Assembly: GCF_025291715.1 (NCBI RefSeq)
Contig: NZ_JAMBIZ010000021.1
Location: 1 to 60,312 of the forward strand
Length of the DNA stretch: 60,312 nucleotides
Source of the DNA: Metasolibacillus sp.
GTDB lineage: Bacteria; Bacillota; Bacilli; Bacillales_A; Planococcaceae
Direction of reading: 5' to 3'
The translations under genes and the position numbers were made by a program. Below are positions 1 through 60,312 of the stretch, piece by piece. A model generated the notes under the pieces. It did not search any database. It saw only the letters and a list, made by a program, of their open reading frames with translations, and was not told the origin of the DNA. Position 1 is the first letter of the stretch; every line of letters starts with the position of its first letter.

Positions 1-40
1 TTGGGGGTTTCCCCCTGTGAGAGTAGGACATCGCTTCGCA
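1..40 (+). rRNA. rrf: 5S rRNA, 3' end only
   Basis: The first 40 bases match the conserved 3' part of Firmicute 5S rRNA: a GGGGG-TTT-CCCCC helix followed by TGTGAGAGTAGGACATCGC. The 5' two thirds lie before the window, so this is the tail of an rRNA operon read left to right. A strong terminator follows at once. The exact 3' nucleotide is uncertain by a few bases. Confidence 0.9.
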
Positions 41-48
41 ACAATGAG

Positions 49-75
49 ACCACTGAATATTCAGTGGTTTTTTTG
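49..75 (+). terminator. rRNA operon terminator
   Basis: CCACTGAATATTCAGTGG forms a perfect 8-9 bp stem followed by seven T residues, directly after the 5S gene. This is a standard intrinsic terminator for the rRNA operon. Confidence 0.9.
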
Positions 76-129
76 TGTATAGAAAAAAATTGGGCAAAAT
101 AAGCTGTTTTATGGGCAAGTTCAATATAT

Positions 130-163
130 AATCAGGCGGATTTCTGCCTAAAATGGGCGAGCT
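130..163 (+). repeat. Intergenic repeat, copy 1 (GGCGGATTTCT type)
   Basis: The stretch shares about three quarters of its bases with 406-439; the common core is GGCGGATTTCT-CCTAAAA. Both copies lie in the non-coding region after the 5S gene. A short hairpin, GAGCTAT/ATAGCTC at 159-177, follows copy 1. Confidence 0.6.
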
Positions 164-208
164 ATTTTTGATAGCTCTTATAATACAAAATATGGTTGAA
201 TAATCTTA

Positions 209-231
209 TGAAAGTAGGACGTCGCTTCACA
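209..231 (+). pseudogene. Decayed 5S rRNA 3' tail
   Basis: Bases 209-231 match the 5S tail at 18-40 at 20 of 23 positions (TGAAAGTAGGACGTCGCTTC against TGAGAGTAGGACATCGCTTC). The rest of a 5S gene is absent. It is most simply a remnant of a former tandem 5S gene or of unequal recombination between rRNA operons. Confidence 0.6.
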
Positions 232-244
232 TAGGCGATCCTAT

Positions 245-340
245 TTGCCGATAGAGTATCAAAGTTACTGATAGAATATAAAAACTTGCCGATAGAACCA
301 TGAAAGCTGCTGATAGAATGCAACAACTTGCTGATATACT
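245..340 (+). repeat. Degenerate ~21-bp tandem array, core YTGATAGAA/CCGATAGAA
   Basis: Five copies of a unit of about 20-22 bp are visible, each with the core GCYGATAGA or CTGATAGA, followed by a short A-rich stretch and CTTGC. Core positions start near 247, 267, 287, 309 and 330. A further isolated core (TTGCTGATAG) lies near 521-531. No open reading frame with a ribosome site covers the array. The rest of 75-616 is AT-rich with no gene I can support. Confidence 0.65.
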
Positions 341-405
341 TTATCATAAATATTAAATGTTCAACTTTCCAGATTGCAAATTATGAAAAAGAATTTTCTT
401 TATAA

Positions 406-439
406 AATCGGGCGGATTTCTACCTAAAACAGGTGAATC
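406..439 (+). repeat. Intergenic repeat, copy 2 (GGCGGATTTCT type)
   Basis: Second copy of the repeat at 130-163, sharing the core GGCGGATTTCT-CCTAAAA. The pair is separated by about 275 bp that contains the 5S remnant and the GATAGA array. Confidence 0.6.
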
Positions 440-616
440 ATTTCTCTTGAACTATGATTAAGAAACGCCCAGCTATTAAAGATGAAAGCTGCTGTTTATT
501 TTTCTAAGCGAATCCTCAAACTTGCTGATAGTCCTTTAAAACATAGCGTGCATATTATATACATTAAAAGTTATATTTTTAGGTTGCTGCTCCTACAATA
601 ATGTAGGAGGGGAAAT

Positions 617-1513
617 ATGCTAATCGATGGGGTTTTCTCTGGTGGGGGCTTGAAAGGATTTTCATTAGTTGGGGCATATCAAGTTTTAGAAGAAAAAAAT
701 TATCGCTTTAAACGTGTAGCAGGAACGAGTGCAGGAGCGATTATGGCAGCGTTTATTGCTGCTGGTTACAGTGCGAAAGAAATAGAGCAGCTATTGGATG
801 AGTTAAATTTAACAACACTTTTAGATACCCGTAAAATGCTGTTTAATTTGCCGTTTTTAAAATGGTTAAACGTATATCGACATATGGGGATATACCGAGG
901 TGTAGCATTAGAAAAATGGTTTTATCGAAAGCTGGCTGATCGAAATATTTATACATTTTCAGATTTGCCACCTGGTACTTTAAAAGTAGTTGCTTCAGAC
1001 CTTTCGAATGGGAAAATCATGGTATTGCCAGACGATTTAATTAACTATGGTATTAATGCGAATGAATTTTTAGTCGCACGAGCTTTGCGCATGAGCTGTA
1101 GTATACCTTTCTTTTTTGAGCCTGTTATTTTAAAAGTAAGAAATAAGGAATCGATTATAGTCGATGGTGGGGTATTAAGTAATTTTCCTTTTTGGATATT
1201 TGATAATCCAAAAGGGAAAAGGATACGCCCTTTGTTAGGGATTAAACTTAGCTCCCGTTCAGAGCATCAACAGCCACGAAAAATAAATAATGGGCTACAA
1301 TTATTTGAATCACTTTTTACTACAATGAAGGATGCCCATGATCAACGATATATATCAAGAAGGCATGAACGAGATATTATGTTTATTCCTGTAGAAGAAT
1401 ATAATGCAACACAATTTGCTATGGATGAAGAAACGAAAGAAGAATTGATTGTGATTGGAAGAACACGTGCACAGCAATTTTTAATGAATTGGCCCAAAGT
1501 ACGCCTCTTTTAA
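617..1513 (+). CDS. Patatin-like phospholipase/acyl hydrolase
   Basis: 298 residues. The patatin fold signature is complete: a glycine-rich oxyanion loop SGGGLKG at residues 8-14, the nucleophile elbow GTSAG at 36-40 with catalytic Ser38, and the DGG motif with catalytic Asp183. There is no signal peptide, so it should be cytosolic or peripheral on the membrane inner face, cleaving acyl chains from (phospho)lipids. The start follows GTAGGAGG with normal spacing. It stands alone between the rRNA operon and tRNA-Asp. The substrate cannot be told from sequence. Confidence 0.9.
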   Translation: MLIDGVFSGGGLKGFSLVGAYQVLEEKNYRFKRVAGTSAGAIMAAFIAAGYSAKEIEQLLDELNLTTLLDTRKMLFNLPFLKWLNVYRHMGIYRGVALEKWFYRKLADRNIYTFSDLPPGTLKVVASDLSNGKIMVLPDDLINYGINANEFLVARALRMSCSIPFFFEPVILKVRNKESIIVDGGVLSNFPFWIFDNPKGKRIRPLLGIKLSSRSEHQQPRKINNGLQLFESLFTTMKDAHDQRYISRRHERDIMFIPVEEYNATQFAMDEETKEELIVIGRTRAQQFLMNWPKVRLF

Positions 1514-1530
1514 ATAAGAGGTGTATTTTC
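1503..1530 (+). terminator. Possible terminator after patatin gene
   Basis: CCTCTT/AAGAGG makes a short stem overlapping the stop codon, followed by a modest T-rich stretch. Weak intrinsic terminator. Confidence 0.4.
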
Positions 1531-1601
1531 ATAAAAAACTATTGTCAATAGTAATAAATAATGTTAGTATATTTAATGTCGATAAAATAATTTCATATAT
1601 T

Positions 1602-1677
1602 GGTCCCGTGGTGTAGCGGTTAACATGCCTGCCTGTCACGCAGGAGATCGCCGGTTCGATCCCGGTCGGGACCGCCA
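1602..1677 (+). tRNA. tRNA-Asp (GTC anticodon)
   Basis: Full cloverleaf with acceptor GGTCCCG (1602-1608) pairing CGGGACC (1667-1673), anticodon loop CTGTCAC giving anticodon GTC, T loop GGTTCGATCC and an encoded CCA at 1675-1677. It is a single gene, not part of a tRNA cluster. Confidence 0.97.
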
Positions 1678-1797
1678 TTATTATAGTTTTTGTAAGTATT
1701 ATTGCTTATAAAGGCTTTTTATTTTGTCGAAATTTAGTTTTTAAATAGGTCACCGTGGGTATGTATTAGTAGATACATATTGTTGGAGGTGATGCGT

Positions 1798-2127
1798 ATG
1801 CTAATGAGAATTGGCGGCATATTTGCATTAATGTTTAGTTTAAGTAGCTGTGAGGCTTATGAACAAGGAAAATTAATTGATATTGAAGATTCCAATGCAT
1901 ATGTATGGCAAAAATATATGAATGAACAAGAGTTTAATCAGCTACAGCAAGGCATGAGCTATCTTGATGTTGTAAAGGTTGCAAAAGGTATTGGGACCTT
2001 TCAAGAGGAAGGTTTATACATTTGGCAAGATGAACATACACTGACACAAGCATATGAAATATATTTTCAAAATGATCAGCTTGTTGACAAGAAAGTAATT
2101 GAATTAAAAGGACATTCAACAAGATAA
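1798..2127 (+). CDS. Small lipoprotein, SmpA/OmlA-like fold
   Basis: 109 residues from the ATG at 1798, which sits 7 bases after GGAGGT; upstream in-frame TTG/GTG/ATG codons overlap the ribosome site and are unlikely. The N-terminus is a lipoprotein signal with lipobox LSSC, so it should be lipidated and held on the outer face of the membrane. The mature part contains GMSYLDVVKVAKGIG, then an aromatic-rich segment ending YIWQDE. This resembles the small SmpA/OmlA/BLIP-type domain, where a G-M-S/T start and Y-x-W strand are typical. Function unknown; family assignment is by pattern only. Confidence 0.65.
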   Translation: MLMRIGGIFALMFSLSSCEAYEQGKLIDIEDSNAYVWQKYMNEQEFNQLQQGMSYLDVVKVAKGIGTFQEEGLYIWQDEHTLTQAYEIYFQNDQLVDKKVIELKGHSTR

Positions 2128-2133
2128 ATAAAT

Positions 2134-2173
2134 GGGAGCGCTTAGAAATTATTTCTAAAGACGCTCCTTTTTA
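2134..2173 (+). terminator. Terminator after lipoprotein gene
   Basis: GGAGCGCTTAGAAA pairs imperfectly with TTTCTAAAGACGCTCC, and five T residues follow. Intrinsic terminator separating this gene from tsaE. Confidence 0.85.
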
Positions 2174-2246
2174 TGTGTAGTCCTTTGAACATTTTTTCGC
2201 ATTCGAGTAAACTAAAAGTAATGTATTTTTGGGAAGGGTTAATAAT

Positions 2247-2699
2247 ATGACATTTGAAAAGCATATACAATCATTAGATGAAACGAAGCAGCTTGCTCAA
2301 GCATTAGCGGAGCAATTAAGAGCACAAGATACAATCACACTAGAAGGCGATTTAGGCGCTGGAAAAACAACTTTTACACAAGCAGTAGCAAAGGGACTAG
2401 GTATTCAAAGAACTGTAAACAGCCCTACTTTTACGATTATGAAGCAATATGAAGGACGCCTATCCTTAAATCATTTAGATGTGTATCGTTTAGCAGACAG
2501 TGACGAGGATTTAGGTTGGGATGAAATTTTTTATGGTGATGCGGTGACGATTGTAGAGTGGGCACATTTAATAGAAGAAGATTTGCCGAAGGAACGCTTA
2601 GCAATTACAATTAAGCGATTAGGAGAGCAAGAAAGATTATTTATTTTAAAGCCAATAGGTGCTCGTTATGTTGAGCTTTGTGAGGAGTTAATGAAATGA
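2247..2699 (+). CDS. tsaE: tRNA t6A modification ATPase TsaE
   Basis: 150 residues from the ATG at 2247, chosen because GAAGGG lies just upstream and TsaE proteins are about this long; an in-frame TTG at 2229 would add six residues without a ribosome site. It has Walker A GDLGAGKTT (34-42), the NSPTF switch (58-62), HLDVYR (76-81) and IVEW (102-105). TsaE hydrolyses ATP to reset the TsaB-TsaD complex that puts threonylcarbamoyl on A37 of ANN-decoding tRNAs. First gene of the tsaE-tsaB-rimI-tsaD operon, overlapping tsaB by 4 bases. Confidence 0.95.
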   Translation: MTFEKHIQSLDETKQLAQALAEQLRAQDTITLEGDLGAGKTTFTQAVAKGLGIQRTVNSPTFTIMKQYEGRLSLNHLDVYRLADSDEDLGWDEIFYGDAVTIVEWAHLIEEDLPKERLAITIKRLGEQERLFILKPIGARYVELCEELMK

Positions 2700-3391
2700 T
2701 TTGGTTAGGAATTGAAACAGCAAATGCACCATTATCCATTGCATTAGTGCAAGATGGAAAAGTTATTGCAGAAGTTGTTCAACATATTAAAATAACACAT
2801 TCGGCAGGTGCGATGCCTGCTATTGAAGAGCTTTGTGCGAAAGCTTCTATTAAGCCAGCTGAAATAGATGCTATTGCTGTGTCAGAGGGCCCAGGTGCAT
2901 ATACAGGCGTGCGTATAGGTGTCACATTAGCAAAAACATTAGCATGGACATTGCAAAAGCCTTTAGTCGGTGTATCAAGCTTGCGAGTATTGGCTGTCAA
3001 TGGTCGCTTGTTTAACGGGTGCGTGTGTCCTTTATTTGATGCGAGACGTCAGCACGTCTATGCGGCAATTTATCGAGGACAAACGGCATTGTTGGAGGAT
3101 GGACATTATGCAATTGCTGATGTGTTAGCGCAAGTAAAACAATGTGGAGAGCAAACGTTGTTTATTGGGGAAGATGTAGCCTTGTATAAAGAGCAAATTG
3201 AAGAGATGTTAGGAGAGCAAGCAGTTTTTGCCCCATTTACATTGAATTTGCCTCGCGCTTCAGAGCTTGTGTCGTTAGCGATGAATCAAGCGCTGCCATC
3301 TATTGAAGCAACACATACTTTTGTGCCACAATATCGTCGTATTGCAGAGGCGGAGGCCAATTGGCTACAAACACAGAAGGAGAGCAAGTAA
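2696..3391 (+). CDS. tsaB: tRNA t6A modification protein TsaB
   Basis: 231 residues. N-terminal IETANAPLSIAL and SEGPGAYTGVRIG are characteristic of TsaB, a Kae1-like ASKHA-fold protein that lacks the metal site of TsaD. It is the scaffold that binds TsaD and TsaE in t6A synthesis. The start overlaps the tsaE stop as ATGA, indicating translational coupling, and rimI follows 3 bases later. Confidence 0.95.
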   Translation: MIWLGIETANAPLSIALVQDGKVIAEVVQHIKITHSAGAMPAIEELCAKASIKPAEIDAIAVSEGPGAYTGVRIGVTLAKTLAWTLQKPLVGVSSLRVLAVNGRLFNGCVCPLFDARRQHVYAAIYRGQTALLEDGHYAIADVLAQVKQCGEQTLFIGEDVALYKEQIEEMLGEQAVFAPFTLNLPRASELVSLAMNQALPSIEATHTFVPQYRRIAEAEANWLQTQKESK

Positions 3392-3394
3392 GCA

Positions 3395-3835
3395 ATGGTA
3401 CAATATCGGAAAATGACGGTGGAGGATGTCGAGGCGGTTTACGCAATTGAGGTTGCCTCGTTTCCTGTGCCTTGGACGCTTGATTCCTTTTATTATGAAA
3501 TGCTTGAAAATCAATTTGCTTATTATACGGTAGCAGAGGAAAGTGGCGAAATTCTCGGTTTTTGTGGTAGCTGGATGGTCGTTGATGCGGCGCAAATTAC
3601 CAATGTAGCTGTAGTGAAATCAGCACGTGGACGAAAAATTGGTGAAGGTCTAATGCGCGAGGCAATGCGTGTGGCACGTGAGGCGAATATGGAAACGATG
3701 AGCTTGGAAGTGCGTGTATCAAATGTTGTTGCGCAAAATTTATATTATAAGCTAGGCTTCCAAGATGGGGGTTTACGCAAAGGATACTATACTGATAATC
3801 AAGAGGATGCTCTTGTCATGTGGGTGAAATTATAA
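3395..3835 (+). CDS. rimI: Ribosomal protein S18-alanine N-acetyltransferase RimI
   Basis: 146 residues, the normal RimI length. GNAT fold with the acetyl-CoA loop ARGRKIGEG and a C-terminal N-x-x-A-Q-N-L-Y-x-K-L-G-F segment typical of RimI. It acetylates protein N-termini, classically of S18. A ribosome site AAGGAG lies before the ATG. Its place between tsaB and tsaD is the usual Firmicute arrangement. Confidence 0.92.
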   Translation: MVQYRKMTVEDVEAVYAIEVASFPVPWTLDSFYYEMLENQFAYYTVAEESGEILGFCGSWMVVDAAQITNVAVVKSARGRKIGEGLMREAMRVAREANMETMSLEVRVSNVVAQNLYYKLGFQDGGLRKGYYTDNQEDALVMWVKL

Positions 3836-4852
3836 ATGGAAAATCAATATATTTTAGCAATTGAAACGAGCTGTGATGAAACAGCAGCTGCGGTAATTAA
3901 AGATGGCACAACGATCATATCAAATGTCGTAGCCTCGCAGATTGAAAGTCACAAGCGCTTTGGTGGTGTTGTACCAGAAATTGCTTCACGTCACCATGTG
4001 GAGCAAGTAACGATTGTTATTGAGGAAGCATTAGCGCAAGCGCAATTACAGCCGAGTGAGCTAACAGCGGTAGCAATTACAGAAGGGCCAGGACTTGTAG
4101 GTGCATTGTTGATTGGTATTAATGCAGCAAAAGCATTTGCTTGGGCGCATCAATTGCCAATTGTTGGCGTGCATCATATTGCAGGGCATATTTATGCAAA
4201 TGCGCTTGTACAGCCGATGGAATTTCCACTATTGGCGCTAGTTGTATCAGGTGGGCATACGGAGCTTGTTTATATGAAGGAGCATGGGCATTTTGAGCTG
4301 ATTGGAGAAACGCGTGATGATGCAGCTGGTGAGGCATATGATAAAGTAGCGCGTGTTTTAAACTTGCCTTATCCAGGTGGGCCGCATATTGACAGATTGG
4401 CACACGAGGCAGATGAGGCGGTGGCATTCCCACGTGTTTGGTTAGAGGAGGATAGCTATGACTTTAGCTTTAGTGGCTTGAAATCAGCTGTCATTAACTA
4501 CAAGCATAATATGGATCAGCGTGGTGAAGAAATTATTGCGGCACATGTAGCAAAAGGCTTCCAAGATAGTGTTGTGGAAGTATTAACAACAAAAGCAGTG
4601 AGGGCTGCACGTGCATACAATGTAAAGCAAGTGATTGCAGCGGGTGGCGTTGCAGCAAATAAAGGCTTGCGTACAGCGTTAGAGCAAGCTTTTAAACAGG
4701 AGGGCATTCCATTTTATGTACCACCACTAAAGCTATGTACAGACAATGCTGCGATGATTGGTGCGGCAGGTGCGAAAATGTATGAAGCAGGTGTACGTGG
4801 TAATATGATGATGAATGGGCGCCCAGGAATGGAATTAAAAAGCTGGATGTAA
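3836..4852 (+). CDS. tsaD: tRNA N6-adenosine threonylcarbamoyltransferase TsaD
   Basis: 338 residues. N-terminal [11 protein letters not shown], the metal-binding HHIAGH with His114 and His118, SGGHTEL (138-144) and the late [10 protein letters not shown] and DNAAMIG motifs define TsaD (Gcp/YgjD). It transfers threonylcarbamoyl from TC-AMP to A37 of tRNA. The ATG abuts the rimI stop codon with no gap. A terminator closes the operon, and the DnaA-box cluster follows. Confidence 0.97.
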
Positions 4853-4860
4853 ATATAGAG

Positions 4861-4897
4861 AATGCCATTAGCGATGAAAAGCTGATGGTATTTTTTT
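4861..4897 (+). terminator. Terminator of the tsa operon
   Basis: ATGCCATTAGC pairs with GCTGATGGTAT around a short loop, followed by a run of seven T residues. Ends the tsaE-tsaB-rimI-tsaD transcript. Confidence 0.85.
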
Positions 4898-4990
4898 ATG
4901 CGATTCAGCATAATGTAAAAATATAATGTTTTTTGCTGTCGATATGCTAAAAAAAGCACCGTTATAAAAAAGGTTTAAGTTTTCTGAAAA

Positions 4991-5160
4991 TTATCCACAG
5001 ATTGTGAATAGAAAAATGCAAAATGTCAATAAGAACATTCGTACTTATGCACAATTTGTGGATAACTTGTGGGTAAGTTGTGATTTATCAATATATAGTA
5101 TGTCGTTTTCCTCATCATCATGTGGAAAAAATAATTTTTGATTGTGGACAATGTGGAAAA
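4991..5160. promoter_or_regulatory. DnaA-box cluster (seven boxes) in the tsaD-ydiF region
   Basis: Two perfect DnaA boxes: TTATCCACA at 4991-4999 and its complement TGTGGATAA at 5057-5065. Five further sites with one mismatch: 5045-5053, 5068-5076, 5121-5129, 5143-5151 and 5152-5160. They crowd into 170 bp of non-coding DNA, far above chance. In B. subtilis, stable DnaA binding is known at the equivalent gcp(tsaD)-ydiF intergenic site, one of the DnaA-box clusters that restrain initiation. The rest of 4898-5284 has no gene I can support. Confidence 0.8.
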
Positions 5161-5300
5161 GTCTGTTGATATGTTGGTATTACTATATTTAAAATGTGAA
5201 TAAAATTGTGGGCTAATTTTATCGAAATTTGTATATTGACCAATATATATGTAATATAAAGTAGAAACAATAGTAGTATAAATGAAGGAGGTAGTGGCTG

Positions 5301-5678
5301 TTGAAGCAAACTAAAAATTCAATGATTATGTTATTAATTTTCGGAGCGGTGATAGCGAGCCTTGCTTTATGGCTACTTAGTCATACTGTATTCGGCACCT
5401 ATATTTTATATTCATTCTCAGCTCTGTTTATTTTTATAGCGATTACTTGCTATCCTTTAGCGATTGTTTATGGCAAGCGCGATATTAAAAGAGTATACGA
5501 TAGTATTTATATAGGAAATTATCGTCTATTTCGTATGAGGAAGCCTTATGCAAATGTATTGAATACAGTAGTTGCCATTGTTATTACAATATTTTTTGGC
5601 TGGGCATATGGTGCATATGGAGCTTATCGTGATTCCAAATATAAAAATAAAAGACCTCCGTTAAGAAGAGTGAAATAA
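5301..5678 (+). CDS. Small membrane protein, unknown function
   Basis: 125 residues starting at TTG 5301, chosen because AAGGAGG lies 9 bases upstream and no in-frame ATG fits. Three hydrophobic segments are visible, about residues 8-28, 32-56 and 85-107, with a basic loop between the second and third and a very basic tail. An integral membrane protein; I do not recognise a family. It sits between the DnaA-box cluster and ydiF and converges with ydiF on a shared terminator. Confidence 0.7.
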   Translation: MKQTKNSMIMLLIFGAVIASLALWLLSHTVFGTYILYSFSALFIFIAITCYPLAIVYGKRDIKRVYDSIYIGNYRLFRMRKPYANVLNTVVAIVITIFFGWAYGAYGAYRDSKYKNKRPPLRRVK

Positions 5679-5714
5679 AGGACATTGAGCCATCATTGCT
5701 CAATGTCCTTTATT
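5677..5714. terminator. Bidirectional terminator
   Basis: AAAGGACATTGAGC and GCTCAATGTCCTTT form a perfect 14-bp stem with A and T tracts on both sides, serving the gene on the left and ydiF on the right. Confidence 0.9.
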
Positions 5715-7646
5715 TTATAAGTTTTCTACTTCTTCACTTAGCTCTAACCATTCCATTTCAAATGTTTCATGTGCGGATTTGGCGGCATCTAATTCATTTT
5801 GAATTTTGAGCGCTTTTTCATGATCAGAAAAAATAGCTGGATCGCATAGTTGTTCTTCTAAAGCGGTGATTTGTGCATCAAGCGCTACCATTTTACCTTC
5901 AATTTCTTCTAATTGACGACGAATTTGTCGTTCGCGCTTTTTAGCATCTTTATCAATCATTGAAGTTGATGCCTTTACAGTGGAAGTTGCTTCTACTGTT
6001 GAAGATTCCTTCATCGCAGCTAATTCTGTAAGCTCCTGCTTTTTCTCCACGTAATAATCATAATCTCCTAAATACTCGAATGAGCCATCTGAGGCTAACT
6101 CTACGACCTTTGTCGCAATGCGATTAATGAAGTAACGGTCATGTGATACGAATAACAGTGTGCCTGGATAGTCAATTAACGCGTTTTCTAAAATTTCCTT
6201 GCTATCTAAATCTAAATGGTTAGTTGGCTCGTCTAGTACAAGGAAGTTTGCTTTTTGCATCATGAGCTTAGCAAGCGCTAGACGTGCTTTTTCGCCACCT
6301 GATAAAGAGTTAACCGATTTACTAACATCATCTCCACTAAAGAGGAAACGGCCAAGTACTGTGCGAATATCCTTTTCATTCATTAATGGCCATTCATCCC
6401 AAAGCTCCTGCAAAACGGATTTATTGGAATTGAGCTTTGCTTGCTCTTGGTCATAGTAGCCGATTTGGACATTCGTACCATAGCGAATTTCTCCAGCGAG
6501 CTGTGGTAAGTCTTGGACAACTGTTTTTAATAATGTTGACTTCCCAACACCATTTGGACCAACAAGTGCAACGCGGTCTTCTCGGAAAAGGCGTAGCTGG
6601 ATATTATGTGATATTTCCTTGTCTGGATAGCCGACAGTAAGCGCATCAACAGCTAATACGTCATTGCCGCTTTGCTTATCAACTGTAAAGCCAAAGCTAG
6701 CTGATTTTTCATCACCATCTGGCGCATCCATCCAGTCAGTACGTTCTAGCATTTTGCGTCGACTTTGTGCCATTTTCGTTGTAGAGGCACGAGCGATATT
6801 TTTTTGAATAAAGGCCTCCATTTTCGCCTTCTCATCTTGCTGACGTTCATATAATTTCATATCACGCTCATAATTTTTTGCCTTTTCATTTAAATAAGCG
6901 CTATAGTTACCCGCATATTTTGTGACGCGTGTGCGCGATACTTCATAAACAATCGATACGACTTGGTCTAGGAAGTAACGGTCATGTGAAACGATTAAAA
7001 TAGCTCCAGCATAGCCTTTTAAATAATTTTCAAGCCAAGCGAGTGTTTCGATGTCTAAGTGGTTTGTCGGCTCGTCCAAAATTAGAAGGGCAGGCTTAGA
7101 AAGTAGCAGCTTTGCCAATGCTAAACGAGTACGCTGACCACCTGATAATGAGCGAATTGGTTTGGCATAATCTTCAGGATAAAACTGCATGCCGTGAAGG
7201 ACAGAGCGTGTATCTGCCTCATATTGATAGCCACCCGCATCCTTAAAATCATGCTGCAATTGGTCATATTCAGCCATCAGCTTTGCATAGACTTCCGCGT
7301 TTTCATAAACAGCAGGCTCTGCCATCTGTTGCTCTATAGTGCGGAGCTTTTTCTCCATTTGCTGTAATGGTACGAAAATCGTCATCATTTCATCCCACAT
7401 CGAGAGCTCAGAATCCAATCCAGCGTGCTGTTCTAAATAGCCGATTTTAATATCTTTTGGAATGATGATTTCACCAGAATCATAGGACATCTGTCCAGCG
7501 ATAATTTTTAAAAGTGTCGATTTGCCTGCGCCGTTGCGTCCAACAAGCGCTACTCGGTCTCGATGCTGTACTTCTAGCTTGACGCCGCTTAAAATTTCAT
7601 CCGTAATAAATGATTTATATAGTTGATTTACTTGTAAAACAATCAT
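5715..7646 (-). CDS. ydiF: ABC-F family ATPase YdiF (ribosome-associated)
   Basis: 643 residues. Two ABC domains without membrane segments: Walker A GRNGAGKST (36-44) with LSGGQ and LLILDEPTNHLD, then GPNGVGKST with LSGGEKARLAL and FLVLDEPTNHLD. The linker between the domains is long and charged, and a coiled-coil C-terminal domain starts near residue 560. This is the ABC-F layout of proteins that act in the ribosomal E site, not transporters. Neighbours match B. subtilis ydiF; moaC, which follows ydiF there, is absent here. Clear GAGGTG ribosome site. Confidence 0.92.
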   Translation of the reverse strand: MIVLQVNQLYKSFITDEILSGVKLEVQHRDRVALVGRNGAGKSTLLKIIAGQMSYDSGEIIIPKDIKIGYLEQHAGLDSELSMWDEMMTIFVPLQQMEKKLRTIEQQMAEPAVYENAEVYAKLMAEYDQLQHDFKDAGGYQYEADTRSVLHGMQFYPEDYAKPIRSLSGGQRTRLALAKLLLSKPALLILDEPTNHLDIETLAWLENYLKGYAGAILIVSHDRYFLDQVVSIVYEVSRTRVTKYAGNYSAYLNEKAKNYERDMKLYERQQDEKAKMEAFIQKNIARASTTKMAQSRRKMLERTDWMDAPDGDEKSASFGFTVDKQSGNDVLAVDALTVGYPDKEISHNIQLRLFREDRVALVGPNGVGKSTLLKTVVQDLPQLAGEIRYGTNVQIGYYDQEQAKLNSNKSVLQELWDEWPLMNEKDIRTVLGRFLFSGDDVSKSVNSLSGGEKARLALAKLMMQKANFLVLDEPTNHLDLDSKEILENALIDYPGTLLFVSHDRYFINRIATKVVELASDGSFEYLGDYDYYVEKKQELTELAAMKESSTVEATSTVKASTSMIDKDAKKRERQIRRQLEEIEGKMVALDAQITALEEQLCDPAIFSDHEKALKIQNELDAAKSAHETFEMEWLELSEEVENL

Positions 7647-7775
7647 ATTTACACCTCAGTTCATGCTTTAAGTGTAATAGATACGCATGCTTGGTGCAAT
7701 GATGGATACTTTACTTATTCGCCTATGTTTAGTAAGATGAAAACGACTTCGAACTAGATTGCAGGAGGATTGTAT

Positions 7776-8402
7776 GTGAGCAAAGAAACGAAAATTCCAC
7801 AAGCAACTACGAAGAGGCTTCCTTTGTACTACCGATTTTTACAAAATTTTGCGAGTGAAGGCAAGCAACGTGTGTCCTCCCAAGAGCTGAGTGAAGCGAT
7901 GAAAATTGACTCAGCAACGATTCGCAGAGACTTTTCTTATTTTGGTGCTCTCGGTAAAAAAGGCTATGGCTATGATGTCCAGCATTTATTACAATTTTTT
8001 CGAGAAACGCTTGATCAAGATGAAGCAACAAATGTTGCTTTAATTGGGGTAGGTAATTTAGGAAATGCCTTTTTAAAATATAATTTTCAAAAAAACCATA
8101 ATACGCGTATTGTTGTTGCATTTGATTCAAAGGCGCCTGTAGAAGGAACAGAAATTAGTAATATTCCAGTTTTCCATCCGGACCGCTTAGAGGAAATGTA
8201 TGAGAAATATAATGCGGAATTAGCGATATTAACCGTATCAGCAAGATCGGCACAAGCAATGGCAGATCGTCTGGCACAAATGAATGCGAAAGGTATTTTA
8301 AACTTTACGCCGATTCGTTTAAATGTGCCTGAAACTATGAAGTTAATGAATATCGATTTATCTGTAGAGTTGCAGGCACTTATTTATTTGATACGCAATT
8401 AA
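7776..8402 (+). CDS. rex: Redox-sensing transcriptional repressor Rex
   Basis: 208 residues from the GTG at 7776; GCAGGAGGA sits 6 bases upstream, and the in-frame TTG at 7770 is too close to it. N-terminal winged helix with [13 protein letters not shown] (about 45-57) followed by a Rossmann NAD(H) domain with GVGNLG (91-96). Rex senses the NADH/NAD+ ratio and represses fermentation and respiration genes when NADH is low. Divergent from ydiF, as in B. subtilis. No Rex box was found by eye next to its own promoter. Confidence 0.95.
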
Positions 8403-8731
8403 GCATGGCGTTTATTTTTTTTGCGCATGCTACGGTATGGATGACGAAGTATTTGAAGTGGATGCTTGATATAAATGTCTCTAGATATGTATTGTTTCCT
8501 ACATACGGCGATAACATCTTTTACTAAATTGGCGGTGGAATCTTTGTCATAAGGGGATTGCATGACCTCGAAAACTTCAGGTTGAACAGTAATCAGCCAG
8601 CCATTGTTTGATCCCGTAATAATTAATTTGATGAAATTATACTCACCGATATGTTGGTAAGTGACAGCTGTAATTGCGATTTCTTTTTGATGCTGCAATT
8701 TAAGCCATTTACGTATACGGAATTTATTCAT
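8399..8731 (-). CDS. Hypothetical protein, 110 aa
   Basis: Basic protein of 110 residues with no signal peptide or membrane segment. A beta-rich middle ([20 protein letters not shown]) is followed by a helical, Cys-containing stretch and a basic tail ending KKNKRHA. Its stop overlaps the end of rex by 4 bases on the opposite strand, so the two converge. The ribosome site is weak. It has no counterpart at this position in B. subtilis as far as I recall. Function unknown. Confidence 0.6.
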
Positions 8732-8862
8732 ATTCGTAATTCCTATCTATATAAGTTAAATATTGCTATATAGTATAACAAAGTTACGAAATTATTCACA
8801 ACTAATGTATTAGCTAAATTGCGGAGAATGCGTTAAAATGTACATGAAGAGGAGGTGGCGTA

Positions 8863-9075
8863 ATGGTAATCCATTTAAATGCGATTGGACCAGTAAGCCT
8901 TGTTATTATCGGTGTTGTTGCCATCCTGATTTTTGGACCGAAGAAGCTTCCAGAGCTTGGCAAGGCAATGGGCTCTACACTTCGTGAGTTCAGACAAGCA
9001 ACTAAAGGCTTGGCAGACGATGATGATGATAAAAAGAAAGTTATTGAACATAAAGATAACGATAATGTTAAGTAA
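8863..9075 (+). CDS. tatA: Twin-arginine translocase subunit TatA
   Basis: 70 residues: one N-terminal membrane helix ending in the FGPKKLPELG hinge, then an amphipathic helix and a charged Asp/Lys tail. This is the TatA/E layout; TatA oligomers form the pore for folded Tat substrates. Ribosome site GAGGAGGTGG is strong. It precedes tatC by 18 bases, matching the tatAy-tatCy pair of B. subtilis in the same chromosomal context. Confidence 0.93.
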   Translation: MVIHLNAIGPVSLVIIGVVAILIFGPKKLPELGKAMGSTLREFRQATKGLADDDDDKKKVIEHKDNDNVK

Positions 9076-9093
9076 GTTAAGGATGTCTCATAT

Positions 9094-9915
9094 ATGAATC
9101 CAAAAGAACTAACTGTTATAGAGCATATTGAAGAATTAAGAAGTCGCCTTGTTGTCACGGCGTTCTTCTTTGTTTTGGCGCTTGTCGGTAGCTTTTTTTT
9201 AACAGAGCCGATCATAAAATTTATTCAGGAAAGTGATGAGGCGGCTCAATTTACACTCAATGCTTTTGCGCCAACAGACCCGTTGGCAGTATTTTTAAAA
9301 GTTTTGTTTATTGTAGCATTTGTCTTAACATCACCTGTCTTACTTTATCAGCTATGGTCGTTTATTACACCTGGCTTACTTGAAACGGAGCGTAAAGCAA
9401 CACTTAAATATATACCCTATTCCTTTGTCTTATTTTTAGCGGGAATATCCTTTGCGTATTTTGTATTATTTCCATATGTCATGCATTTTATGACGAGCTT
9501 ATCGAATAGCTTGGAGATACAGCAAACGATTGGAATTGATGAGTTTTTTTCCTTTTTATTCACATTAACACTACCATTTGGCATTGTATTCCAATTGCCA
9601 GTTGTGACGCTGTTTTTAGCGCGTATTGGAATTCTAAATCCAGCATTAATGGTGAAATTTAGAAAATATTCTTATTTTATTTTATTTGTACTCGCAGCTA
9701 TTTTAGCGCCACCTGATTTTATTTCTAATTTAATTGTTGCGGTACCGCTCTTTATTTTATATGAATTCAGTATTGTTATTTCCAAAGTAGGCTATAAAAA
9801 ATATTTAGCGGCAGAGGAACAACGTCAGCGTGAGGAAAAAGAGGCTGCTGAGCAAATGCAAGTAGAGGCATTGTTAGCAGAGCAGCGTCGACAAATGGAA
9901 GAGATGAATAGATAA
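9094..9915 (+). CDS. tatC: Twin-arginine translocase subunit TatC
   Basis: 273 residues with six membrane helices. The N-terminal HIEELRSRL and the SPVLLYQLWSFITPGL segment are signature TatC sequences that recognise the twin-arginine signal peptide. The C-terminus extends as a Gln/Glu/Arg-rich tail of about 40 residues, longer than usual and probably coiled or disordered in the cytosol. Forms an operon with tatA. Confidence 0.95.
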   Translation: MNPKELTVIEHIEELRSRLVVTAFFFVLALVGSFFLTEPIIKFIQESDEAAQFTLNAFAPTDPLAVFLKVLFIVAFVLTSPVLLYQLWSFITPGLLETERKATLKYIPYSFVLFLAGISFAYFVLFPYVMHFMTSLSNSLEIQQTIGIDEFFSFLFTLTLPFGIVFQLPVVTLFLARIGILNPALMVKFRKYSYFILFVLAAILAPPDFISNLIVAVPLFILYEFSIVISKVGYKKYLAAEEQRQREEKEAAEQMQVEALLAEQRRQMEEMNR

Positions 9916-9953
9916 TAAAAACTGTAGGAAAAGATTTCCTACAGTTTTTATTT
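9915..9953. terminator. Bidirectional terminator (tatC / CPBP gene)
   Basis: AAAAACTGTAGGAAA and TTTCCTACAGTTTTT form a perfect stem flanked by A and T runs, closing the two convergent genes. Confidence 0.9.
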
Positions 9954-10697
9954 TGGTACAGCATCAACAAGCGGTGCGATTTTATCAATATTTAATTGGA
10001 GAATTGTAACAAAGCCGTTTAATAGCATATGTGCAATAATCGATGTCATGAGACGCTTCGTTTTATAATAAAGAAATGAGAAAATCAGTCCCATAGATGT
10101 ATAAAGGATAATATGTGTCAGCTCCATGTGAACAATTCCGAAAAGAAGGGCGCTAATAAAAGCGGATACCCAGAAATTTTGCTTTTGAATAAGCGAGCCG
10201 AAAATGACACGGCGGAAAATTAGCTCCTCCAAAATAGGTGCTAGAATGACAGAAGACACAATCATAATTGGTGCTGCACGCGTAATTTCCATAATTTTTG
10301 CGGTGTTTTCAGAGCCAGGCTCAATTCCTAATAATAGTATTTCGATTTGCGCAGCAATACCTTGACCGAATAATACAAGGAAAAAGCCGATGACACCCCA
10401 CATAATTGAGATAGGGATGGAAACTGGTTTTCCGGGAAATACATTGAAAAACTGCTGATGGCGTGCAATTAAAATGACGCTAATAATGATTACAAGTATC
10501 CAAGCGACTGTATTCCACCAAGCCATTAATGTATAACTAGGATATTCCGCATTCGCCACAAGCTGAAAGAAAAAATCATTTACTGGCGGAATTAATAAAA
10601 GAAAAGTGGAAAATTGGGAAGCAACGTATAACAGCAATATATAAAATGCTGTTTTTTGTGTTTTAAATTTTGGTGATTGAATAGATGTCACGTGCAT
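9948..10697 (-). CDS. ydiL: CPBP-family intramembrane metalloprotease (YdiL-like)
   Basis: 249 residues with about seven membrane helices. Contains the CPBP (Abi/CAAX protease-like) motifs EELIFR at 157-162 and FGIVH at 186-190, the Glu and His that bind zinc in this family. B. subtilis has ydiL of the same family just before groES, so position supports orthology. Substrate unknown; family members process small membrane peptides or bacteriocin-related factors. The end overlaps the shared terminator. Confidence 0.85.
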   Translation of the reverse strand: MHVTSIQSPKFKTQKTAFYILLLYVASQFSTFLLLIPPVNDFFFQLVANAEYPSYTLMAWWNTVAWILVIIISVILIARHQQFFNVFPGKPVSIPISIMWGVIGFFLVLFGQGIAAQIEILLLGIEPGSENTAKIMEITRAAPIMIVSSVILAPILEELIFRRVIFGSLIQKQNFWVSAFISALLFGIVHMELTHIILYTSMGLIFSFLYYKTKRLMTSIIAHMLLNGFVTILQLNIDKIAPLVDAVPK

Positions 10698-10785
10698 AAA
10701 ACCTACTTTCTGTAACTATAATACGTTATGCTTTCTTTATTGTAGAGGAAGTTCGTAATAAATGAAAATTTTTTGTAGTTCTGAC

Positions 10786-10814
10786 TTGCAAAAAATTTAG
10801 AGATTATTTAATAT
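10786..10814 (+). promoter_or_regulatory. Vegetative promoter of groESL
   Basis: TTGCAA at 10786-10791 and TAATAT at 10809-10814 are spaced by 17 bases, a good SigA arrangement. The CIRCE operator begins 11 bases after the -10 box, so repressor bound there would cover the transcription start. Confidence 0.75.
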
Positions 10815-10824
10815 AGTAAGTGTG

Positions 10825-10851
10825 TTAGCACTCCTTATGAATGAGTGCTAA
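10825..10851 (+). promoter_or_regulatory. CIRCE operator (HrcA site)
   Basis: Perfect TTAGCACTC-N9-GAGTGCTAA inverted repeat upstream of groES. HrcA binds CIRCE and represses chaperone genes until heat shock titrates GroEL. hrcA itself is not in the window. Confidence 0.97.
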
Positions 10852-10891
10852 TAAATCCAAAGATTTAATATTTTGTAGGAGGTTGTTTCAC

Positions 10892-11176
10892 TTGTTAAGA
10901 CCATTAGGTGATCGTATCATTATCGAACTAGTTGAGGTAGAGGAAAAAACGGCATTTGGCATTGTTTTACCAGACTCAGCAAAGGAAAAGCCGCAAACAG
11001 GTAAAGTAGTGGCAGTTGGGACAGGTCGTGTATTAGATAACGGTACACGCGTAGAGCTTGATGTGAAAGAGGGAGACGAGGTTATCTTCTCAAAATTCTC
11101 AGGAACTGAAGTAAAATATGACGGCCAAGAATACTTAATTTTACGCGAGAGCGATGTATTAGCTGTTATTGGTTAA
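10892..11176 (+). CDS. groES: Co-chaperonin GroES
   Basis: 94 residues starting at TTG 10892, eight bases after TAGGAGGT; the encoded [11 protein letters not shown] is the usual GroES N-terminus and upstream in-frame codons would run through the CIRCE region. The mobile loop ([16 protein letters not shown]) is present. GroES caps the GroEL ring. First gene of the CIRCE-controlled groES-groEL operon. Confidence 0.96.
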
Positions 11177-11268
11177 TGAAATAAGGGGCGGGCAAGTGCT
11201 TGCTTGCCTCGCATATAAAAAGATAAGTAATGAGCTGACAATCAGCAACATATAACACGAATGGATAA

Positions 11269-12930
<1,662 letters not shown>

Positions 12931-13004
12931 GTGCCTGACACGCAAACAATTCTGAAAACTCACTACAATTTATAAAATAGTGTAGTTCATATTTGATTAA
13001 TCAA

Positions 13005-13044
13005 AACCATCTCTTATTAAAATTTAATAGGAGGTGGTTTTTTT
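13005..13044 (+). terminator. Terminator of groESL
   Basis: AACCATCTCTTATTA pairs with TAATAGGAGGTGGTT and seven T residues follow. A second weaker hairpin (CACTACA/TAGTGTAG) lies at about 12961-12984. Confidence 0.85.
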
Positions 13045-13098
13045 ACAGGTAAAAAGTTAGAATAGTCATACAGTTTATGCTGAGAGGAGGGAGCTTCA

Positions 13099-13653
13099 AT
13101 GAAATATGATCAAACGAATATAACAATTACAACAGAGAGATTAGTTCTTCGTTTATTTCAAAAAACAGATGCAGAAGCAGTAGCAACGCTTTGCAATAAC
13201 TATAATATTTATAAAAGCACCTTATATTTGCCGCATCCATATAAACTAGAGGATGCGTTAAACTGGATAGAATATCACTATGAAAATTTTGTAGAAGGCC
13301 GTTCCTACGAATTGGCCGTAACGAATAGAGAAACAAACGAGCTATACGGAGCAATTGCTTTATCGCACAATAAACACTTTAATCAAGGAGAGCTTGCTTA
13401 TTGGATTGGTGAGCCGTATTGGGGAAAAGGCTATGCTACAGAGGCAGCAAAGGCAATCGTGCAATTTGCATTTGAAGAAAAAAAGCTGCACAAAGTGTTT
13501 GCGAGATATTTTGCAACAAACCCTACTTCAGGAAAAGTAATGGAGAAGATTGGGATGGAGCAAGAAGGTGTATTAAAGGATCATATCGTAAAGGATGGCA
13601 AGTACGAGGATTTAGTATATTACGGGATTATTAATAACTTAGAACATCACTAA
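13099..13653 (+). CDS. GNAT-family N-acetyltransferase (RimJ/RimL-like)
   Basis: 184 residues. Starts TTERLVLRLFQKTDAEAV, typical of the RimJ/RimL branch, with the acetyl-CoA loop WGKGYATEA and the late NPTSGKVMEKIGM motif. Substrate unknown; relatives acetylate ribosomal protein N-termini or small molecules. GGAGG ribosome site. The next gene follows after 18 bases and is probably co-transcribed. Confidence 0.88.
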   Translation: MKYDQTNITITTERLVLRLFQKTDAEAVATLCNNYNIYKSTLYLPHPYKLEDALNWIEYHYENFVEGRSYELAVTNRETNELYGAIALSHNKHFNQGELAYWIGEPYWGKGYATEAAKAIVQFAFEEKKLHKVFARYFATNPTSGKVMEKIGMEQEGVLKDHIVKDGKYEDLVYYGIINNLEHH

Positions 13654-13671
13654 GTAAGGAGTTTCGTAGCT

Positions 13672-14403
13672 ATGGCAGAGAAAAGAATAATAGACATAAG
13701 ATTATTTGAGGAATTAGAAAATACTCGGTCTTTTTCTGATTATGCTGGAAAAATATACGCAATTGAAAAAGAAGTGCATTTGATTTGTACTAGATTCGCT
13801 AGAAAGCTTAGAGAACAAAACTTTATAACTGGTGAGTTTGATCATGTATATATTGTGATGACACCACTTCTTGGAGAGCAAGTGGTACGAGAGGCAGAGC
13901 GGCAGATTGATAAGCGAGTCAAATGTTATTATGTTGGGGTAGCAATTGATTCTTTTAACTATAAATCAGTAAAGGAAAAAGAGGTCTATATTTTAGAGCT
14001 AGTGGCAAAGGTGCTGCTGGAAATTGCGCATAATGCTGAGCAAGCGGATTTAGTAATAAGCACACATCAGCTCTTATTACAGCTGGGAAGTGAAGTGGAG
14101 ATTACTCACCTAACAAAGGAAACGAAAAAATATAAAATAATGATTACGTATCAAATACATCCAAATAATGCGAAATCAAAAGCAATCATTGAATATCATG
14201 ATTTACAACAGGCTGTAAAAAGAAAAAAGGCATTTTTAGAGTTAAACATGTACGAGGATATTTATTTTTTAGCATCTACTGTCATGGTTCAAAGGGATAT
14301 GATATGTATAAAGCCAAAAACGTCAGAAACTGCACGCTACCATACGAAAGATTATGTAACGCCAATTAATCTTGTAATAGGAGAAATTCCTTTCATGGAG
14401 TAA
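13672..14403 (+). CDS. Hypothetical protein, 243 aa
   Basis: Soluble protein without signal peptide or membrane segments, well-placed AAGGAG ribosome site. The first half is predicted helical (FEELENTRSFSDYAGKIYAIEKE) followed by a strand-rich core (YIVMTPLLGEQ, VKCYYVGVAIDSF). The middle has a long helix (VYILELVAKVLLEIAHNAEQA), and the second half alternates strands and charged loops. I do not recognise the family. It lies 18 bases after an acetyltransferase gene, likely one operon, and ends at a strong terminator. Confidence 0.75.
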   Translation: MAEKRIIDIRLFEELENTRSFSDYAGKIYAIEKEVHLICTRFARKLREQNFITGEFDHVYIVMTPLLGEQVVREAERQIDKRVKCYYVGVAIDSFNYKSVKEKEVYILELVAKVLLEIAHNAEQADLVISTHQLLLQLGSEVEITHLTKETKKYKIMITYQIHPNNAKSKAIIEYHDLQQAVKRKKAFLELNMYEDIYFLASTVMVQRDMICIKPKTSETARYHTKDYVTPINLVIGEIPFME

Positions 14404-14409
14404 GCAAAG

Positions 14410-14453
14410 ACCCTATAAACAGTTTTTATATGTTTATAGGGTTGGTTATTTTT
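14410..14453. terminator. Terminator between convergent genes
   Basis: ACCCTATAAAC and GTTTATAGGGT form a perfect 11-bp stem, followed by TTGGTTATTTTT on the plus strand. It ends the 13672 gene and probably ywqG from the other side. Confidence 0.85.
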
Positions 14454-15252
14454 AATGACAATCCCAATTATAGAGCACATTGCTAAAATCTTTGCGTTTT
14501 AATTCGTCTTCTGTAATGAAGAAGTTGCCAACGCCAACATCTCCCCACATAATATGATCACCGACACTATCCACTTGTAATAATAAAATTGTAGAATCAG
14601 TGTAGTCACCATACGCACGAGGATCCTCCTGAGTAAAGAAAGGATAGCCCCCTATTTTATGACCAGTCCCGCTAAATGTATCGTAAAATTGATCCTCTAG
14701 CTCAGCGTCCTCCTCCACTTCATCTTTAATAGCTGCATAGACGTCATTGCTACGGAAATCATCAATCATCAACGGTTCAAAATCTGTTTCAAAGGAAAGC
14801 GCCATTTCTTTTTCGACTGGGAAATACAATTCTTCATCCTTTAATTCAACAAAAGAAAAATCTTGTATTAGTTGCGATTCATCTTGAATGATTTGCTCAT
14901 GAAAAATCACACGAAATCCAGCTTGATTTTTTCCATTGTCAAAATCCATACCTAAAACATCATCATAGCCATCAATATAAAATTGCAAAATACCTTCAGT
15001 AGGGAAGTTAGGAAGATGCCTTGGTACATCTGCAAAATTGATTTGTGCTAACAATTTTAACGGTTGTCCTTGTTCATTTTTAGGATATTCCATTGTTAAC
15101 GGAAAATAAGGATTGCCTTCAAATTTGCTTTCAAATAAAGATGTTTGGCGTTCAACTGTGTTAATGCGTACAACAGGCTGGATTGTTTCCTCAATAATAG
15201 CTCGATATTGTTCGAATTGTTGTGGTAGCTGGAAAGTCGATTTGTTTATCAT
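14452..15252 (-). CDS. ywqG: YwqG family protein (DUF1963)
   Basis: 266 residues from the ATG at 15252, which follows CTAGGAGG with good spacing; the longer reading frame would add 14 residues upstream of that ribosome site. Motifs such as GNPYFPLTMEYPKN, LLAQINFADVP, GILQFYID and the C-terminal LLLQVDSVGDHIMWGDVGVGNFFI are those of DUF1963/YwqG, which is about this length in B. subtilis. Biochemical role unknown; relatives often appear with immunity or bacterial competition genes. Confidence 0.88.
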   Translation of the reverse strand: MINKSTFQLPQQFEQYRAIIEETIQPVVRINTVERQTSLFESKFEGNPYFPLTMEYPKNEQGQPLKLLAQINFADVPRHLPNFPTEGILQFYIDGYDDVLGMDFDNGKNQAGFRVIFHEQIIQDESQLIQDFSFVELKDEELYFPVEKEMALSFETDFEPLMIDDFRSNDVYAAIKDEVEEDAELEDQFYDTFSGTGHKIGGYPFFTQEDPRAYGDYTDSTILLLQVDSVGDHIMWGDVGVGNFFITEDELKRKDFSNVLYNWDCH

Positions 15253-15364
15253 GTGACAGCCTCCTAGATTTAAGATACTTTCATTATAGAACAAATGTTT
15301 CTTTTTCGGAATGGTCTAAATTCACTATATTTTATAGTACTACTAAAAAGCCCAATAAACACAT

Positions 15365-15396
15365 GTGCTCCTGCAATGAACTTATTGCAGGAGCAC
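15365..15396 (-). terminator. Hairpin terminator of yusW-like gene
   Basis: GTGCTCCTGCAAT and ATTGCAGGAGCAC form a perfect 13-bp stem 22 bases beyond the stop of the gene on the minus strand. The T tract is weak on both sides, so it could serve as a 3' stabiliser as well as a terminator. Confidence 0.7.
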
Positions 15397-15417
15397 ATTA
15401 ATTCTTACTTATGCTTT

Positions 15418-15876
15418 TTATTGATTCAACTTGAATTCTTTTTGTGTACCATCTGTAAAACGTACTTCAAGCTCAAACTCTGTATAGTCTGTAGATAATC
15501 CAAATGCATCTAAAACTTCAGCAGCAATTGTGGCATTATCTGTTGTTGCATCAAATGCTAGCTTTTGCAGTAATGGCTCCAGCTTTGCATAAGCATCATT
15601 TCCTTTTAGCTTTTCACCATTTACCTTATCATCAATTTCGGCCTCAATTCCTTCGTTATCATTTTCATAATCAGCCTCGTATTTTTCTGTTAAGCCATAT
15701 GACACTTCTAAGGAGAATTTTGTAAAGGCTAAGCTAGCAGTTGGCTGGTTTTCATTTGCTGCACTATCTGGATTGCTTGGTGTTGTGACAGGTACTTCCG
15801 TTACCTTATCGCTATTGCAGGCTGCTAGTAAAAAGATGCTTAATGGAATAAACAACCACTTTATTACTTTCCTCAT
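15418..15876 (-). CDS. yusW: YusW-like lipoprotein
   Basis: 152 residues. Lipoprotein signal with lipobox LAAC, then a Thr/Ser/Pro/Asn linker, then a compact domain rich in Asp/Glu (FTKFSLEVSYG..KYEADYEND) that ends in VRFTDGTQKEFKL. This matches the YusW-like domain of B. subtilis. Expected on the outer membrane face of the cell. Function unknown. Divergent from sleL. Confidence 0.8.
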   Translation of the reverse strand: MRKVIKWLFIPLSIFLLAACNSDKVTEVPVTTPSNPDSAANENQPTASLAFTKFSLEVSYGLTEKYEADYENDNEGIEAEIDDKVNGEKLKGNDAYAKLEPLLQKLAFDATTDNATIAAEVLDAFGLSTDYTEFELEVRFTDGTQKEFKLNQ

Positions 15877-16009
15877 ATAATTTCCTCACTTTCTTCATGA
15901 ACTTATTATATTTATTACCCAACTAGCGAAAAAGTAATCATGGACACATGAAAATCGGCTAACTATCATAAACTACCACTAGCATTAAGGATTGATAGGA
16001 GGAGCTATT

Positions 16010-17299
16010 ATTCAAATTCATGTCGTAAGGGCAGGAGAAAGCTTGTGGAGCATCGCACAAGGCTATGGAACGACAGTTGACGTAATTGTGCAGGCAAATC
16101 AAATTCCAGAGCCGGATCAGCTTGTTATAGGGCAGGCATTAGTTGTACCAATTTATGGGAAATTTTATACGGTGCGGGCAGGGGATAGTTTATGGTCGAT
16201 TGCACAAAGGTTTCAAATGAATTATTTAACCTTAGCACAAATTAATGGAATTAATCCTTATCAAACATTATCAGTAGGTCTTCGCCTATATATTCCACCA
16301 ACAGTGAAAAGTAACACAGAAGCACTTGCTTATATTGAGCCTAGAGGAGATACAGTAAGTGAGGCGGTGTTAAATCAGGCACGTGAGGCTAGTCCATATT
16401 TGACATATTTAGCTTTATTCAGCTTTGAGGCCAAACGAGATGGTTCGTTGAAAGTGCCGCCATCAGGGGAATTACCAGCAATTGCACGACAATCAGGTAC
16501 GATGATGTCGCTCGTTGTGACCAATTTAGAGGAGGGCAATTTTAGCGGGGAGCTGGCACAGGATATTTTGCAAAGTAGCGCGGTGCAGGAACGTCTGTTA
16601 AATAATGTGTTAGCAGAAGCGAATCGAATTGGCAATGTGAGAGATATTCATTTTGATTTTGAAGCACTACCTGCAAGTCAGCGTGAAGCATATGTACAGT
16701 TTTTACAACGTGCAGGTGAAAAATTTCATCCAGCAGGCTATTTTGTATCGGCAGCGCTTGCGCCAAAGGCGAGTGATGAGGCACAAGGGGCATGGCAGGT
16801 AGCACACGATTATGGAGCGATTGGTGAAGTTGTAGATTTTGTTGTGCTGATGACCTATGAATGGGGCTACATTTCAGGGCCTCCGATGGCTGTTTCTCCT
16901 ATTAATGAAGTGGAGCGCGTTTTAAATTATGCATTAACGAAAATGCCTGCCAGCAAAATTATGATGGGGCAAAATTTATATGGCTATGACTGGCCGTTAC
17001 CTTTTGTACAAGGGCAAACGAGAGCGACGGCATTAAGCCCACAAAGAGCCATTGAACTTGCAAACCGCTATCATGCAGCAATCCAATATGATACAACGGC
17101 ACAAGCTCCGTATTTCTATTATGTCGATCAGCAAGGGCAGCAGCATGTTGTTTGGTTTGAGGATGCAAGGTCGATTCAGGCAAAGTTTGATTTAATGAAA
17201 AAGCTCCAAATACGTGGAATTGCATACTGGCGCTTAGGATTGCCATTCCCACAAAATTGGCTGTTGTTAGAGGATAATTTTAATATTGTTAAAAGATAA
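16010..17299 (+). CDS. sleL: LysM-GH18 cortex-lytic N-acetylglucosaminidase (SleL/YaaH type)
   Basis: 429 residues if started at ATT 16010. Two LysM repeats (about 2-48 and 51-96) bind peptidoglycan; the remaining ~330 residues are a GH18 barrel with DIHFDFEAL, catalytic Glu218, and LMTYEWGY and GQNLYGYDWPLP motifs shared with B. subtilis YaaH. The enzyme trims cortex muropeptides during spore germination. The reading frame has no ATG near its beginning: AGGAGG at 15997-16002 lies 7 bases before ATT 16010, giving MQIHVV, while the only upstream TTG (15992) precedes the ribosome site. No signal peptide, as in YaaH. Confidence 0.9.
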   Translation: MQIHVVRAGESLWSIAQGYGTTVDVIVQANQIPEPDQLVIGQALVVPIYGKFYTVRAGDSLWSIAQRFQMNYLTLAQINGINPYQTLSVGLRLYIPPTVKSNTEALAYIEPRGDTVSEAVLNQAREASPYLTYLALFSFEAKRDGSLKVPPSGELPAIARQSGTMMSLVVTNLEEGNFSGELAQDILQSSAVQERLLNNVLAEANRIGNVRDIHFDFEALPASQREAYVQFLQRAGEKFHPAGYFVSAALAPKASDEAQGAWQVAHDYGAIGEVVDFVVLMTYEWGYISGPPMAVSPINEVERVLNYALTKMPASKIMMGQNLYGYDWPLPFVQGQTRATALSPQRAIELANRYHAAIQYDTTAQAPYFYYVDQQGQQHVVWFEDARSIQAKFDLMKKLQIRGIAYWRLGLPFPQNWLLLEDNFNIVKR

Positions 17300-17343
17300 T
17301 GCAAAAGAGCAATAGTTTTAGTAAATATTTAGTATATAAGCGA

Positions 17344-17391
17344 GGGCTATCTAAAAAGAGATTCTCTTTTTAGATAGCCCGATTATATTTT
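17344..17391 (+). terminator. Terminator of sleL
   Basis: GGGCTATCTAAAAAGA pairs with TCTTTTTAGATAGCCC around a 4-5 base loop, a 16-bp stem followed by GATTATATTTT. Confidence 0.85.
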
Positions 17392-17573
17392 GCCTAGTTA
17401 TATAGCATTATTCTGGCGAAAAGTTGCAGGACAATCGATTCGTATCTAAAAGAATAGCAAGGAAATTATAATAAATCGAGTGTTCAAACATTGGCAATAT
17501 TGTATACTAATAAAAACGTGGTCAAGCTGTTGGCGCTTACGTTTACTAATCGATTAAAGGGGAGATTGCTAGA

Positions 17574-18926
17574 ATGAAAGGTTTTAAACTAGTTGCCATT
17601 TTATTTTTAGTATTACAATTAGTTTTACCGATGTCAGTAAGTGCACAAGAAGGAGAAGGTATTGATTACTTAGCATTAGGTGATTCACTTGCAGCAGGTA
17701 TTCAAGAAACTGGTGAGCTTGGGCTTAGTTATGCAGACTTTTTAGCAATGAGCATGTCTGAGGAATATAATGTAAGCTCGTATAATAAAGGATTTTCCTA
17801 TCCAGGGTATACGACATTAGATGTATTAAATGACATTAAAAACAATGTAACAAAGCCTATTTACAACATAGATGGACTACAAAGTGAATCAGCAGCAATA
17901 CGTGATGCAATTGCGAATGCAGAAGTGATTACAATTAGTGCAGGCGCTAACGATATACTTAAACATTTTAATAAAGAGACGTTAGCATTTGATTTAAATG
18001 GTGCGTTCACAGGCATTCAGCAGCTAGGGAAAAATTATGAGGCAATTTTAAAAGAAATCGCAGCAATTAACCCAGATGCTACTGTATTAATTATGGGCTA
18101 TTATAATCCGTTTCCTTATTTAGATAAAAATTTGCAAGTCCAATTAGATGCGCTTGTATCAGCCATTAATAAAATTATTCAAGATACTGCCTATACTCAT
18201 AATGCGGTTTTTGTAGAAACAGCTCTATATATTGCAGAGGACTTCCAAACGTATATACCGAATCCGCAAAATATCCATTTAAGTGAAGCTGGTTATAAAT
18301 TAGTGGCAGATTTATTTTTGACAGAAATTTATTATAATTTCTATGAAGATGCAGCTGGTTATGAGGATATTGAATATGTAACATTTACGGATACAGAAGG
18401 TCATTGGGCTGAGGAGTATATCGGCTTTATGGCTATGACTGGTATAATGGGCGGCTATGAGGACGGCTCATTTAAGCCAGACCAACCATTGAAACGTGTA
18501 CATGTTGCCACAATTCTAGGACGTGTTATTGGCAATGAAGCAACACAGCTTGCACCATTTAAAGATATTACTAGCTATGCCGAAGCAACACAGCAGCAAA
18601 TTGCTGTAGCATATGAGGCAGGTATTATTAAAGGTAATGGCAATGCTTTCAAGCCAGAGGAGAAGATAACACGTGCACAAATGGCATTAATGGTTGCACG
18701 TTTATATGAATATGTGTTTGAAGCACCATATGAGCCAGAGAAAATAGCGCCATTTAAAGACATTAAAAAATACGATGAAGAAACACAAAAGGCTATTACG
18801 CTGTTATATGTTTTAGGTATTGATGAAGGCGTTGATAATGGGAAGTTTGCGCCGAAAAATGAAGTGACACGTGCACAAGCGGCACAAATTATTACAGAGT
18901 TTATCTACTCAGCAATATTTGAATAA
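17574..18926 (+). CDS. Secreted SGNH/GDSL hydrolase with three SLH domains
   Basis: 450 residues. A signal peptide (about 1-24, ending SVSA) is followed by an SGNH hydrolase: block I LALGDSLAAG with Ser38, block III SAGANDIL, and block V NIHLSEAGY carrying the catalytic His; the Asp usually three residues before this His is replaced by Gln. Residues from about 268 hold three SLH repeats (FTDTEGHWAEEYI, FKDITSYAEATQ, FKDIKKYDEETQ, each with RAQ/RVH ends) that anchor it to the cell-wall polymer. Probably a surface esterase or lipase. Confidence 0.9.
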   Translation: MKGFKLVAILFLVLQLVLPMSVSAQEGEGIDYLALGDSLAAGIQETGELGLSYADFLAMSMSEEYNVSSYNKGFSYPGYTTLDVLNDIKNNVTKPIYNIDGLQSESAAIRDAIANAEVITISAGANDILKHFNKETLAFDLNGAFTGIQQLGKNYEAILKEIAAINPDATVLIMGYYNPFPYLDKNLQVQLDALVSAINKIIQDTAYTHNAVFVETALYIAEDFQTYIPNPQNIHLSEAGYKLVADLFLTEIYYNFYEDAAGYEDIEYVTFTDTEGHWAEEYIGFMAMTGIMGGYEDGSFKPDQPLKRVHVATILGRVIGNEATQLAPFKDITSYAEATQQQIAVAYEAGIIKGNGNAFKPEEKITRAQMALMVARLYEYVFEAPYEPEKIAPFKDIKKYDEETQKAITLLYVLGIDEGVDNGKFAPKNEVTRAQAAQIITEFIYSAIFE

Positions 18927-18932
18927 AGAGAA

Positions 18933-18974
18933 GGCTGTTTGAAAGTAGATAAGATACTTTCAAACAGCCTTTGT
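18933..18974 (+). terminator. Terminator of SGNH-SLH gene
   Basis: AGGCTGTTTGAAAGTA and TACTTTCAAACAGCCT form a perfect 16-bp stem, followed by TTGTT. Confidence 0.85.
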
Positions 18975-19054
18975 TATGGTTCAGTAGAAAATGTCTAGGT
19001 GCGGATGAATACTTAGATTACTTTTCATTCAGTGGTTGCCCAAAGCCTTCGACG

Positions 19055-19076
19055 CAATTAAGCCAAGGCATAATTG
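19055..19076. repeat. Palindromic intergenic repeat, copy 1
   Basis: CAATTAAGCC-AA-GGCATAATTG is a near-perfect inverted repeat. A related 22-bp palindrome with the same outer arms is at 30022-30043, and both are followed by ATTA. Here it lies just before the stop of the minus-strand esterase, in otherwise gene-free DNA. Confidence 0.55.
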
Positions 19077-19077
19077 A

Positions 19078-19824
19078 TTATTGCCACTTTAACCCTTCGA
19101 AAAAGCGGTATACTTCCTCGAACACAAGCTCTCGCTCTTGCCCTAGTGTTAAAATATGACCAGAATTTACAAATGTTTTAACTGATTTAATGCGAGATTT
19201 CACAGAGCTATAAATAAGGTCTGCGCTTTCGCAATAATATTCATCATCCTGTAAGCCACGTAAAATATGGACGGGTGCTTGAATATTGTCTAGCTTTGCA
19301 CTTGTATCATTAATCATGCCCTGTAAATATTCCAGTGATGGCATTTTGACCGCCTTAGCAATCGTTGATCGATTATCAGTCGTTTCATCAAATGTACCTG
19401 ATAATTTTTTATAATTAATCGTATAGTCAATAACACGATTTTGAAGGCTATCTGTATTTTTGGCAATCGCTGGTGCACTCATAGCAACGATAGCCTTTGT
19501 TGGGCGCTCAGCTCCAAGCTTTAAAGAAAAAATACCACCAAGTGAAACGCCTGCTACAGCAATTTCCTCATAGCCTAGACTGCGTAAAGTGTCATAGCCC
19601 TCGATTACGCTATTCCACCATTCTTTAGGGTTTGTTTGAATTAATGTTGATGGATCACTACCATGCCCTTTATATAATGGTGCATGAACTGTGTAGTTAC
19701 GGTCTGATAAATAACGACCAAGGCGTTTAACATCATTCGTATTTCCTGTGAAACCGTGTAATAATAATACTGCGCGATTACCTGCCTCGATTGTGAAAGG
19801 TTTTGGGGCAACAATTTTCATCAT
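19078..19824 (-). CDS. Carboxylesterase, Est30/YvaK type alpha/beta hydrolase
   Basis: 248 residues. Compact alpha/beta hydrolase with oxyanion LLHGFTG, nucleophile elbow GVSLGG (Ser94), acid in GLQDDEYY (Asp193) and SGHILT (His223). These positions equal the catalytic triad of Geobacillus Est30 (Ser94/Asp193/His223). Cytosolic; hydrolyses short to medium acyl esters. Ribosome site AAAGGAG. Divergent from the LysR gene, with about 175 bp between them. Confidence 0.9.
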   Translation of the reverse strand: MMKIVAPKPFTIEAGNRAVLLLHGFTGNTNDVKRLGRYLSDRNYTVHAPLYKGHGSDPSTLIQTNPKEWWNSVIEGYDTLRSLGYEEIAVAGVSLGGIFSLKLGAERPTKAIVAMSAPAIAKNTDSLQNRVIDYTINYKKLSGTFDETTDNRSTIAKAVKMPSLEYLQGMINDTSAKLDNIQAPVHILRGLQDDEYYCESADLIYSSVKSRIKSVKTFVNSGHILTLGQERELVFEEVYRFFEGLKWQ

Positions 19825-19999
19825 AAAATCTCCTTTATAAATATGACAGTTTTAAGAAAAATGTATTTTAATCATTGTAATTATGTTTATTTTTTGCTAT
19901 GCAATGTTGTTAAAATTATTATAGTCATGAAAAAATATAAATACAATTTATTATTTCTATCATTTTAATTCCATTTAGTTATTAAAAAGGAGCGATCAA

Positions 20000-20893
20000 A
20001 TGGAAATTCAACAATTACATTATTTTAAACTAGTTGCGACATTGCAGCATATGACACAGGCGGCGGAGCAATTAAACATTTCCCAGCCAGCCTTGAGCAA
20101 GTCGATTGCGAATATTGAGCAAGAATTAGGGGTGCCGTTATTTGACAGGCAGGGACGTTCCATTTTTTTAAATCGCTATGGCGCATTATTTTTGGAAAGT
20201 GTAGATATTATTTTAGCTGAGCATAGTAAAGTCATGCAGGAGTTTGCTGAAATTACGAGACCTGGCTATGGTGAGGTTTCTTTTGGATTTATACATACGC
20301 TTGGAATGGAAGTCGTTCCTGACCTGATGGCACGTACGTCAGAAAGATATCCGCATATGCAATTTACATTGACACAGTCGACTTCGCTGCGTTTATTAAA
20401 GCTTTTAGAGGATGGAGATATTGATTTATGCTTATCACAAAAAATCGAATCGAAGCTGCTAGATATTAATTGGGTAGAGCTGTGGACAGAGGAGCTTTTT
20501 GTCATTGTGCCAGAAAATCATCCTTTAGCAGAGCGAGAATATATTCAGCTAGTGGAAATTAAGGACGATCCGTTTATTTCAATTAAGCGAGGCAATTCGC
20601 TACGCCAAATGGTGGATACATTATTTGAGTCTGTCGGGGTTACAACAAATACGACCTTCTCAGCGGAGGAGATGCATACTGTAGCAGGATTTGTTGGCTC
20701 AGGCCTTGGCGTGTCATTGATTCCAAATATTAAAGGCCTAGATCAATTTAATGTTAAAAAACTTAGAATAAGTGAGCCAGCTTGCTTTCGAAAAATTGGG
20801 CTTTCTTGGGTGAAAAATCGCTATATTTCACCAGCGGCAAATGATTTTAAAGACTTTTTAATCGAAACATTAATAAAAGAACAAAATAAATGA
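20000..20893 (+). CDS. LysR-family transcriptional regulator
   Basis: 297 residues. N-terminal winged helix-turn-helix (LHYFKLVATLQHMTQAAEQL..SQPALSKSI) and a periplasmic-binding-like effector domain (from about 90) typical of LysR, close to the CynR/GltC branch. It is divergent from the esterase and 10 bases before a Sel1 gene, so either could be a target; effector unknown. Confidence 0.92.
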   Translation: MEIQQLHYFKLVATLQHMTQAAEQLNISQPALSKSIANIEQELGVPLFDRQGRSIFLNRYGALFLESVDIILAEHSKVMQEFAEITRPGYGEVSFGFIHTLGMEVVPDLMARTSERYPHMQFTLTQSTSLRLLKLLEDGDIDLCLSQKIESKLLDINWVELWTEELFVIVPENHPLAEREYIQLVEIKDDPFISIKRGNSLRQMVDTLFESVGVTTNTTFSAEEMHTVAGFVGSGLGVSLIPNIKGLDQFNVKKLRISEPACFRKIGLSWVKNRYISPAANDFKDFLIETLIKEQNK

Positions 20894-20903
20894 GGTGAGT
20901 GAT

Positions 20904-21716
20904 TTGTTGCAATTATTAGCTGAATTACCAGCAGAAGAGCGTGCATATTGGCTGGAGCAATTAGAAATGGGAGAGCGTGGTGAACGACCTGCGATTTATA
21001 AGCTGATTGAGCTATGTGAAAATAATGCTTGGCATAGTGAAAAGGTATTTTGGCTTCAACAAATAGGGGATGAGGCAGAGGCACAATATGCGCTTGCGAA
21101 TCATTATTTTATGGAAGGCAATGAAGAGAAAGCCTTCTACTATTACGAAAAAGCTGCACTGCAACAGCATGCGGATGCTGCCAATAATTTAGCTGACATG
21201 TATTTGAATGGTGAAGGAGTAGCAACAAATGAACGACTAGCATTTCATTGGTTTATGAAGGCGGCAGAGGCAGGGGTAGTAGAGGCAATGTTTACGCTAG
21301 GCATTATGTATGAGCAAGGTCTAGGGCAGGAAGTGAATGAAGTGAGCGCATTGCACTACTACATAAGCTCGGCAAATGGCGGATATGTAGAGGCACAATA
21401 TCAGGTAGGGATGATTTATTTAGAAGGCTTACTTGGACAACAGCAAAATTTACAAAAGGCGATTATCTTTTTTGAAATGGCCGCCCAGCAACATCATGTC
21501 GATGCATTGTTTAATTTAGGCTATATTTTTGCGGAGCCGCAGTACCGTATGCAAGATGGAGTAAAAGCGATGCATTACTTTAAAAGAGCTGCTTTATTAG
21601 GTGATACATCAGCAAAATGGCAGCTTGTGCAACATTATGAAAATGGCGTACTTGTTGAACGAAATGAGGATGAAGCACAAAAATGGAAGCAGTCTATAAA
21701 TCAAAAACTGCAATAG
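20904..21716 (+). CDS. Sel1-repeat (TPR-like) protein
   Basis: About 270 residues. The likely start is TTG 20904, six bases after TGAGGTG that overlaps the end of the LysR gene; an in-frame GTG at 20895 lies inside that ribosome site. Five or six Sel1 repeats of about 36 residues, recognisable by A-x-x-x-L-x-x-Y/M-Y-x-x-G-x-G-V, form a helical solenoid for protein-protein contacts. No signal peptide. Translationally coupled to the LysR regulator. Confidence 0.85.
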   Translation: MLQLLAELPAEERAYWLEQLEMGERGERPAIYKLIELCENNAWHSEKVFWLQQIGDEAEAQYALANHYFMEGNEEKAFYYYEKAALQQHADAANNLADMYLNGEGVATNERLAFHWFMKAAEAGVVEAMFTLGIMYEQGLGQEVNEVSALHYYISSANGGYVEAQYQVGMIYLEGLLGQQQNLQKAIIFFEMAAQQHHVDALFNLGYIFAEPQYRMQDGVKAMHYFKRAALLGDTSAKWQLVQHYENGVLVERNEDEAQKWKQSINQKLQ

Positions 21717-21997
21717 CCAATTTTTATGATATCTACTAGTGAAATAGGGTCGTCATTATATATATATGTTGATTCTATATACCTATTTATTGGTTGTTTT
21801 GGAAAGGGTATAATATACTGAAAATTTATAATCATTATTGCCAAATGTTTAAAAAATCATAAAAATGTGAAATAAACTATAAAAGTGTGTTTTTTTGAAG
21901 TGATTGTCGTTTGAACTTGATTCAGCAACCTTTCCTAGGTGAAAGTCCTGTTTCAAAATAGAACAATAAAAAATAAGATGATGTGGATGTGATAAGG

Positions 21998-22483
21998 ATG
22001 AGCGAGCAAATACCATTACAAAAAGGCAGCGAAAATCAAAACTTACGTGATTTACAAAGAATTTTGCTAGAGCAGCAGGAGGATATTACGTCCTTATGTA
22101 CAGTTATTGAACAGTTAAGAATACTGGAACAAAGCATTTACAATCAGAATCAACAGCAAAACATGCATATGCTCATGCAAATGCAGAAAAGACAACAGCA
22201 GCGCTTTCAGCATCTAGATCAGCTTATTTTTACGAATAGACGCCATCTGAAAAAAGGTCAAATTACGGATAGTAGCATCATCACATACAGTAAAGAAGTG
22301 AGAAAGATGGAGGCGGGTGTTCGCACTTTACGTTTATATTGTGAAGATGTAGTAGAAATGACATCAATAGACTATACGAAGCCTAACCGAGCAATGGAGA
22401 GAATTTATTATTTTGATAAACGTTCAACATCTTTACAAGTAGAAATTCACCTATTAAGAGAAAACATCGATAAAATACAATAA
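21998..22483 (+). CDS. Hypothetical Gln-rich coiled-coil protein
   Basis: 161 residues from ATG 21998; GTG 21983 in the same frame is an alternative, and neither has a strong ribosome site. Mostly helical and rich in Gln, Met and Leu ([19 protein letters not shown]), suggesting a coiled coil. No membrane segment. It precedes the HemAT oxygen-sensing transducer by about 20 bases and may share its transcript. Function unknown. The 280 bp before it are AT-rich and hold a possible small hairpin (CTTTC-CTAGGT-GAAAG near 21931-21948), nothing I can name. Confidence 0.65.
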
Positions 22484-22505
22484 TTTTGTAGAAATGGGTG
22501 TTGCT

Positions 22506-23789
22506 ATGTTCATGAGAAAAAAAGAAAAGATGGAGCGCATACATCTTGATAATCTTTCTGTAGAAATGCGTATGGATACTACAATTGCAAAGCAAATTGA
22601 AATGTTGCAAATGACAGAGAGTGATTTGAAGTTTTTAAAAGCTTTCCAACCGTATGTAGAGCAAAACATTGAGGGAATCGTAGGTCATTTTTATCGTTCA
22701 ATTGGTATGGAAACAAGCTTAATGAAAATTATTGATGATAATAGTTCTATAGAGCGATTAAAAACGACGCTCAAAAAACATATTGGAGAAATGTTCAACG
22801 GTCAAATTGATGAGCAGTTTTTTTTAACACGACAACGAATTGCCCAAGTACATGTGCATATTGGCTTACCAACTAAATATTATATTGGAGCATTCCAAAA
22901 TTTGTTTATAAGTTTAATGGAAATTGTACAACAAAAAATTGAACATCCTGAGGATCAGTTTGCTACATTACGTGCAATTTCAAAAATATTAAACTTTGAG
23001 CAACAAATTGTGTTAGAAGAGTTTGAAAATGTTGTACAAAAGGCCAAGCTTAGACATGAGGAACAAAAGCAATATATTAGCCAACAAATTATTGGAGCTA
23101 CAGAAAATTTAGTAGCTATTTCGGAGCAAACCTCCGCATCTGTTCATCAATTGCATCAGCAATCAGAAGACGTTGTACATTATGCTGAGGAAGCTTTACA
23201 AATTTCAAGCGAGGCAAAAAACCGAGCGCAAGAGGGGAACATTCAAATTAAACAATCGCTACAGCAAATGGAGCAAATTATTCACTCCGTTGAGGAAATT
23301 GCAGGAGATGTGAATGAGCTCGTAGCGATTTCAAAGGAAATGGAAGGCATTATCGCCATTGTAACAAACATTGCTGACCAAACTAATTTGCTGTCCTTAA
23401 ATGCAGCGATAGAAGCGGCACGTGCAGGCGAAGCAGGTAAAGGGTTTAGCATTGTTGCAGGTGAAGTGCGAAATTTGTCGGAACAGACAAAGCAATCTAC
23501 TAAAAATGTAGCTACTTTACTACAAAGCTCAAATATTCAAACTGAAAAATTACTAAATTCTATGCAACGTATACAAACAGCGGTATCCTTAGGGGAGCAA
23601 GGCTTAGCAACAACTGCCCAAAGATTTACGCAAATTTTATCAGCGATGGAAGAGCAGCAACAAAAAAATAGCTTAGTTGGTCAAGAAGTACATGTGATTG
23701 GTCAAGTAATAGACGATTTAGGATCGACATTTAACGAAGTGTCACACTCTGTAGATTCATTAGCAACAGTTGCGAAGGATTTAGTATAA
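22506..23789 (+). CDS. hemAT: HemAT-type soluble heme aerotaxis transducer
   Basis: About 427 residues; ATG 22506 is preferred (GGGTG just upstream), with ATG 22494 also possible. N-terminal globin-coupled sensor with proximal heme His116 in QVHVHIGLP, distal Tyr63 in HFYRS and Thr88 in LKTTLKKHI, matching B. subtilis HemAT His123/Tyr70/Thr95. The C-terminal half is a methyl-accepting signalling coiled coil with the hairpin [20 protein letters not shown]. No membrane helices. It binds O2 and signals through CheA/CheW. Confidence 0.93.
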
Positions 23790-23799
23790 ATACTTACCG

Positions 23800-23853
23800 A
23801 AAAGCTGAGGATGTTGGAAAAGCAAAACTTTTTCTAACACTTCAGCTTTTTTA
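23800..23853 (+). terminator. Terminator of hemAT
   Basis: AAAGCTGAGGATGTTGGAAAA pairs imperfectly with TTTTTCTAACACTTCAGCTTT, followed by T residues. Confidence 0.85.
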
Positions 23854-23912
23854 TGTTGGATTTCACGTATATTATAGTATAAAGAGATTAACTGTGAACA
23901 GGAGAACATGTT

Positions 23913-24728
23913 ATGAAAAACATTGTGATGATTTTAGGTGCATCCATATTAGTAGCGTTTGCTTATAATTTTTTGTTAATCCCACATGAAATATTAAGTG
24001 GAGGCTTAAGCGGGATTGCGATTTTGCTTGGGATTGTGACGCCAATTAATACGGGGATATTAAATTTACTACTCAACTTGCCGTTACTGATTTTAGGGGT
24101 AATTAAGCTAGGGAAGCGATTTATTAGCTATACGATTTTATCGGTTGTTGTCTTATCTGTTAGCTTATATGTTATTCCAATACATAAGGCGACAGAGGAC
24201 CCTATTTTGGCATCTTTATTTGGAGGGGTCATTGTTGGGCTTGGTGTTGGTTTGATTTTTAGAGCATCTGGGTCATCAGGGGGCTTCGATATTGTAGCAA
24301 TGCTTTTAAGCCGCAAGCGTGATTTTCCGCTTGGCGTCCTGATTTCTGCAATGAATGGTATAGTTGTTGCTTTTTCAGGCTTTATTTTTAGCTGGGATGC
24401 AGCATTGCTAACGCTCGTCTCTATATATGCAACAGGTAAGGTAGTTGACACTGTTCATACAAGTCATATTAAGCTAACGCTAATGATTATTACGAGCAAG
24501 GGAGAGGAAATGAAGGAGCAGCTACTAACGAATTTATATCGCGGTGTCACAATTATGGATGCAGAAGGTGCTTATTCAGGTGAAGGGCGCAAAGTGTTGA
24601 TGACCGTTATTACTCGTTATCAGCTTGCTGAAGTTCGGCACATTATTAAGCAGGCTGATGCAAAAGCTTTTGTTAATATATTGCAAACGACAGAGGTTAT
24701 TGGCATGTTTGATCGCAGCGCGAAATAA
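23913..24728 (+). CDS. yitT: YitT-family membrane protein (DUF161/DUF2179)
   Basis: 271 residues. About five or six membrane helices in the first 175 residues, including the family motif LSGGLSGIAILLG and GSSGGFDI, then a cytosolic DUF2179 domain (TLMIITSKGEEMKEQLL..GVTIMDAEGAYSG). Transport or channel role is suspected for the family but not established. Several paralogues are usual in Bacillaceae, so the yitT symbol denotes family rather than proven orthology. Confidence 0.85.
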   Translation: MKNIVMILGASILVAFAYNFLLIPHEILSGGLSGIAILLGIVTPINTGILNLLLNLPLLILGVIKLGKRFISYTILSVVVLSVSLYVIPIHKATEDPILASLFGGVIVGLGVGLIFRASGSSGGFDIVAMLLSRKRDFPLGVLISAMNGIVVAFSGFIFSWDAALLTLVSIYATGKVVDTVHTSHIKLTLMIITSKGEEMKEQLLTNLYRGVTIMDAEGAYSGEGRKVLMTVITRYQLAEVRHIIKQADAKAFVNILQTTEVIGMFDRSAK

Positions 24729-24808
24729 TCGTAGCTATTTTGTCACAGAACAAGCGAATAATATAAAGTACAATGAAAGAAATGGATGTTTCGCAAGGAG
24801 AGAGGATC

Positions 24809-26182
24809 ATGAAAACAATCGTAGTGATTGGTGGAGGCATTACAGGGCTTTCGACAATGCATTATATAGCGCAGCAAAATATTGATGCAAAGCTTATTCT
24901 TATCGAAGGAAATCAGGAGCTAGGTGGAAAAATTCGCTCACAGCAAATCGGGGAATTTATTATGGAAACAGGCGCAGATTCGATTGTGGCACGCCATCCA
25001 GGAGTGCTTGATTTAGTGCGTGAAGTGCAGTTCGAAGGTGAGCTCGTATATAATGCAACAGGCATCTCTTATATTCATACAAACAATGAATTGCATGCCA
25101 TTCCAGCAGGCTCGACATTCGGCATTCCAATGAGCGAAGAATCGTTAATGGCTAGCACTTTATTAACTGCTGAAGAAAAGCAACGTGTATTACAGGACGC
25201 AGAAATAGCGAATGATCGTTTTACGAAGGAAAGCTCAATTGGCGAGTTTTTAGAGTATTTTTTAGGTGAAGGAATCGTGCATAAGCAAATTGCACCAGTG
25301 CTAGCAGGCGTTTATTCAGGCAATTTATATGAATTATCAGTGGCATCAACACTCCCTTATTTAGTTGACTATAAAAATAACTACGGTAGCATCATGGCTG
25401 GCTTCAAGGCACATCGTGAGCAATTTGAAAAGGCAGCAGATAAAAAGTTTATTTCATTCCAAAAGGGCATGTCAGATTTTATTCATCATATTGAGAAAAG
25501 TTTAACACAGGTGGAATTTAAAAAAGGTATCAATGTAACAGCTATTGCACAAGCTGATGCACGTTATACGATTGCGTTAAGCAACGGAGAAGCGGTCGAG
25601 GCGGATATTATCGTCTTAGCTGTGCCGAATGAAACGGTAAAGCACCTGTTAGTAAAGGAAGAGATTGCTCCACATTTCGAGCAATTTACAAATGGCTCAG
25701 CTCTTACATTATATGCAGGCTTTCATGTGTCAGATTCGGTACTGCCTGCGGATGGAACAGGCTTTATCGTTTCGCATAATAGCGATTTGTTATGCAATGC
25801 ATCAACTTGGACGAGCCGTAAATGGGCGCATACTTCCGCAAATGGCAACCTGCTAGTACGTCTATTTTATAAAGATAGCAACCCGCGCTATGAAGAGCTT
25901 GTGGCAATGTCGGATGAGCAGTTAACAGAAATTGCTTTACAAGATATTAAGCTAAGCTTAAATATTGAGGACAAGCCAACTGTCATCAACATTACTAAAT
26001 GGATCAATAAAATGCCACGCTATGACCTCGCACATCGCGATGCTTTGCAAGCAGTGGAGCAGAAAATGACTGAGTATTATCCAAACGTGCTATTAGCTGG
26101 ATGCTCGTATTATGGTGTAGGGATTGGCGCATGTATTCAAAATGGTCGGGTGATAGCGGAGAAAGTTAAACACTTACTATAG
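24809..26182 (+). CDS. cgoX: Coproporphyrinogen III oxidase (HemY-type)
   Basis: 457 residues from ATG 24809, which follows AAGGAGAG; an in-frame ATG 36 bases upstream lacks a ribosome site. N-terminal FAD-binding GGGITGLS, then the HemG/HemY layout with a middle substrate domain and the C-terminal GCSYYGVGIGACIQNGR dinucleotide-closing motif. In Firmicutes this enzyme oxidises coproporphyrinogen III to coproporphyrin III in the coproporphyrin-dependent heme pathway. Alone here, not beside hemE/hemH. It ends at a terminator. Confidence 0.92.
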   Translation: MKTIVVIGGGITGLSTMHYIAQQNIDAKLILIEGNQELGGKIRSQQIGEFIMETGADSIVARHPGVLDLVREVQFEGELVYNATGISYIHTNNELHAIPAGSTFGIPMSEESLMASTLLTAEEKQRVLQDAEIANDRFTKESSIGEFLEYFLGEGIVHKQIAPVLAGVYSGNLYELSVASTLPYLVDYKNNYGSIMAGFKAHREQFEKAADKKFISFQKGMSDFIHHIEKSLTQVEFKKGINVTAIAQADARYTIALSNGEAVEADIIVLAVPNETVKHLLVKEEIAPHFEQFTNGSALTLYAGFHVSDSVLPADGTGFIVSHNSDLLCNASTWTSRKWAHTSANGNLLVRLFYKDSNPRYEELVAMSDEQLTEIALQDIKLSLNIEDKPTVINITKWINKMPRYDLAHRDALQAVEQKMTEYYPNVLLAGCSYYGVGIGACIQNGRVIAEKVKHLL

Positions 26183-26201
26183 GTATAGAGAAAAATATAA
26201 A

Positions 26202-26236
26202 GAACACACAGAGTGATTGACTTTGTGTGTTTTTTG
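26202..26236 (+). terminator. Terminator of cgoX
   Basis: AACACACAGAGT pairs with ACTTTGTGTGTT, then TTTTTG. Confidence 0.85.
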
Positions 26237-26420
26237 TCTTTGCTAGTGAAGTTTTTATTTGCTTTTAAGGAATGTAGATTACTCACGAAAAAAAATAAAT
26301 ATTTTTTTATTTACGTATTTTTTAACTAAAATTTAACCTTTGTCGTATATAATGAAAAAAAACAAAATTTATACGAATATTCTGATAATTAAAGTAGATA
26401 AATATTAAGGAGGAATTTAG

Positions 26421-29400
26421 ATGGAAAGAAGCAGAAAAAGCTTTATTTATTTGCTTATTGTATTACTAGCATTTGTCAATGTACCAATATCGACGTATGC
26501 TTCGACAGATGATGCAGTAGCGCCAATGATTACGGCACAGTCAACCCATCAAATGGTCGTTGTGAACGACAGTAGAACACTTAGTGTAACCGCAACTGTA
26601 GCTGATGGAGGTACATTAAGCTATCAATGGTATAGTCATACAATGAACAGCAATAGCGGAGGTACAGCGATTAATGGTGCAACAAGTGCAACCTATACTG
26701 TACCAACAAGTGTATTAGGAGATACTTTTTATTATGTAGTCATTACAAATACAAATAACAGTGTGAGCGGTATACAAACAGCAACCACAGCAAGTAATGC
26801 GGCTCGTGTCAGAGTGCATGAACAAGCAACCTTCACTGTTTCGGACACAGAATGGACATTCCCTGCATTGACAGTGGGTTATACAACAGCGCAGGTAATT
26901 CCAATCAAAAAAAATATTACATTAACAAAGGTTGGTGTTGGCGCAATTGACAATGTAGCTGTTAGTTTTAGCGAAGGAGCAAACAGTAGCTTTATGACAG
27001 GCACAGTACGACCAGATGCACTTGATGATGGTACGTTATCTGCTGTGATGATGGTGTTTCCGAAGCAGGGCTTAGCAGCAGGGACATATACAGAAACCGT
27101 CACAATTACGGCTGATGCTGTCTTGAGTCAGAGCTTTCAAGTGAGCATTACAATTCATTCATTAGTAAATGCGGAAACACCTGTAATTCAGACACAGCCG
27201 AGCGATCAAACGACACTTGTAAATGGCAGTAGAACACTTAGTGTAGCCACAGCAGTAGCTGATGGAGGCACATTAAGCTATCAATGGTATAGTCATACAA
27301 TGAACAGTAATAGCGGTGGTACGGCGATTGCAGATGCAACGAGTGCGACATACAATATACCAACAAATATAGTAGGTACAACTTATTATTATGTGGTCAT
27401 TACTAACACGAATAACAGTGTAAATGGTACCAAGACGGCAACAGTAACAAGTAGGGCTGCACGTGCTCTTGTACACGATCCACCTACATTTACTGTTTCA
27501 GAAACAGCATGGACATTTCCAGCATTAACAGTAGGCTATACAGGTACGCAGGTCAATGCTATTAAGAGAAATGTGATATTAACAAAAGTTGGACCAGGGA
27601 TTATTGAAAATGTAGCTGTGCATTTTAGTGGTGGTGCAAGTAGCAGCTTTATGACAGGCACAGTACGACCAGATGCACTTGGTGATGGTACGTTATCTGC
27701 TGTGATGATGGTGTTTCCGAAGCAGGGCTTGACAGCAGGAACATATACAGAAACGGTAACTGTCACAGCTGATGGAGGGTTAAGTGAAAGCTTCCAAGTT
27801 AGCATTACGATAAATTCGTTGATGAGTGCAGAAATTCCAACGATTACAGTGCAACCAAATCATCAAACAATACCTGTAAATGGAAGTGGTACACTAAGTA
27901 CTGTAGCAACAGTAGCGGATGGTGGTACTTTGAGTTATCAATGGTACAGTCATACAACGAACAGTAATAGTGGTGGTACAGCGATTGCAGGTGCAACGAA
28001 TGCGACATACATTATACCAACAAATGTAGTAGGTACAACTTATTATTATGTGGTTATTACCAACACTAATAACAGCGTAAATGGTACAAAAGTAGTCACA
28101 ATAACAAGTAATGTGGCAGAAATTAAAGTAGAGCCATTAGTTGAGCATACAGTAACTTTTAATTTAACTGGTGGTAGTATGACAGACCCAGCTAATGTGA
28201 TCGTGATTTATGGACAGAAAATAAACAAACCAGGAGATCCTATAAAAGCAGGGTATACATTTGTTGGCTGGTATAAGGATAGTAACCTTAATGCTGCATG
28301 GGATTTTACGACAGATGTAGTGACAGGAAATACAGTGCTATATGCAAAATGGCTAGCAGTGATTGTGCCACCTAATGACAATATCAATAATACGAACACC
28401 GAGGGTCCTCTTTCAACAACTGAACAGTTAATGGTAAATGTACAGTTAGGTGAGGGAACAGAAGTGTCTCAATTAACGATTAACCGAACAACTAATGCAG
28501 ATGGTACAGTACAAGATCAGGTTATTTTGACTAGTCAAAGTATCAGAGACGCCCTACTAAAATTACAAGGAACACAAAAAAAGGAAATTTATATTGTGTT
28601 GCCAACAGATACAGTGAATCAAGTTCAACAAACGATAGTTACTGTACCATTAACGGTGCTATCTATGTTAAAAGAGGAACAAATTCACTTAGGAATTGTG
28701 TCTGATGATGTGAAAATAGATATACCGCAAAGCTCGCTACAGTCCTTTGAGCAAGAGTTGTATTTCCGTATCGTGCCAGTAAGAGGAGAGGAAGTACAGC
28801 AATTGCAAGGAAGAGCAAGAACAGAGGAGCTGGTTAGACAATTGCTTGGCAATGCAAATGTGACATTGCTTGGACAACCAATGTCAATTGAAACGAATAT
28901 GCAAAATCATCCTGTGACATTAACATTGCCATTACCACAAGATGTGACGCAGGAGCAATTAGAAAATCTAGCAATCTATATCGAGCATAGTGATGGTACG
29001 AAAGAGGGGATATATGGAGATTTAGTAGATTTCAAAGGAGATACACTAGGTATTCAATTTGAGGTAAGGAAATTTTCAACATTTTCGATTGTGCATGTAC
29101 CACAGCAAGAGAACAAAGTATCTATACCGTATATTCAAGGCTATGCAGATGGAACATTCCGCCCAGATGTAGCTGTGACAAGAGCACAAATGGCAAGTAT
29201 GTTGGCACGTTATTTAACAAATAATACAATCCCAACAGTGCAAGTAAGTTTTAAAGACACAAATCAGCACGGTGCGAAAGATGCTATCGAGTTTGTAAAA
29301 TCGCAAGGTTTGTTCCAAGGAACAACAGCCACAACATTTAATCCGAATGGTACAATAACAAGAGCACAAATGGCAGCAGTAACAATGAGATGGATTGAGC

Positions 29401-29705
29401 GATACTGTGGAGGTAGTAGCACAGCAACGTATTGCACAGAATCTACCTCGGTGATGCCATTTACAGATGTCAATCTCAATCATTGGGCAGCTCAAGCGAT
29501 TGCGAAAGTGAATGCATTAGGCATCATGACAGGTATAAATGCAACGACATTCAATCCAGAGGGTTCTTTGACACGTGCACAGGCAGTAAAAGTTTTAAAT
29601 CAATTATTTGAATATCAATTGCAAGCAGATGCTCAAACGCCATTATTCAAAGATGTTACACCAGCACATTGGGCATTTGATAATATTCAAGCAGCGGCAC
29701 AATAA
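26421..29705 (+). CDS. Large S-layer-anchored surface protein with Ig-like, InlB-type and SLH domains
   Basis: 1094 residues. Signal peptide to about residue 28 (STYAS). Three bacterial Ig-like repeats (about 33-132, 250-348, 467-565), each with TLSYQWYSHT-NSNSGGTAI and YYYVVITNTNNSV, alternate with two copies of another beta domain (about 133-247 and 349-466: FTVS-T-WTFPALTVGYT). An InlB B-repeat follows (about 570-640, AGYTFVGWYKDSN..LYAKW), then a ~250-residue region and three SLH units from about 893. The SLH block is permuted: it opens mid-repeat (GYADGTFRPD) and closes with FKDVTPAHWAFDNI. Likely a cell-surface or adhesin-type protein. Confidence 0.88.
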   Translation: MERSRKSFIYLLIVLLAFVNVPISTYASTDDAVAPMITAQSTHQMVVVNDSRTLSVTATVADGGTLSYQWYSHTMNSNSGGTAINGATSATYTVPTSVLGDTFYYVVITNTNNSVSGIQTATTASNAARVRVHEQATFTVSDTEWTFPALTVGYTTAQVIPIKKNITLTKVGVGAIDNVAVSFSEGANSSFMTGTVRPDALDDGTLSAVMMVFPKQGLAAGTYTETVTITADAVLSQSFQVSITIHSLVNAETPVIQTQPSDQTTLVNGSRTLSVATAVADGGTLSYQWYSHTMNSNSGGTAIADATSATYNIPTNIVGTTYYYVVITNTNNSVNGTKTATVTSRAARALVHDPPTFTVSETAWTFPALTVGYTGTQVNAIKRNVILTKVGPGIIENVAVHFSGGASSSFMTGTVRPDALGDGTLSAVMMVFPKQGLTAGTYTETVTVTADGGLSESFQVSITINSLMSAEIPTITVQPNHQTIPVNGSGTLSTVATVADGGTLSYQWYSHTTNSNSGGTAIAGATNATYIIPTNVVGTTYYYVVITNTNNSVNGTKVVTITSNVAEIKVEPLVEHTVTFNLTGGSMTDPANVIVIYGQKINKPGDPIKAGYTFVGWYKDSNLNAAWDFTTDVVTGNTVLYAKWLAVIVPPNDNINNTNTEGPLSTTEQLMVNVQLGEGTEVSQLTINRTTNADGTVQDQVILTSQSIRDALLKLQGTQKKEIYIVLPTDTVNQVQQTIVTVPLTVLSMLKEEQIHLGIVSDDVKIDIPQSSLQSFEQELYFRIVPVRGEEVQQLQGRARTEELVRQLLGNANVTLLGQPMSIETNMQNHPVTLTLPLPQDVTQEQLENLAIYIEHSDGTKEGIYGDLVDFKGDTLGIQFEVRKFSTFSIVHVPQQENKVSIPYIQGYADGTFRPDVAVTRAQMASMLARYLTNNTIPTVQVSFKDTNQHGAKDAIEFVKSQGLFQGTTATTFNPNGTITRAQMAAVTMRWIERYCGGSSTATYCTESTSVMPFTDVNLNHWAAQAIAKVNALGIMTGINATTFNPEGSLTRAQAVKVLNQLFEYQLQADAQTPLFKDVTPAHWAFDNIQAAAQ

Positions 29706-29803
29706 ATCCATTATAGACAATTTTCGTTCGTTTCGTAAAAAACACTTCTCAAATTGTCTACACTACTCTATAATGAACAATAAGAATTTAATATGCATTC
29801 AAT

Positions 29804-29903
29804 TTCTTATCGAGAGAAGCAGAGGGACTGGCCCGATGAAGCTTCAGCAACCAACAAACATGTCAGGTGCTAAATCCAGCAGGTGTATGCCGACAGATGA
29901 GAA
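29804..29903 (+). promoter_or_regulatory. SAM-I (S-box) riboswitch aptamer
   Basis: Classic S-box sequence: P1 strands TTCTTATC and GATGAGAA, the AGAGAAGCAGAGGGACTGG block, CCCGATGAAGC, CAGCAACC, GGTGCTAAATCCAGCAG and a closing GACAGATGAG. SAM binding should favour the terminator at 29924-29960 and shut off yitJ-metH. Confidence 0.97.
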
Positions 29904-29923
29904 GGAACGATACGAACGAGTAG

Positions 29924-29960
29924 AGCCTTCTTTATATTTAAATAAAGGAGGCTTTTTATT
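29924..29960 (+). terminator. SAM riboswitch-controlled terminator
   Basis: AGCCTTCTTTAT pairs with ATAAAGGAGGCT and a run of T residues follows, 110 bp upstream of yitJ. Expression platform of the S-box riboswitch. Confidence 0.9.
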
Positions 29961-30021
29961 ATTCAGCAAATATCTGTTGAATAATACAGCCTCTGGCAGA
30001 TGTCGCGGATTAATCCGTACC

Positions 30022-30043
30022 CAATTACGATGAGGCGTAATTG
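30022..30043. repeat. Palindromic intergenic repeat, copy 2
   Basis: CAATTACG-ATGAGG-CGTAATTG, a perfect 8-bp inverted repeat, same length and outer arms as 19055-19076, and like it followed by ATTA. It lies between the riboswitch terminator and the yitJ ribosome site, next to another small palindrome, CGGATTAATCCG at 30006-30017. Confidence 0.55.
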
Positions 30044-30072
30044 ATTATATTAAGCGAGAGCGAGGATGAAAG

Positions 30073-31917
30073 ATGGGACTACGTGAAGCATTACAGGCAA
30101 GAGTATTAACAGCAGATGGGGCGATTGGAACACTGCTTTATTCATATGGATTGGATTATTGCCATGAGGAAATGAATGTTACAAAACCCGAGATTGTAGA
30201 GAAGATTCATAGTGAATATCTTACGGCAGGAGCTGATGTTATTCAAACGAATACATATGGGGCAAATGCTATTAAATTAGCACGCTATGGCTATGAGAAT
30301 CGCGTGCAGGAATTCAATGCGGCTGCAGTTAGGCTAGCAAAGGCAGCAGTTGGCAAAGGTGAGCAATTTGTGCTTGGGACAATTGGCGGTGTGCGTGGAA
30401 TCCGTAAAAGTGATGCGACATTAGAGGAAATTTTATTAGCGATTCGTGAGCAGGCAGAGAGCTTATTAGCAGGTGGCGTAGATGGGCTATTGCTTGAAAC
30501 ATATTATGATTTTGAAGAGCTGTCTGCAACGGTTCAAATGCTGCGTCCATTAACAGATAAAGTTATTGTGGCGCAAGTGTCGATGCATGAGCCAGGCATT
30601 TTACAAAATGGCATGAGCTTAAATGATGCATTAACGGAGCTAGATGCACTCGGTGCAGATATTGTTGGCATGAACTGTCGCTTAGGTCCGTATCATTCGA
30701 TTCAAGCAATGGAAACGGTGGAGCTACCGAAGCATGCCTTTCTTTCAGCATATCCGAACGCTTCTTTATTAGATGTAGAAGATGGTCGCGTTGTCTATGA
30801 ATCAGAGGCTGATTACTTTGCACGTGCGGCGGTGGAGCTAGTTGGGCAAGGAGTGCGGTTGATTGGTGGCTGCTGCGGTACAACACCAAAGCATATTGAA
30901 GCAGTGAAAAAGCGTCTAGCAGGTGTTAAGCCACTGACTGAAAAGGAAATTAAGCCTAGAAGTGCAGAGTTTGTACGTGTGCCAGAGCCACCAGTTGAAG
31001 AGCCGTTACATATCAAGGTGAAGCGAGGCCGTTCTGTTATTGTTGAGTTAGACACACCACGTCATTTAGAAATCGATGGGTTTGTAAAAGGGGCGAAGGA
31101 GCTGTATGAAGCAGGGGCTGATGTCATTATGATGGCAGATAATTCACTTGCCTCCCCACGTATTAGCAATATTGCGATGGCTTCGATTTTAAAATTGCAG
31201 CATGGTGTTCGTGCATTGCCTCATTTAACATGCCGTGATCGTAATTTAATTGGCTTACAGTCGCATTTAATGGGCTTAGATGCCTTGGATTTAAATGATA
31301 TTTTAGTTGTGACAGGTGACCCGACAAAGGTAGGAGATTTCCCAGGAGCAACAAGCGTTTATGATGTATCCTCAATGGAGTTAATTACTTTAATTAAAAA
31401 ATTAAACGAAGGCATTTCTTTCTCAGGGAAATCATTGCGCAAGCAGGCGAACTTCTCTGTTGCTGCGGCATTTAACCCGAATGTGCGTGTATTAGACCGT
31501 GCGGTAAGCCGTTTAGAGAAAAAAATTGAGCATGGTGCAGATTATTTTATTACACAGCCTGTTTATACGAAAGAAAAAATCGTTGAAATATATGAGGCAA
31601 CAAAGCATTTAGACACGCCAATTTATATCGGTATCATGCCATTAACAAGCTTTAGAAGCGCAGAGTTTTTACATCATGAGGTGCCGGGTATTAAATTATC
31701 TGATGATGCATTAGCACGTATGGAAGCGTGCGGGGATGATAAGGAAAAAGCAACGGCTGAGGGTATTGCTATTGCACAGGAATTACTCGATACAGCATGC
31801 GAATATTTCAATGGTATTTATTTAATTACACCATTTTTACGCTACGATATGACACGACAATTAATGGACTATGTGAAGCAATTTGATGCACAAAAAGGAG
31901 TCAAAGCAAATGTTTAA
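30073..31917 (+). CDS. yitJ: Bifunctional homocysteine S-methyltransferase / methylenetetrahydrofolate reductase YitJ
   Basis: 614 residues, a natural fusion. Residues 1-~290 are a homocysteine methyltransferase domain with the zinc-binding GMNC and GGCCGT motifs; residues ~320-614 are a 5,10-methylene-THF reductase (FAD barrel; VTGDPTKVGDFPGA, FSVAAAFNPN, FITQPVYTKE). It makes the methyl donor 5-methyl-THF that MetH uses. Controlled by the upstream SAM-I riboswitch; overlaps metH by 8 bases. Confidence 0.95.
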   Translation: MGLREALQARVLTADGAIGTLLYSYGLDYCHEEMNVTKPEIVEKIHSEYLTAGADVIQTNTYGANAIKLARYGYENRVQEFNAAAVRLAKAAVGKGEQFVLGTIGGVRGIRKSDATLEEILLAIREQAESLLAGGVDGLLLETYYDFEELSATVQMLRPLTDKVIVAQVSMHEPGILQNGMSLNDALTELDALGADIVGMNCRLGPYHSIQAMETVELPKHAFLSAYPNASLLDVEDGRVVYESEADYFARAAVELVGQGVRLIGGCCGTTPKHIEAVKKRLAGVKPLTEKEIKPRSAEFVRVPEPPVEEPLHIKVKRGRSVIVELDTPRHLEIDGFVKGAKELYEAGADVIMMADNSLASPRISNIAMASILKLQHGVRALPHLTCRDRNLIGLQSHLMGLDALDLNDILVVTGDPTKVGDFPGATSVYDVSSMELITLIKKLNEGISFSGKSLRKQANFSVAAAFNPNVRVLDRAVSRLEKKIEHGADYFITQPVYTKEKIVEIYEATKHLDTPIYIGIMPLTSFRSAEFLHHEVPGIKLSDDALARMEACGDDKEKATAEGIAIAQELLDTACEYFNGIYLITPFLRYDMTRQLMDYVKQFDAQKGVKANV

Positions 31918-34900
31918 TCACCCAATTCAAGAACAGTTAGCAAAGCGCATTTTAATCATTGATGGCGCAATGGGAACGATGCTACAAAATGAAAATTTAA
32001 CATATGACGATTTTGGTGGTGAGGAGCTGGATGGCTGTAACGAGAACCTTGTACTGACACGTCCAGACGTTTTGCACAAAATACATCGTGCCTATTTAGA
32101 AGCGGGCGCAGATATTATTTGTACAAATACATTCGGTGGGACACCGCTCGTATTGAATGAATACGATTTAGGGCATAAGGCAATTGAAATTAATAAGCGT
32201 GCTGTAGAAATAGCCAAGGAAGAGGCAGCAAAAATTTCGACACCAGAATGGCCACGCTTCGTAGCAGGTGCTATTGGACCAACGACGAAAACGTTGTCGG
32301 TAACGGGTGGTATTACCTTTGATGAATTAGAGGAAAACTTCTATGTACAAGCACATGCACTTGTAGAAGCGGGCGCAGACTTAATTTTGCTTGAAACGAG
32401 CCAGGATATGCTGAACGTCAAAGCAGCGACAATTGGTATTAAACGTGCTTTTACTGATTTGGGGAAAGAGCTACCAATTATGATTTCAGGTACGATTGAA
32501 CCGATGGGTACAACGCTAGCAGGACAGTCGATTGAAGCCTTTTATATTTCAATTGAGCATGTCCAGCCATTATCAATCGGCTTAAACTGTGCAACAGGTC
32601 CAGAGTTTATGACAGACCACATTCGTTCATTATCTGAACTAAGCACAAGCTATGTAAGCTGTTATCCAAATGCAGGGCTACCTGATGAAAATGGCTGTTA
32701 CCATGAAACACCAGAATCTTTATCGAAAAAGCTACAAGGCTTTGCAGAAAAAGGCTGGTTAAATATTGTTGGCGGCTGCTGTGGAACAACACCTGCGCAT
32801 ATTGCGGCAATTCGAGAAGCGGTAGACGGACATACACCACGTCAGCCACAGCAAGCAAGTGGAGAGCATATGGTATCTGGCATTGAGCCATTGCAATATG
32901 ATGAGTCAATGCGCCCATTATTTATTGGTGAGCGTACAAATGTTATCGGCTCACGTAAATTCAAAAACTTAATTATTGATGGCAAATTTGAAGAAGCAGC
33001 GGAAATCGCACGTGCACAGGTGAAAAGCGGTGCACATGTTATCGATATTTGCTTAGCGAACCCTGACCGTGATGAAGTAGCCGATATGCAGAACTTTATG
33101 CAGGAGGTTGTGAAAAAAGTAAAGGTTCCGCTTGTAATTGACTCGACAGATGAAAAAGTAATGGAAGAGGCGCTGAAATTTTCGCAAGGAAAGGCCATCA
33201 TTAACTCGATTAACTTAGAGGATGGCGAGGAACGCTTTGATGCGGTCATGCCACTTGTTAAAAAATACGGAGCTTCCATTGTTGTTGGAACAATTGATGA
33301 ACAAGGGATGGCAGTTACACGCGAACGTAAATTAGAGGTAGCAGAGCGCTCTTATAAGCTGTTAACAGAAAAATGGGGCATTTCGCCAGAGGATATTATT
33401 TTTGACCCACTAATGTTCCCAGTTGGCACAGGGGACGAGCAGTATATTGGTGCAGCAGAGGAAACAATTGAGGGGATTCGCCTGATTAAAACGAAATTGC
33501 CAGGTGTTTTAACGGTGCTTGGTGTAAGTAACGTCTCGTTTGGCTTGCCACCAGTTGGTCGTGAAGTATTAAATGCAGTGTATTTATATCACTGTACACA
33601 GGCAGGTCTTGACTATGCAATTGTCAATACTGAAAAGCTAGAGCGCTATGCATCCATTCCAGAAGATGAAATTAAGCTTGCCAATGATTTAATTTTTAAG
33701 ACAAATGATGAAACGCTAGCGGTCTTTACCGATTTTTATCGCGATAAGAAAAAGGAAAAAACAGAGGCGGACATCCCGAAAACAGTAGAAGGTCGATTAG
33801 CGTACTACATTTTAGAAGGTACGAAGGAAGGCTTAGTAGATGATTTAAATGCGGCGATGGAAATGTTCGATACCCCTCTTGATATTATTAATGGACCATT
33901 AATGGCAGGGATGGCGGAAGTAGGTCGTCTATTTAATGATAACCAGTTAATTGTAGCAGAAGTGTTGCAATCAGCAGGTGTTATGAAGGCTGCTGTTGCT
34001 CATTTAGAGCAATTTATGGAGAAAAATGATGACTCCGCAAACAAAGGGAAATTAGTGTTAGCGACAGTAAAAGGGGATGTGCACGATATCGGGAAAAACC
34101 TTGTGGATATTATTTTAAGTAATAATGGCTATAAAGTAGTGGATCTGGGTATTAAAGTAACACCAACTGAGTTAATTGAAGCGATTCGCAAGGAGCAACC
34201 TGATTTCGTTGGTTTATCAGGCTTGCTTGTAAAATCAGCACAGCAAATGGTATTAACAGCGCAAGATTTTAAGGAGGCAGGTATTGATATCCCGATTTTA
34301 GTAGGCGGTGCGGCATTATCGCGTCGCTTTACAGAAACGAAAATTGCTGCGGAATATGATGGTCCTGTTATTTATTCAAAGGACGCAATGCAAGGCTTAG
34401 ATTTTGCCAACCGTTTAATGAATAAGGCAGAACGGGAAGGGCTGTTAGAAGAACTTCGCGATGCGCGTGAAAAGCGTTTAGAGGCGGATGAAAAACGTGC
34501 AGCTAAACCGAAGGCAGAGCCACTAGTAAAGCCTGCTCGCACAGTGGAGGATGCATCTGTATTTGTACCAAAAGATTTAACACGTCGCATTAAGCGTAAT
34601 TATGCTGTGTCACATTTACAGCCATATGTAAATTTACGTACATTAATCGGGCACCACCTTGGCTTAAAGGGCAATGTTGATAAGTTTTTACAGGAAGGTG
34701 ATAGCCGTGCGATTGAGCTACATGAGCTTGTAACAGGCTATTTACAGAGCGACACATTCCAGCCATCAGGCATGTATCAATTTTTCCCAGCACAAGCGGA
34801 TGGTGATGATGTCATCGTGTACAGTCCAGATGATGCAAAAACAGAAATTGAACGCTTCACATTCCCGCGTCAGCAAGTAGAGCCATATTTATGCTTAGCA

Positions 34901-35341
34901 GACTTCTTGAAAACAGTAGATAGCGGTGAAATGGATTATATTGCATTAATGGTTGTCACGGCCGGTCATGGTGTTAGTGATAAAGCCCGTGAATTGAAGG
35001 AGCAAGGTCGCTTCTTAGAAAGTCATGCACTACAAGCGACAGCGCTAGAATTAGCGGAAGGCTTTGCGGAGCGTATTCACCAAGAAATTCGCGACCAATG
35101 GGGCTTTCCAGATACAACAGACTTCACAATGCGTGACCGCTTTGCAGCAAAATACCAAGGACAACGCTTCAGCTTTGGCTACCCAGCTTGTCCGAATTTA
35201 GAGGATCAAGAAAAACTATTCGGCTTATTGAAGCCAGAGGAAATTGGCGTACAGCTAACGGATGGCTTTATGATGGAGCCTGAGGCGAGCGTATCCGCAA
35301 TTGTCTTTGCACATCCAAATGCGAGATATTTTAATGTATAA
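31910..35341 (+). CDS. metH: Cobalamin-dependent methionine synthase MetH
   Basis: 1143 residues from ATG 31910, placed 9 bases after AAAAGGAG; an in-frame TTG upstream is inside yitJ without a ribosome site. All four modules are present: homocysteine domain (1-~315, GGCCGTTP zinc site), pterin domain (~345-610), B12 cap and cobalamin domains (~640-870, with DVHDIGKN carrying the axial His), and the C-terminal AdoMet activation domain (to PNARYFNV). Synthesises methionine from homocysteine with 5-methyl-THF supplied by YitJ. Confidence 0.97.
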   Translation: MFNHPIQEQLAKRILIIDGAMGTMLQNENLTYDDFGGEELDGCNENLVLTRPDVLHKIHRAYLEAGADIICTNTFGGTPLVLNEYDLGHKAIEINKRAVEIAKEEAAKISTPEWPRFVAGAIGPTTKTLSVTGGITFDELEENFYVQAHALVEAGADLILLETSQDMLNVKAATIGIKRAFTDLGKELPIMISGTIEPMGTTLAGQSIEAFYISIEHVQPLSIGLNCATGPEFMTDHIRSLSELSTSYVSCYPNAGLPDENGCYHETPESLSKKLQGFAEKGWLNIVGGCCGTTPAHIAAIREAVDGHTPRQPQQASGEHMVSGIEPLQYDESMRPLFIGERTNVIGSRKFKNLIIDGKFEEAAEIARAQVKSGAHVIDICLANPDRDEVADMQNFMQEVVKKVKVPLVIDSTDEKVMEEALKFSQGKAIINSINLEDGEERFDAVMPLVKKYGASIVVGTIDEQGMAVTRERKLEVAERSYKLLTEKWGISPEDIIFDPLMFPVGTGDEQYIGAAEETIEGIRLIKTKLPGVLTVLGVSNVSFGLPPVGREVLNAVYLYHCTQAGLDYAIVNTEKLERYASIPEDEIKLANDLIFKTNDETLAVFTDFYRDKKKEKTEADIPKTVEGRLAYYILEGTKEGLVDDLNAAMEMFDTPLDIINGPLMAGMAEVGRLFNDNQLIVAEVLQSAGVMKAAVAHLEQFMEKNDDSANKGKLVLATVKGDVHDIGKNLVDIILSNNGYKVVDLGIKVTPTELIEAIRKEQPDFVGLSGLLVKSAQQMVLTAQDFKEAGIDIPILVGGAALSRRFTETKIAAEYDGPVIYSKDAMQGLDFANRLMNKAEREGLLEELRDAREKRLEADEKRAAKPKAEPLVKPARTVEDASVFVPKDLTRRIKRNYAVSHLQPYVNLRTLIGHHLGLKGNVDKFLQEGDSRAIELHELVTGYLQSDTFQPSGMYQFFPAQADGDDVIVYSPDDAKTEIERFTFPRQQVEPYLCLADFLKTVDSGEMDYIALMVVTAGHGVSDKARELKEQGRFLESHALQATALELAEGFAERIHQEIRDQWGFPDTTDFTMRDRFAAKYQGQRFSFGYPACPNLEDQEKLFGLLKPEEIGVQLTDGFMMEPEASVSAIVFAHPNARYFNV

Positions 35342-35350
35342 ATAAGATGA

Positions 35351-35400
35351 AAGAGCCTGAAAAGCAGTATAGTATGCTACTTTTCAGGTTCTTTTCTTAT
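35351..35400 (+). terminator. Terminator of yitJ-metH
   Basis: AAGAGCCTGAAAAG pairs with CTTTTCAGGTTCTT around a loop that also has pairing potential, followed by TTCTTATT. Confidence 0.8.
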
Positions 35401-35506
35401 TCCGCGCACAAATTATAAATATCAATGTCGACAGAGGCATTGAGTTGATTGAAAAAAATGTATCGTCAAATAGACGAATCATAATACTAGAATGATATTT
35501 TTTCAT
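35384..35506 (-). CDS. Possible small protein, 40 aa
   Basis: ATG at 35506 preceded by GGAGAGTGAGCT encodes 40 residues (MKKYHSSIMIRLFDDTFFSI...), with a hydrophobic stretch STLIFIICA near the end. The reading frame runs into the metH terminator. It fills most of the 314-bp gap between metH and the acetyltransferase gene, which otherwise holds AT-rich DNA. The only support is the ribosome site, so it may not be a real gene. Confidence 0.3.
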   Translation of the reverse strand: MKKYHSSIMIRLFDDTFFSINSMPLSTLIFIICARNKKRT

Positions 35507-35655
35507 AGCTCACTCTCCATTTAAATATGTATCAATAAAATTATTTTCTATATAAATGGTTGAATATCCTTTAAAATACAATATTTTCCTATATAAGTTT
35601 TGATTGAAAACAAATATCTATAAGTATAGTATTTGATAAAAAGGAGGAATCGCCA

Positions 35656-36141
35656 ATGATTCGCAGAGCGGTAAAAGAAGATGTTGCAGGGATGCTTGAA
35701 ATTTTTAATGATGCGATTTTAACGACTACAGCAGTTTATTTATATGAGCCACAAACGTTGGAGCAAAGATTAGCTTGGTTTGAGGCGAAGCAAGCGGCAA
35801 ACGAGCCGATTTTTATTTATGAGGAGAATGAACGAGTAGCAGGCTATGCCACATATGGACCATATCGTGCCTATCCGGGCTATGCGTATACGGTTGAGCA
35901 TTCTGTTTATGTACATAAGGAGCATCATCGCAAAGGAATTGCGACGAAGCTAATGCATGCATTAATTGCAGAAGCAAAGACACAAAAATTAAAAACGATG
36001 ATTGCTGTCATTGATGCTGAAAATGAGGCGAGTATACTTTCGCATGAAAAGCTAGGCTTCACTTATAGCGGGACAATTCGCAATGCAGGCTATAAATTTG
36101 AGCGCTGGTTGGATGTGTCATTTTATCAGTTAGATTTATAA
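35656..36141 (+). CDS. GNAT acetyltransferase, phosphinothricin/methionine sulfoximine type
   Basis: 161 residues. The N-terminus (IRRAVKEDVAGMLEIFNDAI), the VEHSVYVHKEHHRKGIATKL acetyl-CoA site and the late HEKLGFTYSGTIRNAGYKF segment match the Pat/Bar/YwnH branch, which acetylates phosphinothricin, methionine sulfoximine or methionine-derived amines. Good AAGGAGG ribosome site. Monocistronic as far as can be seen. Physiological substrate unknown. Confidence 0.88.
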   Translation: MIRRAVKEDVAGMLEIFNDAILTTTAVYLYEPQTLEQRLAWFEAKQAANEPIFIYEENERVAGYATYGPYRAYPGYAYTVEHSVYVHKEHHRKGIATKLMHALIAEAKTQKLKTMIAVIDAENEASILSHEKLGFTYSGTIRNAGYKFERWLDVSFYQLDL

Positions 36142-36194
36142 AAGCATCATGATTTCGCCCATTTTTCTTACATTTCGCCCTAATTTAGCACCTA

Positions 36195-36213
36195 GTCATA
36201 TGACAGTTGTCAT
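36195..36213 (+). promoter_or_regulatory. Putative DesR operator upstream of des
   Basis: GTCATATGAC (36195-36204) overlaps ATGACAGTTGTCAT (36200-36213), two interlocked palindromes about 90-105 bp before the des start, followed by another TCATGA at 36221. DesR-P of B. subtilis binds TCATGACA-like repeats just upstream of the des promoter, so site and position fit. Confidence 0.5.
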
Positions 36214-36301
36214 AAAAAAATCATGATATTTAAGTCTACTTGTCATTCGTTTAATTGTTTAATATGAAGTTAATAAATTGAACGAAGGTAGGGATTTTTA
36301 C

Positions 36302-37336
36302 ATGGCACATATCGATGCTGAAAAAACAAAGCAGCTCCGAAAAGATGTTGCTCCATTTGCAAAGTCTGAAATGAGAAAAAGTATTCAACAGCTTATTAAT
36401 ACGCTTTTGCCAATGATTGCATTGTGGGCACTCGCATTTTATGTGATGCAATATTCACCTTGGCTAAGCGTTGCATGTAGCGTTTTTGCGGCAGGCTTTT
36501 TAGTACGCACGTTTATTATTTTCCATGATTGCACGCACGGTTCATTTTTCAAAAATAAAACAGCGAACAATATTGTTGGCTTTATTACGGGCACATTAAC
36601 ATCTTTCCCATATGAAAAATGGAAACGTGAGCATACAATCCATCATGCGACAAGCTCGAACTTAGATAAGCGTGGTATCGGTGATATCGATATGTTAACA
36701 GTAGAGGAATATGTAGAGAAGTCAAAGCTAGGTCGTATCGGTTACCGCTTATACCGCAATCCGATTGTCATGTTCGGTTTAGGACCACTTTACATGGTGT
36801 TAGTGTTAAATCGTTTTAATCGCAGTGATGCAAAAAAGAAAGAGCGTATCAATACACATTTAACGACACTTGTATTAATTGCAATTTGTGCAATTTTAAT
36901 TTATGCTTTCGGCTGGCAAGCGTTTTTACTTGTTTATGGTGTAACATTATTTATCGCTGGCTCTCTAGGGATTTGGTTATTTTATATTCAGCATACGTAC
37001 GAAGATTCGTATTTTGAATATGAAGAGGATTGGGATTATGTAAAAGCAGCAGTAGAAGGAAGCTCATATTATAAGCTACCAAAAGTGCTACAATGGATTA
37101 CAGGAAATATTGGCTTCCACCATGTGCATCATTTATCACCGCGTATCCCGAACTATCATTTAGAAGCAGCGCATGAAAATGTAAAGCCATTGCAGCATGC
37201 AACGACGATTACATTAAAAACGAGCTTAGAGTCAATTCGCTTTAAGCTATATGATTCAGATAGCAAAAAGTTTGTAACATTTAAAGAAGCAAATGCATTG
37301 ATTGCCTTGCGCAATAAAAAACCTATACAAGCATAA
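36302..37336 (+). CDS. des: Membrane acyl-lipid desaturase Des
   Basis: 344 residues from ATG 36302 (weak GTAGGGA site upstream; an in-frame TTG 24 bases earlier is less likely). Four or more membrane helices and the three histidine boxes of membrane desaturases: HDCTHGS, HTIHH and HHVHH, which hold the di-iron centre. It introduces a cis double bond into membrane phospholipid acyl chains on cold shock. desK and desR follow directly, as in B. subtilis. Confidence 0.93.
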   Translation: MAHIDAEKTKQLRKDVAPFAKSEMRKSIQQLINTLLPMIALWALAFYVMQYSPWLSVACSVFAAGFLVRTFIIFHDCTHGSFFKNKTANNIVGFITGTLTSFPYEKWKREHTIHHATSSNLDKRGIGDIDMLTVEEYVEKSKLGRIGYRLYRNPIVMFGLGPLYMVLVLNRFNRSDAKKKERINTHLTTLVLIAICAILIYAFGWQAFLLVYGVTLFIAGSLGIWLFYIQHTYEDSYFEYEEDWDYVKAAVEGSSYYKLPKVLQWITGNIGFHHVHHLSPRIPNYHLEAAHENVKPLQHATTITLKTSLESIRFKLYDSDSKKFVTFKEANALIALRNKKPIQA

Positions 37337-37344
37337 TGACTAAG

Positions 37345-37386
37345 AGGCTGTTCGGAAAGTAAGACTTTCTGAGCAGCCTTACGTTT
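37345..37386 (+). terminator. Terminator between des and desK
   Basis: AGGCTGTTCGGAAAGT pairs with ACTTTCTGAGCAGCCT with two mismatches, then TACGTTTGT. It would let des be expressed independently from desKR. Confidence 0.75.
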
Positions 37387-37480
37387 GTAAAATCATTGTA
37401 AGCTTTTTTCAACTATATGGAAGAACATTTTGATATAATACGATTAAAAAGGTACACATTTTAATGGAAAGGAGGCGCTT

Positions 37481-38614
37481 ATGCAAAGCTGGTATAGCAT
37501 TATCCCGAAAAGCCCGTGGTTAAGTATTTACATATGGATTATTTTTTGTATTATGCCATTTTTCTTTATCGTTCGTTCGCTTTCCATTTGGCATATATTA
37601 TTGGGCACTTGCTTAATATTACTTTACTTCGTTTTCCACCGCTTTTCATTTAAATCTAGAAATGGGCTCGTCTACATGTGGCTGAGCTTTCAAATGGTAC
37701 TGAATGTTGTAATGACATTGCTGTTTGGCTACGTCTACTTGTCGCTATTTACTGCATTTTTTATCGGTAATATAAGACGACCTGTAGGGTTTTATATTAT
37801 GTATGGTCTACATATCGGTTTCACAGTGCTATCAATCGTAGCAGGCTATTTTATTTATTTAGAAATGTTTTTAGCGCAGACGCCGTTTATTATTTTGGCG
37901 GTGATTGGGGTTGTCTTATTACCATTTACGCTCTATACGCGCAATAAGCAGGAAAATTTAGAGGGTGAGCTTGAAACAGCTCGCGAGCGTATTTCGGAGC
38001 TCATTATTCATGAGGAACGGCAGCGCATTGCACGTGATTTGCATGATACACTTGGGCAAAAGCTATCAATGATTGGTTTGAAAAGTGATTTAGCAATGCG
38101 TCTCGTAGAGAAAAACCCAGAGCAGGCAAAGGTTGAAATTAAAGATATTCGTCATACCGCATCAATTGCTTTAAAAGAAGTGCGAGAGCTTGTTGCAGAT
38201 ATGCGAGCTGTTCGCATTGAGGAGGAATTGTATCGCATTGAGCAAATTTTAAAGGCGGCGGAAATCGAGCTTGTTCTCCATAATGAAGGGCATGATTTGA
38301 ACATGCCTGTACTATCCGAAAATGTTGTTAGCATGGCGATGAAAGAAGCTGTCACAAATGTAGTAAAGCATAGCAAAGCATCTCGCTGCGATATTACAAT
38401 TGCCCAAACAGATAACGAAGTGATTATTACAATACAGGATAACGGTATCGGTTTATCGAAGCGTGTTATTAATAGTGGTAGCGGTTTGAAAGGGATGCAG
38501 GAGCGATTGGAGTTTATTAATGGCACAGTGGAGTTAATGGATGACAATGGTACGCTATTAATCATTCGTGTACCACTTACGATAACGCATCAGAAGGGGA
38601 GTGAGTCGAAATGA
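37481..38614 (+). CDS. desK: Thermosensor histidine kinase DesK
   Basis: 377 residues. Four or five membrane helices in the first 150 residues, a linker helix, then HisKA_3 with HEERQRIARDLHDTLGQ, the phospho-accepting His at 188, the same number as in B. subtilis DesK, and an HATPase with DNGIGLSK and GLKGMQERL. Lys10 near the first helix, part of the membrane-thickness sensor in the known protein, is kept. DesK senses membrane order at low temperature. Overlaps desR by 4 bases. Confidence 0.93.
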   Translation: MQSWYSIIPKSPWLSIYIWIIFCIMPFFFIVRSLSIWHILLGTCLILLYFVFHRFSFKSRNGLVYMWLSFQMVLNVVMTLLFGYVYLSLFTAFFIGNIRRPVGFYIMYGLHIGFTVLSIVAGYFIYLEMFLAQTPFIILAVIGVVLLPFTLYTRNKQENLEGELETARERISELIIHEERQRIARDLHDTLGQKLSMIGLKSDLAMRLVEKNPEQAKVEIKDIRHTASIALKEVRELVADMRAVRIEEELYRIEQILKAAEIELVLHNEGHDLNMPVLSENVVSMAMKEAVTNVVKHSKASRCDITIAQTDNEVIITIQDNGIGLSKRVINSGSGLKGMQERLEFINGTVELMDDNGTLLIIRVPLTITHQKGSESK

Positions 38615-39216
38615 TACGAATTGTCATTGCTGAAGATCAAGGAATGCTACTAGGAGCGATGAAATCCTTGCTTAGCTTAGAGGAAGATATGGAAGTAGTA
38701 GGTCTGGCAAAAAATGGTGAGGAAGCAATTGAGCTTGTGACGGAATTGCAGCCTGATATTTGTATTATGGATATTGAAATGCCCGTGAAGACAGGGCTAG
38801 ATGCAGCAGAGCTGCTGCGCGAGCACGAATGTAAAATTATCATTTTAACAACATTTGCTCGCCCTGGTTATTTTGAGCGTGCGCGTAAAGCAGGAGTGCG
38901 TGGCTATTTATTAAAGGATAGCCCGATTGAGGAGCTAGTCCATGCGATACGTACAATTATGGATGGTCGCAAAATTTATGCACCAGAGCTCGTTGATTTC
39001 GTTTATGAGGATGATAGTGAAAATCCTTTAACAGAGCGCGAAAGCCAAGTGTTAGAGCTAGTTGCGGAAGGGAAAACAACGAAGGAAATTGCAGCAGAGC
39101 TTTATTTATCGGCAGGCACAGTGCGCAATTATATTTCAACAATTTTAGATAAGCTCGGTGTCAGCAACCGCATTGAAGCAATTGCTCGCTTTAAAGAAAA
39201 GGGCTGGAATAAATAA
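38611..39216 (+). CDS. desR: Response regulator DesR
   Basis: 201 residues. NarL-type regulator: receiver with acidic AEDQ, phosphorylated Asp54 in CIMDIEMP and Lys in LLKDSP, then a LuxR-type HTH (LTERESQVLELVAEGKTTKEI). DesR phosphorylated by DesK activates des. The last codons (GWNK and stop) coincide with the first member of the downstream 21-bp repeat array. Confidence 0.94.
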   Translation: MIRIVIAEDQGMLLGAMKSLLSLEEDMEVVGLAKNGEEAIELVTELQPDICIMDIEMPVKTGLDAAELLREHECKIIILTTFARPGYFERARKAGVRGYLLKDSPIEELVHAIRTIMDGRKIYAPELVDFVYEDDSENPLTERESQVLELVAEGKTTKEIAAELYLSAGTVRNYISTILDKLGVSNRIEAIARFKEKGWNK

Positions 39217-39296
39217 GGGAACATGGAATAAACCTCGAAAAATGTGGAATAAACTGCTGAAAACGTGGAATAAACCTTGAAAAACATGGAATAAAC
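39205..39296 (+). repeat. 21-bp tandem array, core TGGAATAAAC
   Basis: Core TGGAATAAAC occurs at 39224, 39245, 39266 and 39287, an exact 21-bp period; a fifth, TGGAATAAAT at 39205, forms the last codons and stop of desR. The intervening bases are alike (CTCGAAAAATG, TGCTGAAAACG, CTTGAAAAACA). The array lies between the desR stop and a terminator. Confidence 0.8.
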
Positions 39297-39333
39297 TAAA
39301 AAAGCTGTCGGAAAAACTTTTCCGACAGCTTTA
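39297..39333. terminator. Bidirectional terminator (desR / proline dehydrogenase)
   Basis: AAAGCTGTCGGAAAA and TTTTCCGACAGCTTT form a perfect 15-bp stem between two convergent genes, with A/T runs outside. Confidence 0.9.
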
Positions 39334-39337
39334 CATA

Positions 39338-40312
39338 TTATTTTTTCTTTTTCGTTAAGCGACCTAATGCGAATGCACCTGCTGCTACTGCTAGCACTGT
39401 GTTCGTTTTTTTGTTAAACACTTGCTTTGTTACAAGGTTTAAGTTTTGTGGACGCTCTGCTAGGCGACGCATGAAGTAACCATACCAGTCTTTACCGAAT
39501 GGTACATACGTACAGAAGTTATAGCCTTCTTTTGCTAAAGAAATTTGCATTTCTTTGCGGAAGCCATATAACATTTGGAATTCGAATTTATCGTTCGGAA
39601 TGTTATGGTCTTTTACGAAACGTTTCACATGCTCAATTACATTGTGGTCATGTGTAGCGATTGATGTAAATTTACCGTTTAATAAATGGTATTCGATTAA
39701 ATCGATATAGTTTAAGTCGATATCCAATTTATCTTGATACGCTACAGATTCTGATTCTTTATATGCACCTTTTACAATACGTAAACGGTAGTCTTTGAAT
39801 TTTTCGATGTCTTCTTTCGCGCGGAAGAAGTAAGCTTGGATTACTGTACCTACGTTATCGTAAGTTTTAGAAAGCTCTTCAACTAAATCGAAGGAAACTT
39901 GTAAACGATCGTAGTTTTCCATATCAAAGTTTACAAAAATATCGTACTCAGCAGCTTGTGCTACGATTTCACGTAAGTTGTCATAGCAGAAGTCGATGTC
40001 GATATCAAGACCAAGCTGAGAAGGCTTTAATGAGATATGAGCATCTACACCTTCAGCATGAATTGCTTCGATTACAGCTAAAATTTGCTCTTTTGCTGCT
40101 GTTGCCTCAGACTTTTCGAAAACGAATTCGCCTAAGTTATCTACTGTACATGAAATGCCTAAAGCATTTAATTCTTTAATGCTTTGGATTACTTCAGGGA
40201 TATTTGTTCCTGCAACAACGCTTTGAGCGCCTAATTTTAAGCCATACTTTTGTGCTGCGCTATTTAAAAGTTGGTTTTCAGATAAGTGGATAAAAAAGTC
40301 ACGTAATAGCAT
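39338..40312 (-). CDS. Proline dehydrogenase
   Basis: 324 residues. A single-domain FAD TIM-barrel proline dehydrogenase (FadM/PutB type): SCTVDNLGEFV, ISLKPSQLGLDID, VNFDMENYD, LRIVKGAYKES, the ATHDH motif and the C-terminal YVPFGKDWYGYFMRRLAERP. It oxidises proline to pyrroline-5-carboxylate and feeds electrons to the membrane. The C-terminus adds a short hydrophobic segment (TVLAVAAGAFALG) and RLTKKKK, which may anchor it to the membrane. Ribosome site AAAAGGAG. Confidence 0.93.
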   Translation of the reverse strand: MLLRDFFIHLSENQLLNSAAQKYGLKLGAQSVVAGTNIPEVIQSIKELNALGISCTVDNLGEFVFEKSEATAAKEQILAVIEAIHAEGVDAHISLKPSQLGLDIDIDFCYDNLREIVAQAAEYDIFVNFDMENYDRLQVSFDLVEELSKTYDNVGTVIQAYFFRAKEDIEKFKDYRLRIVKGAYKESESVAYQDKLDIDLNYIDLIEYHLLNGKFTSIATHDHNVIEHVKRFVKDHNIPNDKFEFQMLYGFRKEMQISLAKEGYNFCTYVPFGKDWYGYFMRRLAERPQNLNLVTKQVFNKKTNTVLAVAAGAFALGRLTKKKK

Positions 40313-40419
40313 AAACAGTGCTCCTTTTATTTTTTAGAATATAAATCTAAATTATTATAACATATTTAGGCGAATATGCTATAAAAGCATGAGGGAACTT
40401 TAATTAAAAGAATTTTTAA

Positions 40420-40533
40420 TTAATTGCATTCTCTCATTATAGCACTAGCATGTATATGTTGTGAGATATTATGTAAAATACTTTGCTCATTAACTGTATA
40501 GCTCATGTTTTGAAACTGTATAGCGTATGACAT
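40420..40533 (-). CDS. Small ORF resembling the start of an ABC-transporter ATPase
   Basis: 37 residues (MSYAIQFQNMSYTVNEQ...) preceded by a textbook AAAAGGAG six bases from the ATG. The first 27 residues read like the N-terminal strand of an ABC ATPase (IxFxNVSYxxNxxxILxNISxxI); the sequence then turns to HASAIMRECN and stops with no Walker A. Either a remnant of a truncated ABC gene or a genuine small peptide. The rest of 40313-40662 has no gene I can support. Confidence 0.45.
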   Translation of the reverse strand: MSYAIQFQNMSYTVNEQSILHNISQHIHASAIMRECN

Positions 40534-40662
40534 AGCTCGCTCCTTTTAAATGGTATTTGCTAATAAGCATACCTCTATATGATGACAGTGACAATGAGGA
40601 AAGTTAGAGTAAAAATAAAAGCTCGAGCTACTTAAAAATAGTACAGCTCAAGCTCCACGTGA

Positions 40663-41946
40663 TTACGCTGAAGTTTGCTTTGTCCCCGCAGTTGTTAAAC
40701 GGTGGGCGAAGGATTCATTCGGCACAAGCCCTTTAAATGTTTCTTGCTGGAACTCATATGCATTAGCTCCATGCTCTGTAATATCAAGTCCACCGATTTC
40801 CTCTTCACGTGAAACACGTAAGGGCATAAATACTTTAATAAGTGACAGGCTTGCAAATACTGCAACTGCTGTCCAAGCAATAACAGCAACAACTCCAATA
40901 GCTTGCACCCCTAATTGTGCAAGACCTCCACCGTAAAATAACCCATTTGCTACATCGAAGAAGCCGATAGCTAATGTCCCCCAAATACCGCATAAACCAT
41001 GCACAGCAATTGCTCCAACAGGGTCATCTACTTTTAAGCGATGTTCAATCAAGCGAACACCTTCCACTAGTATCGGAGCTGCTAGCAAGCCGATAATAAT
41101 GGAACCAACAATACTGACGTTTGCAGCACCAGCTGTAATACTTACTAAACCAGCTAATGCACCATTTAATGTTAGAGAACCATCTATATAACGGTAGCGT
41201 AGCTTTGTGTAAAAGGCAGTAGCAACTACAGCAGCAGCGGCAGCTAAAAAGGTGTTAGCAATGACGCTAGGTACTGCTTCAGGGTCAGCAGCTAGTGTAG
41301 AGCCACCATTAAAGCCAAACCAGCCTAGCCATAAAATGAAGACACCTAGTGCACCAAGTGGAATAGAGTGACCAGGAATAACATTGACACGATTTTTTGT
41401 GTATTTACCAATGCGTGGGCCAATCATTGCTGCTGCAACGAATGCACCAACAGCTCCCGTTAAGTGTACAACTGTTGAGCCTGCAAAATCGATAAAGCCT
41501 AGCTGCGTAATCCAGCCCTCGCCTTGCCAAATCCAATGTCCGACAACTGGGTAAACGAACAATGTCATCACGACAACAATCACCATATAAGCCATAATAT
41601 TTGTACGCTCTGCAACAGCTCCTGAAATGATTGTTGCACATGTTGCGGCAAACATCGCTTGGAAAATAAAGAAGCCAATATCATCAACACTGTTTAAAAA
41701 GAAGCCTGAGGTACCGACAAAGCCACCAGCTGTATCGCCAAACATAATGGCATAGCCTGCAACGAAGTAAACAATACCGCCAATCGAAATTGTTAAAATG
41801 TTTTTAATTAAAATATTGACCGCATTTTTAGAGCGGGTAAAGCCAGCCTCGACCATAGCAAAGCCTGTATGCATGAAAAATACTAAAAATGCTCCTAACA
41901 TGACCCATACAAGATTAATGGAAAGTTCTAATGCCTCATTTGTCAT
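40663..41946 (-). CDS. amtB: Ammonium transporter Amt (NrgA)
   Basis: 427 residues with about 11 membrane helices. Conserved segments of Amt channels are seen: FAMVEAGFTRSKNAVNI, HWIWQGEGWI, DFAGSTVVHLTGAVGA with the first pore His, and AVHGLCGIWG with the second. It conducts NH3/NH4+. RBS AGAGGAG. Located 24 bases after the PII gene in the same direction, so the two are one operon, as in B. subtilis nrgAB (where the order is reversed). Confidence 0.95.
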   Translation of the reverse strand: MTNEALELSINLVWVMLGAFLVFFMHTGFAMVEAGFTRSKNAVNILIKNILTISIGGIVYFVAGYAIMFGDTAGGFVGTSGFFLNSVDDIGFFIFQAMFAATCATIISGAVAERTNIMAYMVIVVVMTLFVYPVVGHWIWQGEGWITQLGFIDFAGSTVVHLTGAVGAFVAAAMIGPRIGKYTKNRVNVIPGHSIPLGALGVFILWLGWFGFNGGSTLAADPEAVPSVIANTFLAAAAAVVATAFYTKLRYRYIDGSLTLNGALAGLVSITAGAANVSIVGSIIIGLLAAPILVEGVRLIEHRLKVDDPVGAIAVHGLCGIWGTLAIGFFDVANGLFYGGGLAQLGVQAIGVVAVIAWTAVAVFASLSLIKVFMPLRVSREEEIGGLDITEHGANAYEFQQETFKGLVPNESFAHRLTTAGTKQTSA

Positions 41947-41970
41947 ACAATCTCCTCTTTTCTTTTAAAT

Positions 41971-42312
41971 TTAATTAATGGCAACTGAGCCAACTTCTTT
42001 CGTACGAATGCGTATTGCTTGCTCTATAGTAGAAATAAAGATTTTCCCATCCCCTACTTCTCCTGTGGAAGCCTCCTGCAAGATGACATCAACAATTGCC
42101 GGCACCATAGCGTCTTCCACAACCATTTCCAACTTTAGCTTTGGAGAAAACTCCATCGTGTATGAATTGCCACGAAATAGAGCTGTACGTCCTTCTTGTC
42201 TTCCACAGCCAGCAATTTCATAAATGCTTAACCCATCGATTCCTTGTTCTGCTAGCCCTTCACGTACTGCTACGAATACTTCAGGTCGAATAATTGCTTC
42301 AATCTTTTTCAT
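41971..42312 (-). CDS. glnK: PII-family nitrogen regulator GlnK (NrgB)
   Basis: 113 residues from ATG 42312, which follows AAGGAGTGG; an upstream in-frame extension lacks a ribosome site. MKKIEAIIRPE start, T-loop FRGNSYTMEFSPK with Tyr51, and the C-terminal VGDGKIFI B-loop all match PII proteins. Trimeric GlnK docks on Amt and blocks it according to the 2-oxoglutarate/ATP/ADP state. First gene of the glnK-amt operon. Confidence 0.95.
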   Translation of the reverse strand: MKKIEAIIRPEVFVAVREGLAEQGIDGLSIYEIAGCGRQEGRTALFRGNSYTMEFSPKLKLEMVVEDAMVPAIVDVILQEASTGEVGDGKIFISTIEQAIRIRTKEVGSVAIN

Positions 42313-42342
42313 ACAACCACTCCTTAAGTTAGAATATAGAAA

Positions 42343-42348
42343 ATGATA
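42343..42348 (-). promoter_or_regulatory. Candidate -10 box of glnK-amt
   Basis: TATCAT on the minus strand, about 30 bases upstream of the glnK start codon. The TnrA-type box is centred about 50 bp before the transcription start this implies, the usual spacing for TnrA activation. Confidence 0.45.
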
Positions 42349-42377
42349 AAGGGTATTTGCATGGAAAAAAAGGTTTG

Positions 42378-42394
42378 TGTAAGGAAACCTCACA
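42378..42394. promoter_or_regulatory. Putative TnrA/GlnR box
   Basis: TGTAAGGAAACCTCACA fits the TGTNA-N7-TNACA consensus at every fixed position. It lies 66-82 bp upstream of the glnK start, in the divergent region with pncB. TnrA activates nrgAB in B. subtilis during nitrogen limitation from a similar position. Confidence 0.7.
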
Positions 42395-42531
42395 TAGAAA
42401 AAATCGATGACTTTGATCTAATTGTGAGATGTATATTTCAGCCATCATATTGTGTGAGAAGTTTTCTATGCCGATTAATAAAAAAAATAGTGTATACTAG
42501 GACTAATATATTTTGGAAGAAGGGAATTAGT

Positions 42532-44001
42532 ATGGAAACGAAGTATCGAGATGATGGTTTAGCGTTACACACAGACTTATATCAAATTAATATGGCTGAA
42601 AGCTATTGGGCTGATAATGTTCATAATCGAAAAGCTGTGTTTGAGCTATATTTTAGAAAGCTGCCATTTGGTAATGGCTATGCTGTTTTTGCAGGACTTG
42701 AACGAGCACTTGATTATTTAAAAAACTTCCATTTTACAGAAAGCGATATTGCTTATTTACGTGAAGAGCTTGGCTATGAGGAGGATTTTTTAAGCTATTT
42801 ACAGGGAGTTCGTTTTACAGGAACAGTGTATTCAATGGTAGAAGGTGAGCTTGCTTTCGGCAATGAGCCAATTATGCGTATTGAAGCCCCTTTAATTGAG
42901 GCGCAGTTAATTGAAACAGCGCTATTGAATATTGTTAATTTCCAAACGCTAATTGCAACAAAGGCGAGTCGTATTAAGCAAGTCATTAAAGATGAAATCG
43001 GCATGGAGTTTGGTACGCGACGTGCGCAGGAAATGGACGCTGCTTTATGGGGAGCAAGGGCGGCAATTATCGGTGGCTTTGAATCGACATCGAATGTGCG
43101 TGCTGGAAAACGCTTTAATATTCCCGTATCAGGCACACATGCACATGCGCTTGTTCAAGCATATAAAAATGATTATGACGCCTTCCATGCTTATGCAAAG
43201 CGCCATCGCAATTGCGTCTTTTTAGTAGACACATATAACACATTGAAATCAGGTGTACCAACGGCTATTAAGGTGGCAAAGGAGCTTGGCGATAAAATTA
43301 ATTTTATTGGCATTCGCTTAGATAGTGGCGATATTGCCTTTTTATCGAAGGCTGCACGTCGCATGCTTGATGAGGCAGGGTTCCCAGATGCAAAAATTAT
43401 CGTATCGAATGATTTAGATGAATATACGATTTTAAACTTGAAGGCACAAGGTGCAAGAGTAGATATGTGGGGAATTGGTACAAAGCTTATTACTGCATAC
43501 GATCAGCCAGCATTAGGTGCTGTTTATAAAATGGTAGCGATTGAAAATGATGATGGGGTAATGGAGGATACAATTAAAATTTCTGCAAATGCGGAAAAAG
43601 TAACGACACCAGGCTTGAAAAAGGTTTACCGTATTATTGACCGAGTAACAGGTAAATCGGAGGGTGATTACATTGTGATGGAAGATGAGCAGCCACAAGC
43701 GGAGGAGCGCATTAAAATGTTCCATCCAGTGCATACATTCGTTTCGAAGTTTGTGACAAATTTTGAGGCGAAAAATTTGCATGAAAAAGTAATCGAAGAT
43801 GGCAAAATCGTTTATCAAAATCCAGAGCTTATGGCGATTCGTCAGTATGCTGCAGATAATTTAGAGCTGCTTTGGGATGAATATAAGCGCTCATTAAATC
43901 CAGAGGAATATCCAGTTGATTTAAGCCAAAAATGCTGGGACAATAAGATGCGCAACATTAGCGAGGCGCGTGAAATGGTTGAAAAGTTGGAGAAATCATA
44001 A
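42532..44001 (+). CDS. pncB: Nicotinate phosphoribosyltransferase
   Basis: 489 residues from ATG 42532 (GAAGAAGGGA ribosome site); the frame is open further upstream but without initiation signals and across the glnK promoter region. ALHTDLYQINMAESYW, FGTRRAQEMDAALWGARAAIIGG and SGTHAHALVQAY are signature PncB motifs. Converts nicotinate and PRPP to nicotinate mononucleotide in NAD salvage. nadE follows 13 bases later in one operon. Confidence 0.95.
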   Translation: METKYRDDGLALHTDLYQINMAESYWADNVHNRKAVFELYFRKLPFGNGYAVFAGLERALDYLKNFHFTESDIAYLREELGYEEDFLSYLQGVRFTGTVYSMVEGELAFGNEPIMRIEAPLIEAQLIETALLNIVNFQTLIATKASRIKQVIKDEIGMEFGTRRAQEMDAALWGARAAIIGGFESTSNVRAGKRFNIPVSGTHAHALVQAYKNDYDAFHAYAKRHRNCVFLVDTYNTLKSGVPTAIKVAKELGDKINFIGIRLDSGDIAFLSKAARRMLDEAGFPDAKIIVSNDLDEYTILNLKAQGARVDMWGIGTKLITAYDQPALGAVYKMVAIENDDGVMEDTIKISANAEKVTTPGLKKVYRIIDRVTGKSEGDYIVMEDEQPQAEERIKMFHPVHTFVSKFVTNFEAKNLHEKVIEDGKIVYQNPELMAIRQYAADNLELLWDEYKRSLNPEEYPVDLSQKCWDNKMRNISEAREMVEKLEKS

Positions 44002-44014
44002 GGAGTGTTGAAAA

Positions 44015-44839
44015 GTGACTTTACAACAGCAAATTATTGAAGAACTAAAGGTTTTACCAGCAATTGACCCAGAGGTAGAGGTGCGTAAAACGGTTGATTT
44101 TTTGAAAAGCTATGTGAAAAAGCACGCTTTTATTAAAGGCTTTGTGCTTGGCATTAGCGGTGGGCAAGATTCAACTTTAACAGGAAAGCTTACGCAATTA
44201 GCTGTAGACGAGCTTAATGCAGAGGCAGGAGAAAATAAATATGCATTTTGGGCTGTGCGCTTGCCATATGGTACGCAATTTGATGAGCAGGATTGTCAGG
44301 ATGCACTTGATTTTATTCAGCCAACACATATTTATACAATTAATATTAAAGCAGCAGTAGATGCGAGTGTACAAACGCTAGAAAATGCAGGCATCCAATT
44401 AAGCGACTTTGCGAAAGGCAATGAAAAGGCACGTGAGCGTATGAAGGCACAGTTTTCGATTGCTGCAATGCATGGGGCAGTTGTGGTAGGAACGGATCAC
44501 GCAGCTGAGGCAGTGACAGGCTTTTATACAAAATACGGCGATGGTGGCGTAGATTTAGTGCCGATTTTTCGTTTAAATAAGCGTCAAGGGAAGCAAATAC
44601 TAGCTTATTTAAATTGCCCAGAGCACTTATATATGAAAGCACCAACTGCTGATTTAGAAGAGAATCGGCCAGCATTGCCTGATGAAACTGCTTTAGGTAT
44701 TACCTATGATTTAATTGACGATTATTTAGAAGGCAAGGAAATTCCAGCAGAGCCTCGTGCTATTTTAGAAGGACATTATTTACGCTCACAGCATAAACGC
44801 CATATGCCAATTACGATTTTTGATGATTTTTGGAAATAA
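44015..44839 (+). CDS. nadE: Ammonia-dependent NAD+ synthetase
   Basis: 274 residues starting at GTG 44015, ten bases after AAGGAG. P-loop [23 protein letters not shown] with the ammonia/ATP site, and the Lys-rich RNLQHKRHMP-like end ([14 protein letters not shown]) identify the NH3-type NadE of 270-275 residues. Amidates NaAD to NAD+. Pairs with pncB as a salvage operon. Confidence 0.95.
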
Positions 44840-44846
44840 GAAAATG

Positions 44847-44891
44847 AAAAGCCGAACTATGAACTGTTTCAGCATAGCGCGGCTTTTTTAT
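44847..44891 (+). terminator. Terminator of pncB-nadE
   Basis: AAAAGCCG and CGGCTTTTTT frame an interrupted stem with inner TATG/CATA pairing, ending in a T run. Confidence 0.8.
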
Positions 44892-44962
44892 TCAAGAAAA
44901 ATTTATGCTTCTTAATAAAAATACGATATAAATAATACAAATATGGAAAGGAGGTATGTGTA

Positions 44963-45295
44963 ATGCGCACATCGAGAGTAAGTGCCACTCATAATAATAT
45001 GTTTCGTGATAGCCGCCATTATGTGCAGGCAAGTGATGCTTTTCAGCAAGTGATGGATGGAGATAATCGACCACCTTTTAATCAATCCAATCAGCAATCA
45101 TTACTGCAAAATAATAATAAGCAAAAGAAAAAGAAGAGCATCATTTTAAAAAATAGTCCACGTCTTATTATTAAAGGGATGCAATACAATGCGGACTCAG
45201 CCATTATTCGCAATCGATTGCTCGTGGCCTCTCAGGTTGTCAATTATACGAGCAATATAAAAAGCCGCCATTACACGTACCGAAATTCGATTTGA
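44963..45295 (+). CDS. Hypothetical basic protein, 110 aa
   Basis: 110 residues with a very strong ribosome site (GAAAGGAGG). Low-complexity, hydrophilic and basic: a Gln/Asn-rich middle (SNQQSLLQNNNKQ) runs into KKKKSIILKNSPRLIIKG, and the C-terminus is Arg/Tyr-rich. No membrane segment or known motif. Probably a small cytosolic or spore-associated protein; role unknown. Confidence 0.65.
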   Translation: MRTSRVSATHNNMFRDSRHYVQASDAFQQVMDGDNRPPFNQSNQQSLLQNNNKQKKKKSIILKNSPRLIIKGMQYNADSAIIRNRLLVASQVVNYTSNIKSRHYTYRNSI

Positions 45296-45342
45296 AGAAG
45301 GAGAATAGCCAGACTTCATAGAAGGGCTTTATGCGAATAGGA

Positions 45343-45372
45343 AACTCTATTTAAATTAGAGCTTTTTGTTTT
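45343..45372 (+). terminator. Terminator after the 110-aa gene
   Basis: CTCTA-TTTAAAT-TAGAG hairpin followed by CTTTTTGTTTTTG. Weak stem, good T tract. Confidence 0.5.
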
Positions 45373-45519
45373 TGCATGATATCATATCCCCTTTCAATTG
45401 TGTTTAAAACCATTTTTCGTTATGCTTAAAGTACTGGAAATGAGTTGTTAATGTCTCGCATTGTGCCGAGGTATGTTTGATTATTCAAAAAATAGCTGCT
45501 GTTGCAAGGGGGATATTGG

Positions 45520-46464
45520 ATGCATCATCAAATTGAAGCGATTATTCAAAATATAGAAAAAGTGATGATTGGTAAGAGGGAAGTAGCCGAGCTAAGCGTT
45601 ATCGCACTGCTTGCAGGAGGACATGTTTTATTGGAAGATGTTCCAGGAGTAGGGAAGACGATGATGGTTCGCTCTTTAGCGAAATCGGTGAGTGCGGAGT
45701 TTCGCAGAATTCAGTTTACACCAGATTTATTGCCATCAGATGTTGTAGGTGTGTCGGTTTATAATCCGAAAACATTGGAATTTGAGTTCCGACCAGGGCC
45801 AATTATCGGCAATATTATATTGGCGGATGAAATTAATAGAACCTCTCCTAAAACACAATCGGCTTTACTTGAAGCGATGGAAGAGGCATCTGTCACAATT
45901 GATGGTGAAACATTAAAAATTGCTAAGCCGTTTTTCGTTATGGCAACACAAAATCCAATCGAATATGAAGGTACATATCCGTTGCCAGAGGCGCAACTTG
46001 ATCGTTTTTTACTGAAAATTAAAATGGGCTACCCAACAGTAGCTGAAGAAGTGGAAGTATTGAGAAGGGCGCAATATGCACAGCCAATTGAGCATATTGA
46101 AGCAGTTTTGACTTTAGATGAGTTACTTGCATTGCAGCATGAAGTAAAGCAAGTTTTTATCGAGGATAGCATCAAAACCTATATTGTTGAATTAGCTGCT
46201 GCCACTCGCCGTGACGGCCAAATTTATTTAGGTGTCAGCCCACGTGCCTCACTCTCTTTAATGAAGGCAGCGCAAGCGTACGCTTTATTAAAGGGCAGGG
46301 ATTTTGTTACACCTGATGATGTGCAATATTTAGCGCCATTTGTTTTTAGCCACCGTTTAATTTTACAGCCCGAAGCACGCTATGATGGGATTACAGCAGA
46401 GCAAGTGATGGGACGCATCGTTGAGTGGGTAAATGTGCCTGTTCAAAGGTATAGTGAAAGATGA
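45520..46464 (+). CDS. yeaC: MoxR-family AAA+ ATPase
   Basis: 314 residues from ATG 45520 after AAGGGGG. MoxR AAA+ core: Walker A EDVPGVGKT, Walker B ILADEINR, sensor region MATQNPIEYEGTYPLPEAQLDRF and the C-terminal lid SPRASLSLMKAAQAYAL. MoxR proteins act as chaperones in assembly of partner complexes. It begins a three-gene operon (MoxR, DUF58, transglutaminase) with 4-base overlaps, in the same order as B. subtilis yeaC-yeaD-yebA before guaA. Confidence 0.92.
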   Translation: MHHQIEAIIQNIEKVMIGKREVAELSVIALLAGGHVLLEDVPGVGKTMMVRSLAKSVSAEFRRIQFTPDLLPSDVVGVSVYNPKTLEFEFRPGPIIGNIILADEINRTSPKTQSALLEAMEEASVTIDGETLKIAKPFFVMATQNPIEYEGTYPLPEAQLDRFLLKIKMGYPTVAEEVEVLRRAQYAQPIEHIEAVLTLDELLALQHEVKQVFIEDSIKTYIVELAAATRRDGQIYLGVSPRASLSLMKAAQAYALLKGRDFVTPDDVQYLAPFVFSHRLILQPEARYDGITAEQVMGRIVEWVNVPVQRYSER

Positions 46465-47636
46465 CAATCATTCGTCAGCACGTTAAATTTGTAAGCCTCG
46501 CAGTGCTTACAATTATTTTACTTTGTTTTGCGATGTTTCAAGGTGGCTTTGTCAGTTGGTTTATTTTTTTCGCTATAAGTCCATTTTTACTTTATGCAAT
46601 GCTATTGCATTTCACTCCGCTGAAATTTGAAATTGTGGAGCGTTCAGTTTATCCAGCTCATCCAAAGCATGGCGATGATTTGGGGGTTATAGTAAGCTTC
46701 CGCAATAGCACGAGACTGCCGTTAGCGTTTGTTGTTGTTCGTGAAATAGCGAATGACCAGCATATAAACGACCATAGCAAATTGCTGTTTGTTGGCTTCA
46801 AACGTTCCTTTGACTGGACGTATGAAATCAAAAATGTGGCACGTGGTGAATATCATTTTCAAGGTTTAGAATTTGTGGTAACTGACTTCTTCGGCTGGAT
46901 TACACGTACGAAAAAAGTGGAGCGACCACATACTACGTTAGTGTATCCGAAAACTGTTGCAATTCCTTTTTCAACAATGCAAATGCAGTATGATCAAGGT
47001 ACAGTTCTTTCTAAATATACGATGATGAAGGATACCACAATGGCAACAGGTATCCGCAATTATCAGCCAGGTGATCGTTTTTCATGGATTCATTGGAAGT
47101 CCTTTGCAAAGGGTGGGGAGCTGCGTACAAAGGAGTTTGAAGACCGTCAAGCACAACGCTTGCTCGTTTGTATTCAGCAATCCTCATCTAAGCATTTTGA
47201 ACAAGCCGTTAGTTTAACTGCTTCTATTATGCAATCAATTGTTAAGCATCAAGGGGAAGTGTCGTTTGCCACAGCGGGAGAAAAACGCGTATATATGCCG
47301 CTTGTTCGCACGGATGGGCAGCTTGAAAAGGTGATGCGCCATTTAGCTGTTATTGAAGCGAATGGAGAGGATACTGCCTCAGCGCTTGTTCGCAGCCGCT
47401 ATGAAAGGTTAAATCAATCCATTTTAATTATCATCACAGGGGAATTTACGAAGGAATGTCAGCAGCTGTTATTAAGTAGTGCTCAGCATGTACGTGCAAT
47501 CATTTGCTTTGTTGTCGTTACGCTAGATGAATTAAAAAGCATGGCAAATACATACCGCACGATTGGACAAAATCGAGTTGTTTATTTAACGGAGGATATG
47601 TTTAATCAAGCGTTCACGGAGGTGAATCGACCGTGA
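46461..47636 (+). CDS. yeaD: DUF58 family protein
   Basis: 391 residues. Two N-terminal membrane helices (about 12-50), then a DUF58 domain with the conserved GIRNYQPGDRFSWIHWKSFAKGGELRTKEFE block and a von Willebrand-A-like fold. Overlaps both neighbours by 4 bases (ATGA and GTGA), so the three proteins are probably made in fixed ratio and form one membrane complex. Function unestablished. Confidence 0.9.
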   Translation: MTIIRQHVKFVSLAVLTIILLCFAMFQGGFVSWFIFFAISPFLLYAMLLHFTPLKFEIVERSVYPAHPKHGDDLGVIVSFRNSTRLPLAFVVVREIANDQHINDHSKLLFVGFKRSFDWTYEIKNVARGEYHFQGLEFVVTDFFGWITRTKKVERPHTTLVYPKTVAIPFSTMQMQYDQGTVLSKYTMMKDTTMATGIRNYQPGDRFSWIHWKSFAKGGELRTKEFEDRQAQRLLVCIQQSSSKHFEQAVSLTASIMQSIVKHQGEVSFATAGEKRVYMPLVRTDGQLEKVMRHLAVIEANGEDTASALVRSRYERLNQSILIIITGEFTKECQQLLLSSAQHVRAIICFVVVTLDELKSMANTYRTIGQNRVVYLTEDMFNQAFTEVNRP

Positions 47637-49786
47637 AAAGAGATAGTCAATTTTATGTAGAATATAGCATCTATTACCTTATTGTTTTTCTTATTTTATG
47701 TGAGTGGCTAAAGCCGATTATGGAACTAACCAACACAGGATACAACCATTATTTTCTAATTTTTATTGCTCTTTCACTTGCACTTGCTTTGTTGGGATTA
47801 CCGTTAATCATTACATGGCTCATTAAAATAGCTTATATCGCCTTTTTTATTGTTCAAGCCTATAGCGATTATTCCATAGCTTCAACAGAGGGATTTGCAT
47901 TTTTATATAGTGATTTGCAATGGAATATATGGCAGCTAGTGCAACGGAATTTTACAGAAGTATCAAATCCATTCCGCACATTGCTCTTTTTAATTTTAAT
48001 TTGGATGCTCGTGTATTTAATACATCATTGGATTACTGTACGTATGAGCATTTTTTATTTTTTAGCGCTAACGATTTTCTTTATTGCAATGCTCGATACA
48101 TTTAGTGAATATGATGGAAAAGTGGCAATTATAAAGGTTGTATTACTTGGATTAATGCTAACAGCCTTCCTGTTCTTAAAGCGCTTCTCCACAACGATGG
48201 GCGCGTTTATGCAAAGGAAATCATCTCTGTACTATTGCATACCTGTCATCTTCTTTGTTAGCTTAGTAGGCTTGATTGCTTTTATGCTACCAAAAGCGCC
48301 ACCTCAATGGGCAGATCCTGTACCGTTTATTAAAGGGGTAGCAGGGGGAGGCATTGGGGGCACAGTAGAGGGGAAGGTTGGTTATGGAGAAAATGATGAA
48401 AAATTAGGCGGTGGCTTTTCTCAGGATGATACGGTGGTTTTCCGTGCCCATGCACCAAAAAAGCAATATTGGCGCATAGAAACGAAGGATTTCTACACGA
48501 CAAAAGGCTGGACTGTTGCAAATGGTAGCTATAATGAATGGGAAATCCCTTCGAATACATTATTACCACTATCCATTCCGATTGGTGAAGAACAGTCACA
48601 GGCAGAAATATTCCCACTTACTGATCTTCCATTTATTTTACAACCATATGGCTTGCAGCGCGTATTATTTGATGGTTCCACTATTTTTACAGAGGAAACG
48701 GAAAAGCTACAAACAGTCGTACAGAATACTATTGCTGTGCCAGAGCATTATCAGCTTATTTATAGTGAGCCTTCTTATAGCTTTACAGCATTGAAGGATG
48801 AAAACATGCCGAGAACGACTGTGAATTCAAGGTTTTTGCAATTGCCGCATGAATTGCCAGAGCGTGTACGAGATTTAGCCGAGGAAATTACTGGAGAATA
48901 TAATACGACGTATGATAAAGCGAGAGCAATTGAGCGTTACTTCCAGCAAAATGGCTTTATCTATGACACAAGAAATATTGCCTATCCGGCGCAGGAGCAG
49001 GACTATGTAGATCAATTTTTATTTGAAACGAAGCGTGGCTATTGTGATAATTTCTCTACAGCAATGGTTGTTATGCTGCGCTCTGTTGATATCCCTGCAA
49101 GATGGGTTAAAGGCTTTGTTGGCGGTGAGCAAATTGATCGTACAGATGATGGGTTAGTTGTCTTTGAAGTGCAAAACAATGATGCCCATTCTTGGGTAGA
49201 AGTCTATGTCGATGGGCTTGGCTGGATGCCATTTGAGCCAACAATTGGCTTCTCTAGCCCAGCATCTGTTGATTATGATGTAGATTTATCTGATATCGAG
49301 GATGAGCTTGTACCAGAGGAACAACGTGAGCTTGAACAGCAGCAGAAGGAAGAAATGGAGCAAGCTGTACAAAATGATCAAACAAATGAAGTAGCTACAA
49401 ATCTATTCAACGAAAAAAATAGAAAATGGCTCATTGCTTTAGCTATTGTAGTTATTGTTATTGTATATATCATGTATCGCCGCCGTCACAAGTGGCTACC
49501 GACAGTATATGTAAAAATGAATCGCCAAAAGAAGCAAAATGCAGGAAGCTTTGATTTATCGTATAGCCGTTTATTAAAGCAATTGGAGTACCAAGGCTTT
49601 AAACGTCAAAACTATCAAACACTGAAAAGCTTTGCACAAGAAGTTGATGCGCATTTTGGTACAAGTGATATGACAATTTTAACAGAAGCATATGAGCGCA
49701 TGATTTACAGTGAAAATGGTGAGGAATTAGATTTTGAACAGCTGAAAGAAAGTTGGGAATATTTAATCAATCGCACAGGTAGTTGA
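47633..49786 (+). CDS. yebA: Membrane transglutaminase-like protein
   Basis: 717 residues, start GTG 47633. Five or six membrane helices in the first ~225 residues, an external domain, then a transglutaminase core with Cys in TKRGYCDNFSTAMV, His in NDAHSWVEVYVDG and the following Asp-type strand WMPFEPT. One further membrane helix (about 597-616) is followed by a cytosolic tail with a DUF4129-like helical region. Catalyses or mimics thiol-type acyl chemistry outside the cell; substrate unknown. Ends 284 bp before guaA. Confidence 0.9.
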   Translation: MKRDSQFYVEYSIYYLIVFLILCEWLKPIMELTNTGYNHYFLIFIALSLALALLGLPLIITWLIKIAYIAFFIVQAYSDYSIASTEGFAFLYSDLQWNIWQLVQRNFTEVSNPFRTLLFLILIWMLVYLIHHWITVRMSIFYFLALTIFFIAMLDTFSEYDGKVAIIKVVLLGLMLTAFLFLKRFSTTMGAFMQRKSSLYYCIPVIFFVSLVGLIAFMLPKAPPQWADPVPFIKGVAGGGIGGTVEGKVGYGENDEKLGGGFSQDDTVVFRAHAPKKQYWRIETKDFYTTKGWTVANGSYNEWEIPSNTLLPLSIPIGEEQSQAEIFPLTDLPFILQPYGLQRVLFDGSTIFTEETEKLQTVVQNTIAVPEHYQLIYSEPSYSFTALKDENMPRTTVNSRFLQLPHELPERVRDLAEEITGEYNTTYDKARAIERYFQQNGFIYDTRNIAYPAQEQDYVDQFLFETKRGYCDNFSTAMVVMLRSVDIPARWVKGFVGGEQIDRTDDGLVVFEVQNNDAHSWVEVYVDGLGWMPFEPTIGFSSPASVDYDVDLSDIEDELVPEEQRELEQQQKEEMEQAVQNDQTNEVATNLFNEKNRKWLIALAIVVIVIVYIMYRRRHKWLPTVYVKMNRQKKQNAGSFDLSYSRLLKQLEYQGFKRQNYQTLKSFAQEVDAHFGTSDMTILTEAYERMIYSENGEELDFEQLKESWEYLINRTGS

Positions 49787-49889
49787 TTTTACACGATACA
49801 AAGGGTAAAATTGCAGAAGAATATTTGTTATTTAAAAAAGGAGCTACAAGCCTTTTTAAGTACAACAAACAGAAAAATAGAAAATATAT

Positions 49890-49962
49890 GCCTTCATATA
49901 GGTCCGATAATATGGTTCGGATGTCTCTACTAAGTTGCCGTAAATAACTTATCTATGATGGC
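49890..49962 (+). promoter_or_regulatory. Guanine riboswitch aptamer
   Basis: Purine riboswitch: P1 GCCTTCATA / TATGATGGC, core GATAATATGG, GTCTCTACT and CCGTAAAT. The nucleotide that pairs the ligand, in ATCTATG near the 3' end, is C, which specifies guanine (U would give adenine). Located upstream of guaA with a terminator between; guanine should reduce guaA expression. Confidence 0.93.
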
Positions 49963-49985
49963 GGATTTGTTATATAATCCGCTTG

Positions 49986-50031
49986 GAGAAGGAACGCGCT
50001 GAAATGTAATTTTCTGCGCGTTCCTTCTTAT
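49986..50031 (+). terminator. Guanine riboswitch terminator
   Basis: AGAAGGAACGCGC and GCGCGTTCCTTCT form a perfect 13-bp stem with a 16-base loop. The T tract (TATC) is poor, so control may be partial. A second hairpin, GCGGATT/AATCCGC (49961-49982), overlaps the P1 3' strand and could be the switching antiterminator. Confidence 0.75.
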
Positions 50032-50070
50032 CAATATGAAGCATTTTAAACTAAAGAAGAGGTGGAATTT

Positions 50071-51621
50071 GTGTCAACTCCTTTATTAAAAGAGCAAGAG
50101 AAAATTGTCGTTCTTGACTTCGGAAGCCAGTTTAATCAATTAATTACGCGTCGTATTCGTGAATTTGGTGTATTTTCAGAACTACATCCTCACACAGTAA
50201 CAGCGCAGGAAATTAAAGAAATGAATGCTGTAGGTATCGTATTTTCAGGCGGGCCCAACTCAGTTTATGATGAGCAAGCATTTAAAGTTGATCCGGCTAT
50301 TTTTGACTTAGGGTTACCAATTTTAGGGATTTGTTATGGTATGCAGTTAATCGCACATACACTAGATGGAAAAGTGGAAAGTGCAGAAACACGTGAATAT
50401 GGTAAAGCAGAAATTAATATTGTGACAGAAAATAAATTATTTGGAGACTTACCAAAGGAGCAAATTGTGTGGATGAGCCATGGTGACCATGTAACAGAGG
50501 TACCATCAGGCTTTGAGATTATTGCAACAAGCCCTGCATGTCCAATTGCAGCTATTGCAAATGTGAAACGCAACCTTTACGCAGTTCAGTTCCATCCAGA
50601 AGTACGTCACTCTGTTTATGGTAATGACTTATTAAAAAACTTTGTGTTTGATGTATGTAACGCAAAGGGCGATTGGTCGATGGCAAACTTCATCGATATG
50701 GAAATTGCTAAAATTCGCGAGCAAGTCGGCGATAAGCAAGTTCTTTGTGCACTATCAGGCGGCGTAGATTCTTCAGTTGTAGCTGTATTAATCCACAAAG
50801 CAATCGGCGATCAACTAACATGTATGTTCGTAGACCACAACTTAAACCGTAAAGGCGAAGTCGAGCAAGTGATGAAAACTTTCACTGAAGATTTCGACAT
50901 GAAAGTTATCAAAATTGATGCACGCGAACGCTTTATGAACAAGCTAAAAGGCGTATCAGACCCAGAGCAAAAGCGCAAAATTATCGGCAACGAATTCATC
51001 TATGTATTCGACGAAGAGTCAGCAAAACTAAAAGACATGGACTTCTTAGCACAGGGCACGCTGTACACAGACATCATCGAATCAGGCACAGCAACAGCCC
51101 AAACAATTAAATCCCACCACAATGTAGGTGGATTACCAGAGGACATGAAGTTCCAACTAATCGAGCCATTAAATACATTATTTAAGGATGAGGTACGTGC
51201 ACTAGGCTTAGAGCTAGGCCTTCCAGAAGCGGTCGTATGGCGTCAACCATTCCCAGGCCCAGGCTTAGGTATCCGTGTACTTGGCGAAGTAACAGAGGAA
51301 AAATTAGAAATCGTACGTGAAGCTGACTACATTTTACGTGAAGAAATCAAAAATGCAGGCTTAGAACGCGACATTTGGCAATACTTCGCTGTACTTCCAG
51401 ATATCCGTTCAGTAGGTGTAATGGGCGATGGCCGTACATACGACTACGCCATCGGCATCCGCGGCGTAACATCCATTGACGGCATGACATCAGACTGGGC
51501 ACGCATTCCATATGATGTGCTAGAGAAAATTTCAGTACGTATTGTCAATGAAGTGTCAGGTGTTAACCGTGTGCTGTATGACATTACATCGAAGCCACCT
51601 GCGACGATTGAGTGGGAATAA
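50071..51621 (+). CDS. guaA: GMP synthase (glutamine-hydrolysing)
   Basis: 516 residues from GTG 50071, eight bases after AAGAGG; GTG 50062 overlaps that site. N-terminal class I glutamine amidotransferase with Cys in GICYGMQL and His in QFHPE, then an ATP pyrophosphatase with SGGVDSS and a dimerisation domain ending PPATIEWE. Converts XMP to GMP. Its last three codons and stop (GAGTGGGAATAA) are the core of the attachment site used by the element that follows, so the protein end is unchanged by integration. Confidence 0.98.
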
Positions 51622-51623
51622 TT
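51610..51623 (+). repeat. attL, 14-bp core
   Basis: GAGTGGGAATAATT, the end of guaA including the stop codon. The same 14 bases recur at 60200-60213 as attR. Together they bound the integrated element. Confidence 0.85.
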
Positions 51624-51629
51624 AAAATA

Positions 51630-51677
51630 AGCTTAGAATCCTTTGCTTTAAAGGTTTCTAAGCTCTTTTTGTTTTTG
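51630..51677 (+). terminator. Terminator after guaA, inside the element
   Basis: AGCTTAGAA..CC pairs with GG..TTCTAAGCT and a long T-rich run follows. It lies on the element side of attL, so the element now supplies the transcription stop for guaA. Confidence 0.85.
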
Positions 51678-51680
51678 TTT

Positions 51681-51698
51681 GCAAACAAATCGCAAACA
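51681..51698 (+). repeat. Left arm-type sites (2 x GCAAACA)
   Basis: GCAAACA at 51681-51687 and 51692-51698, 11-bp period, about 60-75 bp inside attL. The same doublet in the same orientation lies near attR. Likely sites for the N-terminal arm-binding domain of the integrase. Confidence 0.6.
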
Positions 51699-51709
51699 TC
51701 AATACAGGT

Positions 51710-52624
51710 TTAATTACTAACTTCTTGTTTTTTTTCTTTATAGTGTTCTTCTAATTTGTTTAGAGAGTAGTTGAAAGTCGAACGGTTTGCTTCAGCTATT
51801 AAAATATCTACACGTTCTTTAAACTTTTTATCTTCTTTTTCTTTCAGTTTCCCAATGGATTCCTTTTTTACCCTATCCCATTCTACCTTCATATAAACTT
51901 GTGTATATAGAAGTAAATCGTCATGTAAGCTATTAATAGTTTCGTTTATTTTTCTTGGCTCTTTTATAAGATTGCTATTAAGTTGATTAATATGTTTAAG
52001 TATATCTTCATGTACTGCATCATCTATAGATTTTAATACTTCATCAACACCGCCTAGTTTTTCGATTTTTAACCGAAACTTTTCTGCGTCATCAATATCA
52101 AGATTTAAAATGTTTTCTATAAATAGTTTTGGATTATTTTTAATGAGTTCATTTTCATACAATTTGAGAGCAAAATTTCTTTTGTCTTCATCAGTTGAAT
52201 TATACAACTCTAATAAGTCGGCAAGAACCTGAATTGAATATTCAATTTTATTTATAGTTTCGATAATTTTTGAATCAATATACCCTTTAAAATTTAAGTG
52301 TAAAAGAATTTTATTTCTTGTTTTAGAAAGTTCATTAAAATATTCAAATTTACTATCTCCAGAAATTTTAACAGGTGTATGTGTATTGACTTCAGTTAAT
52401 ACAATAAAATGATTAATCATCTCTTTGGTGTTGTTCATCCATTCGATACGATTATTTGTAATCGTGTTGATAAATAAAGTCTTTTTACTACGACTATTAT
52501 TTATTAGTGCAACAATTAAAGAAATACCAGCCGTTATCATTACACCTATTAAAGTGAAAATAACTTTAGTAATATCAAGTGTGTTATCTTTGTTTGTAAA
52601 AAAATCAGTAATAAAATTTTCCAT
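51710..52624 (-). CDS. Membrane-anchored protein of unknown function (element cargo)
   Basis: 304 residues. One N-terminal membrane helix (about 21-42), then an all-helical, highly charged cytosolic part with the motif NNRIEWMNNTKEMI (58-71) just after the membrane. The rest is repeated Lys/Glu/Asn-rich helices (LNFKGYIDSKIIETINKIE; LLLYTQVYMKVEWDRVKKES). No catalytic motif recognised. It is read from its own start, downstream of int on the same strand, in the slot next to attL where related elements often carry fitness or anti-phage cargo. Low GC. Role unknown; defence is only an inference from position and layout. Confidence 0.8.
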   Translation of the reverse strand: MENFITDFFTNKDNTLDITKVIFTLIGVMITAGISLIVALINNSRSKKTLFINTITNNRIEWMNNTKEMINHFIVLTEVNTHTPVKISGDSKFEYFNELSKTRNKILLHLNFKGYIDSKIIETINKIEYSIQVLADLLELYNSTDEDKRNFALKLYENELIKNNPKLFIENILNLDIDDAEKFRLKIEKLGGVDEVLKSIDDAVHEDILKHINQLNSNLIKEPRKINETINSLHDDLLLYTQVYMKVEWDRVKKESIGKLKEKEDKKFKERVDILIAEANRSTFNYSLNKLEEHYKEKKQEVSN

Positions 52625-52684
52625 TTTAATTAAGGACTCCCTTGATTTGTGTCTGCATCAATAATACTAAATTAAGGGAATTTT

Positions 52685-53866
52685 TCATATGTTATTTCGA
52701 TTTTTTACATACTGATTTGAAATCATTTTTCGATTGGGCGTAGTTGTATGTTTAACGTTTATAATGTTTTTTAATCGATTCGCCACTTCGCGATTCATAT
52801 TAGGATATAAATGTCCGTACGTTCCTAATGTGGTTTGAATATCCTCATGACCTAATCTATCACGTATTACTAAAGCATTTTCCCCTAGTGAGATTAGCAA
52901 TGAAGCGTGGGAGTGTCTTAAAGCGTGAGTTCTTATTTTATGAACGCCAGCTAATTTTGAGTGCTGCTCAAGAATATGGAATGTAGCACTTTTATTTGTG
53001 GGGAAACCGTTATAGGATAAAACATACTTGGAGGGAAAGACGTGTTGCTGTCTTTCTCTCCATTTTTTTAGAAAGTTGATAGTATCATCATCTAGAGCAA
53101 TAACACGATTACTAGCTTTTGTTTTAGGCTCTGTAATGTAAAACTCATTTGCGTTTTTATAATACATTGATTTATTTACCGTTAGCGTTTTTTCCTTCAA
53201 GTCAATATCAGAATCCCATTCTAATGCTTGTGCTTCACCAAAGCGTAAGCCTGTCATGAATAAAAGCCAAATCATGATGAATGAAAAATGTTGGTGGAAA
53301 TCAGAAATGTTAAATGTAGCGATAACTTTTTCAAATTCTTCTTTCGTCCAGAAGTCCACTTTCTTTTTGACCTTCTTCACGTTACCTACTGTTTTAGCTC
53401 CGTTTGTTTGTAATAAACCTAATTTCACAGCTAGGTCTAAATTCTTTTGTAACAATCCATGAACATTACGAATATAGGCATTAGAGTAATTTTCGGAAAG
53501 TTTATTTTGCCACTGTTTTATTAATGGTGGGCTAATGTCTTTCAATTTTTTAGTGTAGAAAAATTTGAAATGAAGATCCATAGAAGATTCTCTATTTTCA
53601 AATGTTCTTGCACTTACTGACCGCTTATAATCTGGTTTGAAATAAGTTTCATAAAACTCTTTAAATGCCATTGTGCTATTTTTCTTCACAGACGTAGAAG
53701 AATAATTATTCATATACTCGTCATAAGCCTTTTTAGCTTCTTTTTGAGATAGGAAACCACGCTCCCAATGTTGAATTCGTTTGCCTGTTTCATCGTATCC
53801 AAGACTTGCTACAAAGTACCATTTGCCATTTCTTTTATCCTGATAGACATTAGCTATCTTAGGCAT
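52685..53866 (-). CDS. int: Tyrosine recombinase/integrase of the element
   Basis: 393 residues from ATG 53866, which follows GGAGATAAACATC and overlaps the upstream DUF3173 stop; an 8-residue longer frame is less likely. N-terminal arm-binding domain (MPKIANVYQDKRNGKWYF), core-binding SAM-like domain (about 65-165) and catalytic domain with Arg208 (MTGLRFGEA), His314-x-x-Arg317 (HALR), His340 (LGHED) and nucleophile Tyr350 (TYGHLYP). Catalyses integration and excision at the guaA site. Tn916/ICEBs1-like family. Confidence 0.95.
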   Translation of the reverse strand: MPKIANVYQDKRNGKWYFVASLGYDETGKRIQHWERGFLSQKEAKKAYDEYMNNYSSTSVKKNSTMAFKEFYETYFKPDYKRSVSARTFENRESSMDLHFKFFYTKKLKDISPPLIKQWQNKLSENYSNAYIRNVHGLLQKNLDLAVKLGLLQTNGAKTVGNVKKVKKKVDFWTKEEFEKVIATFNISDFHQHFSFIMIWLLFMTGLRFGEAQALEWDSDIDLKEKTLTVNKSMYYKNANEFYITEPKTKASNRVIALDDDTINFLKKWRERQQHVFPSKYVLSYNGFPTNKSATFHILEQHSKLAGVHKIRTHALRHSHASLLISLGENALVIRDRLGHEDIQTTLGTYGHLYPNMNREVANRLKNIINVKHTTTPNRKMISNQYVKNRNNI

Positions 53867-54065
53867 GATGTTTATCTCCAGTTGATTCAAGTGAGAAACC
53901 TAGAATTTCCTCTACTGCTTTAACTGGAACTCTTCCTAAGCGTTTACTTGCATAGTAGGAGAACCCTTTACTTTGCATTAAATACTTAGCTTGGCGAATA
54001 ATATCAGCTGATTGGCTAGGACCAAATCCTAAATTAATTAATTCTTGTTTAGTTACTGTAATCAT
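53859..54065 (-). CDS. DUF3173 protein, putative excisionase/recombination factor
   Basis: 68 residues: TKQELINLGFGPSQSADIIRQAK, KGFSYYASKRLGRVPVKAVEEILG. This matches DUF3173, a small helix-turn-helix-like family that almost always sits directly upstream of ICE/IME integrases. The 5' end overlaps the rep stop by 17 bases and the 3' end overlaps int, so the three genes are translationally linked. An Xis-like role is likely but inferred. Confidence 0.85.
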   Translation of the reverse strand: MITVTKQELINLGFGPSQSADIIRQAKYLMQSKGFSYYASKRLGRVPVKAVEEILGFSLESTGDKHHA

Positions 54066-54885
54066 TGTTTATTAACCCCTTTCGATATTTCGTATAATGA
54101 ACGGTTGAATTCTTAAAATTTTTATCTGGGGACTGAAAGTCTGGGATATTTCGTGTATACTCTTTAGTGTAAATAATATTTGTTTTGGGCAAATCAATCG
54201 GTTGCAACGAGTTGATTCGTCTAATTGTTGGCTTTTTTAAATTTTGCGATTTAAAAAAAGCCTTTTTTTTATGCTCTTTAAATTCCAAGTCTTTAGAGAA
54301 ATATTTACTAACATAACGACCTCGATTCTCTTGACTGTCTACATCGATTTTATTTAATTTAACAAATCCATGTCCCCAGATGTTTTGTAGATTCTTTATT
54401 TTGATAAATGGTAAGTCAAAGAAAATTACATGGTAATGAATAGCGCCACGTTTTTGCTTTTCCCAAACAGCTAAATATTTTAATTGCTGTGTTTTCTGTT
54501 TATACAAATCGTAATTTAATCGTTTTATAAATTTGTTGAATTCTAAATTAGTAAAGTTAATATCTTGTTCGTTTTCTTTGAATGTTAATGTCATAAATTT
54601 TGTTTTGTTATCAAAGTTGCAGTCGACAATATGAGCAATTTCCCAACGCATATGCTCATAATGTTTTTGCTTTCGTTTAAGGCTGTCATATTGATTGTTG
54701 GTTTTTGTAGGGATGGAATCATCACTTATTTCATTTACCCTGTCATTAAGGTTATGCAATGTTTCGCTATCAACTTTAACGGAGTAAAAAACAGGGTCAT
54801 CAATATATTCCCAAACTTCGATAGTTGTCGGTGTTTCAACAATTTTAAATTTATAGCTTCTAGTTTCTTTATTGATAGGAATCAC
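54049..54885 (-). CDS. HUH replication-initiation/relaxase protein (Rep, ORF2/G2P-like)
   Basis: 278 residues, start GTG 54885 with AGGGA upstream. The HUH motif HYH lies at 150-152 in AIHYHVIFF, preceded by FMTLTFK (97-103), and the tyrosine motif RYVSKYFSKD has Tyr191 and Tyr195. This is the REP_ORF2/G2P type of rolling-circle initiator, which nicks DNA and stays covalently attached. In IMEs such proteins serve both replication after excision and mobilization. The C-terminal ~70 residues are basic and unstructured. The nearest upstream DNA is the putative oriT. Confidence 0.85.
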   Translation of the reverse strand: MIPINKETRSYKFKIVETPTTIEVWEYIDDPVFYSVKVDSETLHNLNDRVNEISDDSIPTKTNNQYDSLKRKQKHYEHMRWEIAHIVDCNFDNKTKFMTLTFKENEQDINFTNLEFNKFIKRLNYDLYKQKTQQLKYLAVWEKQKRGAIHYHVIFFDLPFIKIKNLQNIWGHGFVKLNKIDVDSQENRGRYVSKYFSKDLEFKEHKKKAFFKSQNLKKPTIRRINSLQPIDLPKTNIIYTKEYTRNIPDFQSPDKNFKNSTVHYTKYRKGLINNDYSN

Positions 54886-54889
54886 TCAT

Positions 54890-55045
54890 TTCAAATCCCT
54901 GTCATGAACTTCTCCAGTATTTATTTTCTCTAGATGTTGTTCTATATATCAAGTTAAGAAGCTCGCATAAACCGCTCGCTTGGACCTCTCAATCAATAGA
55001 AAAGACTCGGCCACTCCGTTCGGACGCTAGGGCGTCCGCCTCCCT
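54890..55045. promoter_or_regulatory. Putative oriT / double-strand origin region
   Basis: About 140 bp between rep and the ftsK-like gene with much higher GC than its surroundings. It contains a perfect 7-bp hairpin, CGGACGC-TAGG-GCGTCCG (55021-55038, overlapping the ftsK stop), a repeated GCTCGC/CCGCTCGCTTGG stretch (54960-54982) and CTCGGCCACTCCGTTCGG. Position and structure fit a nick site for the adjacent HUH protein. No match to a named oriT is claimed. Confidence 0.45.
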
Positions 55046-56394
55046 ATTTCGATTGATTTCGAGGTTGCAGTTGGAGTGTTTTGTTTGGATATATTTTGTA
55101 AATCATCTAGTAAATTATACCCTTTCGGGATTAGAGGGGTCTCAAAATATATAGGCAAATTATTATTTTGACCATCAATCAAGATATATCCACCTCCAAT
55201 TTCCTTGATGGATTTATACTCCATATCTGAAGAGCCGAAAAGCATTCTTCTGCCATCATCAGTCATATTTGAGAGACCTATTCTTACACCAAAATTATCC
55301 CTTAAAGAACCATTTAGTATAGATGCATCTGGGCGTTGGAGTAATATACATATTTCTCCGCCAACCTGCCTTGACTTCAAAACAAGGCTGTATAGATAAT
55401 TTTGTACTTCTTTAACTATTTTAGGAGTACTTATTGCTGAAAATATAGCGTATTCGTCAAATACCACCAGAAAAGGTTTTGCACCATCGATATCTTTCCA
55501 TGTTTTCCCGAATGAGTCCTGTTCAGCAAACCATTCTTTGTAGCGTCTTTCCATTTCTTCGTGTGCCTCTCGTAATAACTTAGCAATTTCATTCTCGGTC
55601 GTTGCAGTATGTTCTTTATCTATGATTCTCCCAATCGTAGCAAGATCAGCTGATTTAGGATCAGCTATAAACAATTTAGCTCCTTTGCTCAAGTAATCTA
55701 GAATTAAGGTATTGACTAGACTTGTTTTACCTGAGCCAGTTGAACCTGATATAAGGATATGTGGAGGGGAGCCAATTTCCCAATTAATCTTGGACGTAAT
55801 TTGGATTTTGTAATTGCTAGTATTTCTGCTAGAGTCTGTAACCATAATTCGTTTATCTGGGATTAGCTCAAAGACATAATCACAATATTGAACTTCATTG
55901 AATTTTTTATATAATGGTAGTCCGAATAATGCACAAAGTAATGTATCATATGAATTTGCCTTATCAGAGAATTTATCAGCTTTTTTTAATGCTCTTATAA
56001 TTAATTCGTCGTTATCCGTTGTCTTATATAAGAAATATGCAGAGTTAACAATTGCTTTTGTTTTCTTCACACGCCCATTCCCATTTATCCCAACTTCACG
56101 AATTTCTTCTTCGTACAATTTATTATCTTTAATGAACCGTTTTAATTTCTTAAGAGGAGAACTGTTATATTTTTTTCGAAGTGATATCCAATTTTTAAAA
56201 AAATATATCGACATTGTTAAAAACAATAGAGAATAAAAGAATTGTAGTACGTTTGAGTGTGAAAAATAATTAATAGTGAAAGCTGCAAGACCAATTATAA
56301 AAATGACTGTGGTTAATAGAAAACTGAAACTAGGGAATATTGGAGTTTTTGAAAAGTAACTCACCTTTTTAAAATTATTCTTACGTTTCTTCAA
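55027..56394 (-). CDS. FtsK/SpoIIIE-like coupling ATPase (TcpA type)
   Basis: 455 residues, start TTG 56394 preceded by GGAGG. Two membrane helices (about 22-42 and 50-66), then an FtsK/HerA-type motor: Walker A GSTGSGKTS (217-225), Walker B FLVVFDEYAIF (about 303-313) and the LKSRQVGGEICILLQRPDASI segment. TcpA-like proteins hand the relaxase-DNA complex to the conjugation channel. Same role as orf21 of Tn916 and ConQ of ICEBs1. It lies just downstream of the interrupted conjugation gene. Confidence 0.9.
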   Translation of the reverse strand: MKKRKNNFKKVSYFSKTPIFPSFSFLLTTVIFIIGLAAFTINYFSHSNVLQFFYSLLFLTMSIYFFKNWISLRKKYNSSPLKKLKRFIKDNKLYEEEIREVGINGNGRVKKTKAIVNSAYFLYKTTDNDELIIRALKKADKFSDKANSYDTLLCALFGLPLYKKFNEVQYCDYVFELIPDKRIMVTDSSRNTSNYKIQITSKINWEIGSPPHILISGSTGSGKTSLVNTLILDYLSKGAKLFIADPKSADLATIGRIIDKEHTATTENEIAKLLREAHEEMERRYKEWFAEQDSFGKTWKDIDGAKPFLVVFDEYAIFSAISTPKIVKEVQNYLYSLVLKSRQVGGEICILLQRPDASILNGSLRDNFGVRIGLSNMTDDGRRMLFGSSDMEYKSIKEIGGGYILIDGQNNNLPIYFETPLIPKGYNLLDDLQNISKQNTPTATSKSIEIGRRTP

Positions 56395-56397
56395 TAA

Positions 56398-56724
56398 TTA
56401 TTCCTCCTTACAAACAAAACATTTATCAGCTTTACTAGATAATTGAATCCAGCCATTTTGGACATAAGGAGTAATGGTTAAGTTTTCAAAAGCTACAATT
56501 GTGCCTTCAGGGATGTCTTCTTTTTCTGTATTGAATAAAGGACGTTGTTCGTCAATTTTAATAGACACTTTTTCAAATTTGCGCTCTACACAAACTACAC
56601 TGTACACGTAAGAAATAATTTTATCTGTACGTTCGAATTTTCCATCACCATTTTTTACTTGTTCAAATTTGGGAGCTATATCAACTAATAATAGTGTGCT
56701 ACCTAAAGTAGCGATTGGTGAGTA
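56398..56724 (-). pseudogene. 3' part of a conjugation-module gene split by IS21 (YdcP/Orf22-like)
   Basis: Codes for about 108 residues, YSPIATLGSTLLLVDIAPKFE to KCFVCKEE, with no start of its own; the frame continues only into the IS inverted repeat, where a GTG gives an artificial MAQNSAF start without a ribosome site. Its beta-rich sequence (IPEGTIVAFENLTITPYVQNG) resembles the DUF961/YdcP proteins that precede the FtsK-like gene in Tn916-type elements. The 5' end is at 59339-59371. The two halves join in frame if the IS and one 4-bp target copy are removed. Confidence 0.7.
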
Positions 56725-56876
56725 CTGCGGAGCGTTTGAGCCAGCAGTGCGGAACTTTAAGCCAGTGAATGCGGAGTTTTGAGCCACCGATTGCGGACAA
56801 TTGAGCCACTTTTAAGAAAAGGAAAACAACTACTGAAACTGCAGCTAGTTGTTTTCCTTTTTAATTTGAAAATAAT

Positions 56877-57635
56877 CTATCGCTTAAGTGGTTTTAGACC
56901 ATGGCGCTCGCGCATCGAGACTTCGCCATCAATTAAAATGTGGTAAGAATCATGTACAATACGGTCTAAGATAGCGTCTGCGATTTGGGCATGGCCAAGT
57001 TTCGCGTACCAGCCTTCCGGCGCAAATTGAGAACAGAAGATAGTTGAAGCCTTTTTTAAACGAGCCTCCACAATTTCGAAAACGTTTAAAACTTGTTCCT
57101 CTGATAGGTCTGTTAAAAGCCATTCGTCTATAATGAGTAAATCGATTTTTTTGTAATGCTGAATAAGTTTTCGGTAGCTGCCATCTGCTTCATATTTCGC
57201 TACAGCTAGTTCATCTAGTAGTTCCGGGAGGCGTATATATTTAACTTTGTGAAATTGACGGCAGGCATGAACACCGAATGCATTGGCTATATAGCTTTTT
57301 CCGTTGCCTGAAGCGCCCATTAAAATGATGTTGTGGTGATTTTGAATGTAGTTTCCTGTAGCTAATTCTAAGATGAGGTTTTTATCTAAACGGCGATCTG
57401 GATGGTATTCAATATCTTCAATGGCAGCCGACGGCTCATTGAACGTCGCTTGTTTGATTAAACGAGCGAGTTTATTCGATTTGCGGCGATCATATTCTGT
57501 ATCTGTTAAGAGACTAAAAAGATCATTAAAATCCATATCACGATAGGCTGGATTTTGGTTGATTTCCTGATAGAGTTCCGCCATTGCGCTTAAACCCATT
57601 TCTGAAAGCTTACGTAGTGTTTCTTGTTTACTCAT
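56877..57635 (-). CDS. istB: IS21-family helper ATPase IstB
   Basis: 252 residues. DnaC-like AAA+ ATPase with Walker A GASGNGKS (107-114) and Walker B LLIIDEW (166-172), full length. IstB assembles on DNA and selects target sites for IstA. It overlaps istA by 4 bases (ATGA), the usual IS21 arrangement. Confidence 0.95.
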   Translation of the reverse strand: MSKQETLRKLSEMGLSAMAELYQEINQNPAYRDMDFNDLFSLLTDTEYDRRKSNKLARLIKQATFNEPSAAIEDIEYHPDRRLDKNLILELATGNYIQNHHNIILMGASGNGKSYIANAFGVHACRQFHKVKYIRLPELLDELAVAKYEADGSYRKLIQHYKKIDLLIIDEWLLTDLSEEQVLNVFEIVEARLKKASTIFCSQFAPEGWYAKLGHAQIADAILDRIVHDSYHILIDGEVSMRERHGLKPLKR

Positions 57636-59173
57636 TTTTTCTCCCTCCCGAAATAAGCAGCACCACGTGTAAATCCGTGATTTTCATTCGAAGTTTTTAT
57701 GGATGGTACGCTCTTTGTTTTTGAAGCCTGTTTTGTTCTTTCTAATAGGCCTTTTAAAACTGTATTAGAGGGGCTTGATGAGATTTCAAGTAACGTCTTA
57801 ATGGCTTGCTCAAGTTCTTCTGCCGTATATTTCTTCACCATGTTTTGTAATGTACTTAAAATTTGGAGTGCTTTTTTCTCTACATGATTTTCTAAAATAT
57901 ACGCGACATATTTTTCCGTAAATGAACCGATGGTTGTTGCCCATTTAGTTACGTTTTCAGGATTATGTTCTACGTAAGAACGATGGTGATCTGGCATATG
58001 ATCAATGTTTGTAGAATATTGTCCTATCTCACCTTTTAATCGTTTATGGGATGCAATTCGTGCTTCTTTAAAGTACACTTCAATTAGATCTGTTGTTAAA
58101 CGAATATCGACCGATTCACGGGCGTATTCGTAAGGGACGGAATAATACATGCGTTCAACTTGGGTGTGGTAGTTCAGTTGAACCTTGGCGGTTTTCCATT
58201 CCGTCATTTTGAAGCGTGTTTGAGGCAGTTGCTGGAGAGTGCTTTTCTCTTCTTCCTCAAATACGCTTTTTCGTGTTCCTGGACGTTTTTGAAAATCGGT
58301 TGTGTTGATTTCTTCTAATTTTTCAGCGATATACTGATTCAGCTCGTTAATGTGAAAACACTGTGCGTTGCGTAATGCAGCGATGATTTGTCTTGAGGCA
58401 TGTCCTACGCTACCTTCGGCACTTGGCTTATCTTTTGGCTTTTGCACACGACTTGGCACGATAACTGTACGATAGTGATCAGCCAGTTCACGGTATGCCT
58501 CATTTAAAACAGATTCTTCGCGTTTCGCTTTAATGACACCGGTTTTTAAATTATCAGGTACAAGGGTTTCCGTAACACCACCAAAATAATCGAAGGCATG
58601 GATGTGTGCTGTTAACCAACTCGTCGATTTCATGTCTAAAAAAGCTTCTACATACATCATTTGGCTATACGGCAAAGCAGCGACGAATACATACGCAGGC
58701 ATTTCTTCACCTGTTGCACGGTCTCGAATAGAGAGTGTTGCACCAGCCCAATCGACTTCCATAATTTCACCTGGCTTGCGTCTTAGCGGCATCGTTAGTT
58801 TAAATTTTCGCGCATAATGACCATATTTTTCAGCGAATGTCCGATAGGCATAGGGGATTTTCTCTGCTTCCTTTGCAGCTAGCGCGTACTCGTGATGTAA
58901 AAGTTTGAGCGTCACATGCTTTTTCTGTAATTCTTTATGCACCTTCTCCCAATCCACAGGATAATAGCCTTTTTCAATTGGCTGTTTCTCGGGGTAAAGA
59001 TATTCCTCTAGCCAAGCGTTTGTCATCGTGTCGTTTAACAAAGTAATCCTGAGATTTCTCGCACGTTGGATTACGTCAGATATGGTATTGCGAGAGTGTC
59101 CGGTGCTAGCGCTAATCGTTCTTTGGCTAATGCCATCAAAGGAAAGAGCTAGTATTTTACGGTAATCAATCAT
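57632..59173 (-). CDS. istA: IS21-family transposase IstA
   Basis: 513 residues with AGGAGG upstream. N-terminal helix-turn-helix (FDGISQRTISASTGHSRNTI), a DDE integrase core opened by MEVDWAGATL and followed by ETLVPDNLKTGV, and the Mu-type C-terminal barrel. No stop codon or frameshift is seen, so the element may be active. Confidence 0.95.
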   Translation of the reverse strand: MIDYRKILALSFDGISQRTISASTGHSRNTISDVIQRARNLRITLLNDTMTNAWLEEYLYPEKQPIEKGYYPVDWEKVHKELQKKHVTLKLLHHEYALAAKEAEKIPYAYRTFAEKYGHYARKFKLTMPLRRKPGEIMEVDWAGATLSIRDRATGEEMPAYVFVAALPYSQMMYVEAFLDMKSTSWLTAHIHAFDYFGGVTETLVPDNLKTGVIKAKREESVLNEAYRELADHYRTVIVPSRVQKPKDKPSAEGSVGHASRQIIAALRNAQCFHINELNQYIAEKLEEINTTDFQKRPGTRKSVFEEEEKSTLQQLPQTRFKMTEWKTAKVQLNYHTQVERMYYSVPYEYARESVDIRLTTDLIEVYFKEARIASHKRLKGEIGQYSTNIDHMPDHHRSYVEHNPENVTKWATTIGSFTEKYVAYILENHVEKKALQILSTLQNMVKKYTAEELEQAIKTLLEISSSPSNTVLKGLLERTKQASKTKSVPSIKTSNENHGFTRGAAYFGREKK

Positions 59174-59338
59174 AAAAAATCCTCCTGTTCTGAAGTGTCA
59201 TGCTGGGTGGCATGCTCCTTCATTATACAGGAGGTTTAAGGGAATATATGTAAGTGGCTCAAAGTTTCCGCACTCGGTGGCTCAATTGTCCGCATTGAGT
59301 GGCTTAATGTTCCGCACTAGTGGTCTTTTTTGATCGCA

Positions 59339-59371
59339 ATATTCAATTGGGTCAATTACGGGTTTTAACAT
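59339..59371 (-). pseudogene. 5' end of the split conjugation gene (11 codons)
   Basis: ATG at 59371 preceded by GAGGAATTACT encodes MLKPVIDPIEY before reaching the IS end at 59338. Joined to 56724-56398 it gives a ~118-residue protein, a normal length for the family. This start and ribosome site are the native ones; the IS lies directly after codon 11. Confidence 0.65.
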
Positions 59372-59439
59372 AGTAATTCCTCATTTCTACGGTTTTTTTG
59401 TTGTACTAAAGTTTCTATATCCTTTCTCTATATTCTGGG

Positions 59440-59488
59440 TTATTTAGATTTCGTAACAGTGATTAAGGGTATAATCGTTCTAAATAAC
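59440..59488. promoter_or_regulatory. Inverted repeat flanking a promoter-like TATAAT
   Basis: GTTATTTAGA (59440-59449) and TCTAAATAAC (59479-59488) are exact 10-bp inverted arms, with TATAAT at 59470-59475 between them. It lies in the divergent region between the conjugation operon (minus) and the duplicated-domain gene (plus), a natural place for an operator. No regulator gene is in the element. Otherwise 59372-59604 is AT-rich non-coding DNA. Confidence 0.45.
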
Positions 59489-59604
59489 TTAAATTTACTT
59501 TAAACTCCTTGAATTTAATTGTCAAGCTTTTATGGCTATATTTCTGTTTATTTACTGCTTCGTGGTAATATAACTTATAAATATAATGTGAGGTGTTATT
59601 ACTA

Positions 59605-60075
59605 ATGAAAAATGAAAGACATCAGAAGTTTCGTGAGATTTCAGAACGACGTATGACTCGAGTGTTCGAAAATATGAATTTGATAGCCAATCTATCGAAT
59701 AAAAAAAATTATGAGTATGTTGTAAATGAAGAAATAGAGGAATTATTTTATGCTTATAGGAAGAAGGGAGAAGAAATTAAATCTTATTTTGAAAACAATG
59801 TAAGTATTAAACCTACTGTAACTGAATTTAAATTTTTGGTAATAAATGATATTGGGGATTTGGAACCCAAAAGGAAGAAATTTAGAGAACTTGCAGAATC
59901 CAGAATGACTAAAGTTTTTCAAGATATGAACTTAATAGCTAACCTTTCTAATAAAACGAATTATACTTACACAATTCAAGAGGTAGATGAATTGTTTCAA
60001 GCATATGAAGAAAAAGGAAGAATGGTTGAATCTAGATTTTTACCTTTAATAAAAGAATTCAAATACACGATTTAA
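59605..60075 (+). CDS. Small protein made of two copies of one domain (element cargo)
   Basis: 156 residues from ATG 59605, about 9 bases after GAGGTG; an in-frame GTG at 59593 is within that site. Residues 8-62 and 92-145 are two copies of one ~55-residue helical unit: KFRE-x-x-E-x-RMT-x-VF-x-x-MNLIANLSNK, then NY-Y and a closing helix; MNLIANLSNK is identical at 24-33 and 108-117. Copies are joined by a linker ending TEFKFLV, with a similar KEFKYTI after copy 2. Only gene on the plus strand, next to attR. Function unknown. Confidence 0.8.
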   Translation: MKNERHQKFREISERRMTRVFENMNLIANLSNKKNYEYVVNEEIEELFYAYRKKGEEIKSYFENNVSIKPTVTEFKFLVINDIGDLEPKRKKFRELAESRMTKVFQDMNLIANLSNKTNYTYTIQEVDELFQAYEEKGRMVESRFLPLIKEFKYTI

Positions 60076-60088
60076 GAACATTAAATAT

Positions 60089-60106
60089 GCAAACAATTTG
60101 CAAACA
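60089..60106 (+). repeat. Right arm-type sites (2 x GCAAACA)
   Basis: GCAAACA at 60089-60095 and 60100-60106, 11-bp period, about 95-110 bp inside attR. Same doublet and orientation as 51681-51698. Confidence 0.6.
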
Positions 60107-60199
60107 ATAGAAATAAATTTATACTCAATTAAAAGGATATAACCATTCTAAAAGTGCTCTAAATCAATGAATTACTTTTAATGAATCGTAAAAATCATG

Positions 60200-60213
60200 G
60201 AGTGGGAATAATT
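60200..60213 (+). repeat. attR, 14-bp core
   Basis: GAGTGGGAATAATT, identical to the guaA 3' end at 51610-51623. Preceding bases differ (ATCATG against CGATT), as expected for an attachment-site junction. Confidence 0.85.
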
Positions 60214-60312
60214 CACTAAGAACATTTGAAGTAAATGATGATAGTCTAAATTATGGACACAGTAAATTGGGAGTTTATAAAGTATAATAGTCTCAATAAT
60301 TTACTAGGAGTG
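60214..60312 (+). other. Right flank of the element; start signals of the next gene
   Basis: DNA that would directly follow guaA if the element were absent. It contains a TATAAT at 60283-60288 and AGGAG at 60306-60310 at the very end, suggesting a gene that begins just past the window. No terminator is seen here, so without the element guaA would read toward this gene. Confidence 0.4.

Follow-up and report, generated by a model that had tools for sequence, protein, structure and literature searches.

A guaA-end integrated element in Metasolibacillus with an HUH Rep, an FtsK-like motor and a probable dependence on a helper

The window, that is the whole stretch of 60,312 nucleotides from Metasolibacillus sp. 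that we analyzed, contains an element of approximately 8.6 kb between two direct repeats at guaA (Table 1). A preliminary description had named an integrase, a DUF3173 protein, an HUH Rep and an FtsK-like motor between these repeats, and all four were matched in Pfam. The same description claimed that T4SS genes are absent. This claim agrees with our model search, in which no T4SS family scored above its own cut-off between the repeats; the FtsK-like protein gave weak sub-cut-off matches to VirB4/TraD-type ATPases. At these model cut-offs the element contains no mating channel or VirB4, and the role of relaxase would fall to Rep. The reading as a site-specific integrated element without its own T4SS stands, but the preliminary description overlooked an IS21-family insertion inside the element.

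Table 1. Features of the guaA region (positions in the window; a dot marks features without strand).
Feature	Position	Strand	Basis
guaA (GMP synthase), target gene	50062..51621	+	ORF list; homologous guaA in 4 other genus genomes
attL core GAGTGGGAATAATT	51610..51623	+	exact repeat search
ORF304, cargo, 304 aa, one N-terminal hydrophobic segment	51710..52624	-	hydropathy
Tyrosine integrase	52685..53890	-	PF00589 1.3e-22; arm-binding PF14657 9.5e-14
DUF3173 protein, candidate excisionase/directionality factor	53859..54065	-	PF11372 4.4e-26
HUH rolling-circle Rep, candidate relaxase	54049..54885	-	PF23343 5.6e-25
Candidate Rep nick origin (dso/oriT), 35-bp motif TTAACTTGATATATAGAACAACATCTAGAGAAAAT	54923..54957	-	upstream of rep, between ftsK and rep
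Inverted repeat/hairpin	54984..55065	.	DNA fold; just upstream of origin, overlaps ftsK end
FtsK-like motor, hydrophobic N-terminus	55027..56394	-	PF01580 4.9e-12
HelP-like gene, 3' part, severed from start by IS21	56398..56718	-	73% identical to intact M. meyeri gene
IS21 target duplication ATTGG, 5 bp	56714-56718 and 59346-59350		
IS21-family insertion, 2,627 bp	56719..59345	.	istA/istB pair, terminal inverted repeats, target duplication
istB	56877-57635	-	PF01695 2.9e-52
istA	57632-59173	-	IS21-family insertion
HelP-like gene, 5' end, ~nine codons	59346..59371	-	sequence reading
Divergent 160-aa protein, internal duplication	59593..60075	+	52% homologue adjoins ftsK in G260
attR core GAGTGGGAATAATT	60200..60213	+	exact repeat search

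The 14-bp core is present in two copies at the positions given in the preliminary description; both are exact, and there is no third exact copy on either strand of the whole window. With up to two mismatches allowed, three matches were found against 0.66 expected, the extra one on the minus strand (48606-48619). Since three or more matches also appeared in 2 of 100 shuffles, the weight of the repeats rests on their exactness, on their position at guaA and on the empty site described below. In its left copy the core coincides exactly with the 3' end of guaA and takes in the stop codon; the gene end is intact. The right flank (60232-60312) is a repeat with copies on two other contigs and hence not clean chromosome, so that unique sequence on this side amounts to about 18 bp in the window. 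With a repeat to the right of attR, the earlier view of the element as the sole accessory block in a syntenic region finds no support here. At gathering cut-offs, the sole Rfam match between 49800 and 60312 is a purine riboswitch upstream of guaA.

Across five genomes of the genus, the guaA regions vary in the presence of the element, a comparison that the preliminary description had proposed. Apart from the own genome, only Metasolibacillus meyeri (G067) carries a related copy, and this sister element is inserted at the same guaA site. In G066, which is of the same species, and in the congeners G065 and G068, FtsK gave no match at E ≤ 1e-30. In G068, guaA is joined at the core to the right flank of the sister element, which provides the sister's empty site with a sequence that matches the att core. 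By this comparison of genomes, the sister element and the empty site show mobility. The 10 kb 3' of guaA in G065 contain no exact copy of the 12-base core; because the right flank in the window consists of repeat sequence, the empty site of the own element is not matchable there. In G066 a different element occupies guaA; its genes include an integrase, DUF3173 and Tn916 Orf7/Orf8-like genes, the last recognized by eye. As a separate observation, the same guaA region of G068 has a DUF961 match. The element's own integrase, its att sites and its site-specific integration, for which the empty-site comparison is that of the sister element, support its assignment to the IMEs. It is an integrated element of the integrase, replication-initiator and FtsK/TcpA-like kind.

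The genes between the repeats follow the order helP-like, conQ/tcpA-like, origin, rep, DUF3173, int. In all six loci with over-cut-off matches, DUF3173 lies directly upstream of a same-strand tyrosine integrase (in L072 split into two frames); only by this position is the protein a candidate excisionase or directionality factor. Rep belongs to PF23343 (G2P-like HUH) and has no MobT (PF02486) or Rep_trans match in Pfam. Its residues HYH and Y..KY are invariant in all nine aligned proteins. At E ≤ 1e-20, three of 398 genomes in the phylum, the own genome counted, gave a Rep match. The 35-bp motif upstream of rep, which reads TTAACTTGATATATAGAACAACATCTAGAGAAAAT in the window, also occurs in relatives from gut Clostridia and Enterococcus faecium, and we consider it a candidate nick origin. 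Nine bases of its core are the same in the viral-strand origin of phiX174, where the annotated origin base, 4306, is the A that follows CTTG in ACTTGATAT. Outside these bases the phiX174 origin is unlike the motif, and the profile test was negative (6 of 30 shuffles were equally good). PMC9371924 gives the ICEBs1/Tn916-type nick site as CT'AA, which the motif does not resemble.

The FtsK-like motor is a candidate coupling protein of the TcpA/ConQ type. A profile built from five relatives matched FtsK in the PDB (2.5e-23) as well as the "DNA translocase coupling protein" entries 6o1w-6o1z (7e-20). In a tree that contains neither pCW3 TcpA nor a certified TraB, the protein forms its own clade with those of M. 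meyeri and G260 (100/99) on a weak backbone. Its Streptomyces row falls in with chromosomal FtsK and its Rhodococcus row has a long branch, so that the tree says little about a TraB-like identity. The remaining operon gene, the first, is split by the IS21-family insertion after about nine codons. This insertion, with its istA/istB pair, terminal inverted repeats and short target duplication, makes up about 30% of the element; no other full-length copy was found in the genome. For the intact M. meyeri homologue of the split gene, an OB fold is predicted that comes closest to HelP/Tn916 Orf22 (comparison fold 2k5d, an Orf22/HelP homologue), and we call the gene HelP-like after this predicted fold; Pfam finds no PF06125 (HelP/DUF961) sequence match, and the hhalign probability is 0.3. 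Since IS21 cuts the operon off from the sequence upstream of it and from the HelP-like start, the insertion may impair the element, leaving it weakened or stuck. The divergent 160-aa protein could be a regulator, which is a guess.

The preliminary description called the element uncharacterized, yet its class is already in print. Passages of PMC5357655 and PMC12479173 describe streptococcal elements with a PHA00330 relaxase and TcpA, some of them in guaA; PMC12479173 places PHA00330 elements of S. suis there. Together with ICEs whose repeats lie at the exact guaA 3' end (PMC4701971), these elements bear out the earlier claim that guaA is an integration hotspot in Firmicutes. The class and gene order are given as IME_class_3 in PMC5357655, which cites Bachrach 2004 for such initiators. 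IME_class_3 (PHA00330-type relaxase, TcpA and tyrosine integrase) has the same gene set and order as the present element, with just one FtsK-like protein (PF01580) encoded upstream of the initiator, and no T4SS. The present element differs in its Metasolibacillus host, in a Rep typed as PF23343 where the class is typed by CDD PHA00330, and in the HelP-like gene (here cut by IS21) and origin that we propose. It probably belongs to this streptococcal class, probably depends on a helper and is possibly impaired. This assignment brings an environmental genus into a class of small mobilizable elements that the cited passages describe for streptococci; the candidate PF23343 Rep nick origin and the HelP-like partner protein go beyond the descriptions in those passages.

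In the helP-conQ-nicK segment of ICEBs1/Tn916, too, an OB-fold protein is followed by an FtsK-like protein and then by the initiator. In contrast to these ICEs, the initiator here is a PF23343 HUH protein instead of Rep_trans/MobT, and no FA-type mating channel genes lie between the repeats. Similar parts occur on the autonomous circular Fusobacterium plasmids pKH9, presumably the subject of Bachrach 2004, and pKCOM1281. The pKH9 Rep is 38% identical to that of the window, both plasmids encode an FtsK-like protein, a 105-aa protein of pKH9 falls in the HelP-like cluster, and the exact 12-base ACTTGATATATA is found in both. These plasmids differ in having no annotated integrase and a Txe toxin gene; ACTTGATATATA lies after ftsK, not before rep, and neither plasmid gives a significant match to the full origin profile. 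A Rep that is 54-60% identical, an integrase and the origin motif are found in mini-elements of gut Clostridia, which by their titles are mostly Lachnospiraceae, and on E. faecium plasmids. Many of these smallest relatives also keep the HelP-like partner (8 of 12 gut-Clostridia loci, and E. faecium, whose protein matches that of L022 at 2e-15 with 35% identity over 79 residues), and one E. faecium copy has DUF3173. They differ from the present element in the FtsK-cluster gene, which is absent from all 12 gut-Clostridia loci and unannotated in two E. faecium stretches.

We favor, with a probability of about three in four, an integrative and mobilizable element that uses the mating channel of a helper. 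The att layout suggests that the integrase, probably steered by DUF3173, would recombine attL with attR to release a circle whose junction would hold one GAGTGGGAATA core; guaA would be whole in both states, its role as integration site being clear from the genome comparison. Rep would then nick the conserved origin that lies between ftsK and rep. Rolling-circle replication would copy the circle with the aid of a host helicase, which the HelP-like OB-fold protein would assist. The FtsK-like protein, of the TcpA/ConQ type, could take over the Rep-bound single strand and deliver it to the mating channel of a conjugative element present in the same cell. Transfer would thus probably be helper-dependent.

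The strongest competing explanation, although unlikely, is an integrating rolling-circle replicon that is not conjugative, uses the FtsK-like motor for segregation and spreads by transformation or transduction. It would fit the Rep relatives on 1.5-1.8 kb plasmids with no annotated mobility gene, the mini-elements lacking an annotated FtsK-like gene, and the absence of TpcC from the genus genomes, the own genome included. Since HelP is also a replication factor, the mini-elements fit this replicon and the helper-dependent reading equally. However, the FtsK-like, HelP-like and Rep genes are arranged as in ICE transfer modules, and ICEBs1 moves plasmids via their Rep proteins and ConQ, according to a review.

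A helper-free element is much less probable. The FtsK-like motor alone might move DNA between cells, which would make the element a Firmicutes counterpart of actinomycete AICEs; the FtsK-less mini-elements would then be its parasites. We consider it likelier that a phiX-type HUH replicon replaced MobT in a HelP/ConQ module, with the 35-bp site serving as both replication and transfer origin. Self-transfer as double-stranded DNA through the FtsK-like pump, as by AICEs with TraB, is marginally less probable still. An AICE has the same set of integrase, Rep and one FtsK-like membrane protein (PMC3218068, abstract). Rep also matches RepSA of pSAM2 below cut-off (1.4e-5, 24.9 bits against 34 needed), and the FtsK-like protein weakly matches the TraB model (1.4e-5, 23.8 bits against 800). 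On the other hand, this protein has no FtsK gamma domain match in Pfam and little room for one, since the similarity of its relatives extends to about residue 440 of 455, and the presence of the HelP-like gene suggests that the DNA is processed as single strands. Least probable of all is the remnant of a filamentous (inovirus-like) or other small single-stranded phage: the Rep family is named after phage G2P, Rep matches 14 phage records and 8 viral contigs, and a 4.09-kb "Bacteriophage sp." record carries a mini-element, but that record comprises two HTH-like genes, a HelP-like gene, Rep and an integrase piece with no coat gene recognized by cluster or eye, no coat or Zot family was found among the scanned element proteins (Pfam, PHROGs), and the terminase-labelled PHROGs matches of the FtsK-like protein (1.4e-9, 0.0065) are weaker than the FtsK-labelled ones (1.1e-32, 5e-18).

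Comparison with the sister element suggests that the slot between integrase and attL holds exchangeable cargo. In the own element it is filled by the putative membrane protein ORF304, present in one of 261 family genomes (the own). ORF304 has no match in Pfam, PADLOC, phages or viral contigs, its best NCBIfam/PHROGs matches are no better than 0.02, and one plasmid match is weak (35% over residues 22-127, 4e-4). In the sister element the slot contains a defence gene labelled RT-Toprim by PADLOC. Pfam finds RVT_1 only, with no Toprim domain, and an Rfam search of this locus (L014) finds only the purine riboswitch, so that no retron RNA is recognized beside the RT gene. The slot thus varies between close relatives, and in one of them the gene that it holds bears the label of a retron-type defence protein.

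The segment at the 3′ end of guaA is a real, ordinary mobilizable element belonging to a known class. It lies in a window that comprises bases 1-60312 of contig C13 in a genome of 3.83 Mb and 83 contigs. The 14-bp direct repeats reported in the preliminary description are exact, and a third exact copy is absent within the window. The left repeat forms the final bases of guaA, stop codon included. Between the repeats, the minus strand encodes ORF304, the integrase, DUF3173, an HUH rolling-circle protein (Rep), the FtsK-like protein, and an insertion-cut gene; a 160-aa gene occupies the plus strand. Without its insertion sequence (IS), the element measures about 6.0 kb. Passages of PMC5357655, PMC5704250, PMC4701971, PMC5714925, and PMC7563491, and of further papers (PMC12479173, PMC9371924, PMC3542172, PMC12614216, PMC13239906), already document this class of element, guaA as a site, and the association with TcpA. 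In the portions of the class literature covered by our search, we found no description of the origin motif or the HelP-like gene of such elements, which does not prove their absence. The useful products of this analysis are a candidate origin and a candidate partner protein.

Coordinates of the features discussed (window positions unless a locus or contig is named)
Feature	Location	Remark
Purine riboswitch upstream of guaA	49874-49975	RF00167, 82.9 bits
attL core	51610-51623	
Open frame, IS end into cut gene	56398-56787	
IS21-family insertion	56719-59345	2,627 bp
attR core	60200-60213	
Repeat right of attR	60232-60312	99-100% identical at G000:C3:585-665 and G000:C34 end (own genome)
T4SS-like cluster, own genome	G000:C11 about 228000-252000	L107/L108
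M. meyeri reverse transcriptase gene	L014 6630-8345	
Two Reps of L019	3228-4010; 7965-8810	
Island at guaA, same species (G066)	L043 2200-17760	second core copy at 17743
Second guaA 3′ fragment (G068)	L046 13457-13921	154 aa

Genome comparison indicates that this element is mobile. Its presence varies among relatives, as had been expected: the FtsK-like protein (E <= 1e-30) occurs in 11 of 261 family genomes, the own one counted, and is absent from the same-species genome G066. In Metasolibacillus meyeri (G067; L014/L044), the closest relative found that has a species name, guaA contains a sister element of 6,700 bp core to core, whose Rep and integrase are 96% and whose FtsK is 51% identical to those of the window. 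At the DNA level, the two elements share a block of 2,519 bp at 94.2% identity, which begins inside the final 65 codons of ftsK and reaches close to the integrase end. A second block of 886 bp, covering the HelP-like gene and the front of ftsK, is 71.7% alike, and the DNA between the two blocks has no match. This pattern looks like module exchange near the origin. In the congeneric genome G068, guaA passes through the core straight into the M. meyeri sequence right of attR, with a match of 38 bases containing one mismatch that continues with gaps to about 200; on the left side, weaker similarity extends about 65 bases beyond the core. Judged by these alignments, the junction is the site of the sister element in its unoccupied state. 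The same comparison for the window's own element is blocked because the right flank of attR is a repeat. By eye, an IS3-type element starts with this repeat; in locus L047 it shows a transposase-like ORF of 118 aa.

The HYH and Y..KY residues are kept in nine aligned Reps that are 38-96% identical to that of the window. Relatives of this protein occur in 12 gut-Clostridia loci and in 73 plasmid records (50 from Enterococcus), and some of these plasmids measure about 1.5 kb, which suggests that a Rep of this kind can drive a small replicon. The motif ACTTG[AT]T[AT]TA stands upstream of rep in 11 of the 13 loci L015-L027 (not in L020 and L025), and also in the window, M. meyeri, L050, and both E. 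faecium copies. Preceded by a hairpin in the window, it is read as a candidate nick site. An origin profile trained on 10 motif sites was applied to 19 test sequences, each compared with 30 shuffles. Six exceeded all 30 shuffles (window, L014, L050, L067, L097, and L053), among which the window and L014 sites descend from one ancestor. The other 13 did not, including pKH9, pKCOM1281, and a phiX174 stretch, which contain 9 to 12 bases of the motif core despite the negative profile. Locus L019 holds two consecutive Rep/integrase units, and the core ACTTGATATATA stands upstream in both. Mini-elements made up of a HelP-like gene, Rep, and integrase lie on the E. faecium plasmids L067 and L097. One of them has DUF3173 between rep and int, the other an HTH_17 match slightly below its cut-off.

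The FtsK-like protein is a P-loop motor of 455 aa with a single hydrophobic N-terminal stretch (17-45) over the cut-off used. A profile built from five relatives hits FtsK (2.5e-23) and a solved coupling protein (6o1w-6o1z, 7e-20). In a tree with a weak backbone, it groups with the proteins from M. meyeri and the family genome G260, separate from Tn916-type proteins and chromosomal FtsK. Calling the protein TcpA-like is therefore a guess, drawn from gene order and overall similarity. As to helpers, TpcC was found in none of five genus genomes, with B. subtilis as a positive control. The T4SS-like cluster on contig C11 encodes VirD4 (PF02534), a VirB4-type protein (PF03135, 24.5 bits against a cut-off of 21), and DUF5592/PrgI-like (PrgI under cut-off), lysozyme/M23, and Toprim proteins; VirD4 is matched in a similar neighborhood in G065, and another match occurs in G067. 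This cluster is a poor helper candidate, since a passage of PMC5704250 suggests that initiator-type elements can use TcpA helpers only. A suitable helper may once have used the same site, as Tn916-type genes lie at guaA in G066 (recognized by eye) and in G068 (through a DUF961 match). The island in G066 is a different one; it has an integrase, DUF3173, and genes that by eye resemble those for Tn916 Orf7/8 and for transposases. G068 contains a second, divergent guaA 3′ fragment about 3.2 kb from full guaA that ends in the same core, perhaps the trace of an element brought in with its own att site.

The cargo slot between integrase and attL holds ORF304 (304 aa, one hydrophobic segment), present in 1 of 261 genomes. 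The M. meyeri slot contains a reverse transcriptase gene (PADLOC label RT-Toprim_I-C, 4.1e-242), whose protein matches RVT_1 alone in Pfam; no Rfam RNA above cut-off lies beside it. istA and istB with inverted ends, flanked on either side by ATTGG, make up an insertion that the preliminary description does not mention. It interrupts the HelP-like gene, which opens the operon, about nine codons from the start of that gene, and it separates the operon from its upstream region by 2.6 kb. The element in this strain is possibly impaired. In the own genome, this IS was found as a single full-length copy, the remaining matches spanning <=67 bases. The open frame leading from the IS end into the cut gene is retained, so that a fusion product is possible.
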